Part shown: positions 1-64,000 of the stretch, piece by piece
Layout: each line of letters opens with the position of its first letter
Numbering within the stretch: the stretch's first letter is position 1
NCBI GenBank assembly: GCA_937927515.1
Contig: CALBDO010000008.1
Span: 1-64,000 of the forward strand
DNA length: 64,000 bases
Direction: 5' to 3'
Source: Candidatus Kapaibacterium sp.
GTDB lineage: Bacteria > Bacteroidota > Ignavibacteria > Kapaibacteriales > UBA2268
Made by a program: the position numbers and the translations under genes
Notes under the pieces: generated by a model
The model's input: only the letters and a program-made list of their open reading frames with translations
What the model was told of the DNA's origin: nothing
The model's database searches: none

Positions 1-941
1 AGTAAGGATGGTAGATACTTAGTTGGATTAGCAAGAAATAAACAAACTAATAGTATTTTAGGTTTTCTTCTTGATACAAAAAAGAATCTTACATCCGTTA
101 TTGATAATAATAATTTAAACAAATACAAAACTCAAAATTCAGGTCTACCAAATAGTAAGATTAATGCTATATCGATAGATGGACAGGGGAACAAGTGGAT
201 TGGGACATATAGAGGTCTTGCGAAGTTTGATGGAGTGAATTGGACAGTTTACAACACTTCAAATTCAGGTCTGCCAAGTGATACTATTCTCGCCATATCG
301 ATAGATGTTCAAGGTAGCAAGTGGATTGGGACATATGGAGGAGGTCTTGCAAAGTTTGATGGAGTAAGTTGGACAGTTTACAACACTTCAAATTCAGGTC
401 TGCCATATAATTCGGTTTATGCCATAGCGATAGATGGGCAGGGGAACAAGTGGATTGGGACAGATGGAGGAGGTCTTGCGAAGTTTGATGGAGTAAGTTG
501 GACAGTTTACAACGCTTCAAATTCAGGTCTGCCAAGTGATGGTGTTCTTGCCCTAGCGATAGATGGACAGGGTAACAAGTGGATTGGGACAGGGTTGGGA
601 GGAGGTCTTGCGGTGTATCGTGAGGGTGGAGTTATACTTGATGTTTTGAGAGAGATGAGAAGATAGTACCGAAGGAATTCTCACTTTATCAGAATTATCC
701 AAATCCATTCAATTCAGGGACGATTGTAAAATATTTTGTTAAAGAAGAAGTAATTGTAACAATTAAACTATTTGATATGTTAGGTAAAGAAATTACAACA
801 TTAGTTAATGAAAATAAATTACCGGGTGAATATACCTTTGAGTTCGATGCAAGTAGATATGGACTAAACAGCGGAATATATTTGTATCAGATGCAAGCTG
901 GAGAGTTTAATTCTACAAAAAAATTTATTTACATTAAATAA
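1..941 (+). pseudogene. Beta-propeller protein with T9SS sorting domain, 5'-partial and frameshifted
   Basis: The reading frame is open from base 1, so the true start lies left of the window. Codons up to 666 encode four 'two-component regulator propeller' type repeats (SGLPS...IDGQGNKWIGT...GLAKFDG), each about 43 residues. The frame then hits TAG at 664-666. In the -1 frame, from about 666 to the TAA at 939-941, the sequence continues directly into a classic Por/T9SS C-terminal sorting domain (QNYPNPFN, then LVNE, GIYLYQM and KKFIYIK). This looks like one secreted or surface-bound protein broken by loss of a single base around 655-666. The cause could be a real mutation or an assembly error. 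The propeller repeats suggest binding or scaffolding; no catalytic domain is visible in the part present. Confidence 0.75.
112..627 (+). repeat. Tandem coding repeat, period 126-129 bp
   Basis: Four tandem copies encode the propeller repeats. The TGG ACA GTT TAC AAC landmark falls at 241, 370 and 499, an exact 129 bp spacing. The first copy is 3 bp shorter because it lacks one Gly of the GGGLAK motif. Long stretches are nearly identical between copies, which points to recent duplication or homogenisation. Confidence 0.8.
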
Positions 942-1189
942 AAGGACTGTCGGAGAATTTTATTACCCAGACACGATGTACAAGATATAGGCTCTATTTT
1001 TTAAAAAGTGGATTAACTTAAATTTAGAATAACAATCGGTGCAGTGTTTCGCTGAATACAGTGACTACTACTTCTGCCGAGAAAGTATTTTGGTGGCGAA
1101 GAAACGCAAGAAATCGGTTGCAAAATACGCTTTCCAAACATTGTTAAATTTATTCTCCATTGTGCTAATTTTGCTTTTTTGATTTGAAT

Positions 1190-2476
1190 ATGAAAATATT
1201 ACTTATTGGAAACGGCGGTCGTGAACATTGCCTTGCGTGGAGACTTTTGAATTCTGGCACCGATGCTACAATTTACTCGCCAAGTACAAATGCAGGGATT
1301 CAAAAATTGTCAAATTTTGTAAAGATAAACGAGAAGGATTTCCAGGAAATAGCCAGATTTTGCATTGAACAGAAAATAGACTTTGTTGTAGTCGGACCCG
1401 AGGAGCCTTTGGCAAATGGAATTGGGGATGTACTTCGAGCGCGGGGCATACCAATGTTTGGACCTTCGAAACTTGCTGCTCGGATAGAAGCCTCGAAGTC
1501 TTTTGCCAAAGATTTTATGAATAGATACAATATTCCCACTGCCAGATATAAATCCTTTTCTTTCGATGAGCTTGCAAAGGCAAATGAATACATCGACAGC
1601 ATTGGGACTCCAATAGTAGTTAAAGCAGACGGATTGGCAGCCGGCAAAGGTGTTGTCGTATGTGAATCGAAAGAAGAGGCAAAGTCTGTTGTCCAAAAGA
1701 TGTTTTCCGGGGAATTTGCCGAGGCAGGCAAAAAGGTGGTAATCGAGGAATATTTGGAGGGCGAAGAAGCATCTATCCTTGCAATAACTGATGGCGAGCG
1801 ATATGTTTTGCTCCCATCGTCCCAAGACCACAAGAGAAGTTTAGATGGGGATAAAGGAAAAAACACTGGCGGTATGGGTGCCATATCTCCTACCCCATTG
1901 ATTGACAATAAAGTCTTGAAACAAATCGAAGACGAGATTATTAGACCAGCTATTCAAGGTATGGCAAACGAGGGCTATCCATTCATTGGCTGTCTTTATG
2001 CTGGGCTAATGATAAAGGACGGCAAGGCAAAGGTCGTCGAATTCAACTGTCGCTTTGGTGACCCCGAAACTCAAGCAGTGCTTCCTTTAATTCAGGGGGA
2101 TTTTGCTTCCTTGCTTTATTCGGCTTCGGTGGGGAAGCTGAATAGCAATTTTTGTGATTTCTCTCCCAACAACTTCAGTTGTTGCGTTATCTTGGCTTCG
2201 AGAGGATATCCAGACAAGTACGAAAAAGGATTTGAAATCTCGGGCGTCGAGGATGCCGAGAAACTGGGCTGTTTAGTATTTCACTCTGGAACCATTCTTG
2301 TAAACGACAAACTTTTGTCCAACGGAGGCAGGGTTTTGGGAGTTGTTGCTATGGGTAATACTTTGAAACAAGCCATTGAAAAATCATATCTTGGAACATC
2401 CCTAATTCAATTCGAGAACAAGTATCATAGAAACGACATCGGATACAAAGGATTGAAATATATTGAAAGCCACTAA
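1190..2476 (+). CDS. purD: Phosphoribosylamine--glycine ligase (GARS)
   Basis: Second step of de novo purine synthesis: ATP-dependent ligation of glycine to 5-phosphoribosylamine, cytosolic. The 428-residue length is normal for the family. It opens with the N-domain motif LLIGNGGREH. The ATP-grasp part has VVKADGLAAGKGVVV (about residue 142) and the family signature FNCRFGDPETQ (about residue 284). An in-frame TTG lies two codons upstream at 1184. I prefer the ATG at 1190 because MKILLIGNGGREH is the usual start of PurD. The gene stands alone, with no other pur gene beside it. The 248 bp to its left hold no recognisable gene. Confidence 0.95.
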   Translation: MKILLIGNGGREHCLAWRLLNSGTDATIYSPSTNAGIQKLSNFVKINEKDFQEIARFCIEQKIDFVVVGPEEPLANGIGDVLRARGIPMFGPSKLAARIEASKSFAKDFMNRYNIPTARYKSFSFDELAKANEYIDSIGTPIVVKADGLAAGKGVVVCESKEEAKSVVQKMFSGEFAEAGKKVVIEEYLEGEEASILAITDGERYVLLPSSQDHKRSLDGDKGKNTGGMGAISPTPLIDNKVLKQIEDEIIRPAIQGMANEGYPFIGCLYAGLMIKDGKAKVVEFNCRFGDPETQAVLPLIQGDFASLLYSASVGKLNSNFCDFSPNNFSCCVILASRGYPDKYEKGFEISGVEDAEKLGCLVFHSGTILVNDKLLSNGGRVLGVVAMGNTLKQAIEKSYLGTSLIQFENKYHRNDIGYKGLKYIESH

Positions 2477-2623
2477 ACAAGTAGCAACGCGCTCTGTATT
2501 TGGTTTCACGACGAAGTGCAAATAAAAAAGTAAATCGGCAAGATAAATCTTTGTGCAGTAGGAATTAACAAAATAAAAAGCCATTTAAATCGAGTTTAAC
2601 TTTTCATTTAGACTAATTTCGTG

Positions 2624-3895
2624 ATGAATTTGCTAAAAGAGATTTGGATAGTTTTCAACGAGATGGCGCCCTACTTGCTACTTGGGATTTTCTTTGTCGC
2701 AATTCTCGATTTATTCGTATCGAAGAAGCTAATACTAAAACAGATAAGTCGAAACAATATCAGCTCGATAATAAAAACAGCTCTTTTTGGTGTGCCTTTG
2801 CCATTGTGCTCATGTGGAGTGATTCCGACCAGTGTCTATTTAGAAAAGAATGGAGCATCGAAACCATCTGTTGTGTCTTTTCTAATTTCTACACCTCAAA
2901 CTGGTATAGATAGCATTATTGCAACTTATGGTTTGCTTGGTCCAATTTTTGCTTTTTTCCGACCAGTCGCTGCATTTGTAATGGGAATTATCGGAGGAAT
3001 TGTAACCTTATTTGTTCAAAAAAACGAGGGAAGAAAAACACCAATTTTTCCAAATTTTAACCCCATTGAAATAGATAGCAATGAAAAAGGGAAAAAAATT
3101 TTACCAAGAGTTACAAAATCATTCCGCTATGCCTTTTTTGATTTCATAGACGATATTTCAACACAATTTGTAATAGGTTTGATTATTGCTGGGGCAATTT
3201 CATACTTTGTACCCGAGGACTTTTTCTCGTCGGTTTTCCGAGGCAACGAGATTTTGGCGATTTTCTCTGTCGTAATTTTTTCCATACCTATGTATGTATG
3301 TGCTACAGCATCGATTCCAATTGCACTTACACTTATGATGAAAGGCTTTTCACCAGCGGTTGCTTATGTTTTTCTTGTTACTGGACCAGTCACAAATGCG
3401 GCGTCATTGTCAATTTTATCAAAAGTTTTAGGCAAAAAGTTGCTTGCAGTATATGTTGTTGTTGTCGTTACGTTATCAATAATATTTGGGCAAATTTTGA
3501 ACTGGATATTTTGGACTTTAGAAATCGACCCGCATAGTCAGATGAACCATTTGAGTATGCATTCACACGGAGCTGAATCAACATTTTTCGGTACTATCCC
3601 GACATACATTTTATTAATTTTGATTTTGGTTTCATTGATTAGAAAATTAAATTCAAGAAGAAAAGGGTGGAAGATGAGAAATACACTCAACAAAACTGCT
3701 GGCATTTACAAAGTCGAGGGAATGACCTGCAATCACTGTGTTATGAATGTGGAAAAGTCTTTGCGCGCAGTCGAGGGAGTTACATATGTTGAAGTAAATT
3801 TATCCGGCGGATTAGTAAAAATAGAAGGCAACTACAAACTGGAGGATGTCCGCAAAGCAATCGAGTCTATTGGATACAAATTTATTGGAGAATAG
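2624..3895 (+). CDS. SO_0444-type metal efflux permease fused to a heavy-metal-associated (HMA) domain
   Basis: A 423-residue integral membrane protein of the DUF318/ArsP-related permease family (SO_0444-like Cu/Zn exporters). The family hallmark PLPLCSCGVIPTS, with paired Cys, is near residue 64, and STPQTGIDSI follows. About eight to ten hydrophobic segments run to about residue 345. A linker rich in His and Met comes next (around 3535-3570). The C-terminus, from about residue 358, is an HMA/CopZ-like domain with the metal-binding motif GMTCNHC. The likely role is cytoplasmic metal capture and export, probably of Cu(I), Zn or similar; the substrate is inferred from family. A GTG at 2621 directly precedes the chosen ATG. 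coaD begins 2 nt after the stop, so the two are probably co-transcribed. Confidence 0.85.
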   Translation: MNLLKEIWIVFNEMAPYLLLGIFFVAILDLFVSKKLILKQISRNNISSIIKTALFGVPLPLCSCGVIPTSVYLEKNGASKPSVVSFLISTPQTGIDSIIATYGLLGPIFAFFRPVAAFVMGIIGGIVTLFVQKNEGRKTPIFPNFNPIEIDSNEKGKKILPRVTKSFRYAFFDFIDDISTQFVIGLIIAGAISYFVPEDFFSSVFRGNEILAIFSVVIFSIPMYVCATASIPIALTLMMKGFSPAVAYVFLVTGPVTNAASLSILSKVLGKKLLAVYVVVVVTLSIIFGQILNWIFWTLEIDPHSQMNHLSMHSHGAESTFFGTIPTYILLILILVSLIRKLNSRRKGWKMRNTLNKTAGIYKVEGMTCNHCVMNVEKSLRAVEGVTYVEVNLSGGLVKIEGNYKLEDVRKAIESIGYKFIGE

Positions 3896-3897
3896 AT

Positions 3898-4380
3898 TTG
3901 GAAAAAATTGCAATATACCCCGGCACTTTCGACCCCATAACCAATGGTCACATTGATGTTATTGAAAGAGCGTTGAAGATATTCGACAAGGTTGTTGTAG
4001 TCGTTGCAAGGCATCCACGGAAACAAACTCTATTTACAGAAGAGGAAAGGTTGGAGCTTCTTCGAGAGTCGTTGTCTCGGTATGAAAACATAGAAATATC
4101 GATAACAGATAAATTAACAGTTGAATTTGCCCGCAGTGTCTCTGCAAGAGCAATAATTCGAGGTATTCGAGCAGTGTCCGACTTTGAATATGAGTTTCAA
4201 ATCGCATTGATGAACCGAAAGTTATGCCCAGAAGTAGCAACAATTTTTTTGATGCCAAACGAGAAATATACATATCTAAACTCCTCAATCATAAGAGAAT
4301 TGGCAAGATATGGAGCAGATGTAAGCGATTTTGTCCCCCCTTGCGTATCCAAAAAATTAAAAGAAAAATTCACACTTTAG
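3898..4380 (+). CDS. coaD: Pantetheine-phosphate adenylyltransferase
   Basis: Fourth step of coenzyme A synthesis: 4'-phosphopantetheine + ATP to dephospho-CoA + PPi. The 160 residues match the family length exactly. The nucleotidyltransferase HxGH motif is GTFDPITNGHIDV near the N-terminus, and the second signature (NEKYTYLNSSIIRELARYG) is present. The start is TTG, 2 nt after the stop of the permease gene; no ATG fits the conserved N-terminus. It is followed by the CIRCE operator region of groES. Confidence 0.95.
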   Translation: MEKIAIYPGTFDPITNGHIDVIERALKIFDKVVVVVARHPRKQTLFTEEERLELLRESLSRYENIEISITDKLTVEFARSVSARAIIRGIRAVSDFEYEFQIALMNRKLCPEVATIFLMPNEKYTYLNSSIIRELARYGADVSDFVPPCVSKKLKEKFTL

Positions 4381-4414
4381 ATTACAATAAAAAAAACAAT
4401 ACCACGTTGTATTG

Positions 4415-4441
4415 TTAGCACTCGATTAGGTCGAGTGCTAA
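4415..4441. promoter_or_regulatory. CIRCE operator (HrcA binding site) of groES-groEL
   Basis: A perfect inverted repeat TTAGCACTC-N9-GAGTGCTAA lies 41 nt upstream of the groES start. It matches the CIRCE consensus base for base, so heat-shock control by an HrcA repressor is expected. hrcA itself is not in this window. Confidence 0.97.
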
Positions 4442-4482
4442 AAGATTTAATTAAGATGTAGAACAAATAAGGAGGAGAAGAG

Positions 4483-4770
4483 ATGAACTTATCACCATTG
4501 CACGACAGAGTAATAATTAAACCCTCACAACCAGAAGAAGTAACAAAGGGGGGTATCATTATCCCCGACACAGCAAAGGAAAAGCCTATGCAAGGCGAGG
4601 TAATTGCAGTCGGTCCCGGAAAGTTGACCGAAGACGGGAAAGTTGTCCCTTTAACCGTTAAAGTTGGCGACAAAGTATTGTACGGAAAATACTCAGGAAC
4701 AGAGGTAGAAATTAACGGCGAGCAATTTTTAATTATGCGTGAAAGTGATATTCTCGCAATCATTAAGTAA
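4483..4770 (+). CDS. groES: Co-chaperonin GroES
   Basis: A 95-residue heptameric lid of the GroEL folding chamber. It starts [12 protein letters not shown], carries the mobile loop region [17 protein letters not shown] that contacts GroEL, and ends in ESDILAIIK, all typical. A strong ribosome binding site (AAGGAGGAG) sits about 7 nt before the ATG. It is the first gene of a two-gene operon, 38 nt ahead of groEL and downstream of the CIRCE operator. Confidence 0.98.
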
Positions 4771-4793
4771 ATCAATATGTTATGTTTCACTAA

Positions 4794-6431
<1,638 letters not shown>

Positions 6432-6447
6432 TACCGATAGAGTTTCA

Positions 6448-6473
6448 AGCGGGCTTTTAGCCCGCTTTTTTTT
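6448..6473 (+). terminator. Rho-independent terminator of groES-groEL
   Basis: A perfect 8 bp GC-rich stem (AGCGGGCT / AGCCCGCT) with a 3 nt loop is followed directly by a run of eight T, 17 nt after the groEL stop. Confidence 0.95.
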
Positions 6474-6515
6474 ATTTTAAAGTTTCATAATTTTACTTTT
6501 TGTGTGGTGGAAATT

Positions 6516-7337
6516 ATGAAAATAGTAACTTGGAATGTAAACGGCTATCGTTCTATCGTGGGCCAGAATCCCTCTAAAAGATACGATAAAATAAGTCGAG
6601 AGAATAAATTATTTGATTTTATTCAGCGAAACCAACCCGATATTTTGTGCATACAAGAAGTAAAAGCAGATGTCGAGCAAATAGAACCAGAATTGCAAAA
6701 GCCCGATGGCTACATAGCAATTTACAACACTTGTAAAATCAAAAAGGGTTATAGCGGAGTTGCGATTTTTACCAAAATTGAACCTAAGGACACCATCTTA
6801 GAAATAGGTAAAGAAGAGTTTGACAGCGAAGGAAGGTTTATTCGATTGGATTTCGAAAAGTTCACATTGTTGAACATTTATTTTCCTAAAGGATATACAG
6901 ACCATGAAAGGCTTGATTTCAAGATGAGATTTTATGATGAAATCTATCGCTACCTAAGAAATTTGAAAAAAGAGACAAAGAACATTATTGTCTCTGGAGA
7001 CTACAATACCGCACACAAAGAAATCGACCTTGCCCGACCCAAAGAGAACCAAAATGTCTCGGGATTTTTACCTCTGGAACGTGAAAAAATGGACGAACTC
7101 GTAGATATGGGATTTGTCGACGCTTTTCGATTATTTACCAAAGAAGGAGGACACTACTCGTGGTGGAGTCAGCGAGGAAGGGCTCGAGAAAACAATGTTG
7201 GATGGCGAGTTGATTACCACTTCGTAAGCAAAGAAATGGTACCATACGTGGAGAAATGCTATATGCTTCCAAATGAATTTGGCTCGGACCACTGCCCCGT
7301 TGTTTTAGAAATTTCTAATGAATTAATATCAAATTAA
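6516..7337 (+). CDS. xth: Exodeoxyribonuclease III / AP endonuclease
   Basis: A 273-residue Mg2+-dependent endonuclease/exonuclease/phosphatase-fold enzyme of base excision repair that cuts at abasic sites. It shows all family motifs: TWNVNGYRS at the N-terminus, the catalytic Glu in IQEVKAD, GDYNTAH (Asp and Asn), the RVDYHFVS segment and the terminal GSDHCPVV (Asp-His). It resembles the ExoA type more than E. coli XthA. A GTG lies four codons upstream (6504), but the ATG at 6516 fits the conserved start and has a GGTGGA-like site before it. The small gene at 7347 follows after 9 nt. Confidence 0.94.
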   Translation: MKIVTWNVNGYRSIVGQNPSKRYDKISRENKLFDFIQRNQPDILCIQEVKADVEQIEPELQKPDGYIAIYNTCKIKKGYSGVAIFTKIEPKDTILEIGKEEFDSEGRFIRLDFEKFTLLNIYFPKGYTDHERLDFKMRFYDEIYRYLRNLKKETKNIIVSGDYNTAHKEIDLARPKENQNVSGFLPLEREKMDELVDMGFVDAFRLFTKEGGHYSWWSQRGRARENNVGWRVDYHFVSKEMVPYVEKCYMLPNEFGSDHCPVVLEISNELISN

Positions 7338-7346
7338 TGAAAAAAT

Positions 7347-7610
7347 ATGGGAAAATCAATATTAATAATTTTAGTCGGAAAAAGAAACGAAGCCGCTGTC
7401 AATGTTCAAAAACTATTAACAGGCTGGGGATGTTTGATTAAGACCAGACTTGGCATTCACGACGGTGTCTTGGAAAATTGCTCAGAAGAAGGTTTAATTA
7501 TTTGCGAAATGGTTGGCGAGAGGGAAAAACACGAAGAACTTGCTCGAAAGCTGAATTTACTGAAAAGCATTAAAGCAAAACTTGTACATTTGGTATTAGA
7601 CGAGGACTAA
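7347..7610 (+). CDS. Small ACT-like (TM1266-type) protein of unknown role
   Basis: An 87-residue cytosolic protein. The pattern (ILIILVGKRNEAAVNVQKLL, then TRLGIHDG, a LIICEMVG strand, a Glu/Lys-rich helix and a final AKLVHLVLDED strand) suggests a beta-alpha-beta-beta-alpha-beta ferredoxin/ACT-like fold. It resembles the small 'iron-only hydrogenase system regulator' (TM1266) family. No hydrogenase gene is visible in the window, so the role is open. It lies 9 nt behind xth and is probably co-transcribed with it. Confidence 0.6.
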   Translation: MGKSILIILVGKRNEAAVNVQKLLTGWGCLIKTRLGIHDGVLENCSEEGLIICEMVGEREKHEELARKLNLLKSIKAKLVHLVLDED

Positions 7611-7691
7611 TTTGTCCAACCATATCCTATAATTTCTTGCAATAAATTTTCGTTTTTCCGTTTAAATGAGATTATTTCTGGATAATTTTTA

Positions 7692-8471
7692 ATGTTGAGA
7701 AAAATATTTTTAATTTGCTTTTTTGTAAACTTTACTCTGTTTTTTGCGTACGGGCAAAAATCCAAAATGATATATCCCAGCGAGGACCTTCTCTATGAGG
7801 TATCCTTTTTGGGAATCAAATTGGGTACCATACGAATAGTCACCGAAAACCACGAAGAATTTCAAGGCAAATTGGTACATAAAGCAAAAGCCTATATCGA
7901 CTCGTACTCTGGAATTCCTTTCGTGAGCTTGCATGCAGTTTTTTCAAGTTGGTTCGACCAATCAATAAGTTTTTCCTACAAGTTTACTTCCAGTATGAAA
8001 GAGAAAGATTATTGGCTCTACGACCAGATATTATTTGATTATCCAAATAAAAAAATTATAATTGAAAAGTTTAAAAAGAACCAAAAGTACTATTCAAATG
8101 CAATTTCTACCACGAAGATGTGGTCCGACGGTTTATCGCTTTTCTTTCTGGCGCGAGAATACACAAAATCGAAGAAGAACATTAAAATTCCAACTTTGAT
8201 GGACAAGGATACAGCATATACATATATAAATTTTCACGGAGCAAGAGAAAATATTTCCATCGAAAGCATTGGCTATCCTGTTCGAACAGTTCATTTTAAT
8301 GGAAAAGCGGATTGGACGGGCATTTATGGTCTAACTGGTCATTTCGAAGGTTGGTTTAGCGACGACGATGCAAGCGTACCAATTAAAGCAAAAATGAACG
8401 TTTACATCGGTAGTATAAATATTGAACTAATCAAATGGAACCGCAAGGGCTGGGTACCTCCTAAAGGCTAA
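7692..8471 (+). CDS. DUF3108 family exported protein
   Basis: A 259-residue protein with a clear N-terminal signal peptide (hydrophobic residues 5-20, ending FAYGQ). The rest resembles the DUF3108 family: an early beta strand (LLYEVSFLGIKLGTIRI), a central phenylalanine/tyrosine-rich part and a C-terminal segment ending IELIKWNRKGWVPP. It is probably periplasmic or on the outer membrane. The family has no firm function, though an all-beta lipid- or polysaccharide-handling fold is plausible. Its stop lies 12 nt from the convergent stop of the MlaE gene. Confidence 0.7.
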   Translation: MLRKIFLICFFVNFTLFFAYGQKSKMIYPSEDLLYEVSFLGIKLGTIRIVTENHEEFQGKLVHKAKAYIDSYSGIPFVSLHAVFSSWFDQSISFSYKFTSSMKEKDYWLYDQILFDYPNKKIIIEKFKKNQKYYSNAISTTKMWSDGLSLFFLAREYTKSKKNIKIPTLMDKDTAYTYINFHGARENISIESIGYPVRTVHFNGKADWTGIYGLTGHFEGWFSDDDASVPIKAKMNVYIGSINIELIKWNRKGWVPPKG

Positions 8472-8483
8472 TAAGCCACCTTC

Positions 8484-9623
8484 CTATAGTCCGATTGCAT
8501 CAAAAATAAAAGTAAATATCGTATCGGCAATAATTATAGCAAAAATACCACTCACCACAGAGATAGTGGTTGCAGAGCCAACGCTTTCGGCACCGCCACG
8601 CACTTGCAGCCCACGATAGCAACCAATCGAAGCAACAAGAAAACCAAAAATTACACTCTTTAAAAGCCCAGAAACTAAATCTGTTAAATCAACTGCCAAC
8701 TGGAGTTCTGTAAAATATCCAACAGCAGTAATATCGAGCGTAAATAAGCCTGCAATGAGACCGCCGAGTATACCAGCAATGTTACCAAACACTGTTAACA
8801 AAGGTATCGAAAAAGTAACAGCCAAGACCCGAGGTATAACAAGGAAACGAAATGGTTCGAAACCCATTGAACGCAAAGCATCGATTTCCTCGGAAACTTT
8901 CATTGTGCCAAGTTCTGCTGCAAACGCAGAGCCCGAACGCCCAGCAACTAAAATTGCTGTCATAAGGGGTCCTAGCTCCCTTACTACAGAAACACCTATG
9001 AGGTCGGCTATGTATATATCAGCACCAAATTGTTTTAGTTGAATTGCACCTTGATAACCAGAAATCACCCCAATAAGCAAAAGGATTAGAGAAACTATTG
9101 GAAGAGCATTTACACCATTTTTTAAGTAAAGAAATGGAAAATCTTCCCACCGGACTTTTCGAGGTCGAAAGATAGAGCCTATAAGTTTAGTTAACAATTC
9201 CCCAAAAAATTCAAAAAAATTGTAATAATCGATTAAAATATATCGCATCCTTTCGCCAATGGAGGAGAAATATTGCACTATAGGATTGAAAGCCCTCTCT
9301 TTATGGTCTTCCCGAAGTGAAAAATCGGAGAATTTTTCACAAAGGCTTCGCATTTGTTCTGTCATCCCAATTACTTCCAATTCTAAAAGATGCAACTTTG
9401 CCCAATCCCTAATTTCATTCACGAACAAAACAACAGAAGTATCGAAAAATTGAATTCGGCTGAAATCTAAAATCAACTTCTTCGCTCCGGAAAATGTTTT
9501 TTCAAATGGTTTCAACTTATCATACTGTGGTAAATATTCAATAGTAAAGGAATACAAAAATTCAACTCTAACGTAGTTTGCATCTTTATGGATATTGTAG
9601 TAATTTAGTTTTTTCGCATTCAT
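8484..9623 (-). CDS. MlaE-type lipid ABC transporter permease with N-terminal STAS-like domain
   Basis: 379 residues. Positions 1-110 look like a STAS domain (KKLILDFSRIQFFDTSVVLFVNEI). From about 165 follows an MlaE/YrbE permease with five to six membrane segments and the signature VVRELGPLMTAILVAGRSGS and EIDALRSMGFEP. In family terms it moves phospholipids between outer and inner membrane. The usual partners (MlaF ATPase and MlaD MCE protein) are not adjacent here. The ATG is at 9623; the gene diverges from nusB with 61 nt between the starts. Confidence 0.88.
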   Translation of the reverse strand: MNAKKLNYYNIHKDANYVRVEFLYSFTIEYLPQYDKLKPFEKTFSGAKKLILDFSRIQFFDTSVVLFVNEIRDWAKLHLLELEVIGMTEQMRSLCEKFSDFSLREDHKERAFNPIVQYFSSIGERMRYILIDYYNFFEFFGELLTKLIGSIFRPRKVRWEDFPFLYLKNGVNALPIVSLILLLIGVISGYQGAIQLKQFGADIYIADLIGVSVVRELGPLMTAILVAGRSGSAFAAELGTMKVSEEIDALRSMGFEPFRFLVIPRVLAVTFSIPLLTVFGNIAGILGGLIAGLFTLDITAVGYFTELQLAVDLTDLVSGLLKSVIFGFLVASIGCYRGLQVRGGAESVGSATTISVVSGIFAIIIADTIFTFIFDAIGL

Positions 9624-9684
9624 TGTTTCACAAATAAAATCTTTAATATGACTTCAAATTAATAAATTTTTATTGCAAGGGCAA

Positions 9685-10326
9685 ATGGCAAAAACCAGCA
9701 AAAAGAGTAAAATAGATAATACCAGAAACGCAAAAGAGAGTTTCTATTTGAGCAAAACCAAAAAAGTAATTGGCACTCGTAGCATGGTGCGAGGGAAAGT
9801 TCTCGAGGTGTTATTTGCTAATGAAATCAGTCAGGAGCCAATAGATGATTTATTTGAAACTATCTTCTACCGCCAATTTAAATTTGAACCAGACGAACCC
9901 ACCGGCAATCGGCTTCTCACTCGTGAAGAAATATTAGAACTTGAAGCCGATATACCCATATCGTGGTCGGAGGAGGAAGTGCAATTTGCAAAAGAATTAA
10001 TTGAAAAAACACTACAAACACGACCTTTTGCTATCGACGAAATCCGTCGAACTATCGCTAATTGGGAATTTGAACGACTGACAACAATAGACAGGATTAT
10101 CCTCGAGATGGCAATTGCCGAGCTACTGCACTTTCCTAAAATCGACCCGGAAGTTACTATAAACGAAGCTATCGAAGTTGCTAAACTATATTCAACCGAC
10201 AAAAGCGGTCTTTTCGTCAACGGTGTTTTGGATAGCCTGTACAAGAAATTTACTCAACAAGAGCTAATTCAAAAAAAGAAACATAACCCAGAACCCCCAG
10301 CAAAAGACCCCCTCATAGATTCATAA
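9685..10326 (+). CDS. nusB: Transcription antitermination factor NusB
   Basis: A 213-residue RNA-binding protein that acts with NusE/S10 in rRNA antitermination. The start of the core domain is MVRGKVLEVLFANE (near residue 33), and the end is the conserved segment TTIDRIILEMAIAELLHFP...INEAIEVAKLYSTDKSGLFVNGVLDSL. It is longer than E. coli NusB (139 residues) because of a basic N-terminal extension of about 30 residues and an acidic insert of about 40 (positions 60-95). Long NusB forms are common in this phylum. A TTG at 9673 would add four residues; the ATG at 9685 is preferred. Confidence 0.92.
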   Translation: MAKTSKKSKIDNTRNAKESFYLSKTKKVIGTRSMVRGKVLEVLFANEISQEPIDDLFETIFYRQFKFEPDEPTGNRLLTREEILELEADIPISWSEEEVQFAKELIEKTLQTRPFAIDEIRRTIANWEFERLTTIDRIILEMAIAELLHFPKIDPEVTINEAIEVAKLYSTDKSGLFVNGVLDSLYKKFTQQELIQKKKHNPEPPAKDPLIDS

Positions 10327-10399
10327 ACTTGGTGGGTCAATCGTCTCGACTGAATATTAAATAATCTCGATTAAGAGTAACGAACTCAAAATGTGAATC

Positions 10400-11551
10400 T
10401 TAATACGCAATTTTAAGTATCTCAATTATGTCATTAAGGTCTAAATTTTTCAAAACCCCAATAGTGCGAATTGAATAGGCTTGATAAACATTTTCGGCTA
10501 TTAGAGGTATTTCTTCCTTGAAGATGCCGAGGTCGCGTAGAGAAACGGGCGAGCCCCAAGATTTGTACTTTTCTTTCAATGCAAGAATAGCAGAGTCTAC
10601 GTTGTTTTTGCCAAAAATAACTTTTGCCCATCGCAGGAATTGCATTTCATTAAGTGTGTGAATGTATTTAATCCAAGCTGGAAAGACTACAGCTAGCCCA
10701 GCACCATGAGCAACTTCTGGATGTAAAGCACTAATTCCGTGCTCTATCGTATGACAAGCCCAATCCCCACCATATAAACCTGCCCCAGAAATACCATTCA
10801 ATGCCAAAACAGCCGACCAACTAAGTGCAGAACGAGCCTTGTAGTCCAATGGATTTGTTTGTAATTGGTCTACAGAATTGAATATAGTTAGAATTAAGGT
10901 CTCATTAATGGAAGTGGTTGGCTCTTCCCCTTTGGATTGAAAATAAAATTCCATAATGTGCGACAAAGCATCAATTGCACCGTAGACAGTCTGCTCCCAG
11001 GGAAGTGTTGATTGAACGCTTGGGTCTATTATTGAAACTTTCGGATACAAAGGGAAGCCACCAATATTCCATTTTTTGTTTTCTTTTTCATTGGTCAAAA
11101 CAGCATATGGGTCCATTTCCGAGCAAGTAGCAGAAATGGTTAGAACAGTGAAAACTGGAAGCGCTTTTTCAATCTCGACCTTACGTTCAAATGCATCCCA
11201 AAGATTATCGAGATAAAATCCAGCCGCTATTGATTTTGCCTCGTCGATGACAGAACCGCCACCAACGGCAAGAATGCCTTGAAGATTTTCTTCTCGTACG
11301 ATTTTAATCCCTTCAATAGCATGAGACAGCACGGGATTTGGTCGTACTCCCCAATGTTCGACCCAGTCAATATGACTCTCTCGGAGAGATTCGACAACTT
11401 GCTCGTAGACACCGTTCGTCTTAATCGAGCCCTTACCAGCAAGAAGTAAGACACGCTTTATACCATACTTAGCAATTTCATTACCAATTTTCGGTATGCT
11501 TCCTTGCCCGAATATTACTTTCGTAGGATTGTGGAATACAAAGTTTTGCAT
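10400..11551 (-). CDS. Iron-containing alcohol dehydrogenase (butanol dehydrogenase type)
   Basis: A 383-residue group III metal-dependent alcohol dehydrogenase, close to BdhA/YqhD, reducing aldehydes with NAD(P)H. The nucleotide site is AVGGGSVIDEAKSIA. The metal ligands are in GAIDALSH (Asp and His), HTIEHGISAL (His) and EVAHGAGLA (His). The true substrate is not evident. It is the last gene of a four-gene minus-strand operon: its ATG lies 1 nt after the stop of the secreted protein gene (11553). Confidence 0.92.
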   Translation of the reverse strand: MQNFVFHNPTKVIFGQGSIPKIGNEIAKYGIKRVLLLAGKGSIKTNGVYEQVVESLRESHIDWVEHWGVRPNPVLSHAIEGIKIVREENLQGILAVGGGSVIDEAKSIAAGFYLDNLWDAFERKVEIEKALPVFTVLTISATCSEMDPYAVLTNEKENKKWNIGGFPLYPKVSIIDPSVQSTLPWEQTVYGAIDALSHIMEFYFQSKGEEPTTSINETLILTIFNSVDQLQTNPLDYKARSALSWSAVLALNGISGAGLYGGDWACHTIEHGISALHPEVAHGAGLAVVFPAWIKYIHTLNEMQFLRWAKVIFGKNNVDSAILALKEKYKSWGSPVSLRDLGIFKEEIPLIAENVYQAYSIRTIGVLKNLDLNDIIEILKIAY

Positions 11552-11552
11552 A

Positions 11553-12536
11553 CTACTCCTTAGTTATGTTCAATAACTCTTTTGTTACAAGTTCAAGAGA
11601 TTTTTTGAAATCATCCAAATTATCTGTTTTCACAATTTTGGAGTTTTCTTTTAAAATTTCCAAGCCCTTTTCTGTAATTTTGCATAGATATAATTTTAAA
11701 TATGCATTCCCGTTGTCCCAGAAAAATTCACCGGAGATATAAAATTCAACTTCGAAGTTCAACAATGCTTGTATTTCATTAGCATTTGGCGGTGCGTAAT
11801 TTTCGGGCTCATACAAATTGAAGTATGAATAAATGGAATCTCGTGTCGGAATGTCAAAGACGACGAAGTCCGAAGAGTGTCTTGCAAACTCGAAAATAGT
11901 TTCAATGGCGAAATATGATGTAACCTGCCTTTTACGAAAAATCTCCCATTTGGAAAGGGTGTCGTTTTCGATGTAATTGATTGTTCCAATGACAAGGGGA
12001 GGCGCTGGTCTGACTTTGAAATTTCCCTCTAAATGCTCATAGAGGTCTGGTTCGTTCAACATATCGGCAAATGCTCTTTGTAATCCAGTTAAAAGAGCAG
12101 GGTCTAAAATTGGGGTGTTTTTGTCTTTGGTAAAATATCTAATTTGGGCATATCCTTTACCAAATCTTACCGAGCTATCTGCAAGGTCGAAAGAGATTAT
12201 ATCTGTTCGGAGAATATTTGCAAAGCTATTGACTTTGATTAATAACAATTTTCTCGCAGAAAGCTCTTTGCCGAGGGCAATAGGTGTTGGTTCCTTACCT
12301 TGCTTTTCAAATGTCAATGCCAATGAATCCCTTACATCGAATGGAATTATTTGATATTTCTGGCCGAGTCGAGCCACTAAATTCATCGCAGCTTCTACCT
12401 TTACCGGATTTATATTTGTTGTTCCTTGCCCAAATTCAATTTGGGTTATCAAAAGCTTCTCGATAGTGTCCTGCTGTGAAAATAGAAGAAAATTATAGCT
12501 TAACAAAAAAATCAGTGAAGTAGCAAGTCTAAACAT
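11553..12536 (-). CDS. Secreted protein of unknown function
   Basis: I do not recognise a family. The 327-residue protein starts with a signal peptide (MFRLATSLIFLLSYNFLLFS). The mature part begins with an IEKLLITQIEFGQG strand. A segment of the type ARKLLLIKVNSFANILRTDIISFDLADSS faintly recalls CsgG/TolB-N-like folds, but this is weak. The ATG at 12536 lies 1 nt after the polX stop; another in-frame ATG five codons upstream (12551) would overlap polX. The overlapping arrangement with polX and the dehydrogenase indicates one transcript. Confidence 0.65.
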   Translation of the reverse strand: MFRLATSLIFLLSYNFLLFSQQDTIEKLLITQIEFGQGTTNINPVKVEAAMNLVARLGQKYQIIPFDVRDSLALTFEKQGKEPTPIALGKELSARKLLLIKVNSFANILRTDIISFDLADSSVRFGKGYAQIRYFTKDKNTPILDPALLTGLQRAFADMLNEPDLYEHLEGNFKVRPAPPLVIGTINYIENDTLSKWEIFRKRQVTSYFAIETIFEFARHSSDFVVFDIPTRDSIYSYFNLYEPENYAPPNANEIQALLNFEVEFYISGEFFWDNGNAYLKLYLCKITEKGLEILKENSKIVKTDNLDDFKKSLELVTKELLNITKE

Positions 12537-12537
12537 T

Positions 12538-14247
12538 TTAGGTTCTTCCAATGGATTTGACTAAACTTGTGAACTCTTCAAAATTTAGAGAGTTAACCAC
12601 ATCTTTTTTTTCGAGCCAGCCTTTTCTGGCAAAATTTACACCATAGAAAACATCAGTTAAACTATTTACATCGTGCGAGTCTGGATTAATTGAAATCTTG
12701 ACTCCTTTCTCTTTGGCATACACAATATGTTCCCAAGGCAAATCTAATCGATAAGGATTTGCGTTAAGCTCAATAATCTTTCCATAGTCTGCTGCTGCAT
12801 CAATAACTGCCTTTATATCTACTTCGTAACTGTCTCGTGAAAGGAGAAGTCTACCCGTAGGGTGTCCCAAAATATGAGTATAAGGACTCATCAAGGCATA
12901 AATAATTCTTCTCGTCATTTCGGCCTTGGTCATCTTGAAATGAGAATGAACAGAAGCAACTACGACATCAAATCTCTGCAATAAATCTTCCTTATAATCG
13001 AGACTGCCGTCTGGGAGAATATCCGATTCGATGCCTTTTAAAACTTTAATTCCAGTTAATTTTTCGTTTAATGCATCTATTTCTTTATGCTGTAGAATTA
13101 CTCTCTCCGGCTCGAGGCCATTTGCATACTTTGCCGTCTGACTGTGGTCGCAGATAACAATGTACTCGAAACCAAGATTTTTTGCAGCGTTTGCCATTTG
13201 CTCGATTGTGTTGAATCCATCGCTCCAGGTGGAATGAACATGCACCATACCACGCAAGTCGCTCTCTTGAATAAGTTTCGGTATGCTCCGTTCAATTGCC
13301 CGTTGAATTGAAAAATTGCTTTCTCTCAACTCGGGTGGAATGTATTGAATGCCGAGCCAGTCGAACAACTGCTCTTCGGTCTCAAAAGTAATCCCTGAAT
13401 ATGGAAACTCATAAAAATTGAAACTCCGATTGGTTCTTTCTTCAAAAAATTTACTAAAAGAATCAACATAAGCTTCAGAGCCAGTAAGATTGTGCAACTG
13501 CCAAATGTAATTTTGTGGATTGCAGTATGATATTTGGACTAAAATCTCATCATCAGTTTGAAAAGAAAAACTACTGACTCCTAGATTTAGGTTGTATTTG
13601 GTGCTAAAGTAGCTAATTAACTTTTGAGGTTCAAGGGTCGAAACCAAGAAATGCACAGAAGTGACTATTTCAGAATAACGACGCATTTCACCAACTATGG
13701 AATGAGTGTGTACCACTGGAATCGATTTAAGAAAGTTGAATATATTATTCGCCTCTTGAAAGCATGCAAATTGTTGCTTCTTCCCTTTCCAAGCTTTAAT
13801 ATGTTGAATGCTATTTAGTATAATTTCCTGAGACTTTACCGAGAAGCCTTTGATTTTAGAAACTTTATCCTCGATACAAGCCCTCTCCAAGTCATCAATT
13901 GACTTAATTCCAAGGCTTTCAAACAATACTTTTGTTTTCTTTGGCCCGATTCCTGGAATTTTGGTTATGGCAACTAATTCGACTGGTATCTCAGAGGTTA
14001 ATTTATCGTAATAGGACATTCTGCCAGTCTCTACATATTCAGTAATTTTTTTAACGAGAGCTTCGCCAAAGCCTTCGACCTCGCCAAGCTTACCATTTTT
14101 AGCAAGGGTGTGGACATCGAGTTGCATTGCCTCTATGATATCGGCAGCCTTTGCGTATGCCTGTGCTTTGAAAATATTTTCCCCTTTGATTTGCAAAAGG
14201 ATGGAAATATTTCTAAGGAGTTTTACTAACTTTTTGTCTACTTCCAT
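12538..14247 (-). CDS. polX: PolX-family protein with intact PHP domain and degenerate polymerase site
   Basis: A 569-residue protein with PolX layout. An N-terminal 8 kDa-type domain and helix-hairpin-helix motifs (VEGFGEALVKKI; IPGIGPKKTKVL) come first, then a nucleotidyltransferase-like region, then a PHP domain from about residue 330. The PHP metal ligands are all visible: HVHSTWSDG, CDHS, GIESDIL, SVHSHF, GHPTGR and NPDSHD, so 3'-5' exonuclease or phosphoesterase activity is expected. The polymerase centre is not intact. Where PolX has RR-x-x-E followed by D-x-D, this protein has MRRYSEIVTSVHFLV (about residues 188-202) with neither Asp. The third Asp site reads VQIS instead of VD-hydrophobic-R. 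I infer loss of DNA synthesis and retention of nuclease function. It sits 6 nt downstream of the acyl-CoA dehydrogenase gene. Confidence 0.9.
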   Translation of the reverse strand: MEVDKKLVKLLRNISILLQIKGENIFKAQAYAKAADIIEAMQLDVHTLAKNGKLGEVEGFGEALVKKITEYVETGRMSYYDKLTSEIPVELVAITKIPGIGPKKTKVLFESLGIKSIDDLERACIEDKVSKIKGFSVKSQEIILNSIQHIKAWKGKKQQFACFQEANNIFNFLKSIPVVHTHSIVGEMRRYSEIVTSVHFLVSTLEPQKLISYFSTKYNLNLGVSSFSFQTDDEILVQISYCNPQNYIWQLHNLTGSEAYVDSFSKFFEERTNRSFNFYEFPYSGITFETEEQLFDWLGIQYIPPELRESNFSIQRAIERSIPKLIQESDLRGMVHVHSTWSDGFNTIEQMANAAKNLGFEYIVICDHSQTAKYANGLEPERVILQHKEIDALNEKLTGIKVLKGIESDILPDGSLDYKEDLLQRFDVVVASVHSHFKMTKAEMTRRIIYALMSPYTHILGHPTGRLLLSRDSYEVDIKAVIDAAADYGKIIELNANPYRLDLPWEHIVYAKEKGVKISINPDSHDVNSLTDVFYGVNFARKGWLEKKDVVNSLNFEEFTSLVKSIGRT

Positions 14248-14253
14248 AAAATA

Positions 14254-15417
14254 TCAGATAAAAGCACTGTATCCAGTGATATCCTCCCCAAGTATCAAAG
14301 TGTGAATATCATGTGTACCTTCGTAAGTCTTTACAGATTCAAGATTTGCCATATGACGCATAACGGGATATTCGTCCAAAATTCCATTTGCACCGTGTAT
14401 TTCACGAGCAATTCTTGTACATTGCAAGGCAATGTCGACATTATTGCGCTTTGCAAGAGAGACTTGCTGGAAACGAGCACGGTCTTCGTCCTTCAGTCTA
14501 CCCAAGCGATATGCCAGAAGCTGCGCCTTGGTAATTTCATTCAACATCCAAACTAATTTTTCTTGAATTATTTGAAATGCACCTATGGGTTTTCCAAATT
14601 GTATTCTTGTTTTGGCATAGTTTAGTGCAGATTCAAAAACTGCGATGGCAGAACCAATTGCACCCCAAGCTATTCCATAACGCGCCTGTGTCAGGCAACT
14701 TAGCGGTCCCTTCAAACCCGTAACATTTAGATGGTTCTCCTCTGGAACTTCAACATCCTCTAAAACAAGTTCCGAGGTCACAGAGGCTCGAAGAGAATGC
14801 TTGTTTTTCATCTCAATTGCTTTAAAACCTTTTCGATTCGTCTCGACAATGAACCCATTGACAACACCATCGACCTTTGCCCAAATTATAGCAACATCGG
14901 CAATATTTCCATTTGTAATCCACATTTTTGTTCCATTGATAACATATCCACCATCGACTTTCTTTGCAGTGGTTGCCATACCCCCGGGATTAGAGCCAAA
15001 ATCAGGCTCGGTCAACCCAAAACAACCAACTACCTCGCCTCTTGCCAATTTAGGAAGCCACTTTTGTTTAACCTCTTCTTTTGCATAACGAAGAATGGGA
15101 TAGATAACCAAAGAATTTTGAACAGAGGCAAAAGAGCGAATAGCAGAGTCGCCACGTTCTAACTCCATCATTGCTAAGCCGTAAGAAGTATAATTTGCAC
15201 CAACACCGCCATATTGTTGGGGTAAAGTAATACCAAGCAACCCAAGCTCTGCCAAGCGAGGTACTAAATGCATCGGAAATGTACCCTCACGATAATGCTT
15301 TTCAATTATCGGTATCACTTCTGCATCAACAAAATTACGGACTGTATTGCGAATCAAACGTTCTTCTTCGCTGAGCAATTCATCGATATTATAGTAGTCA
15401 AAAACATTGAAATTCAT
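14254..15417 (-). CDS. Acyl-CoA dehydrogenase, glutaryl-CoA dehydrogenase-like
   Basis: A 387-residue FAD flavoenzyme. It carries GCFGLTEPDFGSNP (flavin/substrate binding), GTKMWITNG, the catalytic Glu in KTYEGTHDIHTLILG and QIIQEKL. An Arg in AIRSFASVQNSL matches the position that binds the distal carboxylate of glutaryl-CoA in GcdH. This supports a dicarboxylyl-CoA substrate, possibly oxidative decarboxylation of glutaryl-CoA to crotonyl-CoA. First gene of the minus-strand operon with polX, the secreted protein and the alcohol dehydrogenase. It diverges from the DHOD-like gene, so 15418-15580 should contain both promoters. Confidence 0.9.
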   Translation of the reverse strand: MNFNVFDYYNIDELLSEEERLIRNTVRNFVDAEVIPIIEKHYREGTFPMHLVPRLAELGLLGITLPQQYGGVGANYTSYGLAMMELERGDSAIRSFASVQNSLVIYPILRYAKEEVKQKWLPKLARGEVVGCFGLTEPDFGSNPGGMATTAKKVDGGYVINGTKMWITNGNIADVAIIWAKVDGVVNGFIVETNRKGFKAIEMKNKHSLRASVTSELVLEDVEVPEENHLNVTGLKGPLSCLTQARYGIAWGAIGSAIAVFESALNYAKTRIQFGKPIGAFQIIQEKLVWMLNEITKAQLLAYRLGRLKDEDRARFQQVSLAKRNNVDIALQCTRIAREIHGANGILDEYPVMRHMANLESVKTYEGTHDIHTLILGEDITGYSAFI

Positions 15418-15580
15418 TTTAATCCCAATTTTTTAAAAATATTAAAGTCGACTTTTACTTAAATAAATTTTAGTTTTCCAAATAGTTTATTATTCTTGAG
15501 CTATTAATTCAGATTATCTGGAATAATTGAAAATCCTTATTATTTGCTTATTTTTGTTTTTAACAAAACTCAAAATTTTT

Positions 15581-16567
15581 ATGGATATAACAACAACATA
15601 TTTAGGATTTAAACTTTCCAATCCAATTATAGTTGGAAGTTGCGGTTATACATATTCAGTTAAAGATATAAAGACGCTGGTCGATAGTGGAGCATCGGCA
15701 ATCGTTTTGAAATCGATATTCGAGGAAGAAATAATTTGGGAAATGGATAGCAATCTTGCTCAGATGCAAAGACCAATGACAGTGTATCCAGAAATTTATG
15801 ATTTCTACGACCTGGAAACTATCGAAGATAGTGTGACAAAGTACTTAAACCTAATATCAGATGTAAAAAAAGAAGTATCTGTGCCAATTATAGCTTCCGT
15901 CAATTGTGTTAGTTCGCACGAATGGGTCCCATTTGCCCAAAGAATTGAAAATGCAGGGGCAGATGCGCTGGAATTGAACATTTTCATTATGCCTTCGGAT
16001 TTAAACAAAACAAGCCAAGAGAACGAACAAACATATTTCGAGATTATCAACTCCGTTTTAGCGAAAGTTAAAATACCAGTTGCTGTTAAACTGAGCTATT
16101 ATTTTTCAAATCTTGCCTCGATGATAAAGAAAATTTCTGAAACTGGTGTAAAAGGAATAGTTCTCTTCAACAGATTTTTCGAGCCAGACTTCGATTTAGA
16201 AAGTTTAACAGTAGTTCCGACAAATGTGCTAAGTAGTCCCAGCGACTTGGGAAAATCGCTCCGATGGATAGCCATAATGAGCGAGCGTGTGAACTGCGAC
16301 CTTTGCGCATCAACAGGAGTACACGATGGGAAGGCGGTAATCAAACAAATTCTTGCTGGGGCAAAAGCAGTGCAAATTGCATCGATTTTATACAGGAAGG
16401 GACCAAAAGTTATTTCCGATATGCTTGATGAAATTAAGAATTGGATGTCAGAAAAGGAATTTAATACCCTTGATGAATTTCGTGGCCGTCTTAGCCAATC
16501 GAGAAGTTTAAATCCAGCTGTATACGAAAGAGCTCAATTTATGCGATACTTTAGCGAGAAGTTTTAA
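15581..16567 (+). CDS. Dihydroorotate dehydrogenase-like flavoprotein, not a typical PyrD
   Basis: A 328-residue TIM-barrel FMN protein of the DHO_dh family. It begins MDITTTYLGFKLSNPIIVGS and carries an FMN-phosphate type motif in ASTGVHDGKAVIKQILAGAKAVQIASIL. The substrate loop of real dihydroorotate dehydrogenases (N-x-S-x-PN with catalytic Cys or Ser) is replaced by ELNIFIMPSDLNK, so pyrimidine synthesis is unlikely. This sub-family is usually labelled 'DHOD-like protein' with no proven role. A TTG at 15527 would add an 18-residue hydrophobic leader; the ATG at 15581 fits the family start. The prenyl synthase follows after 15 nt. Confidence 0.8.
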   Translation: MDITTTYLGFKLSNPIIVGSCGYTYSVKDIKTLVDSGASAIVLKSIFEEEIIWEMDSNLAQMQRPMTVYPEIYDFYDLETIEDSVTKYLNLISDVKKEVSVPIIASVNCVSSHEWVPFAQRIENAGADALELNIFIMPSDLNKTSQENEQTYFEIINSVLAKVKIPVAVKLSYYFSNLASMIKKISETGVKGIVLFNRFFEPDFDLESLTVVPTNVLSSPSDLGKSLRWIAIMSERVNCDLCASTGVHDGKAVIKQILAGAKAVQIASILYRKGPKVISDMLDEIKNWMSEKEFNTLDEFRGRLSQSRSLNPAVYERAQFMRYFSEKF

Positions 16568-16582
16568 CATAATCGGGTACAA

Positions 16583-17557
16583 TTGAAAATTTTAGACAAT
16601 ATCTATTTACCAGTTGTCAAGGATTTAGAGCAATTTGAACAATACTTCGCTTCTATTCTGAAAACAAATATCGGCCTACTCGATGTAGTGGTTCGATATC
16701 TTGTATCGAGGAAAGGGAAGCGAATACGTCCGCTACTAACATTTCTCACTGCGGGGCTTGTTGGGAAAATAAACGAAAGAACGCACGTTGGTGCTGCAAT
16801 GGTAGAGTTGCTTCATACAGCAACTCTTGTCCACGACGATGTCGTCGACGAAGCAAAAGAGCGCCGAGGCTTGTTATCTATCAATGCAAGGTGGAATAAT
16901 AAAATTGCTGTTCTACTGGGGGATTTCCTTCTTGCAAAAGGGTTACTGGTAGCAATCGAAAATAAAGAATTTGGCTTTTTGGAAATTTTATCCACTGCCG
17001 TTAAACTGATGAGCGAAGGTGAACTTTTGCAAATACAAACAACGAAAGCCGAAGAAGCAAGCGAAGAAAAATATTTTGAGATAATACATAGCAAGACAGC
17101 ATCCCTAATATCTGCATGTTGTGAAATCGGGTGCCTAAGCTCCACAATCGACGAAAAAGCAAGAACCAGAATTAAGGAATTTGGTAGATTAATAGGATTA
17201 GCGTTTCAAATTCGAGACGATATACTCGATTTCACTGGAAAATCCAACATCATTGGTAAACCAATTGGCAACGACTTGCGAGAAAGAAAGATAACTCTAC
17301 CGTTAATTTATGCTCTTCAAAATGTAAATACGAAAGAAGCAAAGTCAATTCTTACTTTTTTGAGAAAGAATAAGAAAAAGAAGGAAATTAAAGAAATAGT
17401 TGAATTTGTTATTAAAAACAATGGGATTATACTTGCACAACATCGTGCAAAAGAACTCATAGAAAAAGCAAAGCAAATTATCCTGGAATTCGATGATAAC
17501 CCTTACCGTCAATCTCTTATCTCATTAGCAGATTATATCATCGAAAGAGAAAAGTGA
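16583..17557 (+). CDS. Polyprenyl (octaprenyl-type) diphosphate synthase
   Basis: A 324-residue all-helical trans-prenyltransferase that adds isopentenyl units to allylic diphosphates, giving the side chain of menaquinone or a similar quinone. It has KGKRIRPLL, the first Asp-rich motif LVHDDVVDEAKERRG and the second Asp-rich motif FQIRDDILDFTG. Chain length cannot be read with certainty from sequence. It starts with TTG at 16583, 15 nt after the DHOD-like gene, so the pair is probably one operon. Confidence 0.9.
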   Translation: MKILDNIYLPVVKDLEQFEQYFASILKTNIGLLDVVVRYLVSRKGKRIRPLLTFLTAGLVGKINERTHVGAAMVELLHTATLVHDDVVDEAKERRGLLSINARWNNKIAVLLGDFLLAKGLLVAIENKEFGFLEILSTAVKLMSEGELLQIQTTKAEEASEEKYFEIIHSKTASLISACCEIGCLSSTIDEKARTRIKEFGRLIGLAFQIRDDILDFTGKSNIIGKPIGNDLRERKITLPLIYALQNVNTKEAKSILTFLRKNKKKKEIKEIVEFVIKNNGIILAQHRAKELIEKAKQIILEFDDNPYRQSLISLADYIIEREK

Positions 17558-17669
17558 GGCAATAGAACCTACCAATGATAATTATACAAAATCATTACTT
17601 GAGGGTTTATTAAAATCTCGCTGGGCTATATGGCAGAAGTTATTTTATATTCTATAATTAAATAAATAA

Positions 17670-17960
17670 TCAATCACCGTAAACGTAAACGGTATATGTA
17701 GCAACAATTCCTAAAATATTATTAGAATGGAAATCAACGTGATGGATTTTGGTGATTCCAACACTTTTACAAGCCGCTTCGATACTGGCATCGCCAGTGG
17801 CAATAAGACCTAATATTGAACTGCAAGAGGCTTTACCAATTTTAGTGTACGTAGGATGAGAGGTTGCAGTTACAGGTCGATTTACATTGGTATACAAAAC
17901 CCCCATAACAGGTGAAACTGCATATGCTCCACACCCAACTAACAAGGGTATAGAAATCAA
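17670..17960 (-). CDS. TRL-like family lipoprotein with damaged 5' end
   Basis: A 96-residue product of the TRL-like family (small lipoproteins of unknown function). The signature is GKASCSSILGLIATGDASIEAA with a final strand ILGIVATYTVYVYG. A lipobox (LLVGC) is near the N-terminus. There is no ATG: the best start is TTG at 17960. Upstream in the same frame, IKTLKT, then TAG, then LAILL, reads like the rest of the signal peptide interrupted by an amber codon, with ATC where a start is expected. It may be translated from TTG with a short leader or be a recent pseudogene. Confidence 0.6.
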   Translation of the reverse strand: MISIPLLVGCGAYAVSPVMGVLYTNVNRPVTATSHPTYTKIGKASCSSILGLIATGDASIEAACKSVGITKIHHVDFHSNNILGIVATYTVYVYGD

Positions 17961-18467
17961 AAGAATTGCCAGCTATGTTTTTAAAGTTTTGATTGTACCT
18001 CCATACTGAGTGTTCAAAACATTGCCATATGGCCCAATCTTTAAATTATATTCAAAAGGTTAAAAATTAATTTAGAGAAACATATAATAAATAAGAACCA
18101 ATTTTACATTTAATTCTAATGAAATATACTCCTGAACTGCAATACTTGTATGGTCTCCGATATTAGGATGTTCAGTATAAACTAATACAGAGAAAAAAAT
18201 AATCACATTACTCATCACCAAACAGACCAAATTTTGTTCTAATTTACAAAATATTTAAATACAAAAATACAAAAATGAACTATGCAATTCAGAACTACAT
18301 AAAAACTTGCCTAAAAAAACCTTATAGAAATTTTAATTTGGGATGTAATATTCAAAACACTAAACAACTAAAATTCAAAAATAACCTAACTGATTAAAAT
18401 ATATTTAAAAATTTTTTTTTAAATTATCCTTATAACTAAATTTTTTTTTAAAAAATCTGGGAAAAAA
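17961..18467. other. AT-rich intergenic stretch, no gene seen
   Basis: About 500 bases, very AT-rich with long A and T runs, between the divergent TRL-like gene and the histidine kinase. Both promoters should lie here. I see no coding region, no strong hairpin and no RNA gene. It also contains the apparently decayed 5' end of the TRL-like gene (to about 18000). Confidence 0.6.
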
Positions 18468-19616
18468 ATGCACGAAAAACCACAAGATGAGTACTACACT
18501 GAATTTGCTCCTGCAGAACGGGATACGACTGAAAAAATTACATATTTGTATAGTTTAATAAATGAATTACCCCTGCTTAAAGAAATAGTCAATTCTATCC
18601 CCGAAATTTTTCTCATTTTAAATTCTAAGAGACAAATTGTATTTGGAAATTCCCGATTTCTTGAATTTGTAAATCAAAACGATTTAAGCAACTACTTGGG
18701 AAAACGGCCTGGCGAGGCTTTAAATTGCGTGCATTCACTCGAAAAACCTGGAGGGTGTGGAACATCACTTTTCTGTCGTGAGTGTGGGGCTGTAAAGGCA
18801 ATTTTGGAAAGTTACCAAGGAATAGAATCCACGTATGAATGTAGAATATTAACAAACGAAAATCAAGCGTACGAATTTAAAGTTTACTGTGCTCCGTATA
18901 AAATTGGCGAGGAACTCTTCTCTTTCTTTTCTGTTCAAGACATTAGCCACGAAAAAAGAAGACAAGCCTTGGAACGAGTTTTTTACCATGATATAATGAA
19001 CACAATTGGCAATTTGTATAGCCTTGCGAATATACTTAAGCAAAGCCCAGAGACAATTAATGAATTCAATGACATTTTGATAGAAATAGTCGAGGACTTA
19101 ATTGGACAAATTAAATTTCAAAAACTTTTGCTTGCAGCCGAAAGAGGCGATTTGACCCTTGAAATTTCCAAGGTCCAGTCTTTAGATATTTTAAAAAGTC
19201 TAAAAACTGAATATTCACGTAACCAAATTGCAGAAGGAAAAGAAATAATTATTTCTGAGGAAAGCCATAATGTTACATTTGAAACAGACGCTAACTTAGT
19301 TAAACGAGTAATTGGCAACTTGTTAAAGAATGCATTGGAAGCAAGCAACAAAGGCGAAACAGTTATTCTAAAGTGTATTGGAACTGATAGCGACATCACT
19401 TTCTCGGTGCATAACGATGCGGTTATGCCATCCGAAGTTCAATTACAGCTGTTCCAAAGGTCATTCTCTACTAAAGGTGTTGGGCGAGGCTTGGGTACCT
19501 ATAGCGTTAAGCTTTTTACAGAGAACTACCTTAAAGGTAAAGTCTGGTTTACTTCCAATGAAAAGGACGGTACAACATTTTTTGTCAATTTCGATAGAAA
19601 ATTTAAATCCAATTAA
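18468..19616 (+). CDS. PAS-domain sensor histidine kinase with Cys-rich motif
   Basis: A 382-residue soluble kinase with no membrane segment. A PAS domain covers about residues 37-160 and contains an unusual cluster C87-x-H89 ... C97 ... C103-x-x-C106 (GGCGTSLFCRECGA), able to hold a metal, an Fe-S cluster or a redox disulfide. H174 in FYHDIMNTIGNL is the likely phosphorylated His. The HATPase region has VIGNLLKNALEAS (N box), SVHNDAVMP and GRGLGTYSVKL (G box). No response regulator is adjacent. I infer cytosolic redox or gas sensing. The ATG is at 18468 after a long AT-rich leader. Confidence 0.88.
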   Translation: MHEKPQDEYYTEFAPAERDTTEKITYLYSLINELPLLKEIVNSIPEIFLILNSKRQIVFGNSRFLEFVNQNDLSNYLGKRPGEALNCVHSLEKPGGCGTSLFCRECGAVKAILESYQGIESTYECRILTNENQAYEFKVYCAPYKIGEELFSFFSVQDISHEKRRQALERVFYHDIMNTIGNLYSLANILKQSPETINEFNDILIEIVEDLIGQIKFQKLLLAAERGDLTLEISKVQSLDILKSLKTEYSRNQIAEGKEIIISEESHNVTFETDANLVKRVIGNLLKNALEASNKGETVILKCIGTDSDITFSVHNDAVMPSEVQLQLFQRSFSTKGVGRGLGTYSVKLFTENYLKGKVWFTSNEKDGTTFFVNFDRKFKSN

Positions 19617-19749
19617 ATACAAACTAAATAATCACAAATAATTAATCTAATCTGTCTCTCCAACTAAGAGTAAACTAACATTTGAAAGTTTGATAAATAA
19701 TTTTTAAAAAAAGTGCAATTTGCATTTTTAATCTATTCGTTCAGTGCAA

Positions 19750-20622
19750 ATGAATTTACCCGAGAAAATTATTAATGAATTAATCCAAATCCAAAAAAAT
19801 GAATTAAATGAATACTACGTTTATTCCTCTCTTGCAAAGCGAATAGGAAACCCTCGAAATTCGGAAATATTAAACAAAATAGCAAGAGAAGAACTAGCCC
19901 ATGCAAAGTTTTGGAAACATTACACTGGTGTTGTACCAAAGCCATCAAAATTTGCCATTGCTTTTTACAAAATTATTGCTTCGTTGCTGGGACTTACATT
20001 TAGCCTAAAACTCATGGAACGAGCCGAAGAAAAAGCACAAGATGTTTACGAATCGATAAAAGAATACATACCCGAAGCATCAAAGATTGTCAAAGAAGAG
20101 GATTCGCATGAAAACGATTTAATTAATATGATTGACGAAGAAAAACTTAAATATGCTGGTGCTATTGTGTTGGGTCTGAATGACGCTTTGGTGGAGTTGA
20201 CTGGAGCACTTGCGGGATTGACTTTTGCTTTGCAAAATACCTTTATCATCGGAATTGTTGGACTGATTACAGGTATTGCTGCTTCATTCTCGATGTCTGC
20301 ATCCTCTTATCTTTCTTCAAAGGCAGAAGGTGAGAACAAAAATTACATTAAGTCTGCTATCTATACGGGAGTAGCTTATATTTTAACTGTTATTATTTTA
20401 GTATTTCCATACTTTATTTTTTTTAACCCTTTTGTGGCATTAATACTTACTATATGCTTTGCAATATTAATAATTTTTCTATTTAATTTCTATATTTCTG
20501 TTGCAAAAGATTACTCCTTTAAAAATAGATTCATTGAAATGGTAGTCTTAAATTTAATAATAACTGGAATTACATTTACTTTAGGTTTTGCAATTAGGGA
20601 AATTTTTAATATAGAGATATGA
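19750..20622 (+). CDS. Ferritin-like domain fused to VIT1/CCC1 transporter
   Basis: 290 residues in two parts. Positions 1-130 form a rubrerythrin/ferritin-like four-helix domain with Glu and ExxH iron ligands (KNELNEYY, REELAHAKFWKHY, KEEDSHENDL). From about 135 follows a VIT1/CCC1 membrane domain with GLNDALVELTGALAGL and five helices. This layout matches membrane-bound ferritin (MbfA-type) proteins that export iron or manganese, or feed vesicular stores. It is probably an inner-membrane iron exporter under iron or peroxide stress. A GTG at 19744 lies just upstream; the ATG at 19750 is preferred. Confidence 0.9.
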   Translation: MNLPEKIINELIQIQKNELNEYYVYSSLAKRIGNPRNSEILNKIAREELAHAKFWKHYTGVVPKPSKFAIAFYKIIASLLGLTFSLKLMERAEEKAQDVYESIKEYIPEASKIVKEEDSHENDLINMIDEEKLKYAGAIVLGLNDALVELTGALAGLTFALQNTFIIGIVGLITGIAASFSMSASSYLSSKAEGENKNYIKSAIYTGVAYILTVIILVFPYFIFFNPFVALILTICFAILIIFLFNFYISVAKDYSFKNRFIEMVVLNLIITGITFTLGFAIREIFNIEI

Positions 20623-20760
20623 TTTACGAATAATAACTAAAAAAATATAAGTAATTTAGTATTTATGGTACACATTAATTACAAAAGGGTAAAACATCAA
20701 AATAACTTTTTATGTTTTAAAGTAAATTAAATTTTTTGGTTCAAATTAAAGGACTTTTAA

Positions 20761-22605
20761 ATGGAACGCAAGATTATCGAGCTCGAAGATGTTACAATCC
20801 GCTTTGCTGGGGATTCGGGCGATGGTATGCAACTAACTGGTTCTCGTTTCTCCGACACAAGTGCTTTTTTCGGAACAGATGTAAGCACATTTCCTGATTA
20901 TCCATCCGAGATACGAGCACCCGAGGGAACACTCTATGGTGTTAGTGCATACCAAATTCATTTTGGCTCCAAGGGAGTATACACCCCCGGCGACCAAATC
21001 GATGTACTGGTAGCAATGAATCCAGCATCTTTGAAAGTCAATCTACCTTTCCTAAGAAAAGGAGGCATTCTAATAGTCAATACTGCAAACTTTACTGAAA
21101 AAAATCTTAAACTCGCAAAGTATGAAACCAACCCTCTCGAGGACGACACGCTCAAAGATTATCAAGTTTTTAAAATCAATTTAAATGAGCTCGTTAGTGA
21201 ATTATTAAAGGATAGTGGGCTCACTCCAAAACAAATTGAAAGGACTAAAAATATTTTTGCCCTCGGACTCGCCTACTGGCTTTTCGACTTACCGCTTCGA
21301 CCTACGGAGGAGTGGATTAATCATAAATTTGGGAAAAGGCCTCAAATTGCACAAGCAAACCTAAAAGTCCTACGTGCTGGCTATGAATTTGGTGAGACAA
21401 ACGAGCTTTTCGCAATCCGTTATAAAGTTACCCCAAAGAAATTCGAGCCCGGTATTTATCGAAACATTACTGGAAACGAAGCCGTTGCCCTTGGCTTAGT
21501 AGTAGCAGCCAACAAAGCTAAACTTCCATTGTTCCTGGGTTCATATCCAATTACCCCAGCATCGGAAATTCTCCATTTTATCTCGAGTTACAAGCCTTAT
21601 GGTGTAAGGCATTTGCAAGCAGAGGACGAAATCGGAGGTATAACAAGCGCTATTGGTGCTGCTTATGGCGGAGCTCTTGCAGCAACTTCAACTTCTGGAC
21701 CCGGACTTTCGTTGAAAGTAGAAGCCCTCGGTCTTGCTGTAATACTGGAATTACCTTTGGTCGTGATAGACGTTCAAAGAGCCGGGCCCAGCACAGGCAT
21801 GCCTACAAAAATGGAGCAAGCCGACTTGTTCCTTGCAATGTTTGGTAGGCACGGAGAAGCTCCATTACCCATACTTGCTGCCTCTACACCTACCGATTGC
21901 TTCGATATGACACTCGAAGCCGCTAAGATAGCCATAAAATACATGACACCGGTAATTTTATTAACAGATGGCTATCTCGGGCAAAGCTCCGAAGAATGGA
22001 AAATACCGGATTTAAATACCATACCAGATATTCCAGTTCAGTTTTACACAAATCCAGATTATTTGCCTTACAAACGAGACCCAATTACTTTAGCAAGATA
22101 CTGGGCGATTCCAGGTTCCCCTGGCCTCGAACACCGAATTGGTGGCTTGGAAAAAGAAGACATTACCGGGATAGTCAGCCAAGACCCCTTGAACCATCAG
22201 CGTATGGTTGAACTACGAGCAGAAAAGATTAAGAGAATCCAGCAGGATATTCCAGATGCAGAACTTCTCGGCGACGAAAATGCCGATTTGTTGATAATTG
22301 GCTGGGGAAGCACTTACGGTTCGATTAAAGCAGCCTTCGATAGATTAATCGAAAAGGGCTACAAGCTAGCTTATGTCCACTTGAAATATTTAAATCCATT
22401 CCCAAGGAACTTAGGCTCGATAATTGAAAAGTTCGACAATATCTTTGTACCGGAAAACAATCTTGGTCAGCTTGCCTTCATCCTGCAGGGCACTTTCCTG
22501 AAACCCGTTATTCGATACCATAAGATACAGGGTCGGATTTTCTTGTCCAGCGAGATTGAAAACAAAATTCTGGAAATTTTAAATGCAAAAGGAGGTAAAA
22601 AATGA
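20761..22605 (+). CDS. korA: 2-oxoglutarate (2-oxoacid):ferredoxin oxidoreductase, gamma-alpha fused subunit
   Basis: 614 residues. The N-terminal 190 form the gamma domain (FAGDSGDGMQLTG), followed by the alpha domain with YPITPASEILHF, the EDEIGGITSAIGAAYGG region and TSTSGPGLSLK. With KorB it interconverts 2-oxoglutarate + CoA with succinyl-CoA + CO2, using ferredoxin. It works in an anaerobic or reversible TCA cycle and can run in the CO2-fixing direction. The exact oxoacid is assigned by family resemblance. The start codon is ATG. It overlaps korB by 4 nt (ATGA at 22602), so translation is coupled. Confidence 0.92.
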   Translation: MERKIIELEDVTIRFAGDSGDGMQLTGSRFSDTSAFFGTDVSTFPDYPSEIRAPEGTLYGVSAYQIHFGSKGVYTPGDQIDVLVAMNPASLKVNLPFLRKGGILIVNTANFTEKNLKLAKYETNPLEDDTLKDYQVFKINLNELVSELLKDSGLTPKQIERTKNIFALGLAYWLFDLPLRPTEEWINHKFGKRPQIAQANLKVLRAGYEFGETNELFAIRYKVTPKKFEPGIYRNITGNEAVALGLVVAANKAKLPLFLGSYPITPASEILHFISSYKPYGVRHLQAEDEIGGITSAIGAAYGGALAATSTSGPGLSLKVEALGLAVILELPLVVIDVQRAGPSTGMPTKMEQADLFLAMFGRHGEAPLPILAASTPTDCFDMTLEAAKIAIKYMTPVILLTDGYLGQSSEEWKIPDLNTIPDIPVQFYTNPDYLPYKRDPITLARYWAIPGSPGLEHRIGGLEKEDITGIVSQDPLNHQRMVELRAEKIKRIQQDIPDAELLGDENADLLIIGWGSTYGSIKAAFDRLIEKGYKLAYVHLKYLNPFPRNLGSIIEKFDNIFVPENNLGQLAFILQGTFLKPVIRYHKIQGRIFLSSEIENKILEILNAKGGKK

Positions 22606-23651
22606 CAACTTTAATTGAAAATGTAATACAAAACAAACCCATTACAACAGTGGAGTATACCCCAAAAGATTTTAAATCTCCGTTGGAGGTACGGTGGTGT
22701 TCTGGATGTGGAAGCTACTCGATACTTGCACAAGTTCAAAAAATACTTGCTGGATTGAAGATACCCCGCGAGCAATATGCATTTGTTTCGGGAATTGGTT
22801 GTAGTAGTCGATTTCCATATTATATGCAAACATATGGCATTCACGGCATTCACGGCAGAGCTATTGCAATTGCTACTGGGTTGAAAGTTGCCCGCCCCGA
22901 CCTCTCGGTTTGGGTCGTTACTGGTGATGGCGATTGTATGAGTATTGGTGGAAATCACTTAATCCATGCTGCACGAAGAAATGTTGGATTAAAAGTGCTA
23001 ATGTTCAACAATGAAATATACAGTTTAACAAAAGGACAAGTATCCCCAACAACACAAATTGGTCAACCAACGAAATCGTCGCCTTTTGGAAATATCGACT
23101 ACCCTTTCAATCCAGCCTCGTTAGCTCTTGGTTCTGGAGCAACTTTTGTTGCACGGACATTCGACCGTGACCCCAAACACATGCAAGGAATACTTGAGCG
23201 CGCTGCAAAACACAACGGATTTGCTTTTGTTGAAATATACACAAACTGCGTGATTTACAACGATGGTGCTTTCGACCTTTACACTGCAGCAGACTCACGA
23301 AGAGAACATTCTGTAATGCTTGAACACGGCAAGCCATTAATTTTTGGAGCAAACAACGATAAAGGAATTCGTTTAGATGGATTTACACCAACTGTTGTCT
23401 CTTTAACCGACGGGAAATGGTCTGTCGATGATTTGCTCGTTCATGATGAAAAAGATACTACTTTAGCTTTCATTCTTGCAAATATGACCTACAATTCAAA
23501 TTTACCCCGTCCATTCGGAATTTTCCAATCTATTGAAAAACCTAGCTACGAAGAGCTTACAATAAGACAGATTGAAGAAGCCAAATCGAAAACCCCCGAT
23601 ACTTCTATCGAAACATTATTAAAAGGTGAAGATTACTGGGAAATTAAATAG
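22602..23651 (+). CDS. korB: 2-oxoglutarate (2-oxoacid):ferredoxin oxidoreductase, beta subunit
   Basis: A 349-residue thiamine-diphosphate subunit partner of KorA. It has the Cys pair RWCSGCGSYSI, the ThDP/Mg motif TGDGDCMSIGGNHLIHAARR with downstream NNEIYSLTKGQ, and CVIYNDGAF near 210. A strong Shine-Dalgarno (AAAGGAGG) lies inside the end of korA. It is closed by a shared, perfectly symmetric terminator at 23666. No ferredoxin gene is adjacent. Confidence 0.92.
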   Translation: MTTLIENVIQNKPITTVEYTPKDFKSPLEVRWCSGCGSYSILAQVQKILAGLKIPREQYAFVSGIGCSSRFPYYMQTYGIHGIHGRAIAIATGLKVARPDLSVWVVTGDGDCMSIGGNHLIHAARRNVGLKVLMFNNEIYSLTKGQVSPTTQIGQPTKSSPFGNIDYPFNPASLALGSGATFVARTFDRDPKHMQGILERAAKHNGFAFVEIYTNCVIYNDGAFDLYTAADSRREHSVMLEHGKPLIFGANNDKGIRLDGFTPTVVSLTDGKWSVDDLLVHDEKDTTLAFILANMTYNSNLPRPFGIFQSIEKPSYEELTIRQIEEAKSKTPDTSIETLLKGEDYWEIK

Positions 23652-23665
23652 ATTTTAGTAAAAAC

Positions 23666-23695
23666 AAAAATGACCAGATTTCTCTGGTCATTTTT
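23666..23695. terminator. Bidirectional terminator between korB and frr
   Basis: A perfect 13 bp inverted repeat (AAAAATGACCAGA / TCTGGTCATTTTT) with a 4 nt loop. It has T runs on both strands and lies between two convergent operons. Confidence 0.95.
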
Positions 23696-23715
23696 GCATT
23701 TTTGAGAAGGTAACA

Positions 23716-24276
23716 TTAACTTTCCATTATTTCTTTTTCCTTACTTGCAAACAATTCATCTATTTTCTTAATAAATTCATCTGTAACCTTTTGTACTTTT
23801 TCCTCGCCAAGCATCCGGTCATCTTCGGTAAGTTCCTTATCTTTTTCACTTTTTCTAATATATTCGATCTGGTCTCGACGAATGTTGCGAATAGCAATTT
23901 TCGCATCTTCAGTTAATTTCTTGCAGAATTTTACAATTTCTTTGCGTCTTTCTTCGGTCAATGGAGGTACGGGAATTCTTAAAATTCGCCCATCATTTGC
24001 TGGATTGAACCCTAAATCGGATTGTTTTATTGCTTTCTCTATTGAATTAATAATCGATATATCCCAAGGCTGAATAATTATTGTCCTTGCATCGGGCACG
24101 TTAATTGTCGCAAGTTGAGTTATTGGTGTCGGGGTTCCGTAGTAGTCCACTTTAACGTTATCAAAGATAGAGGCATTTGCTCTACCAGTTCTAACCTTGA
24201 GAAGTTGTTGCTTGAAATGCTCGAGGGTTTTGTTCATTTGTTCCCTTGTTTTCGTAATAATTTCATCAAGTTCCAT
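23716..24276 (-). CDS. frr: Ribosome recycling factor
   Basis: A 186-residue protein that splits post-termination ribosomes with EF-G. It has the conserved LLKVRTGRANASIFDNVKVDYYGTPTP in two parts around residues 25-50, the IRIPVPPLTEERRKE-like central segment (RILRIPVPPLTEERRK) and the C-terminal helix with VQKVTDEFIKKIDEL. Normal length. Last gene of the rpsD-rplM-rpsI-rpsB-tsf-pyrH-frr cluster, 18 nt downstream of pyrH. Confidence 0.97.
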   Translation of the reverse strand: MELDEIITKTREQMNKTLEHFKQQLLKVRTGRANASIFDNVKVDYYGTPTPITQLATINVPDARTIIIQPWDISIINSIEKAIKQSDLGFNPANDGRILRIPVPPLTEERRKEIVKFCKKLTEDAKIAIRNIRRDQIEYIRKSEKDKELTEDDRMLGEEKVQKVTDEFIKKIDELFASKEKEIMES

Positions 24277-24294
24277 AATTACCCCACTATAATG

Positions 24295-25014
24295 TTAATT
24301 TGTAACAAGTGAACCAACCGACTCACCAAGAATAAGACGCAAGAAATTACCTTTTTCGTTGATATTAAGTACAACAATTGGAATGTTGTGGTCTCGGCAA
24401 AGAGTAAAAGCGGTTTGGTCCATAATGGCAAGATTATGAATAATTGCATCGTTGTAAGTTAGCAACTTCAACAACTTAGCATCGGGATTTTTCAATGGGT
24501 CGGAGTCGAAGATACCATCGACTTTCGTCCCCTTGATTATCACGTCTGCACCAATATCGATTGCTCTAAGCACAGCAGTCGTGTCTGTTGTAAAATTAGG
24601 AAGCCCTGTACCACCACCAAATAGGACAATTCTACCCTTTTCTAAATGTCGGATAGCTTTTCTTCTGATATAAGGCTCGGCTACACTTGTCATTGTTATT
24701 GCGGTCTGCAATCTAGTTTCTATTCCTAATTCTTCAAGAGCGCACTGAAAAGCAAGGCAATTGATAATGGTGGCAAGCATCCCCATATAATCCCCAGAGA
24801 CCTTGTCTATTCCTTTGGCAGCCGATTGCAGACCACGGAAAATGTTCCCACCACCGATAACTATTCCAATTTGCACACCAAGTTTGTGCACTTGATAAAC
24901 TTCATTAGCAAAAAATTTAAGGGCAGAGGGGTCTATACCATACATCTCCTCGCCCATCAAAGCTTCGCCACTTAATTTTAAAAGAACCCTATTAAATTTA
25001 GGCGAAATTTCCAT
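24295..25014 (-). CDS. pyrH: UMP kinase
   Basis: A 239-residue amino-acid-kinase-fold enzyme (UMP + ATP to UDP + ADP), normal length. It has [26 protein letters not shown], the [14 protein letters not shown] helix and [17 protein letters not shown]. It lies between tsf and frr (5 and 18 nt gaps), the classic order. Confidence 0.97.
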
Positions 25015-25019
25015 AAAAT

Positions 25020-25889
25020 TTATTCAACTTCCCCAAGATAATATCGGACAAATTGCAAAATTTTTATCTTGCAACCAAGCGTATTTTCTACTTTAGTTAT
25101 AACATCACGAACGGATAGGTTCCCATCTTTAATAAAGGTCTGTTCCAAAAGACATTGTTCGATGAAAAATTTCGACAATCTCCCTTGCGCAATTTTTTCT
25201 GCTATTTCAGGCTTTTTACCTTCGTTTATAGCTTGTTCCTTATATATTTCAATTTCCTTTTGTATTACCTCTTCTGGAACAGAAGTTTTTTCGATAAACA
25301 TTGGATTCATTGCTGCTACTTGCATTGCAATATCTCGCAATGACGATTTTGAGTCTTCGTCCAATTCCACTGGCTTATCAAAATCATACACTACAAGCAC
25401 TCCCAACTTGCTACCAGCGTGAACATAATGCGAGATATACCCATTTGTCTTAATTCTTGCTATACGGCGAATTCTGATATTCTCTTGAAATTTTGCAAGA
25501 ATTTCGTTGTGTTTATCTTGCAATGTTTCGCCGTTGACTTTGCAAGAAAGGAGTTCTTCGACAGTACTTACTTCGTTGTTCAGTAAAGTATTTGCAACGA
25601 GCTCGGCATAATTAACGAAATTTTCATTGCGTGCGACAAAATCTGTTTCGCAATTGACTTCTACAATTACCCCAATCTTATAATCGGGACTTACAGCGGT
25701 AGCAATGATACCCTCTTTGGCTTCGCGACCAGCTCGTTTTTCCGCAGAAGCTGCACCTTTTTTCCTTAGTATTTCAATTGCTAACTGAAAATCTCCGTTG
25801 GCTTCTTGGAGCGCTTTTTTGCAATCGCCCATTCCAGCACCAGTTTTCTCACGGAGTTCAACAACCATTTTTGTTGTTATTTCTGCCAT
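25020..25889 (-). CDS. tsf: Elongation factor Ts
   Basis: The 289-residue guanine nucleotide exchange factor for EF-Tu. The N-terminal UBA-like part has [19 protein letters not shown], followed by the core [18 protein letters not shown]. Normal length for the family, with the dimerisation half present. It follows rpsB by 43 nt. Confidence 0.97.
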
Positions 25890-25932
25890 TTCTATCCTTA
25901 ATTATTAACACAAAAATCAATTAACAATTCGA

Positions 25933-26802
25933 TTAAGAACCTTGTTCTTCTTCTAGGGATTCAACTTTTGGGGTTTTGCCACCAATACCAACGCCGACAT
26001 CACCCTTTTTGGCTTTTCTTGGTCGAAGTTTAGTTTTGACAGGTGGTGTATCGGCTGGAATTTCTTCTATTTCGGAAACTTTTGGCTCCGACAGGAACTC
26101 TCGCGACCTTTCTGCGTAAACTTGTTTGCCTTCGTAGACCGCATCGGCAATAACTTTCGAAATAAGCTCAATCGTCATTTTCGAATCATCATTAGCTGGT
26201 ATCGGATAATCGACCAATTCTGGGTCGCAATTTGTATCGACTATGGCAACAATTGGAATGCCAAGTAGCCTTGCCTCTTTTACAGCAATATGTTCTTTCT
26301 TGATATCGACAATGTAAAGAGCCGAAGGCGTAGTCATCATTTGTTCGATGCCACCGAATACTTTTCGCAACCTTTCGCGTTCGCGTACGAGCAACAGTCT
26401 TTCTTTCTTTGTAAGTTTTTCAAATGTACCGTCAATTTCCATTTTATCGATAGTATTCAGTCTTTTGATACTACGGCGGATAGTGGTAAAATTAGTTAAC
26501 ATCCCCCCCAACCAGCGTTCGACGACAAAGAAAGAGCCACACCTTTGTGCTTCGCGTTCAACTACTTCCTTGGCTTGAGGTTTGGTGCCTACAAAAAGAA
26601 CATGTTTACCTTGTGAAGCAATATTGAAAATGAACTCTCGAGCAATATTGATTAAAATTTGAGTTTTTCTTAAATCGATAATGTGAATCCCATTTTTTTC
26701 TGTAAATATAAATTTTTCCATCTTGGGATTCCATCGGCGGGTGAGGTGCCCAAAATGAGCACCAGCTTCAAGCAGTTGTTCGATAGAAACATAATGTTGC
26801 AT
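25933..26802 (-). CDS. rpsB: Ribosomal protein S2
   Basis: 289 residues, with LLEAGAHFGHLTRRWNPKM at the start and the signatures VVERWLGGMLTNF and VAIVDTNCDPELVDYPIPAND. The C-terminal extension after about residue 240 is rich in Pro, Lys and Glu, longer than in E. coli, and seems disordered. I place the start at 26802 (MQHYVSIEQ) because GGAGT lies just before it; an in-frame start at 26826 would add eight residues without family support. The leader has a hairpin (26843-26877). Confidence 0.96.
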   Translation of the reverse strand: MQHYVSIEQLLEAGAHFGHLTRRWNPKMEKFIFTEKNGIHIIDLRKTQILINIAREFIFNIASQGKHVLFVGTKPQAKEVVEREAQRCGSFFVVERWLGGMLTNFTTIRRSIKRLNTIDKMEIDGTFEKLTKKERLLLVRERERLRKVFGGIEQMMTTPSALYIVDIKKEHIAVKEARLLGIPIVAIVDTNCDPELVDYPIPANDDSKMTIELISKVIADAVYEGKQVYAERSREFLSEPKVSEIEEIPADTPPVKTKLRPRKAKKGDVGVGIGGKTPKVESLEEEQGS

Positions 26803-26842
26803 ACATACTCCTTTTGTGTTGAACATCTGTTTCGTTCATCTT

Positions 26843-26877
26843 GCTTGCTCAAGAGCATAAAGCTCCCACACACAAGC
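26843..26877 (-). promoter_or_regulatory. Possible structured leader of rpsB-tsf
   Basis: Upstream of rpsB the leader can fold into a two-part hairpin: outer stem GCTTG/CAAGC and inner stem GAGC/GCTC with a short loop. It lies about 40 nt before the S2 start, where autogenous control by S2 would act. I do not recognise a named RNA family; the function is inferred. Confidence 0.35.
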
Positions 26878-26903
26878 AATCCCGAAACATGATAGAATAA
26901 AAA

Positions 26904-27290
26904 TTATCTTTTAGAAAATTGAAATCTTTTACGAGCTTTTTTCTGACCGTATTTCTTTCTTTCGACCATTCTTGGGTCTCGAGTGAGCAACCCAAAGTCT
27001 TTCAAAGTTTGCTTAAATGAATCCTCAAAATTAACCAAAGCACGTGCTATCCCAAGTTGTGTTGCCCCTGCTTGGCCACTTATACCGCCTCCACTAACTT
27101 TGACAGCAACATCAAATTTGCCAAGTGTATTGGTAACCTCTAATGGCTTTATAATTTGTATACGATGAAATTCAACTGGAAAGTAATCTTCAAATGGTCG
27201 ATTGTTTACAGTAATTTTGCCGTTCCCAGGGTAAAGCCGAACTTGGGATACCGATGTTTTTCTTCTTCCTGTTCCTATTACCTCTTTCAT
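26904..27290 (-). CDS. rpsI: Ribosomal protein S9
   Basis: 128 residues, with [17 protein letters not shown] at the start, [20 protein letters not shown] in the middle and the basic tail [17 protein letters not shown] that reaches the P-site tRNA. It follows rplM by 18 nt, the universal L13-S9 pair. Confidence 0.97.
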
Positions 27291-27308
27291 CTATGATTTC
27301 CCTCAAAA

Positions 27309-27764
27309 TCAATACGGAAGTTCAATTTTTTCAGGTTTTTGAGCGATATGCGGGTGGTTTGGTCCACGATAAACCTTCAACTTATTTATGAGCCTCCTAC
27401 CCAATCTATTTTTTGGCAACATTCCCCACACTGCATGCCTTAACACAAACTCTGGCTTAGTCTTTATCAAATCCTTGAATTTTCGGAATACTTCTCCTCC
27501 GGGGTAGCCAGTATAATGAAAATATTCCTTTTTCTCAATTCGCTTTCCTTCGACTTGGACTTTTTCTGCATTTACAACCACAACAAAGTCTCCGCAGTCT
27601 ACGTGGGGCGTGAAATATGGTTTATGTTTCCCACGGATTAAACGAGCAATTTGTGAAGCAAGACGTCCTAATGTCTTGCCACTTGCATCGACAAGTAGCC
27701 ATTTCCTTTCAACCTCATCTTGCTTTGCCGAACGTGTAATCTTATCCAAGTTTTCTACATCCAT
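27309..27764 (-). CDS. rplM: Ribosomal protein L13
   Basis: 151 residues. It has [20 protein letters not shown], the motif [25 protein letters not shown] and the signature [16 protein letters not shown]. The N-terminal 18 residues before the core are slightly long for the family. It lies between rpsD (25 nt) and rpsI. Confidence 0.97.
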
Positions 27765-27789
27765 TTTTCACCTCAAAATTCAATAATTT

Positions 27790-28392
27790 CTATCTTGCGT
27801 AATACTCTACAACTTGTGGCAATTCAACCTGCACTGGAATTTCTTCCTTTGGCGGCAAGTACAAATATCTAAATGTAAATTCTGGTTTAATTAGGTCGAT
27901 GTATGGAGGGGGTTGAACACTACGAATTGAATCCACCACAATTGACATTTTCCTGCTTGATTCTTTCAAAGAGACAACAGAATTAGGTTTGACAGAAAAA
28001 GAAGGCACATTCACTCTTTTCCCGTTAACTAATATGTGTCCGTGGGTCACCAACTGGCGAGCAGCATAAATTGTCGGAGCAAGACCAGCACGATAAACGA
28101 GTGCATCCAAACGCGATTCAAGAAGTTGCAACAAAAATTCACCAGTATTTCCGGTCAGCCGAGAAGCCCTCTCAAAATAATTTGCCATCTGGCGTTCAGA
28201 GACATTGTACTGAAAACGTAGTTTTTGCTTTTCCAACAACTGACGTGCATAATCGGACATTCGTGCGCGTCGTTTCATCTTTCCGTGCTGTCCTGGTGGA
28301 TATGGTCTCTTGGACGTATATTTCTGTGCCTTGGAGGTTAAGTTTAAACCAAGCTTTCGTGATAACTTTACCTTTGGTCCAGTATAATTCAT
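27790..28392 (-). CDS. rpsD: Ribosomal protein S4
   Basis: A 200-residue primary 16S-binding protein of the small subunit. It starts [15 protein letters not shown], has RPYPPGQHG, a helix region [22 protein letters not shown] (two parts) and an S4 RNA-binding domain with [16 protein letters not shown] and [17 protein letters not shown]. It lacks the four Cys of the zinc-binding form. It lies with rplM-rpsI rather than beside rpsM-rpsK-rpoA as in many bacteria, so either the gene has moved or a second copy exists elsewhere. Confidence 0.96.
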
Positions 28393-28509
28393 TGCTCCTC
28401 AAAATTAAACTAAAGAGTTACAAAATTAAGAAGAAAAAAACAAATAACAAAAAAAATGTAAACTTGCTTATTTTTGGATAAGTTAATCAACAAAATCAAG
28501 CCCAGCTAC

Positions 28510-29214
28510 TTAGTTCAAAATAAATAGGCTGGGTTCGAATTTAGGATTTAACGAGATTGAGTCGATTTTAACACTTGCCATCAAAGCTTTACCATTGTAA
28601 ACCTCGGTCTTAGTAGGCACAAACAGCTTATCAAATTTTCGATAATCTGAATAAACTGTCTCAATCTCAATTTTTTGTCCCTCAATAAATTTTTCAGTCT
28701 TTGTGCCTAAATTTAAATAAGTTTTTGGGTCTATATAAAGGTAGGAAATTGAGCCATCTGAATAGGAAATCTTAAACTTGTGCGCCTGCTTCCCTTTAAA
28801 ATTCTCCCGACTGATGCCTAAAATTTTTCCACCTTTCTGTTCAAGGTTGAAAAATTCCGACCTTAGGTAATCCAATTGATTTTCTAAATTTTTTTGCATT
28901 TCTGTCTTTGCCTCGGGGGGCAGTGGCGTCACGTTATTGTCGACAATTGCAATAGCGGTATCTGGCAAAAGTATTGTAACAAGATTTTGTCCACCAAAAT
29001 TCACCTCGGTTCGCATTGTAGAAGGTCGCAAGATGTACAGTTTAACTGGGACATCCAACCCCATAGTGTTGATGCTTTCTTGAATAAACAAAGTTTGGAT
29101 TTTGTCGAAATTTGCTCTACCGCCACGCACTTGGATATTTTTTTCGACAATAGTTTCGGCAGACTCCTTACAAGCTACTAAGGAAATCAACAATAAAAAC
29201 AAAATCTTTTTCAT
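28510..29214 (-). CDS. LolA-like periplasmic lipoprotein
   Basis: 234 residues with a lipoprotein signal (MKKILFLLLISLVAC). The mature part has the beta-rich 'outer membrane lipoprotein-sorting protein' look: KIQTLFIQESINTMGLDVPVK-type early strands, a middle HKFKISYSDGSISYLYIDPKTY motif and KTEVYNGKALMASVKIDSI. It resembles the neighbouring protein upstream (29224-29955), so the two are probably tandem paralogs. Probably lipid or lipoprotein carriers at the envelope; the function is inferred. Confidence 0.7.
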   Translation of the reverse strand: MKKILFLLLISLVACKESAETIVEKNIQVRGGRANFDKIQTLFIQESINTMGLDVPVKLYILRPSTMRTEVNFGGQNLVTILLPDTAIAIVDNNVTPLPPEAKTEMQKNLENQLDYLRSEFFNLEQKGGKILGISRENFKGKQAHKFKISYSDGSISYLYIDPKTYLNLGTKTEKFIEGQKIEIETVYSDYRKFDKLFVPTKTEVYNGKALMASVKIDSISLNPKFEPSLFILN

Positions 29215-29223
29215 ATTCCCATA

Positions 29224-29955
29224 TTATTTTTTAAACAAGCTATCATCGATTGGTTCATTTACCTTGATGTTTTTAAATTCAACATTAACGTTTTGGTCTT
29301 GCCCAATAGTTATTTCCAAAATTTTGGGGAAAGTAAAGCCTCCAACATTCTGGTAGCCCTTGACCTCCATAATGAAGTTCTGCTCCTGATTTCCAGGTTC
29401 TGAAAAGACAACTTTCCGTAGTAGATATGTATTTGTATCGAACCAAAAAGTCCCAACAGAATTGTTATTTGTTTCTTCCTTTGGTATCATTTGCATTTTG
29501 TAGCATTTTGCATCACCAACTTTTTCGATACCTTCTATTGAGAAATTGTTTGTGTTCTTCTCTGTTTCGAAGTCAATATTCAAAGGGGAAATAAAGGATT
29601 GGTTAATAATTTGAGCTCTTATACCTTCGAGTTCATCATCTGGAATGTCTACGGTTCTTTCCTCTTGAACCTGCCAGCCGGCGTTTGGAGTGACAACAAA
29701 AATTTGTTTTTGATTCATAAATGAGGTTTCGAAACGCAAATTATCGTTTTTCTTCCAAAATTTAATAGGAATCTCTATGCCCATTGTTTTTAATACCATT
29801 TCTTGATACAATGTTCCAACTTGAGACTTGTCCCAGGTTTCTTTGTTTTTTTTGATGAAGTTCTCGAATATTTGTTCATCACTCTGCGAAAGAGTTGGTA
29901 TAGCTACCAGGGAAAAAATTAAAAAAAATACCCAATTAAATTTTTTGTTAAACAT
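29224..29955 (-). CDS. LolA-like exported protein
   Basis: 243 residues with a signal peptide (MFNKKFNWVFFLIFSLVAIP, cleavage near LSQS). It shares layout with the downstream lipoprotein: an early MVLKTMGIEIPIKFW strand pair, CYKMQMIPKEE and WFDTNTYLLRKVVF, typical of the LolA/LppX fold family. I place the start at the ATG at 29955 because GGAGGTTTT lies directly before it; a longer frame from 30018 would overlap thyX. It follows thyX by 19 nt. Confidence 0.7.
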   Translation of the reverse strand: MFNKKFNWVFFLIFSLVAIPTLSQSDEQIFENFIKKNKETWDKSQVGTLYQEMVLKTMGIEIPIKFWKKNDNLRFETSFMNQKQIFVVTPNAGWQVQEERTVDIPDDELEGIRAQIINQSFISPLNIDFETEKNTNNFSIEGIEKVGDAKCYKMQMIPKEETNNNSVGTFWFDTNTYLLRKVVFSEPGNQEQNFIMEVKGYQNVGGFTFPKILEITIGQDQNVNVEFKNIKVNEPIDDSLFKK

Positions 29956-29974
29956 AAAACCTCCAAAAACTAAA

Positions 29975-30811
29975 TTAAAAAGAGTTGATATAAGATAATT
30001 TAGAAAAAAATTCCTCAACTTCTCGTTTTGTTAAACCCATCTCGAGCATTTCATCAAAGCTAGGCAGTTTGTATTGAATCATCTTTTTTAAAATCTTAAT
30101 CTCGGGTGCAGAGAATGTAATAGCATTTAATCTATAATCCTGGAATGCTTCGTAAGCCATGGGACAAGTTGCTTGAACAATTTGAGCGATTATTTTCGCA
30201 TACTCTCTGATTTCAAATTGAGCTGTAGGATGCAATCGTAATTCGAGGAAATGAAGTAGATTGTGTAAATCTATTTTCCAATACCATTCTGTGTATGTCG
30301 ACAAGGGAAGATTTATACGCGATATTTCCCTTGCAATACCTTTCGTTAGGTAATCATTGTATTTCTGATAAAGTAGCTCTTGAGTTTCTTGCAAATCTTC
30401 GAGGAACTCTTTGGCAATTTCCTCGGGAATAGGTTCTTCGGAACGACCTTGTTTATTTGTTTTGCTTTGAGTGCGAACGTCTTCCTTAGAGGGGATATAG
30501 AATTCATCTGGCATTATTGAATAACGGCCAGAATATTCATTGACATTTGCAGTGCGATGTCTTATCCATTGTCTGGCAACAAAGATGGGCAACTTTATGT
30601 GAAACTTGTACTCTACCATCTCGAATGGCGAGGTATGGCGATGGCGCATTAGATAGCGAATTAGATTCCTATCTTCGGATACAGTTTTTGTGCCTTTCCC
30701 GTAGGAAACTCGAGCTGCTTGGACAATCGATTCGTCGCTTCCCATCAAGTCTACCAAGCGAACAAATCCTTTATCCAAGCACTTAAATTCCTTTCCAACT
30801 ATTTCATTCAC
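29975..30811 (-). CDS. thyX: FAD-dependent thymidylate synthase
   Basis: A 278-residue flavin-dependent dTMP synthase (uses methylene-THF and NADPH). The ThyX signature R-H-R-x(7)-x-S-x-R-Y is RHRTANVNEYSGRYS, preceded by RHRHTSPFEMVEYKFH. The gene starts with GTG at 30811; an ATG 4 nt inside is out of frame. First gene of a minus-strand transcript with the two LolA-like genes. Confidence 0.95.
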   Translation of the reverse strand: MNEIVGKEFKCLDKGFVRLVDLMGSDESIVQAARVSYGKGTKTVSEDRNLIRYLMRHRHTSPFEMVEYKFHIKLPIFVARQWIRHRTANVNEYSGRYSIMPDEFYIPSKEDVRTQSKTNKQGRSEEPIPEEIAKEFLEDLQETQELLYQKYNDYLTKGIAREISRINLPLSTYTEWYWKIDLHNLLHFLELRLHPTAQFEIREYAKIIAQIVQATCPMAYEAFQDYRLNAITFSAPEIKILKKMIQYKLPSFDEMLEMGLTKREVEEFFSKLSYINSF

Positions 30812-31253
30812 TGCAATTAAAAAAAATATAAACGAACTTGTTTATTTAAAATTTTGTACCTTTTTAATTTGCGTATTCAATTACTTCGTATGAATTTAAA
30901 AACTACTTCGTAAGAATTATAAAAGATGTAACTTTCAAAGTAAAATAAATGTATAAAAACCAAAATTACCAATTTGTTTCGAATTAATAAAGGGTTTTTT
31001 ATAAATGTTAAAGAACACAGGTCGATAATTTTAACTAAAATTAAAGATTATTAAAGTTTGAGTGAAAGATATTCGAGCACAACCTCGCTGTACATTAAAG
31101 GATTGTTATTCTTACCTTGAAATATCTGATTTATGTTATGTGTAATTATAGACAAATTAAGCAATGAATATTTATATTTGTTTAATGAAACATAATTGAC
31201 CAAACTTTTTTAAATTTATATTTTTGTATTTTCTTTAAAACAAGGATTGTCGA
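30812..31253. other. AT-rich divergent intergenic region, no gene seen
   Basis: About 440 bases between the divergent thyX and M24 peptidase genes. It holds no open frame of note and no clear hairpin. It should carry two promoters, which I cannot place with confidence. Confidence 0.6.
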
Positions 31254-32441
31254 ATGATTATTGAAGAAATTCAAAGGGAATTAAAAAACGAGGGGTTGGA
31301 TGGTTGGTTATTTTATGATTTTCACAATCGCGACCCAATAGCAATTCGCATATTAAACATCGACCCAAAAAGATTCACATCCCGGCGGTGGTTTTATTAT
31401 ATACCCGCCGAGGGAACACCCAAAAAGTTGGTTCATAAAATCGAATCTTGGAAACTGGACCACCTGCCGGGGGAGAAATTAATCTACTTGCCATGGGAAG
31501 AACTGCATAGTAATCTTCGTCAAATTTTAGCTGGAGCAAAGTATGTAGCAATGCAGTATTCTCCACGAAATGCAATTCCTTATGTCTCAAATGTCGACGC
31601 TGGGACTGTTGAGTTGGTACGTAGCTTTGGAATCGATGTTAAATCAAGTGCAAATTTGGTAAGTCTTTTCGAGGCTCATCTTACAGACGAAGAAATTGAA
31701 TCTCATGCACGCGCTGGCGAACTAATGCACAAAGTCAAGGATTTAACTTTTCAAGAAATTGCAAAAAGAATAAAAAGAGGTGAAAATCCAACTGAATACG
31801 AAATACAGCTCTTTATGCTCGACTTATTTAAAGAATTCAAATTAGTCAACAATGATGGGCCGATTGTTGCTATCAATGAACATACAGCAGACCCACACTT
31901 CGAACCAACGGCAGACAATTGTTACAAGATGCAAGAAGGCGACTTGGTGCTTCTGGACCTTTGGGCTAAACTCGACACCGAAAAGTCAATTTACTACGAT
32001 ATCACTTGGATGGGTTATATCGGAAGGTCTGTACCAGACAAACTGCAAAATATCTTCCAAATTGTAACAAAAGCAAGAGACAGTGCTTTGAAACTTGTCC
32101 AAGAAAGGTTTTCGAAGAATATGCCAATTTTCGGCTTCGAAGTAGACGATGCCGCACGAAAAGTCATTGACGATGCTGGCTATGGAAAGTTTTTCACTCA
32201 TAGGACCGGACACAACATAGGCGAAGAGGTTCATGGAAACGGGACACACATGGATAATCTTGAGACGCGTGACGAACGGAAAATCATACCGGGCTGTTGC
32301 TTTTCAATTGAACCAGGAATTTACATCCCCGAAGAAAAGATTGGATTTCGCTCGGAAATTGACGCTGTTATAACTAACAAGGGCGAGGTCGTAGTGTACG
32401 GAGAAATTCAAAAAGAAATTATACCAATTTTGACACTATAA
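31254..32441 (+). CDS. M24 family metallopeptidase (Xaa-Pro peptidase-like)
   Basis: A 395-residue pita-bread-fold dinuclear metallopeptidase acting on Xaa-Pro peptide ends. The metal ligands are visible in order: Asp in LLDLWAK, Asp in YYDITW, His in RTGHNIGEEVHG, Glu in SIEPGIY and Glu in RSEIDAV. The N-terminal creatinase-like domain covers about residues 1-140. It is followed after 28 nt by a peptide transporter gene, which suggests import and breakdown of proline-containing di- or tripeptides. Confidence 0.88.
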   Translation: MIIEEIQRELKNEGLDGWLFYDFHNRDPIAIRILNIDPKRFTSRRWFYYIPAEGTPKKLVHKIESWKLDHLPGEKLIYLPWEELHSNLRQILAGAKYVAMQYSPRNAIPYVSNVDAGTVELVRSFGIDVKSSANLVSLFEAHLTDEEIESHARAGELMHKVKDLTFQEIAKRIKRGENPTEYEIQLFMLDLFKEFKLVNNDGPIVAINEHTADPHFEPTADNCYKMQEGDLVLLDLWAKLDTEKSIYYDITWMGYIGRSVPDKLQNIFQIVTKARDSALKLVQERFSKNMPIFGFEVDDAARKVIDDAGYGKFFTHRTGHNIGEEVHGNGTHMDNLETRDERKIIPGCCFSIEPGIYIPEEKIGFRSEIDAVITNKGEVVVYGEIQKEIIPILTL

Positions 32442-32469
32442 CTGTTATGTGTAACTATATGGAATAATT

Positions 32470-34278
32470 ATGTTTAAAAATCATCCCAAGGGCCTAGTTG
32501 TAGCATTTTTCTCCAATATGGGAGAGCGTTTTGGATTTTATACTATGATGGCAGTTCTAGTACTTTTTTTACAAGCAAAATACAATCTCTCTGCCGAGAA
32601 AGCCGGAGACATATATAGCTGGTTCTACTTTGCAATTTATGCTCTTGCCCTCGTCGGTGGATTGATTGCAGATTTCACGAATAAGTACAAAACAACTGTA
32701 TTAGTTGGACTAATCGTAATGTTGATTGGTTACATCTTGGTTGCAGTTCCAGGTATGGTTTTGCCAGTTACAGTGGCGGGTTTGTTTATTATAGCTCTTG
32801 GGAATGGTTTATTCAAGGGAAATCTTCAGGCAATTGTTGGCCAAATGTATGATGACCCCAAATATTCACCTCTACGGGACACGGCTTATATGATTTTTTA
32901 TATGGGAATAAATATCGGGGCATTTTTTGCACCTTTTGCAGCAACTTGGATACGAAATTATATCCTCGAAACGAAAGGTTTCCTTCACGATGCTAGTTTA
33001 CCAGCCCTTTGTCACAATTACCTTAGCGGTAAGCTTACAGACCCAGCCCAGATTGCTAATTTCGAAAGGCTTGCTCAAAATGTCAGTGTTGGTTTTAATT
33101 TCACCGACTTGAATGCCTTTGCCAATGCATATATCGATGCATTCTCCTTCGGTTACAATATGGCATTTGCTATTGCAGCTGTTGCTATGATAGTTTCTCT
33201 TATCGTGTACGTATCTTTTAAAAAGTACTTGCCCGAGAAAATTAAAATTTCGAATGAAACCAAAAAAGAGACCACTGTATCTTTCCTATCGAGGCAAAAC
33301 ACACTTCCATTGATTATGTCTATTATTGTTTTTTTATTTGTTGTTGGAATATTCCACTTTTTATTAAACAATTTTTCGCTTGGGTTGGCAGTCGCCTTGT
33401 TTTTTGCCTTTGCAACTTGGATATTATCTGCCTCCACAAAGGAAGAGAAGCCTCGAGTTGTCTCTTTGCTACTTGTTTTTCTTGTTGTCATTTTCTTCTG
33501 GATGTCGTTCCACCAAAATGGGCTCGTGCTAACATTCTTTGCACGAGATTACACAGTCAAAGAAGTGGGCCCAGTCGACCAAATGTTTTTTAATCTTGGA
33601 AATATTTTGATTATAATAGCTTCTATTGCAGGGTTGATTCTTGTATTTACACAAAGGAAGGTTGTCATCCGAATCATTGGTGCATTGGCTTTTATTGGTT
33701 TTGGATACTGGGTCTATTTGTCTATCAGTAACGCTCCAACATCAAGTCCAATTGAACCGGAGAAGTTCCAAGCTTTCAATCCTTTATTTATCGTAATACT
33801 TACATTCCCAATAATGTCTTTTTTTAATTGGTTGCGAAAGAGAAATGCAGAGCCCTCCACACCGAGAAAAATTGGTATTGGTATGCTTATTGCCTCTGTT
33901 GCTTTCGTAGTAATGTTGATTGGTTCAATCGGTCTTCCATCACCTAATTTCATTCAATCGGCTAATATCACTTCTTGGGAACGTGTTGGTCCCCATTGGC
34001 TAATTGCCAGCTATTTGATTTTAACCATAGCCGAGTTATTTCTTAGCCCAATGGGTTTGTCTTTCGTATCAAAGGTAGCTCCAACCCGTTTCCAAGGGTT
34101 AATGCAGGGAGGCTGGTTGCTTGCTACCGCTGTTGGGAACAAATTACTATTCGTTGGGAGCTTTCTGTGGGAAAAGATAGAACTCTGGGAAATTTGGCTG
34201 GTATTTGTAGCATGCTGCTTCATCTCCGCTGCATTTATTTTTAGCATTATGAAAAGACTGGAAAAAGCTACAAGCTGA
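32470..34278 (+). CDS. POT/PTR2 family peptide MFS transporter
   Basis: A 602-residue proton-coupled di/tripeptide transporter with about 14 membrane segments. The N-terminal motif reads SNMGERFGFYTMMAVLVLFL: the family's ExxER motif has Asn in place of the first Glu, a variant I believe is common in this phylum. A loop of about 60 residues (160-220) and a long middle section separate the two halves. The second half keeps SPMGLSFVSKVAPTRFQGLMQGGWL in parts, which is diagnostic. It is probably co-transcribed with the M24 peptidase upstream. Confidence 0.88.
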   Translation: MFKNHPKGLVVAFFSNMGERFGFYTMMAVLVLFLQAKYNLSAEKAGDIYSWFYFAIYALALVGGLIADFTNKYKTTVLVGLIVMLIGYILVAVPGMVLPVTVAGLFIIALGNGLFKGNLQAIVGQMYDDPKYSPLRDTAYMIFYMGINIGAFFAPFAATWIRNYILETKGFLHDASLPALCHNYLSGKLTDPAQIANFERLAQNVSVGFNFTDLNAFANAYIDAFSFGYNMAFAIAAVAMIVSLIVYVSFKKYLPEKIKISNETKKETTVSFLSRQNTLPLIMSIIVFLFVVGIFHFLLNNFSLGLAVALFFAFATWILSASTKEEKPRVVSLLLVFLVVIFFWMSFHQNGLVLTFFARDYTVKEVGPVDQMFFNLGNILIIIASIAGLILVFTQRKVVIRIIGALAFIGFGYWVYLSISNAPTSSPIEPEKFQAFNPLFIVILTFPIMSFFNWLRKRNAEPSTPRKIGIGMLIASVAFVVMLIGSIGLPSPNFIQSANITSWERVGPHWLIASYLILTIAELFLSPMGLSFVSKVAPTRFQGLMQGGWLLATAVGNKLLFVGSFLWEKIELWEIWLVFVACCFISAAFIFSIMKRLEKATS

Positions 34279-34476
34279 ATTTAAATCCAAAGATAAAACA
34301 ACAAATTCTACTTCAAAGGCTGTAATCACCTCGATTGAAGTGTAAACCTATATTATTTTCATTAATTTAGTTCATTTTGTTTGTTTCTGTAATATCCTAA
34401 CAAGATATTTATAACAACCATTTTTTAATACTTTATTCTTAATTTTGTAAAATTTTTTTTGAATGAAGAGGAAAAA

Positions 34477-35949
34477 ATGTTCGAAAGCGAGAAAATTATA
34501 GGCGAAGCCTTAACATATGATGATGTTCTACTTATTCCAAGATATTCAGAGGTGCTTCCCCGTGAAACTGACTTAAGAACAAAGTTAACTAACAAAATTT
34601 GGCTTAATATACCAATTTTAAGTGCAGCAATGGATACAGTTACCGAAGCACCAATGGCAATAGCAATAGCACGCGAGGGTGGTCTCGGTGTGATTCACAA
34701 AAACATGAGCATCGAGATGCAGGCAAGCCATGTGGACCGAGTAAAACGCTCTGAAAGCGGGATGATTTTAAATCCAATAACTCTTGGACCAAAGAATACA
34801 ATCCGTGATGCGTTGGAATTAATGTCGAAATTTCACATATCCGGAATTCCCATCGTCGATGATAATAGAAAATTAATCGGAATAGTAACAAACAGAGATT
34901 TACGATTCAACCCAGCCTTGGACACTCCCATTGAAGAAGTCATGACCAAGGAAAATTTAATTACAGTCTCAGAAGGAACAACACTTGAACAAGCTGAAAA
35001 GATATTGCAAGATAATAGAATCGAAAAACTTCCTATAGTCGATGATAAATTCATTCTTAAAGGCTTGATAACAGTAAAGGACATACAAAAGAAAAAAATG
35101 CATCCTAATGCTTGCAAAGATGAATTAGGAAGGCTTAGAGTTGGCGCTGCAGTCGGGGTAGGTTCTGATACATTGGAGAGAGTAGAAGAGTTAAAAAAAG
35201 TAGGAGTAGACGCAATATTCATCGATACAGCCCATGCTCACTCCCGTGGAGTTATAGAGATGATAAGAAAAATAAAATCTAAGCTTCCCGAGATACAACT
35301 TATTGCTGGGAATATTGCCACAAGCGAGGCTGCCGAGGACTTGGTTCGTACAGAAGTCGATGGCATTAAAGTTGGAATTGGTCCTGGTTCGATATGCACG
35401 ACCCGTGTTATTGCAGGCATAGGGGTACCACAACTGACAGCAATATTTAATGTTGCAAAAGTAACAATGAAAGCAGGAATCCCAATCATAGCTGATGGTG
35501 GAATAAAACAGACTGGGGACATAGCAAAGGCAATTGCAGCGGGTGCCGACTCTGTAATGATAGGTAATCTTCTTGCTGGGCACGAGGAGAGCCCAGGGGA
35601 CAAAATCCTCTACGAGGGTCGCGCATACAAAATATATCGAGGTATGGGTTCTATCGAAGCAATGAAGAAAGGCTCTGCAGACCGTTACTTCCAAGATGTA
35701 GAGGATGAAATTTCTAAGCTCGTCCCCGAAGGTATTGAAGGAAGAGTGCCTTACAAAGGAAATGTTGCTGATACAATTTTTCAACTTGTTGGAGGGCTAC
35801 GGGCCGCGCTCGGTTATTGTGGATGTAGAAACCTCGAGGAGTTGAGAAAATTTGGGAAATTTGTTAGAATAACCGATGCCGGATTGAGAGAATCCCATCC
35901 ACACGACGTTAGTATTACAAAGGAATCACCAAATTATTTTGTTAAATAA
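34477..35949 (+). CDS. guaB: IMP dehydrogenase
   Basis: 490 residues; oxidises IMP to XMP, the committed step of GMP synthesis. It has [18 protein letters not shown], two CBS domains (about residues 95-215), the catalytic Cys in [32 protein letters not shown] and the flap region [14 protein letters not shown] six codons upstream (34459) is possible, but the ATG at 34477 has GAAGAGGAAA before it and fits the family start. An M24 peptidase gene follows after 17 nt. Confidence 0.96.
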
Positions 35950-35966
35950 TTACATTCGGAAAATTT

Positions 35967-37097
35967 ATGGCTAAAAAGTCTACAAAGAATTTGGAAATTA
36001 AAAAAGGCTATCCAGAAAAAATCGACCAGCGTCTCCAACAAATCCGCTTCAGGATAGAGGAAGAAAAAGTTGACGGATTGTTTGTTAACTACCTTCCTCA
36101 TATTCGATATTTAACGAACTTTTCTGGCTCCTCGGCAGCACTTTTTATATTTCAGGATGAGATATGGTTCTTCACCGACGACCGGTACGAAGAGCAAGTG
36201 CAAAACGAATTATATCAATTACCAAACCTTCAAATTCATATCACAAGAGATGTCTGGGATTATTGTGTTAGAATGAAACTTTTTAAAAAAATGAACATAC
36301 TTGCTTTTGAATCCGAACGATTAAGTTACCAAGATGTAATGAACATAAGGAACATAATCAAACCAGTTAAATTCAAGCCTGCATTAGGAATAGTCGAACC
36401 ATACACGATGCCAAAGTCTATTGAAGAATTAGAGAATATCAAGAAAGCTTGCGAGATGAGCGAAAAAGTTTTTGAACAAGTTTTGAGAAACTTCAAAGTT
36501 GGAATGACAGAAAAGGAATTAGCTGCCGAAGTGGTATACATAGCAAGACGATATGGCTCCGAAGGCGAACCATTTCCGACGATTGTTGTCAGTGGCAAGC
36601 GTAGTTCATTGGTTCACGGAAGCCCTTCGGAAAAAGTTATCAAACAAGGGGACGTTGTTACCATCGATTTCGGTTGTATAGTAAACGGCTTTTGTAGCGA
36701 TGTTACAAGAGTCTTTGCAATAGGCAAAGCAACAAAGGAGCAGGTTAAAATATATCAATTGCTTAACAATGCAAAAGAAAAAGCTATTGAAAAAATTAGG
36801 CCATTTGTAAATGGCAAAATTGTCGACGAAACTGCTCGTTCCTTGATTGCAAAAGCTGGCTACGGAGATTATTTTCAACATTCCTTGGGTCACGGTATAG
36901 GTATTTCCATCCACGAACCACCACTGATTACATTTAGAAAGAACGACCAGATTATTCCTGAAAATTGTGTTTTAGCAATTGAACCGGGGGTTTACATCCC
37001 CGATAAATTTGGCCTACGAGTCGAGGATAATGTATACGTCAACCGTGACGGTGCGAAATATCTAACCAAAGCACCTAATGAAATAATTGTTATTTAA
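35967..37097 (+). CDS. Xaa-Pro aminopeptidase (M24B)
   Basis: 376 residues; removes N-terminal residues before proline. The creatinase-like N-domain has YLPHIRYLTNFSGSS. The catalytic domain has the metal ligands: two Asp in TIDFGCIVNGFCSDVTR, His in SLGHGIGISIHE, Glu in AIEPGVYIP and Glu in RVEDNVYV. It differs clearly from the M24 protein at 31254. The gene lies 17 nt downstream of guaB and 23 nt upstream of the glycosyltransferase. Confidence 0.92.
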   Translation: MAKKSTKNLEIKKGYPEKIDQRLQQIRFRIEEEKVDGLFVNYLPHIRYLTNFSGSSAALFIFQDEIWFFTDDRYEEQVQNELYQLPNLQIHITRDVWDYCVRMKLFKKMNILAFESERLSYQDVMNIRNIIKPVKFKPALGIVEPYTMPKSIEELENIKKACEMSEKVFEQVLRNFKVGMTEKELAAEVVYIARRYGSEGEPFPTIVVSGKRSSLVHGSPSEKVIKQGDVVTIDFGCIVNGFCSDVTRVFAIGKATKEQVKIYQLLNNAKEKAIEKIRPFVNGKIVDETARSLIAKAGYGDYFQHSLGHGIGISIHEPPLITFRKNDQIIPENCVLAIEPGVYIPDKFGLRVEDNVYVNRDGAKYLTKAPNEIIVI

Positions 37098-37120
37098 ATC
37101 TTAACAAACCAAGAGTAAGT

Positions 37121-38374
37121 ATGAACAGACGAAGCGTTCTGGTGATTTCCTATTATTTTCCACCGATGGGTTTAAGTGGCGTACAAAGAATTTTAAAATT
37201 TGTGAAATACTTGCCAGAGTTTGGTTGGAATCCAATAGTTTTAACAACCGCACCCCGGTCTTATTATGCTTTTGATAAAACTTTGGTAACAGAGATAGAC
37301 TTGAACCAGGTAAAAGTTTACAGAACTGGAAGCAAACCGAAAGAAAAAACTAAGAGATTTCCTTCGAGCATTTTATTCCAAAACACAATGCGTTACTTGA
37401 TGAGTTTCTTTCTTCAACCAGATACAAAAATTTTCTGGAAGCGAAAAGCTATCGAACTCGGGGAACGAATTATCAAAGAAAATAATATAGATGTGATTTT
37501 GGCAACAGCTCCACCATTTACCGATTTTTTAATTTCAATGGAACTCTCCCAAAAATTCAACTTACCTTTTGTTGTAGATTATCGAGATGTTTGGGTGGAC
37601 AACCCATTCCACTTTTACCCAACATATTTTCATAAACTTTACGCGCGAAAGCTTGAAGAGAAAGTACTCAAGAATGCCAGTAGAATTATTGTCACATTCC
37701 GAGGCACAAAAGATATATTACTTACAAAATATCCATTTCTAAAAAGCGACGAAGTGGTTATAATTCCGCATGGATATGATGCTAATGATTTCAAAGAATC
37801 TGAAAATATCAAGCCCGACCCAACTAAATTTGTTGTCACCCACTCTGGACTCTTCCAAGACAATCGCAACCCAAAATTTTTTTTAAAAGCATTTGCGAAA
37901 TTTCTGGAGACAAGAAAAGATGGAGTCAAAAAAGAGGCTTGGTTCGTCGGCATAATGAGGAGAACACATATTCGGCAAATCAAAAAAATGAAACTTGAAG
38001 AAAATGTAAAGCTATTTGGTTACCAACCACACACAGAAGTAATCAGATTGCTTAAAAGCTCCAATTTGCTTTGGCTGATGTACGAAGACAATGTCCGTTC
38101 TCCGGGAAAGCTTTACGAATATTTTGGCGCCAAGAAGCCAATTCTTATCTGTGCCCCCGAGGGCTACATGAAAAGTTTGGCTCTCGAATCTGAAGTCGCT
38201 ATTGGTGTAGAACCCAGAGACGTCGATGGGATTTTCCGAGCATTGAATACTTTTTACGACTTATGGCTAAACGACTCGCTTCCCGCACCCAGTGATGATT
38301 TTCTATCCCGTTTCGAAAGGAAATTTCTTACCGAAACGCTAAGCTATCAACTTGCTCTTGCCTGCAGAATTTAG
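37121..38374 (+). CDS. Glycosyltransferase, GT4-type
   Basis: A 417-residue two-domain (GT-B) protein. The N-terminal domain starts with SYYFPPMGLSGVQR, a glycine loop typical of the family. The C-terminal domain has VTHSGLFQDNRNP, KLFGYQPHTEVIRLLKSSN and the nucleotide-sugar region SPGKLYEYFGAKKPIL with the acidic pattern usually written E-x7-E. It probably builds surface polysaccharide or a glycolipid; donor and acceptor cannot be told. No other polysaccharide gene is adjacent. Confidence 0.88.
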   Translation: MNRRSVLVISYYFPPMGLSGVQRILKFVKYLPEFGWNPIVLTTAPRSYYAFDKTLVTEIDLNQVKVYRTGSKPKEKTKRFPSSILFQNTMRYLMSFFLQPDTKIFWKRKAIELGERIIKENNIDVILATAPPFTDFLISMELSQKFNLPFVVDYRDVWVDNPFHFYPTYFHKLYARKLEEKVLKNASRIIVTFRGTKDILLTKYPFLKSDEVVIIPHGYDANDFKESENIKPDPTKFVVTHSGLFQDNRNPKFFLKAFAKFLETRKDGVKKEAWFVGIMRRTHIRQIKKMKLEENVKLFGYQPHTEVIRLLKSSNLLWLMYEDNVRSPGKLYEYFGAKKPILICAPEGYMKSLALESEVAIGVEPRDVDGIFRALNTFYDLWLNDSLPAPSDDFLSRFERKFLTETLSYQLALACRI

Positions 38375-38440
38375 TAATAATAAAATTGATATATTTTCGT
38401 TTATAATGTATAATCTTTTGTTCAACTTATGGGTTGTTCT

Positions 38441-39364
38441 ATGAAACTAAAATCAGTATATGTGATTGCAAGTGTAATCCTTGCTATCTTATTAATAACC
38501 TCGTGCGAAGAAACCACCGATACTAATGAACCAAATCCCGCTGTTGCTGGTCCCGATAGCATGAAAGCTACTTCCCTCAACGAAACCACCGTGCGTCTGC
38601 GATGGAAACTTTCCCCAGATGAAAGCAAAACATATTTCAAGGATTATGTTCTCTACATCTCGCCTGGTGCCTTTGCTCCCCGAATTATCCCCAAAGGAAC
38701 AAACACAATCGATATCTCTGGACTTAGCGATGGCACTATTTACACATTTGAATTGCGTGCGCGAAACGTCGATAGCAAGGAAAGCGTTGGAAGTGCCAAA
38801 ATTCAATGGTCTCCCGCTTTTCGTTTTACAAAGAATATTAACGATGAAAATATACGAGTATACGAAACTGCTTCTCAATTCGGAAGTGGCTTACAAATTT
38901 ACGACCCCAACAGTGGTAAACCCCGAACATTAAAAGTTGCAAGTGGTGAATTCTGGAATCTTGGTCTTTACACTAAATCTGGAGAATTGAGCTTATACAC
39001 AGCAAATTACATTGCAGAAAATAATCTTTATAATTTTCCAAAAGCTCCCACCTATGTCACTGAAATTAGTGAAGACATTTTCCTTACAAACACATTGGAC
39101 AATGTCTTCGACAGCCAAGCTCTTAACGCCCGCAAATTCTCGAAAAATTATTTCATCGACCTTTTGGATACTGATTACAAGAACGGCGTAGTCATCATCG
39201 TACGAACCATAGCACCCGGTAACAAAGACACGAACTACGCCAAGGTCTTAATCAAACCCGGACCAAACGGTTTATTGCAAGGTAATCCCGACAATAGGTA
39301 CATTGAATGTGAAATTTCATATCAGAAAAAAGTTAATGTTCCATACGCCAAACCAATTAATTAA
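38441..39364 (+). CDS. Fibronectin type III domain lipoprotein
   Basis: 307 residues with a lipoprotein signal ending LLITSC. Residues 30-125 look like a fibronectin type III domain (PDSMKATSLNETTVRLRWKL; TIDISGLSDGTIYTFELRAR, in two parts). The rest is a beta-rich region I do not recognise. An ATG four codons upstream (38429) is an alternative start. It is followed after 18 nt by a second exported protein gene. Confidence 0.7.
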   Translation: MKLKSVYVIASVILAILLITSCEETTDTNEPNPAVAGPDSMKATSLNETTVRLRWKLSPDESKTYFKDYVLYISPGAFAPRIIPKGTNTIDISGLSDGTIYTFELRARNVDSKESVGSAKIQWSPAFRFTKNINDENIRVYETASQFGSGLQIYDPNSGKPRTLKVASGEFWNLGLYTKSGELSLYTANYIAENNLYNFPKAPTYVTEISEDIFLTNTLDNVFDSQALNARKFSKNYFIDLLDTDYKNGVVIIVRTIAPGNKDTNYAKVLIKPGPNGLLQGNPDNRYIECEISYQKKVNVPYAKPIN

Positions 39365-39382
39365 CACATTCTGGAGGTAGCA

Positions 39383-39856
39383 ATGAAAAGGTACTTGTTG
39401 CTTTTGGTTTCGACTTTAGTTGTTCTTGGATTAACCTTTGCTATTGCGCAAGAGGAAGCTGGAAAGAAAAAGATGGCTCCAAAGGAAAAGACCACAAAAG
39501 TAGAGGAAACAACTACAACAAAGGCTGATGTCAAACAATCTACAGAGACTAAACCAAAATCTGGAAAGCCATTGAAAGGCAAGGTTATTAGCTTGGCAAA
39601 ATTTATCCTTGATGGGAAAGGAACAGTTTCGAAAGAAGAAGCAATCAAAGAAGCCGATGATGGTAAGCCTATTGTTTTTCTTGTCGGCGACGGTAAAAAA
39701 GCTAAAATCTACTTCGTCTTCAACGAGGATGGTTCCTTCGCTAGCAAAAAGCTTGCAAAGTTTGCAGACAACAAATTTGTTGGTATAGTTGGAAAAACCA
39801 AAGTTGTTAATGGCTTGAATATAATTATTGCCGAGATGATTGAGTCGATGGACTAA
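39383..39856 (+). CDS. Small exported protein of unknown function
   Basis: 157 residues. The signal peptide (residues 1-22) ends in FAIAQ, and a Lys/Thr/Glu-rich linker (23-67) follows. The C-terminal domain of about 85 residues has KGKVISLAKFILDGKGTVSK, KPIVFLVGDGKKAKIYFVF and NGLNIIIAEMIESMD. No family recognised. An RBS (GGAGG) lies just before the start. A strong terminator follows 40 nt after the stop. Confidence 0.7.
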   Translation: MKRYLLLLVSTLVVLGLTFAIAQEEAGKKKMAPKEKTTKVEETTTTKADVKQSTETKPKSGKPLKGKVISLAKFILDGKGTVSKEEAIKEADDGKPIVFLVGDGKKAKIYFVFNEDGSFASKKLAKFADNKFVGIVGKTKVVNGLNIIIAEMIESMD

Positions 39857-39895
39857 TTAATGTGTAAGTTTTTTTATATTTTACACTACAATTTG

Positions 39896-39937
39896 CTTGA
39901 ACAAAGGGTTAATACCCTTTGTTCAAGTTTATTTTAT
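39896..39937 (+). terminator. Rho-independent terminator
   Basis: A perfect 14 bp inverted repeat (CTTGAACAAAGGGT / ACCCTTTGTTCAAG) with a 4 nt loop, followed by a T-rich tract. It closes the 38441-39856 operon. Confidence 0.92.
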
Positions 39938-39958
39938 CACTTACTGAACTCTTAAACT

Positions 39959-40378
39959 ATGAGCAACATTCTTTCACCAGAGGATATCTCTCGATTTTTA
40001 GAAGTAGAACCCGAGACCATTGGAAATTGTTGGACATGGAAATTGTTCGACCATAGTACAGAAAGCTTCCTTTTCCTTTCTATTTATTACGAGATTGAGC
40101 ACAGAGACAAGACAGGAAACCTCGTATCTGTACAAACTAAATTTGGATATTTTGAATTGCATAATTTCAATAGAATAGTTTTGTTTGAACCAAATGAAAT
40201 ATCATTTGTTCAATTCAACGATGAGAAAATAAATTGCCTTATTGTAGGAAAAAATTGCACCTGCTCTTTATATTCAAATATCGACAGGGAACTGGTTCGG
40301 TCCAATATGACGGAGATAGACCCTGCCTTTCTACTGTCATCACTTCAATTGGCACTCCTCGAAGAAGTAATTTCCTGA
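39959..40378 (+). CDS. Hypothetical protein
   Basis: 139 residues, no signal peptide or membrane segment. It has a beta-rich middle (SFLFLSIYYEIEHRD; KFGYFELHNFNRIVLFEPNEI in parts) and a C-terminal helix. I do not recognise a family. The gene lies just after the terminator and 47 nt before ybeY, so it may start the ybeY-smg operon. Confidence 0.6.
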   Translation: MSNILSPEDISRFLEVEPETIGNCWTWKLFDHSTESFLFLSIYYEIEHRDKTGNLVSVQTKFGYFELHNFNRIVLFEPNEISFVQFNDEKINCLIVGKNCTCSLYSNIDRELVRSNMTEIDPAFLLSSLQLALLEEVIS

Positions 40379-40425
40379 GTTTGGTACATTCTTTGTATTA
40401 ATTTCATTTTAAGAATCATCCAGAA

Positions 40426-40836
40426 ATGCGAAAGATTACAGTTTTTAACAACACCAACAAAAAGCGATTACCTAAAAAGAAAATTTCAATCAGAATCTGG
40501 AACGTACTTTCATATTTCAACTCCAATCAGGACATAAACATCATCTATGTCGAAGAAGCACAAATTGTTGAAATAAACAAACATTATTTAGGACATGATT
40601 ATGTTACAGATGTTATAAGTTTCGATTTGAGCGATGATAGAAATTCTATTGGAGAAGTTTATATATGCATCCAGCAAGCGGAACGACAAGCAAAAGAATA
40701 CAATGTGAGCCTCGAAAATGAACTATCTCGTTTGGCTATTCACGGAGTTTTGCATATATTAGGTTTCGATGATAAAACAGAAGAGGAAAAGCAGAAAATG
40801 CATAAATTAGAAGATATGTTTCTAAATGAAATTTAA
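40426..40836 (+). CDS. ybeY: Endoribonuclease YbeY (rRNA maturation)
   Basis: A 136-residue UPF0054 metalloprotein that acts in 16S rRNA 3'-end maturation and ribosome quality control. It has YLGHDYVTDVISFD and the metal motif HGVLHILGFDD. In the usual HGxLHxxGxDH motif the last His is the third zinc ligand; here that place holds Asp. The change is common in Bacteroidota-type YbeY and leaves a two-His site plus Asp. The smg gene follows after 5 nt. Confidence 0.94.
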   Translation: MRKITVFNNTNKKRLPKKKISIRIWNVLSYFNSNQDINIIYVEEAQIVEINKHYLGHDYVTDVISFDLSDDRNSIGEVYICIQQAERQAKEYNVSLENELSRLAIHGVLHILGFDDKTEEEKQKMHKLEDMFLNEI

Positions 40837-40841
40837 AATAC

Positions 40842-41288
40842 ATGGAGCGATTGGTAGAAATATTGATATACTTTGCAACAGAATTGATGAAGAAAAAAGA
40901 AATTGACGAACTGGATGTTAAACATCTTTTAAGCAAAGGATATTCAAAATCCGAAATATCAGTTGCTTTGAGTTGGATATTTGAGCGACTTGCAAGGGAA
41001 AAATCCGAAGTGTTTCAAAACCTACCATCCGAGAAAAAGTCTTTTCGCTACCTGCACGAAGCCGAGCGGGACCTATTCACACCCGACGGTTGGCAAGAGC
41101 TTACTCAATTGTACCTCCTAGGGTTACTACCTTTGGATTTAATGGAATTATTTATCGATAGAGCGATGATGATGGGATTGAGAAACATTGACTCAACACT
41201 TGTAAAAAAGTTTATCGCAAACTTGCTGTTCGACTCATCGAGCTACGATGGCTTCTATGGCACTATCCGTGATGATTTAATAAACTAA
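40842..41288 (+). CDS. smg: DUF494 (Smg) family protein
   Basis: A 148-residue helical protein of the Smg/DUF494 family, whose function is poorly known. Matching parts are the Leu/Ile-rich start, FRYLHEAERDLFTPDGWQEL and LLPLDLMELFIDRAMMMG. It lies 5 nt downstream of ybeY, suggesting one transcript. Confidence 0.8.
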   Translation: MERLVEILIYFATELMKKKEIDELDVKHLLSKGYSKSEISVALSWIFERLAREKSEVFQNLPSEKKSFRYLHEAERDLFTPDGWQELTQLYLLGLLPLDLMELFIDRAMMMGLRNIDSTLVKKFIANLLFDSSSYDGFYGTIRDDLIN

Positions 41289-41431
41289 CTTTCAATCTTT
41301 GTCTCAAAAATATTTGTTTTTGCGGTTGTCAAAGCTGATTTCCAAACAAGCCCAAACGTGAAAATTCCACATTTTTCAAATATCACAGCATTAATCACAA
41401 CAATCCAAACAAGAATAAACCATTGAACCAT
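41285..41431 (-). CDS. Possible 48-residue membrane peptide
   Basis: An open frame from ATG at 41431 to TAG at 41285-41287 in an otherwise empty 200 bp gap. It encodes a hydrophobic N-terminus (MVQWFILVWIVVINAVIF) followed by a polar tail. There is no clear ribosome binding site, and the stop overlaps the smg stop by 3 nt. It could be chance; I list it as a weak candidate. Confidence 0.25.
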   Translation of the reverse strand: MVQWFILVWIVVINAVIFEKCGIFTFGLVWKSALTTAKTNIFETKIES

Positions 41432-41489
41432 TTAATATCCAATCAAAATTTTTCGTAGATTAGTTGTTGGGATAATTGGCAAAACCACT

Positions 41490-43940
41490 ATGCTTGCATT
41501 TATTATATTATTTTTTGTCGTTTGTTATGCTACCAATGCGCAGAATTTTGCAATTATTGGCAAAGTCCTCGATGCAAGCACTTCTAAACCAATTGCAGGT
41601 GCAAATGTACAAATTTCAAATTCAAACAGAGGAACTTACACAACTGGAAGCGGTTTTTTTAAATTGCCAAATGTTTCAGTTGGTAGTCGGATAATAATTC
41701 AATCACTTGGATACGAGCAAAAGGCATTTGAAGTTACTCATTGGATTTCTGATACTGTCTTGATATTTTTAAACCCGTCGCCTGTGCAAATGGGTGAGGT
41801 CGAGAAAGTTGGAGAAATCGAGGTCGACGAAATAATCCGCAGAGCAATCAATAAGAAAAAGGAGAACCTTTTTAAATTTAAAACTTTACAAGCAAACCTT
41901 TATAGTAAACTCAGTGTCGAATTCCAAAGCCTCGGTTTTGAAATCTCCGGAGAGGAACAAAATCAGGGCGGGACTGTTATCAGAGCAAGGGCTAAAAAAA
42001 CAAGCAAGAAGGACACCATTGCGCAAGAGTTTATCAAAAATTTCATCTTAGAGACATATTCAAATCTCTATGTAGATTACGAGAACAAAGTAAAATATTC
42101 AGAAATTACTCACAGACGCCAAACTGCTAATATCCCAAGCGCATTGAACACTATTGTCTTAAACGAGTTCTTGAATTTCTATGACGAAACAATTAAAATA
42201 TCCAACACCGAATTTGTTACACCACTATCCGAGAAAGCACTAAGTTTCTATCGATTCGAGCTTTTGGGGAAAGAACTCTATGGCGACTTGTTTGTGTACA
42301 ATATAAAAGTCATTCCTAATACCAATTTATACCCGACTTTTACTGGTGCAATCAAAATATTAGAACAATCCTATAATTTGCTTGAAGTAGATTTGCAACC
42401 TAGCGAGAAATATGCTGTCAACTTCGTGGAAAATCTTCGCTTTGTCGAAAAATTTTCAAATCTCGAAGACAAATATTGGCAACCAACATATTTAGAAACA
42501 TCAGGAAGATTGAACGCTACTATTGTGGCTGGTTTAATTGAAGTGAAAACAAGCTTCCGCGGTGTAAGTATAGTCTCGGAGGCGATAATCAATCAACCAC
42601 TGCCAGACAGTATCATCGTCAAAGCCAAACAAAAGACTATTTCTGTTGCACCAATGGCAGACTCTTCAAAAGTCGAGTTTTGGGCAAGTAATTCCTTGGT
42701 CGAGCGCTCGGAGAAGGAAGAGGAAATTTACAGAAGAATCGACTCTGCTGCTAAAAAAATTAAATTCGACTCGCTCTACCAGTCTCTTATTCAACCAGAA
42801 AGTAAATTCAATTGGAATATCTCTCCCTCGAAAGAAATTGGGTATAATCGTGTGCTTGGGTATACCCTGGCGGCAACTGCCGAACTCGAGCTCTTCCCAT
42901 TTAAGCTTTCACTTACCCCAATTTATTCATTTAACCGAAAACAATTTTTCTACGATGTTACTTTGACCAACTTTGCAACTTACCTTGCAAAGTTAATATC
43001 TAAGAAGGACTTTTCCCTTTCATTCTCTTTATTTTCAAAACCATCATCAATTTCATTGGATAAAAATATGCCCATGCAAATGAGCAACATTTTTTCCTAT
43101 TTTTTTCACTGGGACTATTACGACTATTATCATAAAAAAGGTATCTCGTTTAATTGCTCCTGGGAAAACAAATCAAATCGACCAATTACTGAAATTTCAT
43201 TGACTTACGAAGTGGCTAAGCACTTTTCCTTGAGCAAAATTACAGATAAAAGTTTGTTCAGCAGTAAATCGTGGAGAAATAATCCAGAAATCTTGGAGAA
43301 CCTTTTCAATGTATTGGATTTTCAGATGAAAATTAGCTCCAGTACAGATGTCTTGGGTTTCAAAATTAGCGAGACTGATTTTAATTACACATTTTCCACA
43401 AATCTCCTAATGGGAGCACCGAGCAGAGGAATACCATTCGGAGTACTTTCGGCAAAACTTGAACTAGATATTCCCACATTTTATACTGGATTCAATCCAA
43501 TGCTACTGAAAGTCCAAATCGAGGGGGGTGTTGCAACGACAGAAACTCCACCTCAGTATTCTTTTCGTATGCCTAATGCATGGGGCTTCGATAATTTTTT
43601 GACTGCTCCAACTGGAAAATTTGGTGGAAAAAAATATTACGCACTACATTTGGAACACAACTTCTCGGACTTCTTATACAGAGCTGTCGGACTACCTAAA
43701 ATTCGAGGGCGTGGTTTGGAACTATCCGCATTATTCTCCTGCGGAATGTTTTTTGATTATGGCAACTACAGTATTTACCAAGCAACCGAAAAATTATTCT
43801 ACGAATTTGGTTTTGCTCTCAATAGGATTCCAACATTTTTAAGCGATTTAGTTTATTGGAGGGTGAGTTTCAAATTCAATCCCGAAAAGAAAAACACAAA
43901 GGGTTTTGGATTATCTTTGAACCTTCACCTACCATTTTAA
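41490..43940 (+). CDS. DUF5686 / carboxypeptidase-regulatory-like outer-membrane protein
   Basis: 816 residues with a signal peptide (ending YATNAQ). Residues 20-105 form a carboxypeptidase-regulatory-like plug domain (GKVLDASTSKPIAGANVQIS). The long remainder matches the DUF5686 family of Bacteroidota, with VDEIIRRAINKKKEN near 115 and a C-terminal beta-barrel-like half of alternating hydrophobic strands. It is probably an outer-membrane protein of unknown transport or assembly role. It converges with prfB, 7 nt apart. Confidence 0.82.
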   Translation: MLAFIILFFVVCYATNAQNFAIIGKVLDASTSKPIAGANVQISNSNRGTYTTGSGFFKLPNVSVGSRIIIQSLGYEQKAFEVTHWISDTVLIFLNPSPVQMGEVEKVGEIEVDEIIRRAINKKKENLFKFKTLQANLYSKLSVEFQSLGFEISGEEQNQGGTVIRARAKKTSKKDTIAQEFIKNFILETYSNLYVDYENKVKYSEITHRRQTANIPSALNTIVLNEFLNFYDETIKISNTEFVTPLSEKALSFYRFELLGKELYGDLFVYNIKVIPNTNLYPTFTGAIKILEQSYNLLEVDLQPSEKYAVNFVENLRFVEKFSNLEDKYWQPTYLETSGRLNATIVAGLIEVKTSFRGVSIVSEAIINQPLPDSIIVKAKQKTISVAPMADSSKVEFWASNSLVERSEKEEEIYRRIDSAAKKIKFDSLYQSLIQPESKFNWNISPSKEIGYNRVLGYTLAATAELELFPFKLSLTPIYSFNRKQFFYDVTLTNFATYLAKLISKKDFSLSFSLFSKPSSISLDKNMPMQMSNIFSYFFHWDYYDYYHKKGISFNCSWENKSNRPITEISLTYEVAKHFSLSKITDKSLFSSKSWRNNPEILENLFNVLDFQMKISSSTDVLGFKISETDFNYTFSTNLLMGAPSRGIPFGVLSAKLELDIPTFYTGFNPMLLKVQIEGGVATTETPPQYSFRMPNAWGFDNFLTAPTGKFGGKKYYALHLEHNFSDFLYRAVGLPKIRGRGLELSALFSCGMFFDYGNYSIYQATEKLFYEFGFALNRIPTFLSDLVYWRVSFKFNPEKKNTKGFGLSLNLHLPF

Positions 43941-43947
43941 AGCAAGG

Positions 43948-45055
43948 CTATTCATTGTTTTGATTCCAAAGCAGGAATGCTTTAATGAAATCGTCGATAT
44001 CACCATCCATAACAGCTTGAATATCACCTTTTTTTGTTTCGGTGCGGTGGTCGTTCACGAGTGTATACGGCTGAAATATGTAGGACCGAATTTGACTGCC
44101 CCACTCGATTTTCTTCTTCTTGCTTTCTATTTCTTGGCGGGCTTTTTCTTCCTCTTCAAGTTTCAACATATATAGTCGAGCTTTGAGCATTTTCATCGCA
44201 CGTTCTCGATTTTGAAACTGTGAACGCTCTTGCTGACAAGAAACCACAATGCCCGTTGGTTTGTGTCGTAATCGAACTGCAGTTTCGACTTTATTTACAT
44301 TCTGGCCCCCCTTTCCCCCAGAGCGAAAGGTTTCCATTTCGATATCATCCGGATTAATTTCTATCTGTATGTCCTCGTCTACAACGGGGTAAACGAAAAC
44401 AGAAGCAAAAGAAGTATGCCTTCGGGCATTTGCATCAAAAGGAGATATACGCACTAAACGATGCACACCATTTTCAGACTTTAAATATCCATAGGCATAT
44501 TTCCCCTTAATTTCAATAGTTGCGGACTTTATACCAGCACCGTCACCATCGAGCCTATCGACGAGCGAGACCTCGTAGTTATGGCGTTCTGCCCAACGAA
44601 TATACATCCGAAGAAGCATCTCTGCCCAGTCTTGGGCTTCGGTGCCCCCAGCTCCAGGATGAATTGTCAACAAAGCATCTCGATGGTCATCTTTTCCAGA
44701 TAATAACTTACGAAGTTCAAGCTCGGTTAATTTTTTTTCGAGCGTATCCAATTCAGAATCAATTTCGGCAAGCAACGTTTCATCCTCATTTTCTTCAATT
44801 AAAGACAAAATCTCTTCGATGCTCGAGATTTCATTTTTCAGGTCAATTAGTTCGCTAACCTGATTTTTTAGCTCGGACAAGTTCTGCATAATTTTCTGGG
44901 CTTCTGCGGGATTATCCCAGAAGTTTGGTTCTAGTGTCTTTTTATCGAGTTCTGAGATTTGCTTTTCTTTCGATGGAATGTCAAAGAAACCTCCAAAGCT
45001 CGAAGAAGCGCTTTTGGAAATCTTCTAATCTATTTTTGTATGGCTCGATTATCAT
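43948..45055 (-). CDS. prfB: Peptide chain release factor 2, with programmed +1 frameshift
   Basis: RF2 reads UGA and UAA stops. The 3' frame (43948-44982) encodes the body with the stop-reading SPF motif in [12 protein letters not shown] and the peptidyl-hydrolase motif GGQ in [13 protein letters not shown]. The 5' frame starts at ATG 45055 ([13 protein letters not shown]) and reaches TGA at codon 25 (44983-44981). A +1 shift at CTT-TGA-C joins the two into a protein of about 368 residues, the normal RF2 length. An internal Shine-Dalgarno (GGAGG) lies 3 nt before CTT, as in E. coli. The short 313-residue frame alone would lack part of domain 1. The gene follows atpC by 7 nt. Confidence 0.95.
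44980..44994 (-). promoter_or_regulatory. prfB programmed +1 frameshift site
   Basis: On the minus strand: GGAGG, three bases (TTT), then CTT TGA C. The Shine-Dalgarno-like element, the slippery CTT and the in-frame UGA followed by C match the RF2 autoregulatory site. Low RF2 favours frameshifting and more RF2. Confidence 0.95.
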
Positions 45056-45062
45056 TGTAAAA

Positions 45063-45467
45063 CTAATCTTTTTCCAAAGCTAAAAGTTGTGCTTTAACTT
45101 CATTTATTAATGAAGAAATCTCTTGTTTTTCTTTTTCACTCGTGGCAGACTTGAGTTTTAGATTCAACTCTGCAAACCTTGCATTCAATTTATCCTTGTC
45201 GAGCTCCTCTTTTGAATATGCTTTTTCTACACAAACAACAACTTTGTTTTCTTGAGAACTTACAAAACCCCGAGTAATTGCAAATATTTGTTTGGTGCTT
45301 TCGGTAGCAATAGAAACCACTCCAGGAACGAGAGAAGAGAAGATTGGAGCGTGGTTATAAAGTATTTGAAACGGTGCCAATTCTCCGGGTAGACTCACCG
45401 AAGTGGCAGTGCCTTTGAAAATTGGCTTTTGTGGTGTTACGATTTCTACTTCCAAAAGTTTTTCCAT
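45063..45467 (-). CDS. atpC: ATP synthase epsilon subunit
   Basis: A 134-residue F1 central-stalk subunit. The N-terminal beta sandwich has LEVEIVTPQKPIFKGTATSV, LPGELAPFQILYNHAP and ITRGFVSSQENKVVV. The C-terminal helical hairpin is present. It lies 18 nt downstream of atpD. The two genes stand apart from the other atp genes, as is typical of Chlorobi and Bacteroidetes. Confidence 0.95.
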   Translation of the reverse strand: MEKLLEVEIVTPQKPIFKGTATSVSLPGELAPFQILYNHAPIFSSLVPGVVSIATESTKQIFAITRGFVSSQENKVVVCVEKAYSKEELDKDKLNARFAELNLKLKSATSEKEKQEISSLINEVKAQLLALEKD

Positions 45468-45485
45468 AGCCGAACCAATTGAAGA

Positions 45486-46940
<1,455 letters not shown>

Positions 46941-47054
46941 TCAAATTTAGCAATAAATTTATAGTTTTACAAAAGTTATTCTATCGTCCACGATGCTTTT
47001 AGAACTTTGTGTACAAAATTGTTTTTATTTTACTTTTTTACAATAAGGAAATTT

Positions 47055-48680
47055 ATGAAAAAAAATATTTCGCTTTTAGTGTCGATTGTTTTTTTCTCTA
47101 TTTACAATAGCATCATTTTAAGTTCACAAGAGATACTTTGGTGGTACGACTTAAAAGACTCTGCATTTGGCCAGGCTTGTGCTGGCGACATCGATAATGA
47201 TAATTTTTACGAAATTGTATTCGGTTGCTATCGCAACGATAGTTGTGTGTATGCTTTAAATTCCGAAGACGGGAGTTTACTCTGGAAATACAACACCTCG
47301 ACCACAACAAGAGAGGGTTGTAATGACGTCGCACCACTAATTTTTGATGTAAACAAAGATGGAGCTAAAGAAGTAATTGTCCCCAGTTCTTGCAATCCCA
47401 CAACTTTCTGCTTCAATGGTTCCGATGGTTCATTGTTATGGAAAACTCCTACACGAGGAAGCGACTCCCCTCCTACTATTGGCGACTTGGACGGCAACGG
47501 TGACCTCGAAATACTACATGGAGAATTCGGTGGTTACGTAATTTGTATCGATGCAAAAACTGGGAGAAATAACTGGGAAATACTCGTGCAGCCAAAATCA
47601 TGGATACAAACTGCACCAACTCTAATAGATTTAAACGGTGATGGCTTATTGGACTTTATCGTGGCTACATGGTGCCTAAACCCAAATGATACAAATTGGG
47701 TTTATGCATACAGAGGCTACGACCAGAAATTGCTTTGGAAAAAACCAGTTGGAGGGACGGTTTACCATGGTTTCTCCATCGCAGACTTGGACGACGATAA
47801 AAGTTCTGAATTAATCTTTGGTGACTACTCTGGGACACTTTATGTCTTAAAAAGTGCAACCGGAGAAGTCCTCTGGACTTACTATGACAAGGATTTTTAT
47901 TATCTGGGTAGCCCAGTGACCATTGCAGACCTTAATAATGACGGCAAATGCGAGTTAATCTTTACTACTGCATTTAGTGTTGTTTGCCTTGGAAACAATG
48001 GAGAAATCTTTTGGAAATATAATTTATTTAATGATTTCCCATCATTTCGTGGAGTTGCTCTATCCGATTTAGACAGCGATGGCATTCTCGATGTCGTTTT
48101 TGGGACCAAACAAGGAAAAGTCATCATTTTGGATGGTACAACCGGCACTCAAATTGGTTCTATCGACTTACAAGCACATTTAGGCAAAGAGTTTAGTATC
48201 GACCATGCGCCACTTATTGCAGATTTCAATAAAGACAACAAACCCGACATTTTTATCGTTGGCGGGAAGACAACTTATCCTGATTTTACAAATAATTATG
48301 GAAGAGCATATTTGATTTCATTTGGACATGGAAGTAGTAAAGAGTGGATTATGTTTCAACACGACGAACATCGCACAAGCAGTCTTTGCCGAAAGGATAA
48401 TTCCAGTAATTTCGTTAAAGAGCATAAAAGTTGTCAAGTAGAAGTTTCTGAGGACTTTGACAAAATAAACGTATTGATTAAGTTCAATGAAAACATTGAA
48501 TTCAATTTGTCATTATTCGACTTTCTTGGAAGAACTGTAGAGCAGAGTACGCACTACACTTCGAATGGCAATGAATACATTTATGGTATTAACAAATCGA
48601 CTATTTCTTCGGGCATCTACTATTTAGGAATTTACACAAGAAATTTCATCGAAACAGTGCTTTTAACAATTTTGAATTAA
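47055..48680 (+). CDS. Secreted FG-GAP / PQQ-like beta-propeller protein
   Basis: 541 residues with a signal peptide (residues 1-25). At least seven FG-GAP-like calcium motifs are visible (DIDNDNFYEIVFG, DVNKDGAKEVIV, DLDGNGDLEILHG, DLNGDGLLDFIVA, DLNNDGKCELIF, DLDSDGILDVVFG and DFNKDNKPDIF), mixed with PQQ-propeller strands such as DGSLLWKY. The last 80 residues (LSLFDFLGRTVEQ, SSGIYYLGIYT) look like a diverged T9SS sorting domain. A surface or extracellular protein is likely. The start is at 47055 after AAGGAAATTT; the NFACT gene follows after 7 nt. Confidence 0.78.
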   Translation: MKKNISLLVSIVFFSIYNSIILSSQEILWWYDLKDSAFGQACAGDIDNDNFYEIVFGCYRNDSCVYALNSEDGSLLWKYNTSTTTREGCNDVAPLIFDVNKDGAKEVIVPSSCNPTTFCFNGSDGSLLWKTPTRGSDSPPTIGDLDGNGDLEILHGEFGGYVICIDAKTGRNNWEILVQPKSWIQTAPTLIDLNGDGLLDFIVATWCLNPNDTNWVYAYRGYDQKLLWKKPVGGTVYHGFSIADLDDDKSSELIFGDYSGTLYVLKSATGEVLWTYYDKDFYYLGSPVTIADLNNDGKCELIFTTAFSVVCLGNNGEIFWKYNLFNDFPSFRGVALSDLDSDGILDVVFGTKQGKVIILDGTTGTQIGSIDLQAHLGKEFSIDHAPLIADFNKDNKPDIFIVGGKTTYPDFTNNYGRAYLISFGHGSSKEWIMFQHDEHRTSSLCRKDNSSNFVKEHKSCQVEVSEDFDKINVLIKFNENIEFNLSLFDFLGRTVEQSTHYTSNGNEYIYGINKSTISSGIYYLGIYTRNFIETVLLTILN

Positions 48681-48687
48681 AGCCAAG

Positions 48688-50316
48688 ATGAAAGACTATT
48701 ACATACTTTATCACGTGGTGGAGGAATTAAAGTTTCTGCGAGGATGGGTTCTTTTCGAATGTTTCACCCAAGAGAAAAACTCCCTATACTTGCAGTTTAC
48801 CGATGGCAAGGATATTTCAACAATACAATTTTCAGCAGGAACTGGTCTCGAGTCGTTATTTCTTAGAAAAACTTTCCAAAAGGCACGCTCAAATTTCAAA
48901 AATTTGTTTCCTAAATTGCTAGGCGAAAGATGCCTCGATGTTTACATTCCCGAAAACGAACGCATCGTGGTTTTTGTATTAAACTCCTTCGAACTTTGGT
49001 TTGTTCTATTTGGCGGCTCGAAAACCAATGCATTTGTTCTCGATAAGGAGAAAAATATTGTGGATTCTTTCCTTCGTCCAAAAGAATATATCGGGAGAAA
49101 AATTCAAGATGTCATTGAACAAAAATCTACTCAGATAATTGAAACAGTCGCAGACTATCTTCAAAAAACAATGCATTTCAGCAAAGAAATTAGCAAACAC
49201 ATATGCCATGCCCTCCATCTGGATTGCAAATTCAAACTTTCGGAGCTTTCGGAAAATCAAAAAAAGTTGTTGGAAAGCAAATGCAATGAAATAGCAAAGG
49301 TTTTAAAAAATTCTAAAACATTTTTTGTTTATTTTTTAAATGATAAATATTTCATTACACCTTTTGAAATACCAGAACTGGAAAGTCTAAACACAATGGC
49401 ATCTGTCTCGCAGGCTTTGTACTTTTGTTTCACTAAAACTTTAAAACATAACTCTGCGCAGGAAAGATTCAAACGAATCGTAAAGGAACTAAAAAGCATG
49501 CTTGACTATTTGAGCAAAGAAGTGGAAGGAATACAAAAAAGTTTAGATTTCGAACAGAAAATAAAGCAGTATGAAGAATATGCAGCTTTATTACTATCGC
49601 AACCAAACTTACACCGCAAAGGTGTCGATTACATAGAAATTACAACTGACAATGGAAACAAGACTAAAATACCATTAAAGAAGGAACTGACTTTGATTCA
49701 AAATGCTGAAGTTTATTATCAAAAGATTAAAAAACTCAAAACAAATATTCTTCCACTTAAAGAAAAAAAGTTGAACCTTGAGGAGAAAATTAAAAGAATA
49801 AATTCAGCTTTGGAATCATTAGATAAAATTGATAACTATCTACTCGTAGAGAAATTTTTATACGAGTATAGAGATTTATTTCCGAAATCCAATGAAATAA
49901 AGCCATCCCAGGAAATGCCCCAAAAGTTTCGTCGATACGAGATATCACCCGGCGTAGTATTGTTCGTTGGAAAGAACGCGAGAAACAACGAGGAGTTAAC
50001 ATTCAACTTTGCCCGACCGAACGACTATTGGTTTCATACTCGCACTACAAGCGGCAGCCATTGCGTGTTGCGAATCTCTGGTGGCAAGACACCGACGAAA
50101 GAAATAATAGAAAAAGCAGCACAGATTGCGGCGTATTTCTCGAAAGCAAGGAATTCAGACTATGTGCCAGTTTCGTATACACAAAGGAAATTTGTCCGCA
50201 AAGCAAAGAAAGGAGAGCCCGGAAGTGCTGTATTAATTAAAGAGGAAGTGATATTTGTAGAGCCAAAGAAACCAGAGGTGATAAAATTAAAGCAAAATCT
50301 TAAAAATGAGACCTAG
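48688..50316 (+). CDS. NFACT family protein (RqcH-like)
   Basis: 542 residues. The N-terminal NFACT-N-like domain (1-230) is followed by coiled-coil helices (about 260-400) and an NFACT-R domain, with LFVGKNARNNEELTFNF, DYWFHTRTTSGSHCVLR and PVSYTQRKFVRKAKKGEPGS. The family joins stalled 60S/50S subunits in ribosome quality control and adds alanine tails in some bacteria. I do not find the Asp-Arg pair known to bind tRNA in B. subtilis RqcH, so tail synthesis is uncertain. It overlaps the convergent DUF202 gene by 17 nt. Confidence 0.85.
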   Translation: MKDYYILYHVVEELKFLRGWVLFECFTQEKNSLYLQFTDGKDISTIQFSAGTGLESLFLRKTFQKARSNFKNLFPKLLGERCLDVYIPENERIVVFVLNSFELWFVLFGGSKTNAFVLDKEKNIVDSFLRPKEYIGRKIQDVIEQKSTQIIETVADYLQKTMHFSKEISKHICHALHLDCKFKLSELSENQKKLLESKCNEIAKVLKNSKTFFVYFLNDKYFITPFEIPELESLNTMASVSQALYFCFTKTLKHNSAQERFKRIVKELKSMLDYLSKEVEGIQKSLDFEQKIKQYEEYAALLLSQPNLHRKGVDYIEITTDNGNKTKIPLKKELTLIQNAEVYYQKIKKLKTNILPLKEKKLNLEEKIKRINSALESLDKIDNYLLVEKFLYEYRDLFPKSNEIKPSQEMPQKFRRYEISPGVVLFVGKNARNNEELTFNFARPNDYWFHTRTTSGSHCVLRISGGKTPTKEIIEKAAQIAAYFSKARNSDYVPVSYTQRKFVRKAKKGEPGSAVLIKEEVIFVEPKKPEVIKLKQNLKNET

Positions 50317-50638
50317 CTTCTTGTACAAAATCTTTTTCGAGTTGAAATATAAACCTGCGAGTTTTTCTATAACGCACAAAGCCAATTGATATAGTGAAAA
50401 TGGCAATAGGTATTAAAAAGAAACCAATGAGTTGGAACCAAAAAGTGCTGAAAAACTGCAATATTGTCAGTCCAGCAACAAAAGTAGCAAGAGCTGTTCT
50501 TTGATAAGCAAGGAAGGTGCGCTCGTTTGCGAGCATAGAGCGAATTGCAGCAAGTTGGTCATTTAAATTTAGTTCTTTTTCTACAAATCGTTTAAATAAA
50601 TCGTCTGTTAATAAAGATAGTCGAAAGAATCTAAACAT
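50300..50638 (-). CDS. DUF202 family membrane protein
   Basis: 112 residues. It has the DUF202 signature RSMLANERTFLAYQRTALATF followed by two membrane helices (LTILQFF...; IGFFLIPIAIFTISIGFV). The function of the family is unknown. The 3' end overlaps the NFACT gene by 17 nt on the opposite strand. Confidence 0.8.
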   Translation of the reverse strand: MFRFFRLSLLTDDLFKRFVEKELNLNDQLAAIRSMLANERTFLAYQRTALATFVAGLTILQFFSTFWFQLIGFFLIPIAIFTISIGFVRYRKTRRFIFQLEKDFVQEARSHF

Positions 50639-50709
50639 ATAAAACTTTTGATTAAATTACTCTTTTTGCTAAATTCGAATAACGTTGTCTTAATTTAAAT
50701 ATTTTTTGT

Positions 50710-52029
50710 ATGGAAAAGAAATCCTCAATAGTGAAAAGAACAGCAGAAGAGTGGCTTGAGTTTGGAGATGAGGAATTTAACAAAGGTGACTACGAAACCG
50801 CTTTTCAATACTACAAGAATGCTATAGGTGAAAATGCCTCTTCGCCATTTGCATATTTCAAAGCAGGTAACGCTCTTACTATGCTAAAGAGATGGAACGA
50901 AGCTATAAAGTATTTCGTTGGAACCATCACACTCGACCCGACTTTTTCTTTTGCCTATTACAAAAAGGGACAATGCCATTTGGAATTGTTGCAAATTAAT
51001 GAAGCAATAAAAGAGTTTACTATTGCTGTCGAGATTAATCCCAATTTTGCTCTTGCGTACTATCGCCGTGGATATTGTCTTTATTTGGCAAAAAAATTTG
51101 AGGATGCCATCGCAGACTTTTCGAAAGCTATCGAACTAAACCCATCTCATGCAGAACCTTACATTTATCGTGGAAACTGCTTCTTCCATCTCGGAAATAA
51201 CGAATTAGCTATTAAAGACTACGACAAAGCAATCGAACTCGACCCAGACAATCCAAAAGTTTTTATTTCAAGAGGAGTAGTAAACATCAAATTAGCAAAT
51301 TATAAAGAGGCAATTGGCGATTTCACCCTTGCAATTTCAATAGACCAAAATAACTATTTAGCATACAATTACAGAGGATTTTGCCTGAACCAGCTAAGAC
51401 AATTTGAATTGGCAATTGAGGATTTCCTCAGGGTCATCGAATTGAAAAGCAACTTTGTAGACGCATACAACAACGTAGGCATAGCATACGTTGGATTGAA
51501 AAAATACGACAAAGCACTTGAATACTTCGACAAAGCAACAGAAATAAATCCAAAATCAGCGACAATTTACTTTAACCGTGGAAACGCAAATCTTCACTTG
51601 AAAAACTATGTAGAAGCAATAATAGACTACGACAAAGCACTGACTATTGAACCAAACTATGCTTACGCTTATTATGGCAGAGGAAACGCCAACTTTGCTC
51701 TCGAGCAATATCGAGACGCATTGAGAGATTATTCCAAAGCCATAGCTTTAAACCCAAATTTCTACAATGCCTACATTGCCCGCGGGAACGTATACTTGAA
51801 AATGAAGCATTTAAAAAGAGCGCTCGAAGATTTTACTACAGCAATCGAGCTCGCACCAGAAAATCCATTTGGCTATCTCAATAGAGCAATTGCATACCGC
51901 ACTGATAATATTTATTCATATGCTGCATCCGATTTCAATGAATTCCTCCGATTGTATGGCAAGGAAGACAAACTTTCCGAAAAGGTTCGCACTTGGATAC
52001 GAAATATGGGATACAACCCAGAATATTAA
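50710..52029 (+). CDS. TPR-repeat protein
   Basis: 439 residues, made almost wholly of about 12 tandem tetratricopeptide repeats of 34 residues (pattern A-x-x-x-RG...L-x-x-Y-x-x-A-I-x-D-F/Y-x-x-A-I-x-L-x-P). There is no signal peptide or membrane segment. A cytosolic protein-protein scaffold is likely; partners are unknown. Confidence 0.85.
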   Translation: MEKKSSIVKRTAEEWLEFGDEEFNKGDYETAFQYYKNAIGENASSPFAYFKAGNALTMLKRWNEAIKYFVGTITLDPTFSFAYYKKGQCHLELLQINEAIKEFTIAVEINPNFALAYYRRGYCLYLAKKFEDAIADFSKAIELNPSHAEPYIYRGNCFFHLGNNELAIKDYDKAIELDPDNPKVFISRGVVNIKLANYKEAIGDFTLAISIDQNNYLAYNYRGFCLNQLRQFELAIEDFLRVIELKSNFVDAYNNVGIAYVGLKKYDKALEYFDKATEINPKSATIYFNRGNANLHLKNYVEAIIDYDKALTIEPNYAYAYYGRGNANFALEQYRDALRDYSKAIALNPNFYNAYIARGNVYLKMKHLKRALEDFTTAIELAPENPFGYLNRAIAYRTDNIYSYAASDFNEFLRLYGKEDKLSEKVRTWIRNMGYNPEY

Positions 52030-52222
52030 TCTGCTTCCTAATCAATTTAATATTATCTGTAAAAATCAACCAATAAAAAATGTTAGTAAATATAAATAAT
52101 TCCCTTTTCTACAGACCATTTTCGATATAACTACAGATTAAAACTATTTGATTTAATAAACAATGATAGGAATAATTTAAAACCTTAATTTTGTTTTTTG
52201 TCAAACAATCAAGAAAAAACAA

Positions 52223-53359
52223 ATGGCTGGTAACAAAAAGAAACATTATCGAATTGCATGGCTTCCAGGGGATGGTATCGGTAAAGATGTTATGGAAGCC
52301 GCACGAATAGTTTTGGACAAAGTTCAACTCGATGCAGAGTATATTCCAGGTGATATCGGTTGGGAATTTTGGTGTAAAGAAGGAGACCCATTACCGCAAA
52401 GAACTATCGATTTGCTTAATAATGTAGACGCAGCTCTTTTTGGGGCAATTACCTCCAAACCTACCAAAGAAGCAGAAGAGGAATTGATACCAGAGTTGAA
52501 GGGAAAAGGTTTAATTTATCGCTCACCCATTGTAAGAATGCGTCAACTTTTCGATTTATACATATGTTTACGACCTTGCAAGGCTTTTGTTGGTAATCCA
52601 CTGAATTACAAGAATGACATCGATTTAGTTGTTTTTCGTGAGAATACAGAAGATTTATACTCTGGGGTGGAGTTCTATCCCGTCCCACAAGAGATAAAGT
52701 TTATTTTACAAAAACTGTCGAAAAACTTTAAATCTTTTGAAAATTTAGAAGCCGATGAGTTTGCTATCTCTTGCAAAATAAATACCAAAAAGGGTTCGGA
52801 ACGAATAATTCGGGCTGCTTTTGAATTTGCTCGACAAAACGGGCGCAGGAAAGTTACTATTGTACACAAAGCAAACGTCGTCCGCGCAACCGATGGTTTA
52901 TTTCTCGAAACAGCAAAAGCAGTTGCGAAAGAATATCCCGAAATACAATTCGACGAGGCAAACGTAGATGCAATTACGATGTGGCTATTGAAAAATCCAA
53001 ACAACTATGATGTGCTTGTTGCACCAAATTTATACGGCGATATTGTTTCCGACCTTTGCGCCCAAATGGTTGGTGGTCTTGGCTTTGGATGTTCAGGTAA
53101 TATTGGGGAGCGACTTGCTGTATTCGAGCCAACTCACGGCTCTGCACCAAAGTATGCTGGGCTATACAAAGTGAACCCAATTGCAACAATACTAGCTGCT
53201 AAAATGATGCTCGAATGGCTCGGAGAATTAGAGAAGGCAAAATTAATTGAAAATGCTGTAGCCGAGGTTATAAAGGAAGGGAAAGTGCGAACATATGATA
53301 TGGGCGGAAACAACACTACTATCGAGATGGCAAAAGCCATAGCGGAAAAAATTAATTAG
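52223..53359 (+). CDS. Isocitrate/homoisocitrate dehydrogenase-family enzyme
   Basis: A 378-residue beta-decarboxylating dehydrogenase. In substrate positions it looks like isocitrate rather than isopropylmalate dehydrogenase: R100-S101 then R105, R107 and R117 in YRSPIVRMRQLFDLYICLRP, and FRENTEDLYSGVE with a Tyr (146) and Lys (216, in VHKANVV). The cofactor site has H305, K310 and Y311 (THGSAPKYAG), the arrangement seen in NADP-dependent isocitrate dehydrogenase. One difference is Ile103, where E. coli has Asn115. It is short (E. coli has 416). It heads a five-gene operon with a CoA-dependent cleavage module, so homoisocitrate or a methylmalate-type substrate remains possible. Confidence 0.85.
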   Translation: MAGNKKKHYRIAWLPGDGIGKDVMEAARIVLDKVQLDAEYIPGDIGWEFWCKEGDPLPQRTIDLLNNVDAALFGAITSKPTKEAEEELIPELKGKGLIYRSPIVRMRQLFDLYICLRPCKAFVGNPLNYKNDIDLVVFRENTEDLYSGVEFYPVPQEIKFILQKLSKNFKSFENLEADEFAISCKINTKKGSERIIRAAFEFARQNGRRKVTIVHKANVVRATDGLFLETAKAVAKEYPEIQFDEANVDAITMWLLKNPNNYDVLVAPNLYGDIVSDLCAQMVGGLGFGCSGNIGERLAVFEPTHGSAPKYAGLYKVNPIATILAAKMMLEWLGELEKAKLIENAVAEVIKEGKVRTYDMGGNNTTIEMAKAIAEKIN

Positions 53360-53371
53360 GAAAGGTACAAT

Positions 53372-54265
53372 ATGGACATTCTCATTCACGAAGTTGGCCT
53401 GCGAGATGGTTTACAAATGGAAAGTGAACCAGTACCGACAATAACAAAAATGCAATGGGCCGAGACCCTTGCCGACTCTGGTTTAGACATAATCCAACTT
53501 GGCTCATTTGTAAATCCCAAGGTTCTTCCACAGATGGCAGACACTGATGAATTATTTGAGGAGGTTAAAAAAAGTGGAAAATTCAAGGCAAAATTTTCTG
53601 CTTTAATATTAAATGAAAAAGGATTCGAAAGAGCTATCAAAGCTGATGTAGATTTAATTTGTATGGGTGTCTCTGCAAGCGAAACCCACTCTAAGAAAAA
53701 CACGGGGATGACTGTCGAAGAAGCTCTCAATAGAATCATTAAAATTGCAACTGATGCGATGAGTATTGGAAAAGATGTACAAGTCTCTGTACAATCTGCC
53801 TTCGGCTGCGGGTACGAGGGTGATATACCAGAAGAACGAGTCTACGGAATTGTCGAGCAATATTTTAACAATGGAATAAACAAAATCAGCCTTGCTGATA
53901 CGGCTGGTTACGCCTACCCTACCAAAGTCGAAAGAATGTTCACATACTTACAGAAATTGAACCCTAAAGCAGAATTTGCTTGCCATTTTCACAACACATA
54001 TGGTTTAGGAATGGTAAACACATACGTTGCAATGCAAAATGGAGTAAAATACATTGAAACAGCCTTTGGCGGGCTTGGAGGTTGCCCATTTACCAAACAG
54101 CCCGCTGGAAATGTTTGCACAGAGGACTTCGTTTATATGCTTCAAAAAATGAACTTACGTACTGATATAGTAATAAGTAAAATCATTTCAGTTGCGAAAT
54201 ATGCAAGCGGATTTTTCGTAAAAGATTTACCTGGTTATCTACATAAAATTTGGAGAGAGCAATGA
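53372..54265 (+). CDS. HMG-CoA lyase-family C-C lyase
   Basis: 297 residues, DRE-TIM metallolyase. It has R11-D12 in VGLRDGLQ, D176 in SLADTAG, metal ligands H205 and H207 in CHFHNTYG, C238 in GGLGGCPF and N247. Compared with HMG-CoA lyase as I recall it, two sites differ: the Glu of the ETTSF-type motif is Gln42 (IIQLGSF), and the Asp after the second His is Asn208. These changes suggest a related acyl-CoA substrate such as citramalyl-, citryl- or homocitryl-CoA rather than HMG-CoA. The ATGA at 54262-54265 couples it to the CoA-transferase. Confidence 0.85.
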   Translation: MDILIHEVGLRDGLQMESEPVPTITKMQWAETLADSGLDIIQLGSFVNPKVLPQMADTDELFEEVKKSGKFKAKFSALILNEKGFERAIKADVDLICMGVSASETHSKKNTGMTVEEALNRIIKIATDAMSIGKDVQVSVQSAFGCGYEGDIPEERVYGIVEQYFNNGINKISLADTAGYAYPTKVERMFTYLQKLNPKAEFACHFHNTYGLGMVNTYVAMQNGVKYIETAFGGLGGCPFTKQPAGNVCTEDFVYMLQKMNLRTDIVISKIISVAKYASGFFVKDLPGYLHKIWREQ

Positions 54266-55455
54266 AAATCTTGGATGGGATTAGAGTTCTCGATTTAACA
54301 AACGTACTCTCTGGACCATTTGCAACATTGCATCTGGCTTTGCTTGGGGCAGAAGTTATAAAAATTGAGAACCCCAAAGATGGCGACCTTGCTCGCAAGC
54401 TGGGCTGTGTGACCGAGTACAACAAGATGCTTATGGGAACAAGTTTCCTTGCCCAGAATGCAAACAAGAAATCTTGTACCCTAAACTTGAAAGATGAACG
54501 AGGAAAAGAAATTTTTAAAAAACTTGTCGCAATTTCTGATGTTGTGGTTGAAAACTTCAGACCTAATGTTATGGACCGTTTAGGACTGGGTTATTCTGTA
54601 TTGAAAGAAATAAATCCGAGATTAATCTATTGTGCAATTTCTGGATTTGGACAAACTGGACCAGATGCCTTTAAACCCGCTTACGACCAAATCATCCAAG
54701 GACTTAGTGGTGTTATGGCAATAAATGGAGATAAAAGACTTAACCCACTACGTTGTGGTTTTCCCGTCTGCGACACGGTCGGAGGCTTAAACGCTGCATT
54801 CGCAATTTTAGCAGCATTGTTTCATCGAGAAAGAACTGGCGAAGGTCAATTCATCGATGTAGCCTTGCTGGATTCAATAATGCCACTCATGGGATGGGTC
54901 GTTGCAAATCTCATGCTCGGCGGTCAACATCCAGAATTACTTGGAAACGACAATTTCACAGCTGCTCCCTCTGGCACTTTTCGCACGCAAGACGGTTACA
55001 TAAATATCGCTGCAAATAAACAAGAGCAATGGGAAACTCTTGCCGATTTGCTTGGACTTTCGCATTTAAAAGAAGACCCAAGGTTCAAAGAAAGAGACAT
55101 TCGCAAGAAAAATCGCTACGAACTAAACCCACTAATCGAAGAAAAACTTGTTGAAAAGCCAACAAAGTATTGGGTGGATTTGTTGAACAACAACGATATA
55201 CCCGCTGGAGAAATTCTTTCATTGGAAGATGCATTGAACCAACCACAGATTCAAGTTCGTAATACTTTTTCGACCCTTGAGGTCGATGGTATAGGGTTTA
55301 TCAAAGTTTTCAATCTGACTGCAAAATTTGAAAAGACGCCGGGTTTTGCCGAGTCTCCACCACCAAAACTTTCTCAGCACACAGAGGAGATACTCTCTCT
55401 TGTAGGCATTAGTTCCGACGAAGTTCGAGCATTAAGAAATGAAGGAGTTGTTTAA
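54262..55455 (+). CDS. Family III CoA-transferase (CaiB/BaiF)
   Basis: A 397-residue formyl-CoA-transferase-type enzyme. It has ILDGIRVLDLTNVLSGPF, LGAEVIKIENP, VVENFRPNVMDRLG and the catalytic Asp204 in VALLDSIMPL. Members that use succinyl-CoA to activate malate, citramalate or glutarate belong to this family. The start overlaps the lyase stop by 4 nt; an in-frame TTG at 54250 is less likely. Placed between the lyase and the hydro-lyase, it probably makes the CoA ester that the lyase cleaves. Confidence 0.88.
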   Translation: MKILDGIRVLDLTNVLSGPFATLHLALLGAEVIKIENPKDGDLARKLGCVTEYNKMLMGTSFLAQNANKKSCTLNLKDERGKEIFKKLVAISDVVVENFRPNVMDRLGLGYSVLKEINPRLIYCAISGFGQTGPDAFKPAYDQIIQGLSGVMAINGDKRLNPLRCGFPVCDTVGGLNAAFAILAALFHRERTGEGQFIDVALLDSIMPLMGWVVANLMLGGQHPELLGNDNFTAAPSGTFRTQDGYINIAANKQEQWETLADLLGLSHLKEDPRFKERDIRKKNRYELNPLIEEKLVEKPTKYWVDLLNNNDIPAGEILSLEDALNQPQIQVRNTFSTLEVDGIGFIKVFNLTAKFEKTPGFAESPPPKLSQHTEEILSLVGISSDEVRALRNEGVV

Positions 55456-55469
55456 ACAAGGAGGTATAA

Positions 55470-56759
55470 ATGGGACAGACATTAGTTCAAAAGATACTTG
55501 CAAGGGCAACTGGTCGAAGCTTTGTTTCAGTGGGGGATATTTTAGAGCCCGCTGTGGATTTAGCAATGTCGCACGAGAATGCCGCATTGGTCATAAACCA
55601 ATTTCTTGAAATATACAAAGGTACAGGGCTGGAACCAAAAGTATGGGACCCCGATAAAATAGCCATTATTTTCGACCATAGAGTGCCAGCAGAGAGTGCA
55701 AAAACAGCAACAAATCAGAAAATAGTTCGAGATTTTGTTGCTAATCAGGGAATTAAAAAATTTCACGACATACGTACCGACGAGATGGGAATCTGCCATC
55801 AGATACTGCCCGAAAATGGATATATCCGACCGGGATATGTTGTAGTTGGAACAGATAGCCACACAACTAGCCATGGAGCACTTGGAGCTTTCTCATTTGG
55901 AATTGGCGCTACCGAAATGGCTTCGGTATGGACTTTGGGTAGGATTTTGAATGTTCAAGTGCCAGAAACTATAAAAATAACAGTAGATGGAAAATTTCAA
56001 AAGTTTGTCGAGCCTAAAGATTTAATACTTTACATTGTTGGACTTCTCGGAGCCGAGGGAGCAAATTTCAAAGTAATAGAGTTTCATGGCGAAACAATAA
56101 GAAATCTAAGCACATCGGGTAGATTAACAATCTGTAATATGACAGTCGAGGCTGGAGCAACTTCTGGAATTGTTCCACCAGATGAAGAAACAATAAGATA
56201 CCTTAGGGAGGTCGCCAATGTCCAAGACGAAATTGAAATAATATGCCCAGACGAAGACGCAAAGTACGAACGAGAAATAAAAATAGACGTAACGAACTTG
56301 GAGCCGCAGATTGCCTGCCCTCATACTGTTGATAATGTCAAACCAATTTCTGAGGTAGCTGGAGTAAAGATAAATCAAATTGTTCTTGGTTCGTGCACTA
56401 ATGGTCGATTAGAAGATTTGGAAGCTGCGGCAAAAATTCTCAAAGGTAAAAAAATAGCAAAAGGAGTACGAATGCTTGTTTTTCCAGCTTCAGGTAGAAT
56501 TCTCAAGGAGGCAATACGCCGTGGCTACATTCTCGATTTAATGGAAGCCGGAGCAGTGGTAGTTAATCCTGGCTGCGGCCCTTGTTTGGGAGTTCACCAG
56601 GGAGCACTCGGCGACGGAGAAATTGCTCTATCGACAACAAATCGCAACTTTAAAGGACGAATGGGGAACCCAAATTCAGAGGTATATCTTTGCTCTCCAA
56701 GTGTCGCTGCTGTCAGTGCGATACATGGTGTTATTACAGACCCAAGAAATGGAGGCTGA
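55470..56759 (+). CDS. Aconitase-superfamily large subunit (LeuC/HacA type)
   Basis: A 429-residue [4Fe-4S] hydro-lyase subunit. The cluster Cys are C309 (VLGSCTNGR), C369 and C372 (NPGCGPCLG). GTDSHTTSHGALGAFSFGIG is conserved. The length fits the short LeuC2/HacA form, not E. coli LeuC (466) or aconitase (about 890). It isomerises hydroxy-tricarboxylates or 3-alkylmalates. A strong Shine-Dalgarno (AAGGAGGT) is present, 14 nt after the CoA-transferase. The substrate is not decidable from this subunit. Confidence 0.88.
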   Translation: MGQTLVQKILARATGRSFVSVGDILEPAVDLAMSHENAALVINQFLEIYKGTGLEPKVWDPDKIAIIFDHRVPAESAKTATNQKIVRDFVANQGIKKFHDIRTDEMGICHQILPENGYIRPGYVVVGTDSHTTSHGALGAFSFGIGATEMASVWTLGRILNVQVPETIKITVDGKFQKFVEPKDLILYIVGLLGAEGANFKVIEFHGETIRNLSTSGRLTICNMTVEAGATSGIVPPDEETIRYLREVANVQDEIEIICPDEDAKYEREIKIDVTNLEPQIACPHTVDNVKPISEVAGVKINQIVLGSCTNGRLEDLEAAAKILKGKKIAKGVRMLVFPASGRILKEAIRRGYILDLMEAGAVVVNPGCGPCLGVHQGALGDGEIALSTTNRNFKGRMGNPNSEVYLCSPSVAAVSAIHGVITDPRNGG

Positions 56760-56760
56760 A

Positions 56761-57258
56761 ATGGGAAAAGTCATTTATGTATTAGGAGATGATATTTCAA
56801 CGGACATAATCTATCCCGGAAGGTATATGGCAACAGTCCTTCCAAGCGAAACGCCGAAGTATGTTTTCGACGATATAGAAGAATTGCACGAAATTTTAGT
56901 CAAGGGGAAATTTCAACCGGGGGACTTTATTGTAGCTGGAAAGAATTTTGGTTGCGGTTCCTCGCGGGAGCAAGCTGTCTCCACATTGCGGGGTTACGAC
57001 GTAAGAATTATTGCAAAAAATTTTGCCAGAATTTTTTTGCAAAATAGCATCAACCTTGGATTACCAACGTTTATTTGTCCAGAAATTGAAGCGGAAATAG
57101 GAGACGAGTTGGAAATCATCGATGACAGAGTGATTAACAAAACAAAGAACAAAGAGTTCAAACTGCAACTGCATCATAAATCCCGACAAGCAATTATAGA
57201 TGCAGGAGGGTTAATTCCATACACGAGGATGTTATTGTTGCAAGAGAGAATCAAATAG
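56761..57258 (+). CDS. Aconitase-superfamily small subunit (LeuD/HacB type)
   Basis: A 165-residue swivel-domain partner of the preceding subunit. It has DDISTDIIYPGRYMAT near the start and GKNFGCGSSREQAV. The specificity loop after GR reads Y22-M-A-T, with no Arg; an Arg there has been tied to homoaconitase activity in archaeal enzymes. The ATG lies 1 nt after the large-subunit stop, with GGAGG inside that gene. Last gene of the operon starting at 52223. Confidence 0.88.
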   Translation: MGKVIYVLGDDISTDIIYPGRYMATVLPSETPKYVFDDIEELHEILVKGKFQPGDFIVAGKNFGCGSSREQAVSTLRGYDVRIIAKNFARIFLQNSINLGLPTFICPEIEAEIGDELEIIDDRVINKTKNKEFKLQLHHKSRQAIIDAGGLIPYTRMLLLQERIK

Positions 57259-57395
57259 TTCCTAAAATTTCAAAAAAATTAACAAGGATAAGTTCTTGTG
57301 ATAAAAAGAGGATTATTTTGAAGTTAAAAATAAAGTTGGTAATCTTCGTCGTAATGAAAAGTGAAAAAATGACGAAGAAAATTTTAAGATGAATT

Positions 57396-57423
57396 TTGTC
57401 AATAAATTTATTTTTTTTAATTT
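57396..57423 (+). promoter_or_regulatory. Possible promoter of the tRNA-secE-rpl operon
   Basis: TTGTCA, a 16 nt AT spacer and TAATTT lie 15-45 nt before the first tRNA. The spacing and placement suit a sigma-70-type promoter, though the surrounding AT richness makes chance matches likely. Confidence 0.4.
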
Positions 57424-57438
57424 AGTAGTCTCTAAAAA

Positions 57439-57521
57439 GGGCAGGTACCGAAGCGGTCAAACGGGGCAGACTGTAAATCTGCTGGGGTATCCCTTCGGAG
57501 GTTCGAATCCTTCCCTGCCCA
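57439..57521 (+). tRNA. tRNA-Tyr (GTA)
   Basis: A class II tRNA with perfect 7 bp acceptor stem GGGCAGG/CCTGCCC. The anticodon loop CTGTAAA gives GTA. It has a long variable arm and a GGTTCGAATCC T arm. CCA is not encoded. Confidence 0.96.
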
Positions 57522-57527
57522 CGAGTT

Positions 57528-57600
57528 GCGGGAGTAGCTCAGTTGGTAGAGCATCAGCCTTCCAAGCTGAGGGTCGCGGGTTCGAGTCCCGTTTCCCGCT
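57528..57600 (+). tRNA. tRNA-Gly (TCC)
   Basis: Acceptor GCGGGAG/TTCCCGC, D arm GCTC...GAGC, anticodon loop CTTCCAA (TCC) in stem TCAGC/GCTGA and T arm GCGGGTTCGAGTCCCGT. Nearly identical to the next tRNA. Confidence 0.96.
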
Positions 57601-57616
57601 CGGGGTGAATAGGAGT

Positions 57617-57689
<73 letters not shown>

Positions 57690-57700
57690 CTCGAAATCAA

Positions 57701-57773
57701 GCTGATGTAGCTCAGTTGGTAGAGCGCTTCCTTGGTAAGGAAGAGGTCACCGGTTCAATCCCGGTCATCAGCT
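57701..57773 (+). tRNA. tRNA-Thr (GGT)
   Basis: Acceptor GCTGATG/CATCAGC, anticodon stem CTTCC/GGAAG with loop TTGGTAA (GGT), T arm CCGGTTCAATCCCGG. Confidence 0.96.
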
Positions 57774-57780
57774 CGTATAA

Positions 57781-57853
57781 AGGGGTGTAGCTCAATTGGC
57801 AGAGCGGCGGTCTCCAAAACCGTAGGCTGAGGGTTCGAGTCCTTCCACCCCTG
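57781..57853 (+). tRNA. tRNA-Trp (CCA)
   Basis: Acceptor AGGGGTG/CACCCCT, anticodon loop CTCCAAA (CCA), T arm GAGGGTTCGAGTCCTTC. It lies 27 nt before secE. Confidence 0.96.
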
Positions 57854-57880
57854 CTAATTTTTTTATTAAAAGGTCCGTAG

Positions 57881-58063
57881 ATGCTTGGAAAGGTAAAAAA
57901 ATATTTAAACGAAGTCACCAAGGAAATGAAAAAAGTTTCGTGGCCAACACGTGCTCAACTTCGAGAGTCCACTTATATTGTGATAATTACTATGCTAATT
58001 TTTACAGCTTTTGTATATGTAATTGACCTTTTAATGGTAAAATTATTAGAATTCATATTTTAA
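57881..58063 (+). CDS. secE: Preprotein translocase subunit SecE
   Basis: A 60-residue SecYEG subunit. The amphipathic helix has VTKEMKKVSWPTRAQLRES, followed by one membrane helix (YIVIITMLIFTAFVYVIDLL). This is the short single-helix form. It is followed by nusG after 1 nt. Confidence 0.95.
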   Translation: MLGKVKKYLNEVTKEMKKVSWPTRAQLRESTYIVIITMLIFTAFVYVIDLLMVKLLEFIF

Positions 58064-58064
58064 G

Positions 58065-58658
58065 ATGGAAGAACTCGAAAAATTTCAGGCAGAGGAAAAT
58101 CAAAACCGAGACGAAAAAGAGCCCGCTTTCAAGTGGTATGCTCTTCGCACTTATACTGGCCACGAGAATAAAGTAAAGCTGACACTCGAGTCGGAAATTA
58201 AAAGGCTTGGACTACAAAATAGGATAACCGATATAATTGTGCCTCAGGAACAAGTATTTGAAGTTCGTCACGGTAAGAAAAAAAGTAAATTAAAAAATTT
58301 CTTGCCGGGTTACATTATTCTGCGAGTTGCATTAGACAAAAAGTTAAAGGATTTTATAAATTCGCTTCCTTCGGTTGTCAGTTTTGTTGGAACAAAGACA
58401 GAACCCGTGCCATTGACTGAAAGCGAAGTCAAAAGGATAATTGGTCGGGTGGAAGAGCGAAAGAATATTGAAACAATAGGGACAGAGTTTCAGATTGGAG
58501 ACCCAGTAAAAGTCATTGATGGTCCATTTAGTGGCTTTAGCGGCACTGTAAAAGAAGTTAATTACGAAAAGCAAAAGTTAAAAGTCGAAGTTGGTATACT
58601 TGGTAGAAAAACTCCAGTGGAGTTGGATTTTTCACAAGTAGAAATAGGTGCAATTTAA
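58065..58658 (+). CDS. nusG: Transcription termination/antitermination factor NusG
   Basis: 197 residues. The NGN domain starts FKWYALRTYTGHENKVK, with FLPGYIILRV and VVSFVGTKTEPVPL. The C-terminal KOW domain has IGDPVKVIDGPFSGFSGTVKEVNYEK in parts. It acts on elongating RNA polymerase and Rho. It lies in the classic secE-nusG-rplK order. Confidence 0.97.
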   Translation: MEELEKFQAEENQNRDEKEPAFKWYALRTYTGHENKVKLTLESEIKRLGLQNRITDIIVPQEQVFEVRHGKKKSKLKNFLPGYIILRVALDKKLKDFINSLPSVVSFVGTKTEPVPLTESEVKRIIGRVEERKNIETIGTEFQIGDPVKVIDGPFSGFSGTVKEVNYEKQKLKVEVGILGRKTPVELDFSQVEIGAI

Positions 58659-58687
58659 TTTTGTGAATAATTAAGTAGAGCTTTAAT

Positions 58688-59113
58688 ATGGCAAAGAAAG
58701 TATTAGGTTCGTTCAAACTACAATTACCTGCAGGGGAAGCAACAATGTCGCCCCCAGTGGGTCCAGCATTTGGACAGCGCGGATTAAACGGCGTCGAGTT
58801 TGTGAAACAATTTAATGCAAGAACTGCAAAGCAAAAAGGGACAATACTACCTGTTGTAGTCACCTTTTACTCGGACAAAAGTTTTACATTCGTAGTAAAA
58901 TCGCCACCCGCATCCGTGCTAATTCTTAAAGCTGCTGGAATCGAAAAAGGCTCTGGCCAACCACACAAGGTAAAAGTTGGTAAAATCACACACGCACAAT
59001 GCGAGGAAATAGCAAAGATTAAATTACCAGACCTAAATTGTGATACATTGGAATCGGCTGTTTCGATGATTAAAGGAACAGCACGTAGTATGGGAGTTAC
59101 TGTTGTCGATTAA
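58688..59113 (+). CDS. rplK: Ribosomal protein L11
   Basis: 141 residues. It has [21 protein letters not shown], then [18 protein letters not shown] and a C-terminal RNA-binding domain ending SMGVTVVD. Normal length; binds the GTPase-associated centre of 23S rRNA. Confidence 0.98.
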
Positions 59114-59126
59114 AATTGAGGGGAAA

Positions 59127-59825
59127 ATGAAAAATCGCGGTAAGCGTTACCGACAGTTAATCAAGAATTACGACCCAAAATCTATATACGCATTTCGGGA
59201 TGCAATTGAAATAGTTAAGAAGAATGCAACTGCAAAGTTCGACGAATCGTTCGAAGTTGCAATGAAGCTGGGGGTAGACCCACGAAAAGCAGACCAATTA
59301 GTACGAGGCACAGTAACGTTACCACACGGAACTGGGCGAAAAGTCCGAGTTTTGGTACTATGCAAATCTCCCCGCGACCAAGAAGCAATAGAAGCGGGAG
59401 CCGACTACGCTGGATTTGAGGAATACATTGAAAAAATCAAAGGTGGCTGGACAGATGTCGACGTCATAATTGCCACTCCTGATGTAATGGGCGAAGTCGG
59501 TAAACTTGGTAAAATTCTCGGTCCAAGGGGGCTTATGCCAAATCCAAAAAGTGGTACCGTTACGACTGATGTTGCAAAAGCTGTTCGCGAAGTGAAGGCT
59601 GGAAAAATAGAATACAGAGTTGACAAAACTGGGAATATTCATGCATCTGTTGGTAAATGCTCGTTCAATGCGGACCAGTTGGCAGAAAACATTCAAGCTT
59701 TGTATCAAAGCATTATAAAAGCGAAGCCAGCCACAGCAAAAGGTAGATATGTCAGAAGTATTCATTTTTCATCAACCATGGGACCAAGTGTTCAAGTGAA
59801 TGAATCTTCGTTCCAAAACGCATAG
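59127..59825 (+). CDS. rplA: Ribosomal protein L1
   Basis: The 232-residue L1-stalk protein. It has [17 protein letters not shown], the [19 protein letters not shown] signature and [14 protein letters not shown]. The start is ATG 59127, with GAGGGG before it; an in-frame TTG at 59103 would overlap rplK and is less likely. Confidence 0.97.
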
Positions 59826-59860
59826 AATGTGGGCTATTACGCACTCACTCTGATAAATGA

Positions 59861-59895
59861 GCGGCTTGCTTCTCGTTCCCATCGAACGAAGTCGC
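59861..59895 (+). promoter_or_regulatory. Possible L10 leader hairpin upstream of rplJ
   Basis: The 95 nt gap between rplA and rplJ can fold as GCG...CTT-ct-CGTTC / GAACG-AAG...CGC. The position matches the L10(L12)4 autoregulatory leader known in other bacteria. I cannot confirm the consensus motif by eye. Confidence 0.4.
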
Positions 59896-59920
59896 TTGTA
59901 AACAAAAAAGGAAGGAAAGG

Positions 59921-60445
59921 ATGATAACGAGACAGAGAAAAATCGAACAGGTACAAGACCTTGTCGAGAAGTTCAAAAAAGTAAATGCGTATTATTTCAT
60001 CGACTTTACTGGAATGAACGTAGAGTCGACCCAACAATTCCGTCGGGAGTTAAAGAAAAACCAGATGGAATTGAAAGTTGCAAAGAACACACTTCTCGAA
60101 AGGGCACTTGCCGAGGCGGGAAATTTGCCGGGGTTGAAAGATGGCTTTCGTGGACCAACGGGAATAATCTTTGGCTACGGAGACCCAATACAGCCGGCGA
60201 GAATTTTAAAGGAACGAATCGAGAAGCTCCAACAGCCGGTATTTAAAGGTGCTGTAGTCGAAGGAATTGTTTACGAAGCCGACCAGTTGAAAGTGCTTGC
60301 TTCCTTACCATCAAAAAGTGATATCATTGCAAGTATCCTCGGAAGCCTTAATGCTCCTGTATCCGGTATTGTTGGTGCCATCAACGCTGTTATTCGAGAC
60401 CTTGCTTCAGTTATCGAAGAAGTTGCAAAAAAGAATTCTAAATAA
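59921..60445 (+). CDS. rplJ: Ribosomal protein L10
   Basis: 174 residues. It has YYFIDFTGMNVESTQQFRREL, ELKVAKNTLLERAL and a C-terminal helix that carries L7/L12 dimers. Normal length; first gene after the leader, followed by rplL. Confidence 0.97.
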   Translation: MITRQRKIEQVQDLVEKFKKVNAYYFIDFTGMNVESTQQFRRELKKNQMELKVAKNTLLERALAEAGNLPGLKDGFRGPTGIIFGYGDPIQPARILKERIEKLQQPVFKGAVVEGIVYEADQLKVLASLPSKSDIIASILGSLNAPVSGIVGAINAVIRDLASVIEEVAKKNSK

Positions 60446-60474
60446 TTGTTTTGTAAAAAAATAAGGAGAAAAAA

Positions 60475-60864
60475 ATGTCTGCAATAGTTGAGGAATTAGT
60501 TGAAAAGATATCAAACTTGACACTTGTCGAGGCAGCGGAGCTAAAAAAAGCCTTGGAGGAGAAATTTGGAGTAACGGCAGCTGCACCCGTGATGGTAGCA
60601 GGAGGACCTGTTAGCCCCGCCGCTGCTGCAGAAGCACCAAAGGAAGAGGAAAAAACCGAATTTGATGTTGAGTTGACAGAAATGGGACCAAACAAGCTCA
60701 ATGTCATCAAGGTTATTCGCGAAATCACTGGCTTAGGCTTGAAGGAAGCCAAAGAACTTGTCGAGGGTGCTCCTAAAATGGTCAAAGAAGCTGTTAGTAA
60801 AGAGGAAGCCGAGGACATCAAAAAGAAACTCGAAGCTCAAGGGGCAAAGGTTACGCTCAAATAA
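60475..60864 (+). CDS. rplL: Ribosomal protein L7/L12
   Basis: The 129-residue stalk protein. It has an N-terminal dimerisation helix pair, an Ala/Pro hinge ([11 protein letters not shown]) and a C-domain with [20 protein letters not shown] and LVEGAPK. A strong AAGGAG site precedes the ATG. Confidence 0.98.
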
Positions 60865-60872
60865 ATTAATAT

Positions 60873-60902
60873 GGACCGGGCATAAGCTCGGTCCAATTTT
60901 TT
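60873..60902 (+). terminator. Attenuator/terminator between rplL and rpoB
   Basis: A 9 bp GC-rich hairpin (GGACCGGGC / GCTCGGTCC, one G-U pair), 4 nt loop, followed by AATTTTTT. Such attenuators often reduce transcription into rpoBC. Confidence 0.85.
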
Positions 60903-61048
60903 GTTAAACAAGAAGTTTTGAATGGAATAACACAATTGGTCATAGAAGTTCTACATTCAAAAGGCTTCGTCTATGGTAAAGCCAAATTTATGGTTTTACC
61001 TTATATTTTTTTGAAACAAATGTAAAATATTATGCAGGAGGATATCCC

Positions 61049-64000
61049 GTGAAGAAGGAAAATTTAGAAAACATTGTAAAAGAGTTTGGTCTGTCGATTT
61101 TAAAAGAAAATGAAAATGATGGAACGGTTAGATTAGTCGAACGCATAAACTTTGGAAAAACCAAACGATATGCAACATTTCCAGATTTATTAGACATACA
61201 ACTAAAATCATACGAGGAATTTCTTCAAGAAAATGTACCGCCAGAAGAAAGGAAAAACGTTGGCTTGCAATCTGCTTTTCTTTCTAATTTTCCAGTCGAA
61301 GATACCTCTGGGGTCTATCAGCTCGAATTTCTAAGCTACTCGATTGAAAAACCTAAATATTCAGAGGAAGAGTGCCGAGAGCGGGAGCTCACCTATTCAA
61401 AAATACTTAAAGCCAAGTTCAGACTTTCCAGCAAGGTTGCCCCAGACTCTGAAGATTACATCGAAGCAATCGAGCAAGAAGTGTATCTTGGAAATATACC
61501 TGCTATTACTTCACGGGGTACGTTTATAATCAACGGTGCAGAACGTGTTGTTGTTTCGCAGTTGCATCGTTCTCCCGGAGTGTTTTTCGACGACACAATA
61601 CATCCAAATGGTACTCGCATTTACTCTGCTAGAATTATTCCATTCAAAGGTTCTTGGTTGGAATTTACAACCGACATCCACGAGGTCCTGACTACATACG
61701 TCGACAGAAAGAAAAAGTTTCCAACTACAACATTCTTGCGTGCTTTGGGCTATTCTTCTGATATTGATATTATCCAGCTCTTTCAGCTCGACGAAGTAGT
61801 AAGCGTTGATATCTTGGATGTGAATTATGCTGGCCGCAAGTTGTCCAGCGATGTTGTCGATTTGACCACTGGCGAAATCATAGCAACTCGCGATATGATA
61901 TTGACAACCGAATTGATTGAAAAAATAAAAAATACAAAAGTTCTCGAGATTCGCCTCTACAAACCATACGACCCAAGCGAAGAACCAGTCATAGCAAGGA
62001 CATTGTCGAAAGACCCAACTAGGAATCGCGAAGAAGCGCTGGAATACATTTTCCGTCAACTGCGTACAACTGAACCAACAGATTTGCAAGCATGCGAAGC
62101 ATTGCTGGAGAAAATATTTTTCACACCTAAAAGATACGACCTTGGACTTGTCGGAAGATTCAAAATCAATAAGAAGCTTGGATTAAACATCGACCCAGAA
62201 ATAACAGTCCTTACAAAAGAAGACATAATTGCTACAATAAAGCACCTACTTTATCTGCACGATAATAAATTGAGCGGCGACGATATCGACCATCTCGGAA
62301 ATAGAAGAGTTCGTTCAGTCGGAGAGCAGTTAACAGCCCAAATAAATCTTGGCTTGAACCGAATGGCTCGAACAATCAAGGAAAGGTTGAGTGTCCGAGA
62401 AGCAGAGAACTTAACACCACAAGACTTGGTTAATGCACGTACAATGAACTCCGTCTTGAATCAATTTTTCGGCACGAACCAATTATCTCAATTTATGGAC
62501 CAGACCAATCCATTGGCAGAGCTAACGCACAAAAGAAGAACATCTGCTCTTGGGCCCGGTGGCTTAAGCAGAGAAAGGGCTGGGTTTGAAGTACGCGACG
62601 TACATTACACTCACTATGGTAGGCTATGCCCGATAGAAACCCCCGAAGGTCCAAATATCGGATTGATTTCCTCTCTTGCACTTTTTGCTCGAGTAAACGA
62701 TAAAGGCTTTATTGAAACCCCTTACCGTAAGGTAATCAATGGGTATGTAACCGACGAAATTGAATACCTAACAGCCGAAGATGAAGATGGAAAAGTAATT
62801 GCCACGGCACACACACCAATAGATGAAAATGGAAAAATTAGCGTTTCAAAGGTCAACGCACGCCTCTCTGGAGATTTCGTTGTAGTATCCCCGGAAGAAG
62901 TAAACTATTTGGAAGTGGCAACCGAGCAAATCACAAGTGCAGCTGCATCTTTAATACCATTCCTTGAGCACGACGACGCTAACCGCGCTCTGATGGGCTC
63001 GAATATGCAAAGACAAGCAGTACCATTACTTCGACCCGAAGCTCCTATCGTCGGAACTGGAATGGAACCCAAAGTGGCAAAGGATTCCAGAACCTTGTTG
63101 TTTGCCGAGGGACCGGGCGTAGTAACATATGTCGACTCCCAAAGAATTAGAATAAGATACGAAGATACAAGAACCGAAGAAGAAAAACTAACTGATTTTA
63201 CATTCCAAGAAGAAAAGGAATATAAACTACTTAAATACTTTAGAACAAATCAAAATACTTGCGTTAATCAAAAACCTATTGTCAAATGTGGAGACAAAGT
63301 ATACAAGGGTATGCCAATAGCCGACGGCGCAGCAACAGAAAATGGAGAACTTGCACTCGGACGTAATGTACTTGTTGCATTTATGCCTTGGAGAGGATAC
63401 AATTTCGAAGATGCTATAGTTGTCTCTGAAAGGCTTGTCGCCCAGGATGTATTTACATCGATACACTTGGAGGAATTTTCACTTCAAGTGCGAGATACGA
63501 AGAGAGGTGAAGAGGAATTTACAAGAGATATTCCGAATGTTTCTGAGGAAGCAACCAAAGACTTGGATGAAGATGGAATCGTAAGAGTCGGAGCCAAAGT
63601 ACGAGAGGGAGATATACTAATTGGGAAAATCACACCAAAGGGCGAAACTGAACCAACGCCCGAAGAAAAATTACTTCGGGCTATTTTTGGCGACAAAGCT
63701 GGCGATGTAAAAGATGCCTCATTAAAAGCGCCTCCTGGATTAAAGGGTGTAGTAATCAACACAAAACTTTTCTCCCGAAAACATTTAAAATCCCTCGACG
63801 GCGACCGCGAAGAAAAACAGGCATTAGAAAAAATACAAAAAGCGGAAGCAGACAAACTTTCCCAGCTAGCCAGAGAAGCAGTCGAAAAAATTGCTAAAAT
63901 ACTCGATGGATATAGAGTCTACGGGCTAAGATTAACAAATGGAGAAACTATCTTTAAGAGCGGACATAGAGTATCTGCAAATGAAGTTTTAGAATATTTC
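61049..64000 (+). CDS. rpoB: RNA polymerase beta subunit, 3'-partial
   Basis: The frame is open from GTG 61049 to the window edge (984 codons). It starts VKKENLENIVKEFG after a strong AGGAGG site. Motifs include INFGKTKRYATFPDLLDIQL, GTFIINGAERVVVSQLHRSPG and the rifampicin region FFGTNQLSQFMDQTNP, THKRRTSALGPGG and ERAGFEVRDVH (key His, Arg and Ser conserved, wild type). RPIETPEGPNIGLI-type residues follow (CPIETPEGPNIGLI). The C-terminal part, including the active-site lysines and Mg-binding partner region, lies outside the window. rpoC should follow. Confidence 0.97.
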   Translation, partial: MKKENLENIVKEFGLSILKENENDGTVRLVERINFGKTKRYATFPDLLDIQLKSYEEFLQENVPPEERKNVGLQSAFLSNFPVEDTSGVYQLEFLSYSIEKPKYSEEECRERELTYSKILKAKFRLSSKVAPDSEDYIEAIEQEVYLGNIPAITSRGTFIINGAERVVVSQLHRSPGVFFDDTIHPNGTRIYSARIIPFKGSWLEFTTDIHEVLTTYVDRKKKFPTTTFLRALGYSSDIDIIQLFQLDEVVSVDILDVNYAGRKLSSDVVDLTTGEIIATRDMILTTELIEKIKNTKVLEIRLYKPYDPSEEPVIARTLSKDPTRNREEALEYIFRQLRTTEPTDLQACEALLEKIFFTPKRYDLGLVGRFKINKKLGLNIDPEITVLTKEDIIATIKHLLYLHDNKLSGDDIDHLGNRRVRSVGEQLTAQINLGLNRMARTIKERLSVREAENLTPQDLVNARTMNSVLNQFFGTNQLSQFMDQTNPLAELTHKRRTSALGPGGLSRERAGFEVRDVHYTHYGRLCPIETPEGPNIGLISSLALFARVNDKGFIETPYRKVINGYVTDEIEYLTAEDEDGKVIATAHTPIDENGKISVSKVNARLSGDFVVVSPEEVNYLEVATEQITSAAASLIPFLEHDDANRALMGSNMQRQAVPLLRPEAPIVGTGMEPKVAKDSRTLLFAEGPGVVTYVDSQRIRIRYEDTRTEEEKLTDFTFQEEKEYKLLKYFRTNQNTCVNQKPIVKCGDKVYKGMPIADGAATENGELALGRNVLVAFMPWRGYNFEDAIVVSERLVAQDVFTSIHLEEFSLQVRDTKRGEEEFTRDIPNVSEEATKDLDEDGIVRVGAKVREGDILIGKITPKGETEPTPEEKLLRAIFGDKAGDVKDASLKAPPGLKGVVINTKLFSRKHLKSLDGDREEKQALEKIQKAEADKLSQLAREAVEKIAKILDGYRVYGLRLTNGETIFKSGHRVSANEVLEYF

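Follow-up and report, generated by a model that had tools for sequence, protein, structure and literature searches.

The window analysed here is a 64,000-nucleotide stretch of contig CALBDO010000008.1 of Candidatus Kapaibacterium sp., in which five ORFs occupy the plus strand between positions 52223 and 57258. They encode a beta-decarboxylating dehydrogenase (52223-53359), an enzyme of the HMG-CoA lyase (HMGL) family (53372-54265), a family III CoA-transferase (54262-55455) and the large LeuC-type (55470-56759) and small LeuD-type (about 56761-57258) subunits of a hydro-lyase. The ATG of the transferase at 54262 overlaps the stop codon of the lyase and is preceded by GGAGAG. The LeuD start was set at ATG 56761, one base past the LeuC stop, because GGAGG precedes this ATG. 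The five-gene operon with tightly packed genes and coupled starts, as described in a first-pass annotation of this DNA, was confirmed in its coordinates, in the overlap and in the one-base gap. The family assignments were also upheld: the lyase, LeuC and LeuD exceeded subfamily cut-offs, and the dehydrogenase and the transferase matched related models below the cut-off.

The best NCBIfam match of the dehydrogenase was AksF2 homoisocitrate dehydrogenase (356.6 bits, below the cut-off of 540), and homoisocitrate dehydrogenase was the best match of all three operon dehydrogenases scanned, each time below the cut-off. The motif YRSPIVRMRQ was found in 56 of 58 aligned rows, and the operon dehydrogenase has Ile at the substrate-loop position where isocitrate dehydrogenases carry Asn. 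LeuC scored 542.2 bits against TIGR01343 (hacA_fam; cut-off 385.7), exceeded the subfamily models that cover homoaconitase and IPMI alike and was slightly closer to the IPMI/citramalate isomerase 4nqy (424.7 bits) than to the homoaconitase 4kp2 (411.4 bits). LeuD, scanned from ATG 56749, scored 120.4 bits against TIGR02087 (cut-off 108.95) and matched the homoaconitase small subunit 2pkp (E=9.6e-28). Its loop reads GRYMAT, compared with GPYLRT in the methanogen homoaconitase, so that the homoaconitase Arg, which presumably holds the extra carboxylate, is missing. With the equivalog models for homoisocitrate dehydrogenase and homoaconitase, the operon proteins remained below the cut-off.

The lyase scored 286.9 bits against the PRK05692 HMG-CoA lyase subfamily model (NF004283; cut-off 246), matched PDB 1ydo with E=1.5e-59 and reached 88 bits with the homocitrate synthase model, far under the cut-off of 413.55. 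Alignment with PDB entries demonstrated conservation of the Arg-Asp, two His, Cys and Asn residues of the HMGL family, to which we ascribe catalytic roles. Judged by score and residues, the lyase belongs to the HMG-CoA lyase family. In the motif I-E-x-x-S-F-V, the three aligned PDB enzymes have Glu, whereas at least 78 of the 81 rows of the operon lyase family, including that of the window, have Gln; if this Glu defines HMG-CoA lyase proper, as appears likely, the operon enzyme would fall outside that group. The closest PDB match of the transferase was succinate--hydroxymethylglutarate CoA-transferase 9br6 (E=6.2e-78), and its best NCBIfam match was succinate--glutarate CoA-transferase (298 bits, below the cut-off of 750).

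The genome (2.39 Mb, 98.3% complete) was searched for related functions. The operon lyase was the sole PF00682 match; homocitrate synthase, LeuA and CimA were not found in this search, and the absence of a synthase beside the operon, which had been remarked on previously, was thereby extended to the genome. No leuB-type gene other than the operon dehydrogenase was found, nor was IlvD. The genome contains citrate synthase (one PF00285 match, a 426-aa ORF, followed by a gene that reads by eye as malate dehydrogenase), an aconitase-family protein of 765 aa and, by motif comparison, another dehydrogenase that carries RSLNVALR, the classical motif of isocitrate dehydrogenases; citrate synthase is not replaced by ATP-citrate lyase or citryl-CoA synthetase/lyase. 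Of the gene set named in the first-pass annotation as evidence against its own reading (a complete TCA or reductive TCA set plus leuA and leuB elsewhere lacking leuCD), the conventional C6 branch was found, and leuA and another leuB-type gene were not. About 29 kb from the operon and outside it, the window also carries korAB on the plus strand (20761-23651), encoding the alpha (TIGR03710, 655.8 bits, cut-off 482.75) and beta (best match 270.4 bits, below the cut-off) subunits of a 2-oxoacid:acceptor oxidoreductase, which could convert 2-oxoglutarate to succinyl-CoA and CO2.

To follow the operon in other genomes, loci around the best 80 of 292 lyase matches were compared. All five genes were found in 41 of these 80 loci, in 38 of them in an order identical to that in the window, which indicates that the grouping is more than chance. 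The search for the same gene order that had been suggested earlier thus gave a positive answer in several phyla. The 42 loci without this exact order comprised 21 possibly cut by a contig end, three with all five genes in a different or disturbed order, and 18 that lacked one or more module genes nearby though the sequence continues, four of which had the lyase alone. Genes of a 2-oxoacid:ferredoxin oxidoreductase were present in 6 of the 80 loci.

Genes leading from lysine to 2-aminoadipate were linked to the module in 4 of the 80 loci, with cases in other phyla, and L-piperidine-6-carboxylate (P6C) dehydrogenase adjoined it in only three. In L033 (Elusimicrobiota), a same-strand run consists of an atoDA-like CoA-transferase, P6C dehydrogenase (739 bits, cut-off 730), an AlaDh_PNT-domain protein, which we take to be lysine-ketoglutarate reductase, saccharopine dehydrogenase (PF16653, 286 bits) and then the module. 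L039 has P6C dehydrogenase at the contig end (82% identical to that of L033; 708 bits, under the cut-off), the module and a class III aminotransferase. In L036 (Anaerolineae, Chloroflexota), a DAO-family oxidase and P6C dehydrogenase (769 bits) accompany the module, and in L038 (Elusimicrobiota) the module is joined by a reductase and a saccharopine dehydrogenase of the L033 types and by aldehyde ferredoxin oxidoreductase. The neighbour genes of these four loci complement one another and converge on 2-oxoadipate. In the operon-bearing genome of L026 (Ignavibacteria), L-lysine 6-transaminase (TIGR03251, 624 bits, cut-off 520.8) was found divergent from P6C dehydrogenase (802 bits), and in the genome of L062 a run of reductase, saccharopine dehydrogenase and P6C dehydrogenase lies away from the lyase locus. 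In a transferase tree of 21 rows, the four lysine-linked loci occupied two places, and one supported branch (97/83) left the window together with L033, L036, L039 and L026 on one side.

We consider it rather probable that the operon has a catabolic role, in which the chain-elongating half of the alpha-aminoadipate pathway proceeds in reverse; its substrates, direction and net reaction are what we infer. 2-Oxoadipate, formed from lysine via 2-aminoadipate, would be the best-fitting substrate. The dehydrogenase, as a putative homoisocitrate dehydrogenase working as a reductive carboxylase, would convert it to homoisocitrate, and LeuCD, with LeuC as the homoaconitase large subunit, would isomerise this via homoaconitate to homocitrate. 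The transferase, as a succinyl-CoA:homocitrate CoA-transferase, would then form homocitryl-CoA, and the lyase would cleave the latter to acetyl-CoA and 2-oxoglutarate, giving 2-oxoadipate + CO2 + NADH + succinyl-CoA -> acetyl-CoA + 2-oxoglutarate + succinate. A 2-oxoacid:ferredoxin oxidoreductase would regenerate from 2-oxoglutarate the succinyl-CoA and CO2 spent by the module. Of the scheme in the first-pass annotation, the sequence of carboxylation, isomerisation, CoA transfer and cleavage still accounts best for the genes present, but citryl-CoA as its substrate is not supported. The homoisocitrate skeleton, which had been mentioned there as an alternative, is the one to which the lysine genes of other phyla point, with no recognised lysine neighbours at the operon of the window itself.

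The LeuD loop favoured citramalate, but the neighbour genes led us to prefer 2-oxoadipate; citramalate is kept as the first rival. In the citramalate version, 2-oxobutyrate from threonine or methionine breakdown would be carboxylated to 3-methylmalate, isomerised to citramalate, activated to (R)-citramalyl-CoA and split into acetyl-CoA and pyruvate. The missing Arg of LeuD and the slight preference of LeuC for IPMI/citramalate isomerase agree with this version. (R)-Citramalyl-CoA lyase of Chloroflexus is an HMGL-family enzyme. A lyase and transferase pair of such chemistry, (R)-citramalyl-CoA lyase (EC 4.1.3.46) and succinyl-CoA:(R)-citramalate CoA-transferase (EC 2.8.3.20), is named in passages of PMC8307300; like the proposed route, it couples CoA transfer between succinyl-CoA and succinate to a reversible lyase, but the acid proposed for the operon is different, and the operon adds the dehydrogenase and LeuCD. 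The sole PF00291 (threonine-dehydratase family) protein of the genome matched beta-hydroxyaspartate dehydratase better than threonine dehydratase and, used as a query, matched none of the 80 loci, whereas lysine genes occur there. Since IlvD was not found, the isoleucine-making direction is also unlikely, and the citramalate version as a whole appears unlikely. Shortening of another 2-oxo acid, such as 2-oxoisocaproate from leucine or a longer 2-oxodicarboxylate, is quite unlikely: the LeuBCD-like architecture would permit it and the absence of Arg from the loop would be compatible with a side chain that carries no charge, but genes of such routes were not recognised among the typed neighbours, which are a part of all neighbours.

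The module could also work biosynthetically, from acetyl-CoA and 2-oxoglutarate to 2-oxoadipate and 2-aminoadipate, with the thioester energy passing to succinate. Every step should be reversible in principle, and no homocitrate synthase was found, but a DapB-like gene in the genome makes lysine synthesis via the operon less likely, P6C dehydrogenase and saccharopine-type neighbours in relatives are catabolic types, and, since no thioester is hydrolysed, synthesis would presumably have no driving force; this direction is very unlikely. In the headline reading of the first-pass annotation, the operon would stand in for ATP-citrate lyase as the citryl-CoA module of a reductive TCA cycle. The enzyme types would suffice for this and korAB lies in the window, but the reading was dropped as highly improbable: citrate synthase, the 765-aa aconitase and the RSLNVALR dehydrogenase make such a bypass unnecessary, the operon dehydrogenase has Ile for the isocitrate loop Asn, LeuD lacks the Arg, and recurring neighbours in some relatives are lysine genes, with no TCA-cleavage genes recognised.

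The lysine genes of the window's own phylum were also studied. The neighbours that were typed around the operon included no recognisable lysine gene, either in the window or in L009-L011, its closest relatives. In favour of the lysine reading, the genome encodes a lysine-6-dehydrogenase-like protein, a 372-aa member of the saccharopine dehydrogenase family (PF16653) closest to PDB 3abi (E=9.7e-73), which is PH1688, an L-lysine 6-dehydrogenase; P6C dehydrogenase above the cut-off was absent, the best aldehyde dehydrogenase reaching 399 bits (cut-off 730). A transferase search in a 394-genome sample gave 18 matches, of which 12 (at least 71% identity) were kept and 6 (34-40%) dropped. In four of the 11 other transferase-positive genomes (G196, G287, G314, G384), no lyase was found within 1.5 kb on either side of the transferase. 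P6C dehydrogenase was counted in 80 genomes: the 12 transferase-positive ones of the phylum, 23 chosen transferase-negative ones, and 45 drawn from the 80 genomes that contain the lyase loci, where some loci show the lyase alone or the lyase and transferase only. It was above the cut-off in none of the 12 and in 9 of the 23, an unfair sample because at least 10 of the 23 were drawn from a list of genomes with a lysine-6-dehydrogenase match. Strong lysine-6-dehydrogenase matches (E <= 1e-80) occurred in 4 of the 12 genomes versus 41 of the 382 others, and weak ones (26-32% identity) in five further of the 12; around eight such genes, no lysine gene was found by search or by eye. Co-occurrence within the phylum, therefore, gives the lysine reading no help. 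On the side against it stand the lack of a lysine gene beside the window's own operon, the missing P6C dehydrogenase, LeuD without Arg and LeuC slightly nearer IPMI.

Lysine biosynthesis by the alpha-aminoadipate pathway uses homocitrate synthase, homoaconitase and homoisocitrate dehydrogenase. The proposed intermediates are identical and the dehydrogenase and LeuCD-type hydro-lyase homologous, but the operon would run in reverse, with homocitrate synthase exchanged for a CoA-transferase and an HMGL-type lyase, by which the thioester is retained. Citrate cleavage in the reductive TCA cycle, by ATP-citrate lyase or citryl-CoA synthetase/lyase, likewise combines reductive carboxylation, isomerisation and CoA-dependent cleavage of a tertiary hydroxy acid; its lyase belongs to another family, and the proposed substrate of the operon is one carbon longer and would be activated by a CoA-transferase rather than with ATP. 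We know of no described counterpart of a homocitrate CoA-transferase or a homocitryl-CoA lyase, and no description of homocitryl-CoA or of a reverse homocitrate route was found in the open-licence PubMed Central literature. In passages of PMC7286885 and PMC5653290, lysine catabolism proceeds through P6C dehydrogenase, 2-aminoadipate and 2-oxoadipate to glutaryl-CoA (2-oxoadipate dehydrogenase) or 2-hydroxyglutarate (HglS), the former by oxidative decarboxylation and the latter in an O2-dependent reaction (PMC7286885). Upstream genes of that route adjoin the module in some relatives, but the module would carboxylate 2-oxoadipate and split the product to acetyl-CoA and 2-oxoglutarate with neither O2 nor glutaryl-CoA.

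On balance, we lean towards a previously undescribed O2-independent lysine degradation in several bacterial phyla, which would reverse the homocitrate half of lysine biosynthesis by means of a homocitrate CoA-transferase and a homocitryl-CoA lyase. If so, it would be a third, anaerobic fate of 2-oxoadipate beside glutaryl-CoA and HglS, and a further example of how exchanging the synthase for a CoA-transferase and a lyase can turn a biosynthetic pathway round. Such a fate could account for lysine use in Ignavibacteria, Kapabacteria, Elusimicrobiota, Holophagae, Gemmatimonadota and others. Direct testing is possible, as three strains named Geothrix (L042, L046 and L083) carry the five genes in order.

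The operon with coupled starts that the first-pass annotation had described was indeed found in the window. One strand (plus, 52223-57258) carries genes for a dehydrogenase, an HMG-CoA lyase (HMGL) family lyase, a family III CoA-transferase and LeuC-type and LeuD-type subunits; the transferase start overlaps the lyase stop, and a single base separates the LeuC stop from the LeuD start. The gene names were in accord with family scans of the five proteins, in which the dehydrogenase and the transferase fell below every cut-off. The solved structure nearest to the transferase is named for succinate and hydroxymethylglutarate, acids similar in shape. Downstream of the operon, tRNA genes begin at 57439 (Tyr, Gly, Gly, Thr and the start of Trp, 57439-57854). 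Because an ORF at 57389-57790 overlies these tRNA genes, it is probably not a gene.

A lyase scan of 84,980 species genomes yielded 292 stretches encoding a relative, and the best 80 were retained. All five genes were present in 41 of these 80 loci, and the five-gene order, which the first-pass annotation had proposed to seek in related genomes, recurred exactly in 38. The full set was also present in L033 and L039, where the dehydrogenase came last, and in L049, where an over-long ORF start disturbed the order. Among the other 39 loci, 21 may have been truncated by a contig end, and another 18 were uncut yet had at least one gene missing nearby. In four of the latter (L014, L019, L022 and L029), the lyase stood alone, with no partner gene within approximately 7 kb on either side; these are lyase relatives of 58-62% identity. 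The transferase was present in 68 of the best 80 loci, which were labelled as Ignavibacteria/Kapabacteria, Elusimicrobia, Holophagae, Gemmatimonadota, Zixibacteria, Eisenbacteria, Myxococcota, Anaerolineae and more. In 4 of the 11 other transferase-positive genomes of the window's phylum, the 1.5 kb on each side of the transferase showed no lyase.

The rest of the window's genome (2.39 Mb, 98.3% complete) was searched. One HMGL-like protein and one family III CoA-transferase were found, both those of the operon, together with two Iso_dh proteins, two aconitase-family proteins, one citrate synthase and one PF00291 protein; IlvD was not found. By these searches, the usual routes of leucine and isoleucine synthesis are absent, and no LeuBCD-like set was found besides that of the operon. 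The sole PF00291 protein (L007 1465-2412, contig C5) best matched the beta-hydroxyaspartate dehydratase BhcB, at 443 bits against a cut-off of 550; threonine dehydratase matched less well.

Citryl-CoA cleavage in a reductive TCA cycle, as suggested previously, was unsupported: by comparison, the second Iso_dh protein has RSLNVALR, the classical isocitrate loop, and since the C6 enzymes were found, the ordinary C6 branch is present. The module works like reductive TCA citrate cleavage but is not a member of that system; neither ATP-citrate lyase nor citryl-CoA lyase was found in this genome. The module also resembles a reversed alpha-aminoadipate pathway, to which it likewise does not belong: as noted in the first-pass annotation, there is no synthase at the operon, and no homocitrate synthase was found in the genome. 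Because a DapB-like gene is present, there seems to be no need for lysine synthesis by the aminoadipate route.

Among the 80 loci, the dehydrogenase was 61-88% identical to that of the window in 57 near-full-length cases, and YRSPIVRMRQ was present in 56 of 58 dehydrogenases. GR[FY]MATVLPxETP was present in 44 of 46 LeuD proteins (exceptions, L033 and L039), and at least 78 of 81 lyase rows had Gln at the Glu position of three aligned PDB HMG-CoA lyases. This conservation argues for a single narrow substrate shared by the module's relatives, which would not be HMG. The LeuD loop of the window lacks the Arg of homoaconitase, as compared with one methanogen homoaconitase, from which those outside methanogens may differ. 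The loop of L033 and L039, GRFLNITDKLETP, likewise lacks this Arg, yet both loci adjoin lysine genes; therefore, either Arg is dispensable in these LeuD proteins or its role is filled by another residue. These two Elusimicrobia carry a distant LeuCD homologue within the operon (L033 9467-11287 and L039 3537-5360), with LeuC 53% and LeuD 42-45% identical to those of the window and the dehydrogenase and transferase 67-72% identical. This LeuCD may be a natural swap.

The lead to the substrate was given by neighbours of the module in other phyla. Among the best 80 of 292 loci, L-piperidine-6-carboxylate dehydrogenase (P6CDH) was present in three (L033, L036 and L039), and two (L033 and L038) paired saccharopine dehydrogenase (SDH) with an AlaDh_PNT-domain protein that we take for lysine-ketoglutarate reductase. 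A class III aminotransferase was found in five loci and matched 4-aminobutyrate and 2-aminoadipate transaminase models, both below cut-off; an atoDA-like CoA-transferase and a 2-oxoacid:ferredoxin oxidoreductase were each found in six. In L033, the reductase, SDH, P6CDH and module all lie on one strand, and in L039, P6CDH, the module and the aminotransferase lie together. In L036, which belongs to a different phylum, a DAO-family oxidase and P6CDH are immediately upstream of the module. The lysine gene sets of L033, L036, L038 and L039 are complementary, all ending at 2-oxoadipate. In an unrooted transferase tree, these four loci fell in two places, and a supported branch had the window on one side together with L033, L036, L039 and L026 (Ignavibacteria). 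Aldehyde ferredoxin oxidoreductase, found in five of the 80 loci (L038, L059, L065, L074 and L085), adjoins the module without adjacent P6CDH and may replace it there; the genomes of L065 and L074 carry P6CDH away from the module.

2-Oxoadipate is not the only conceivable substrate, but it is the one we favour, as a fairly probable assignment from gene content. 2-Oxoadipate would be carboxylated to homoisocitrate and isomerised to homocitrate, which would take CoA from succinyl-CoA; homocitryl-CoA would then be cleaved to acetyl-CoA and 2-oxoglutarate, from which 2-oxoacid:ferredoxin oxidoreductase would give back succinyl-CoA and CO2. The net conversion would be of 2-oxoadipate to acetyl-CoA and succinate, with no O2. 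The CoA transfer and lyase chemistry proposed here is common to the module and the citramalate enzymes, for which it is established (PMC8307300). PMC7286885 describes conversion of 2-oxoadipate to glutaryl-CoA and, for P. putida and plants, the HglS reaction, and almost all of the eleven MetaCyc lysine routes end at glutaryl-CoA (PMC5653290, introduction). No description of the proposed 2-oxoadipate route was found in the open-licence literature.

Some observations stand against the proposed route, among them the LeuD loop without Arg and the four transferase-positive genomes with no lyase close by. No lysine genes were recognised adjoining the operon of the window or of its closest relatives (L009-L011). 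Upstream of the L009 operon is an arginase-family gene (4726-5634), and genes for the catabolism of other amino acids may be grouped at this site. With E up to 1e-160, P6CDH was found in none of the 12 transferase-positive genomes of the window's phylum. It was found in 16 of 45 genomes behind the lyase loci (15 above cut-off; the sixteenth, that of L039, is at a contig end) and in 9 of 23 selected transferase-negative genomes. As regards oxidation of the semialdehyde in the window's lineage, L089 encodes a 507-aa aldehyde dehydrogenase with alpha-ketoglutaric semialdehyde dehydrogenase as its best match, below cut-off.

Lysine-type genes were also found elsewhere in some of the genomes. L-Lysine 6-transaminase adjoins P6CDH in the L026 genome, an Ignavibacteria MAG. 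The window's genome encodes a lysine-6-dehydrogenase-like protein (L092 1144-2262; C5:31394-32509) whose closest match is PH1688, an L-lysine 6-dehydrogenase. Its gene is not clustered with other lysine genes, since by eye the ORFs around it encode triosephosphate isomerase, an LptC-like protein and a metallo-hydrolase. A reductase-SDH-P6CDH run is present in the L062 genome, and SDH adjoins P6CDH in those of L071 and L086; since the transferases of L071 and L086 are near-copies of that of L062, this evidence was counted once. The three near-identical transferases come from bins labelled Gemmatimonas (L062), Latescibacterota (L071) and Fibrobacter (L086), at least some of which are probably misnamed.
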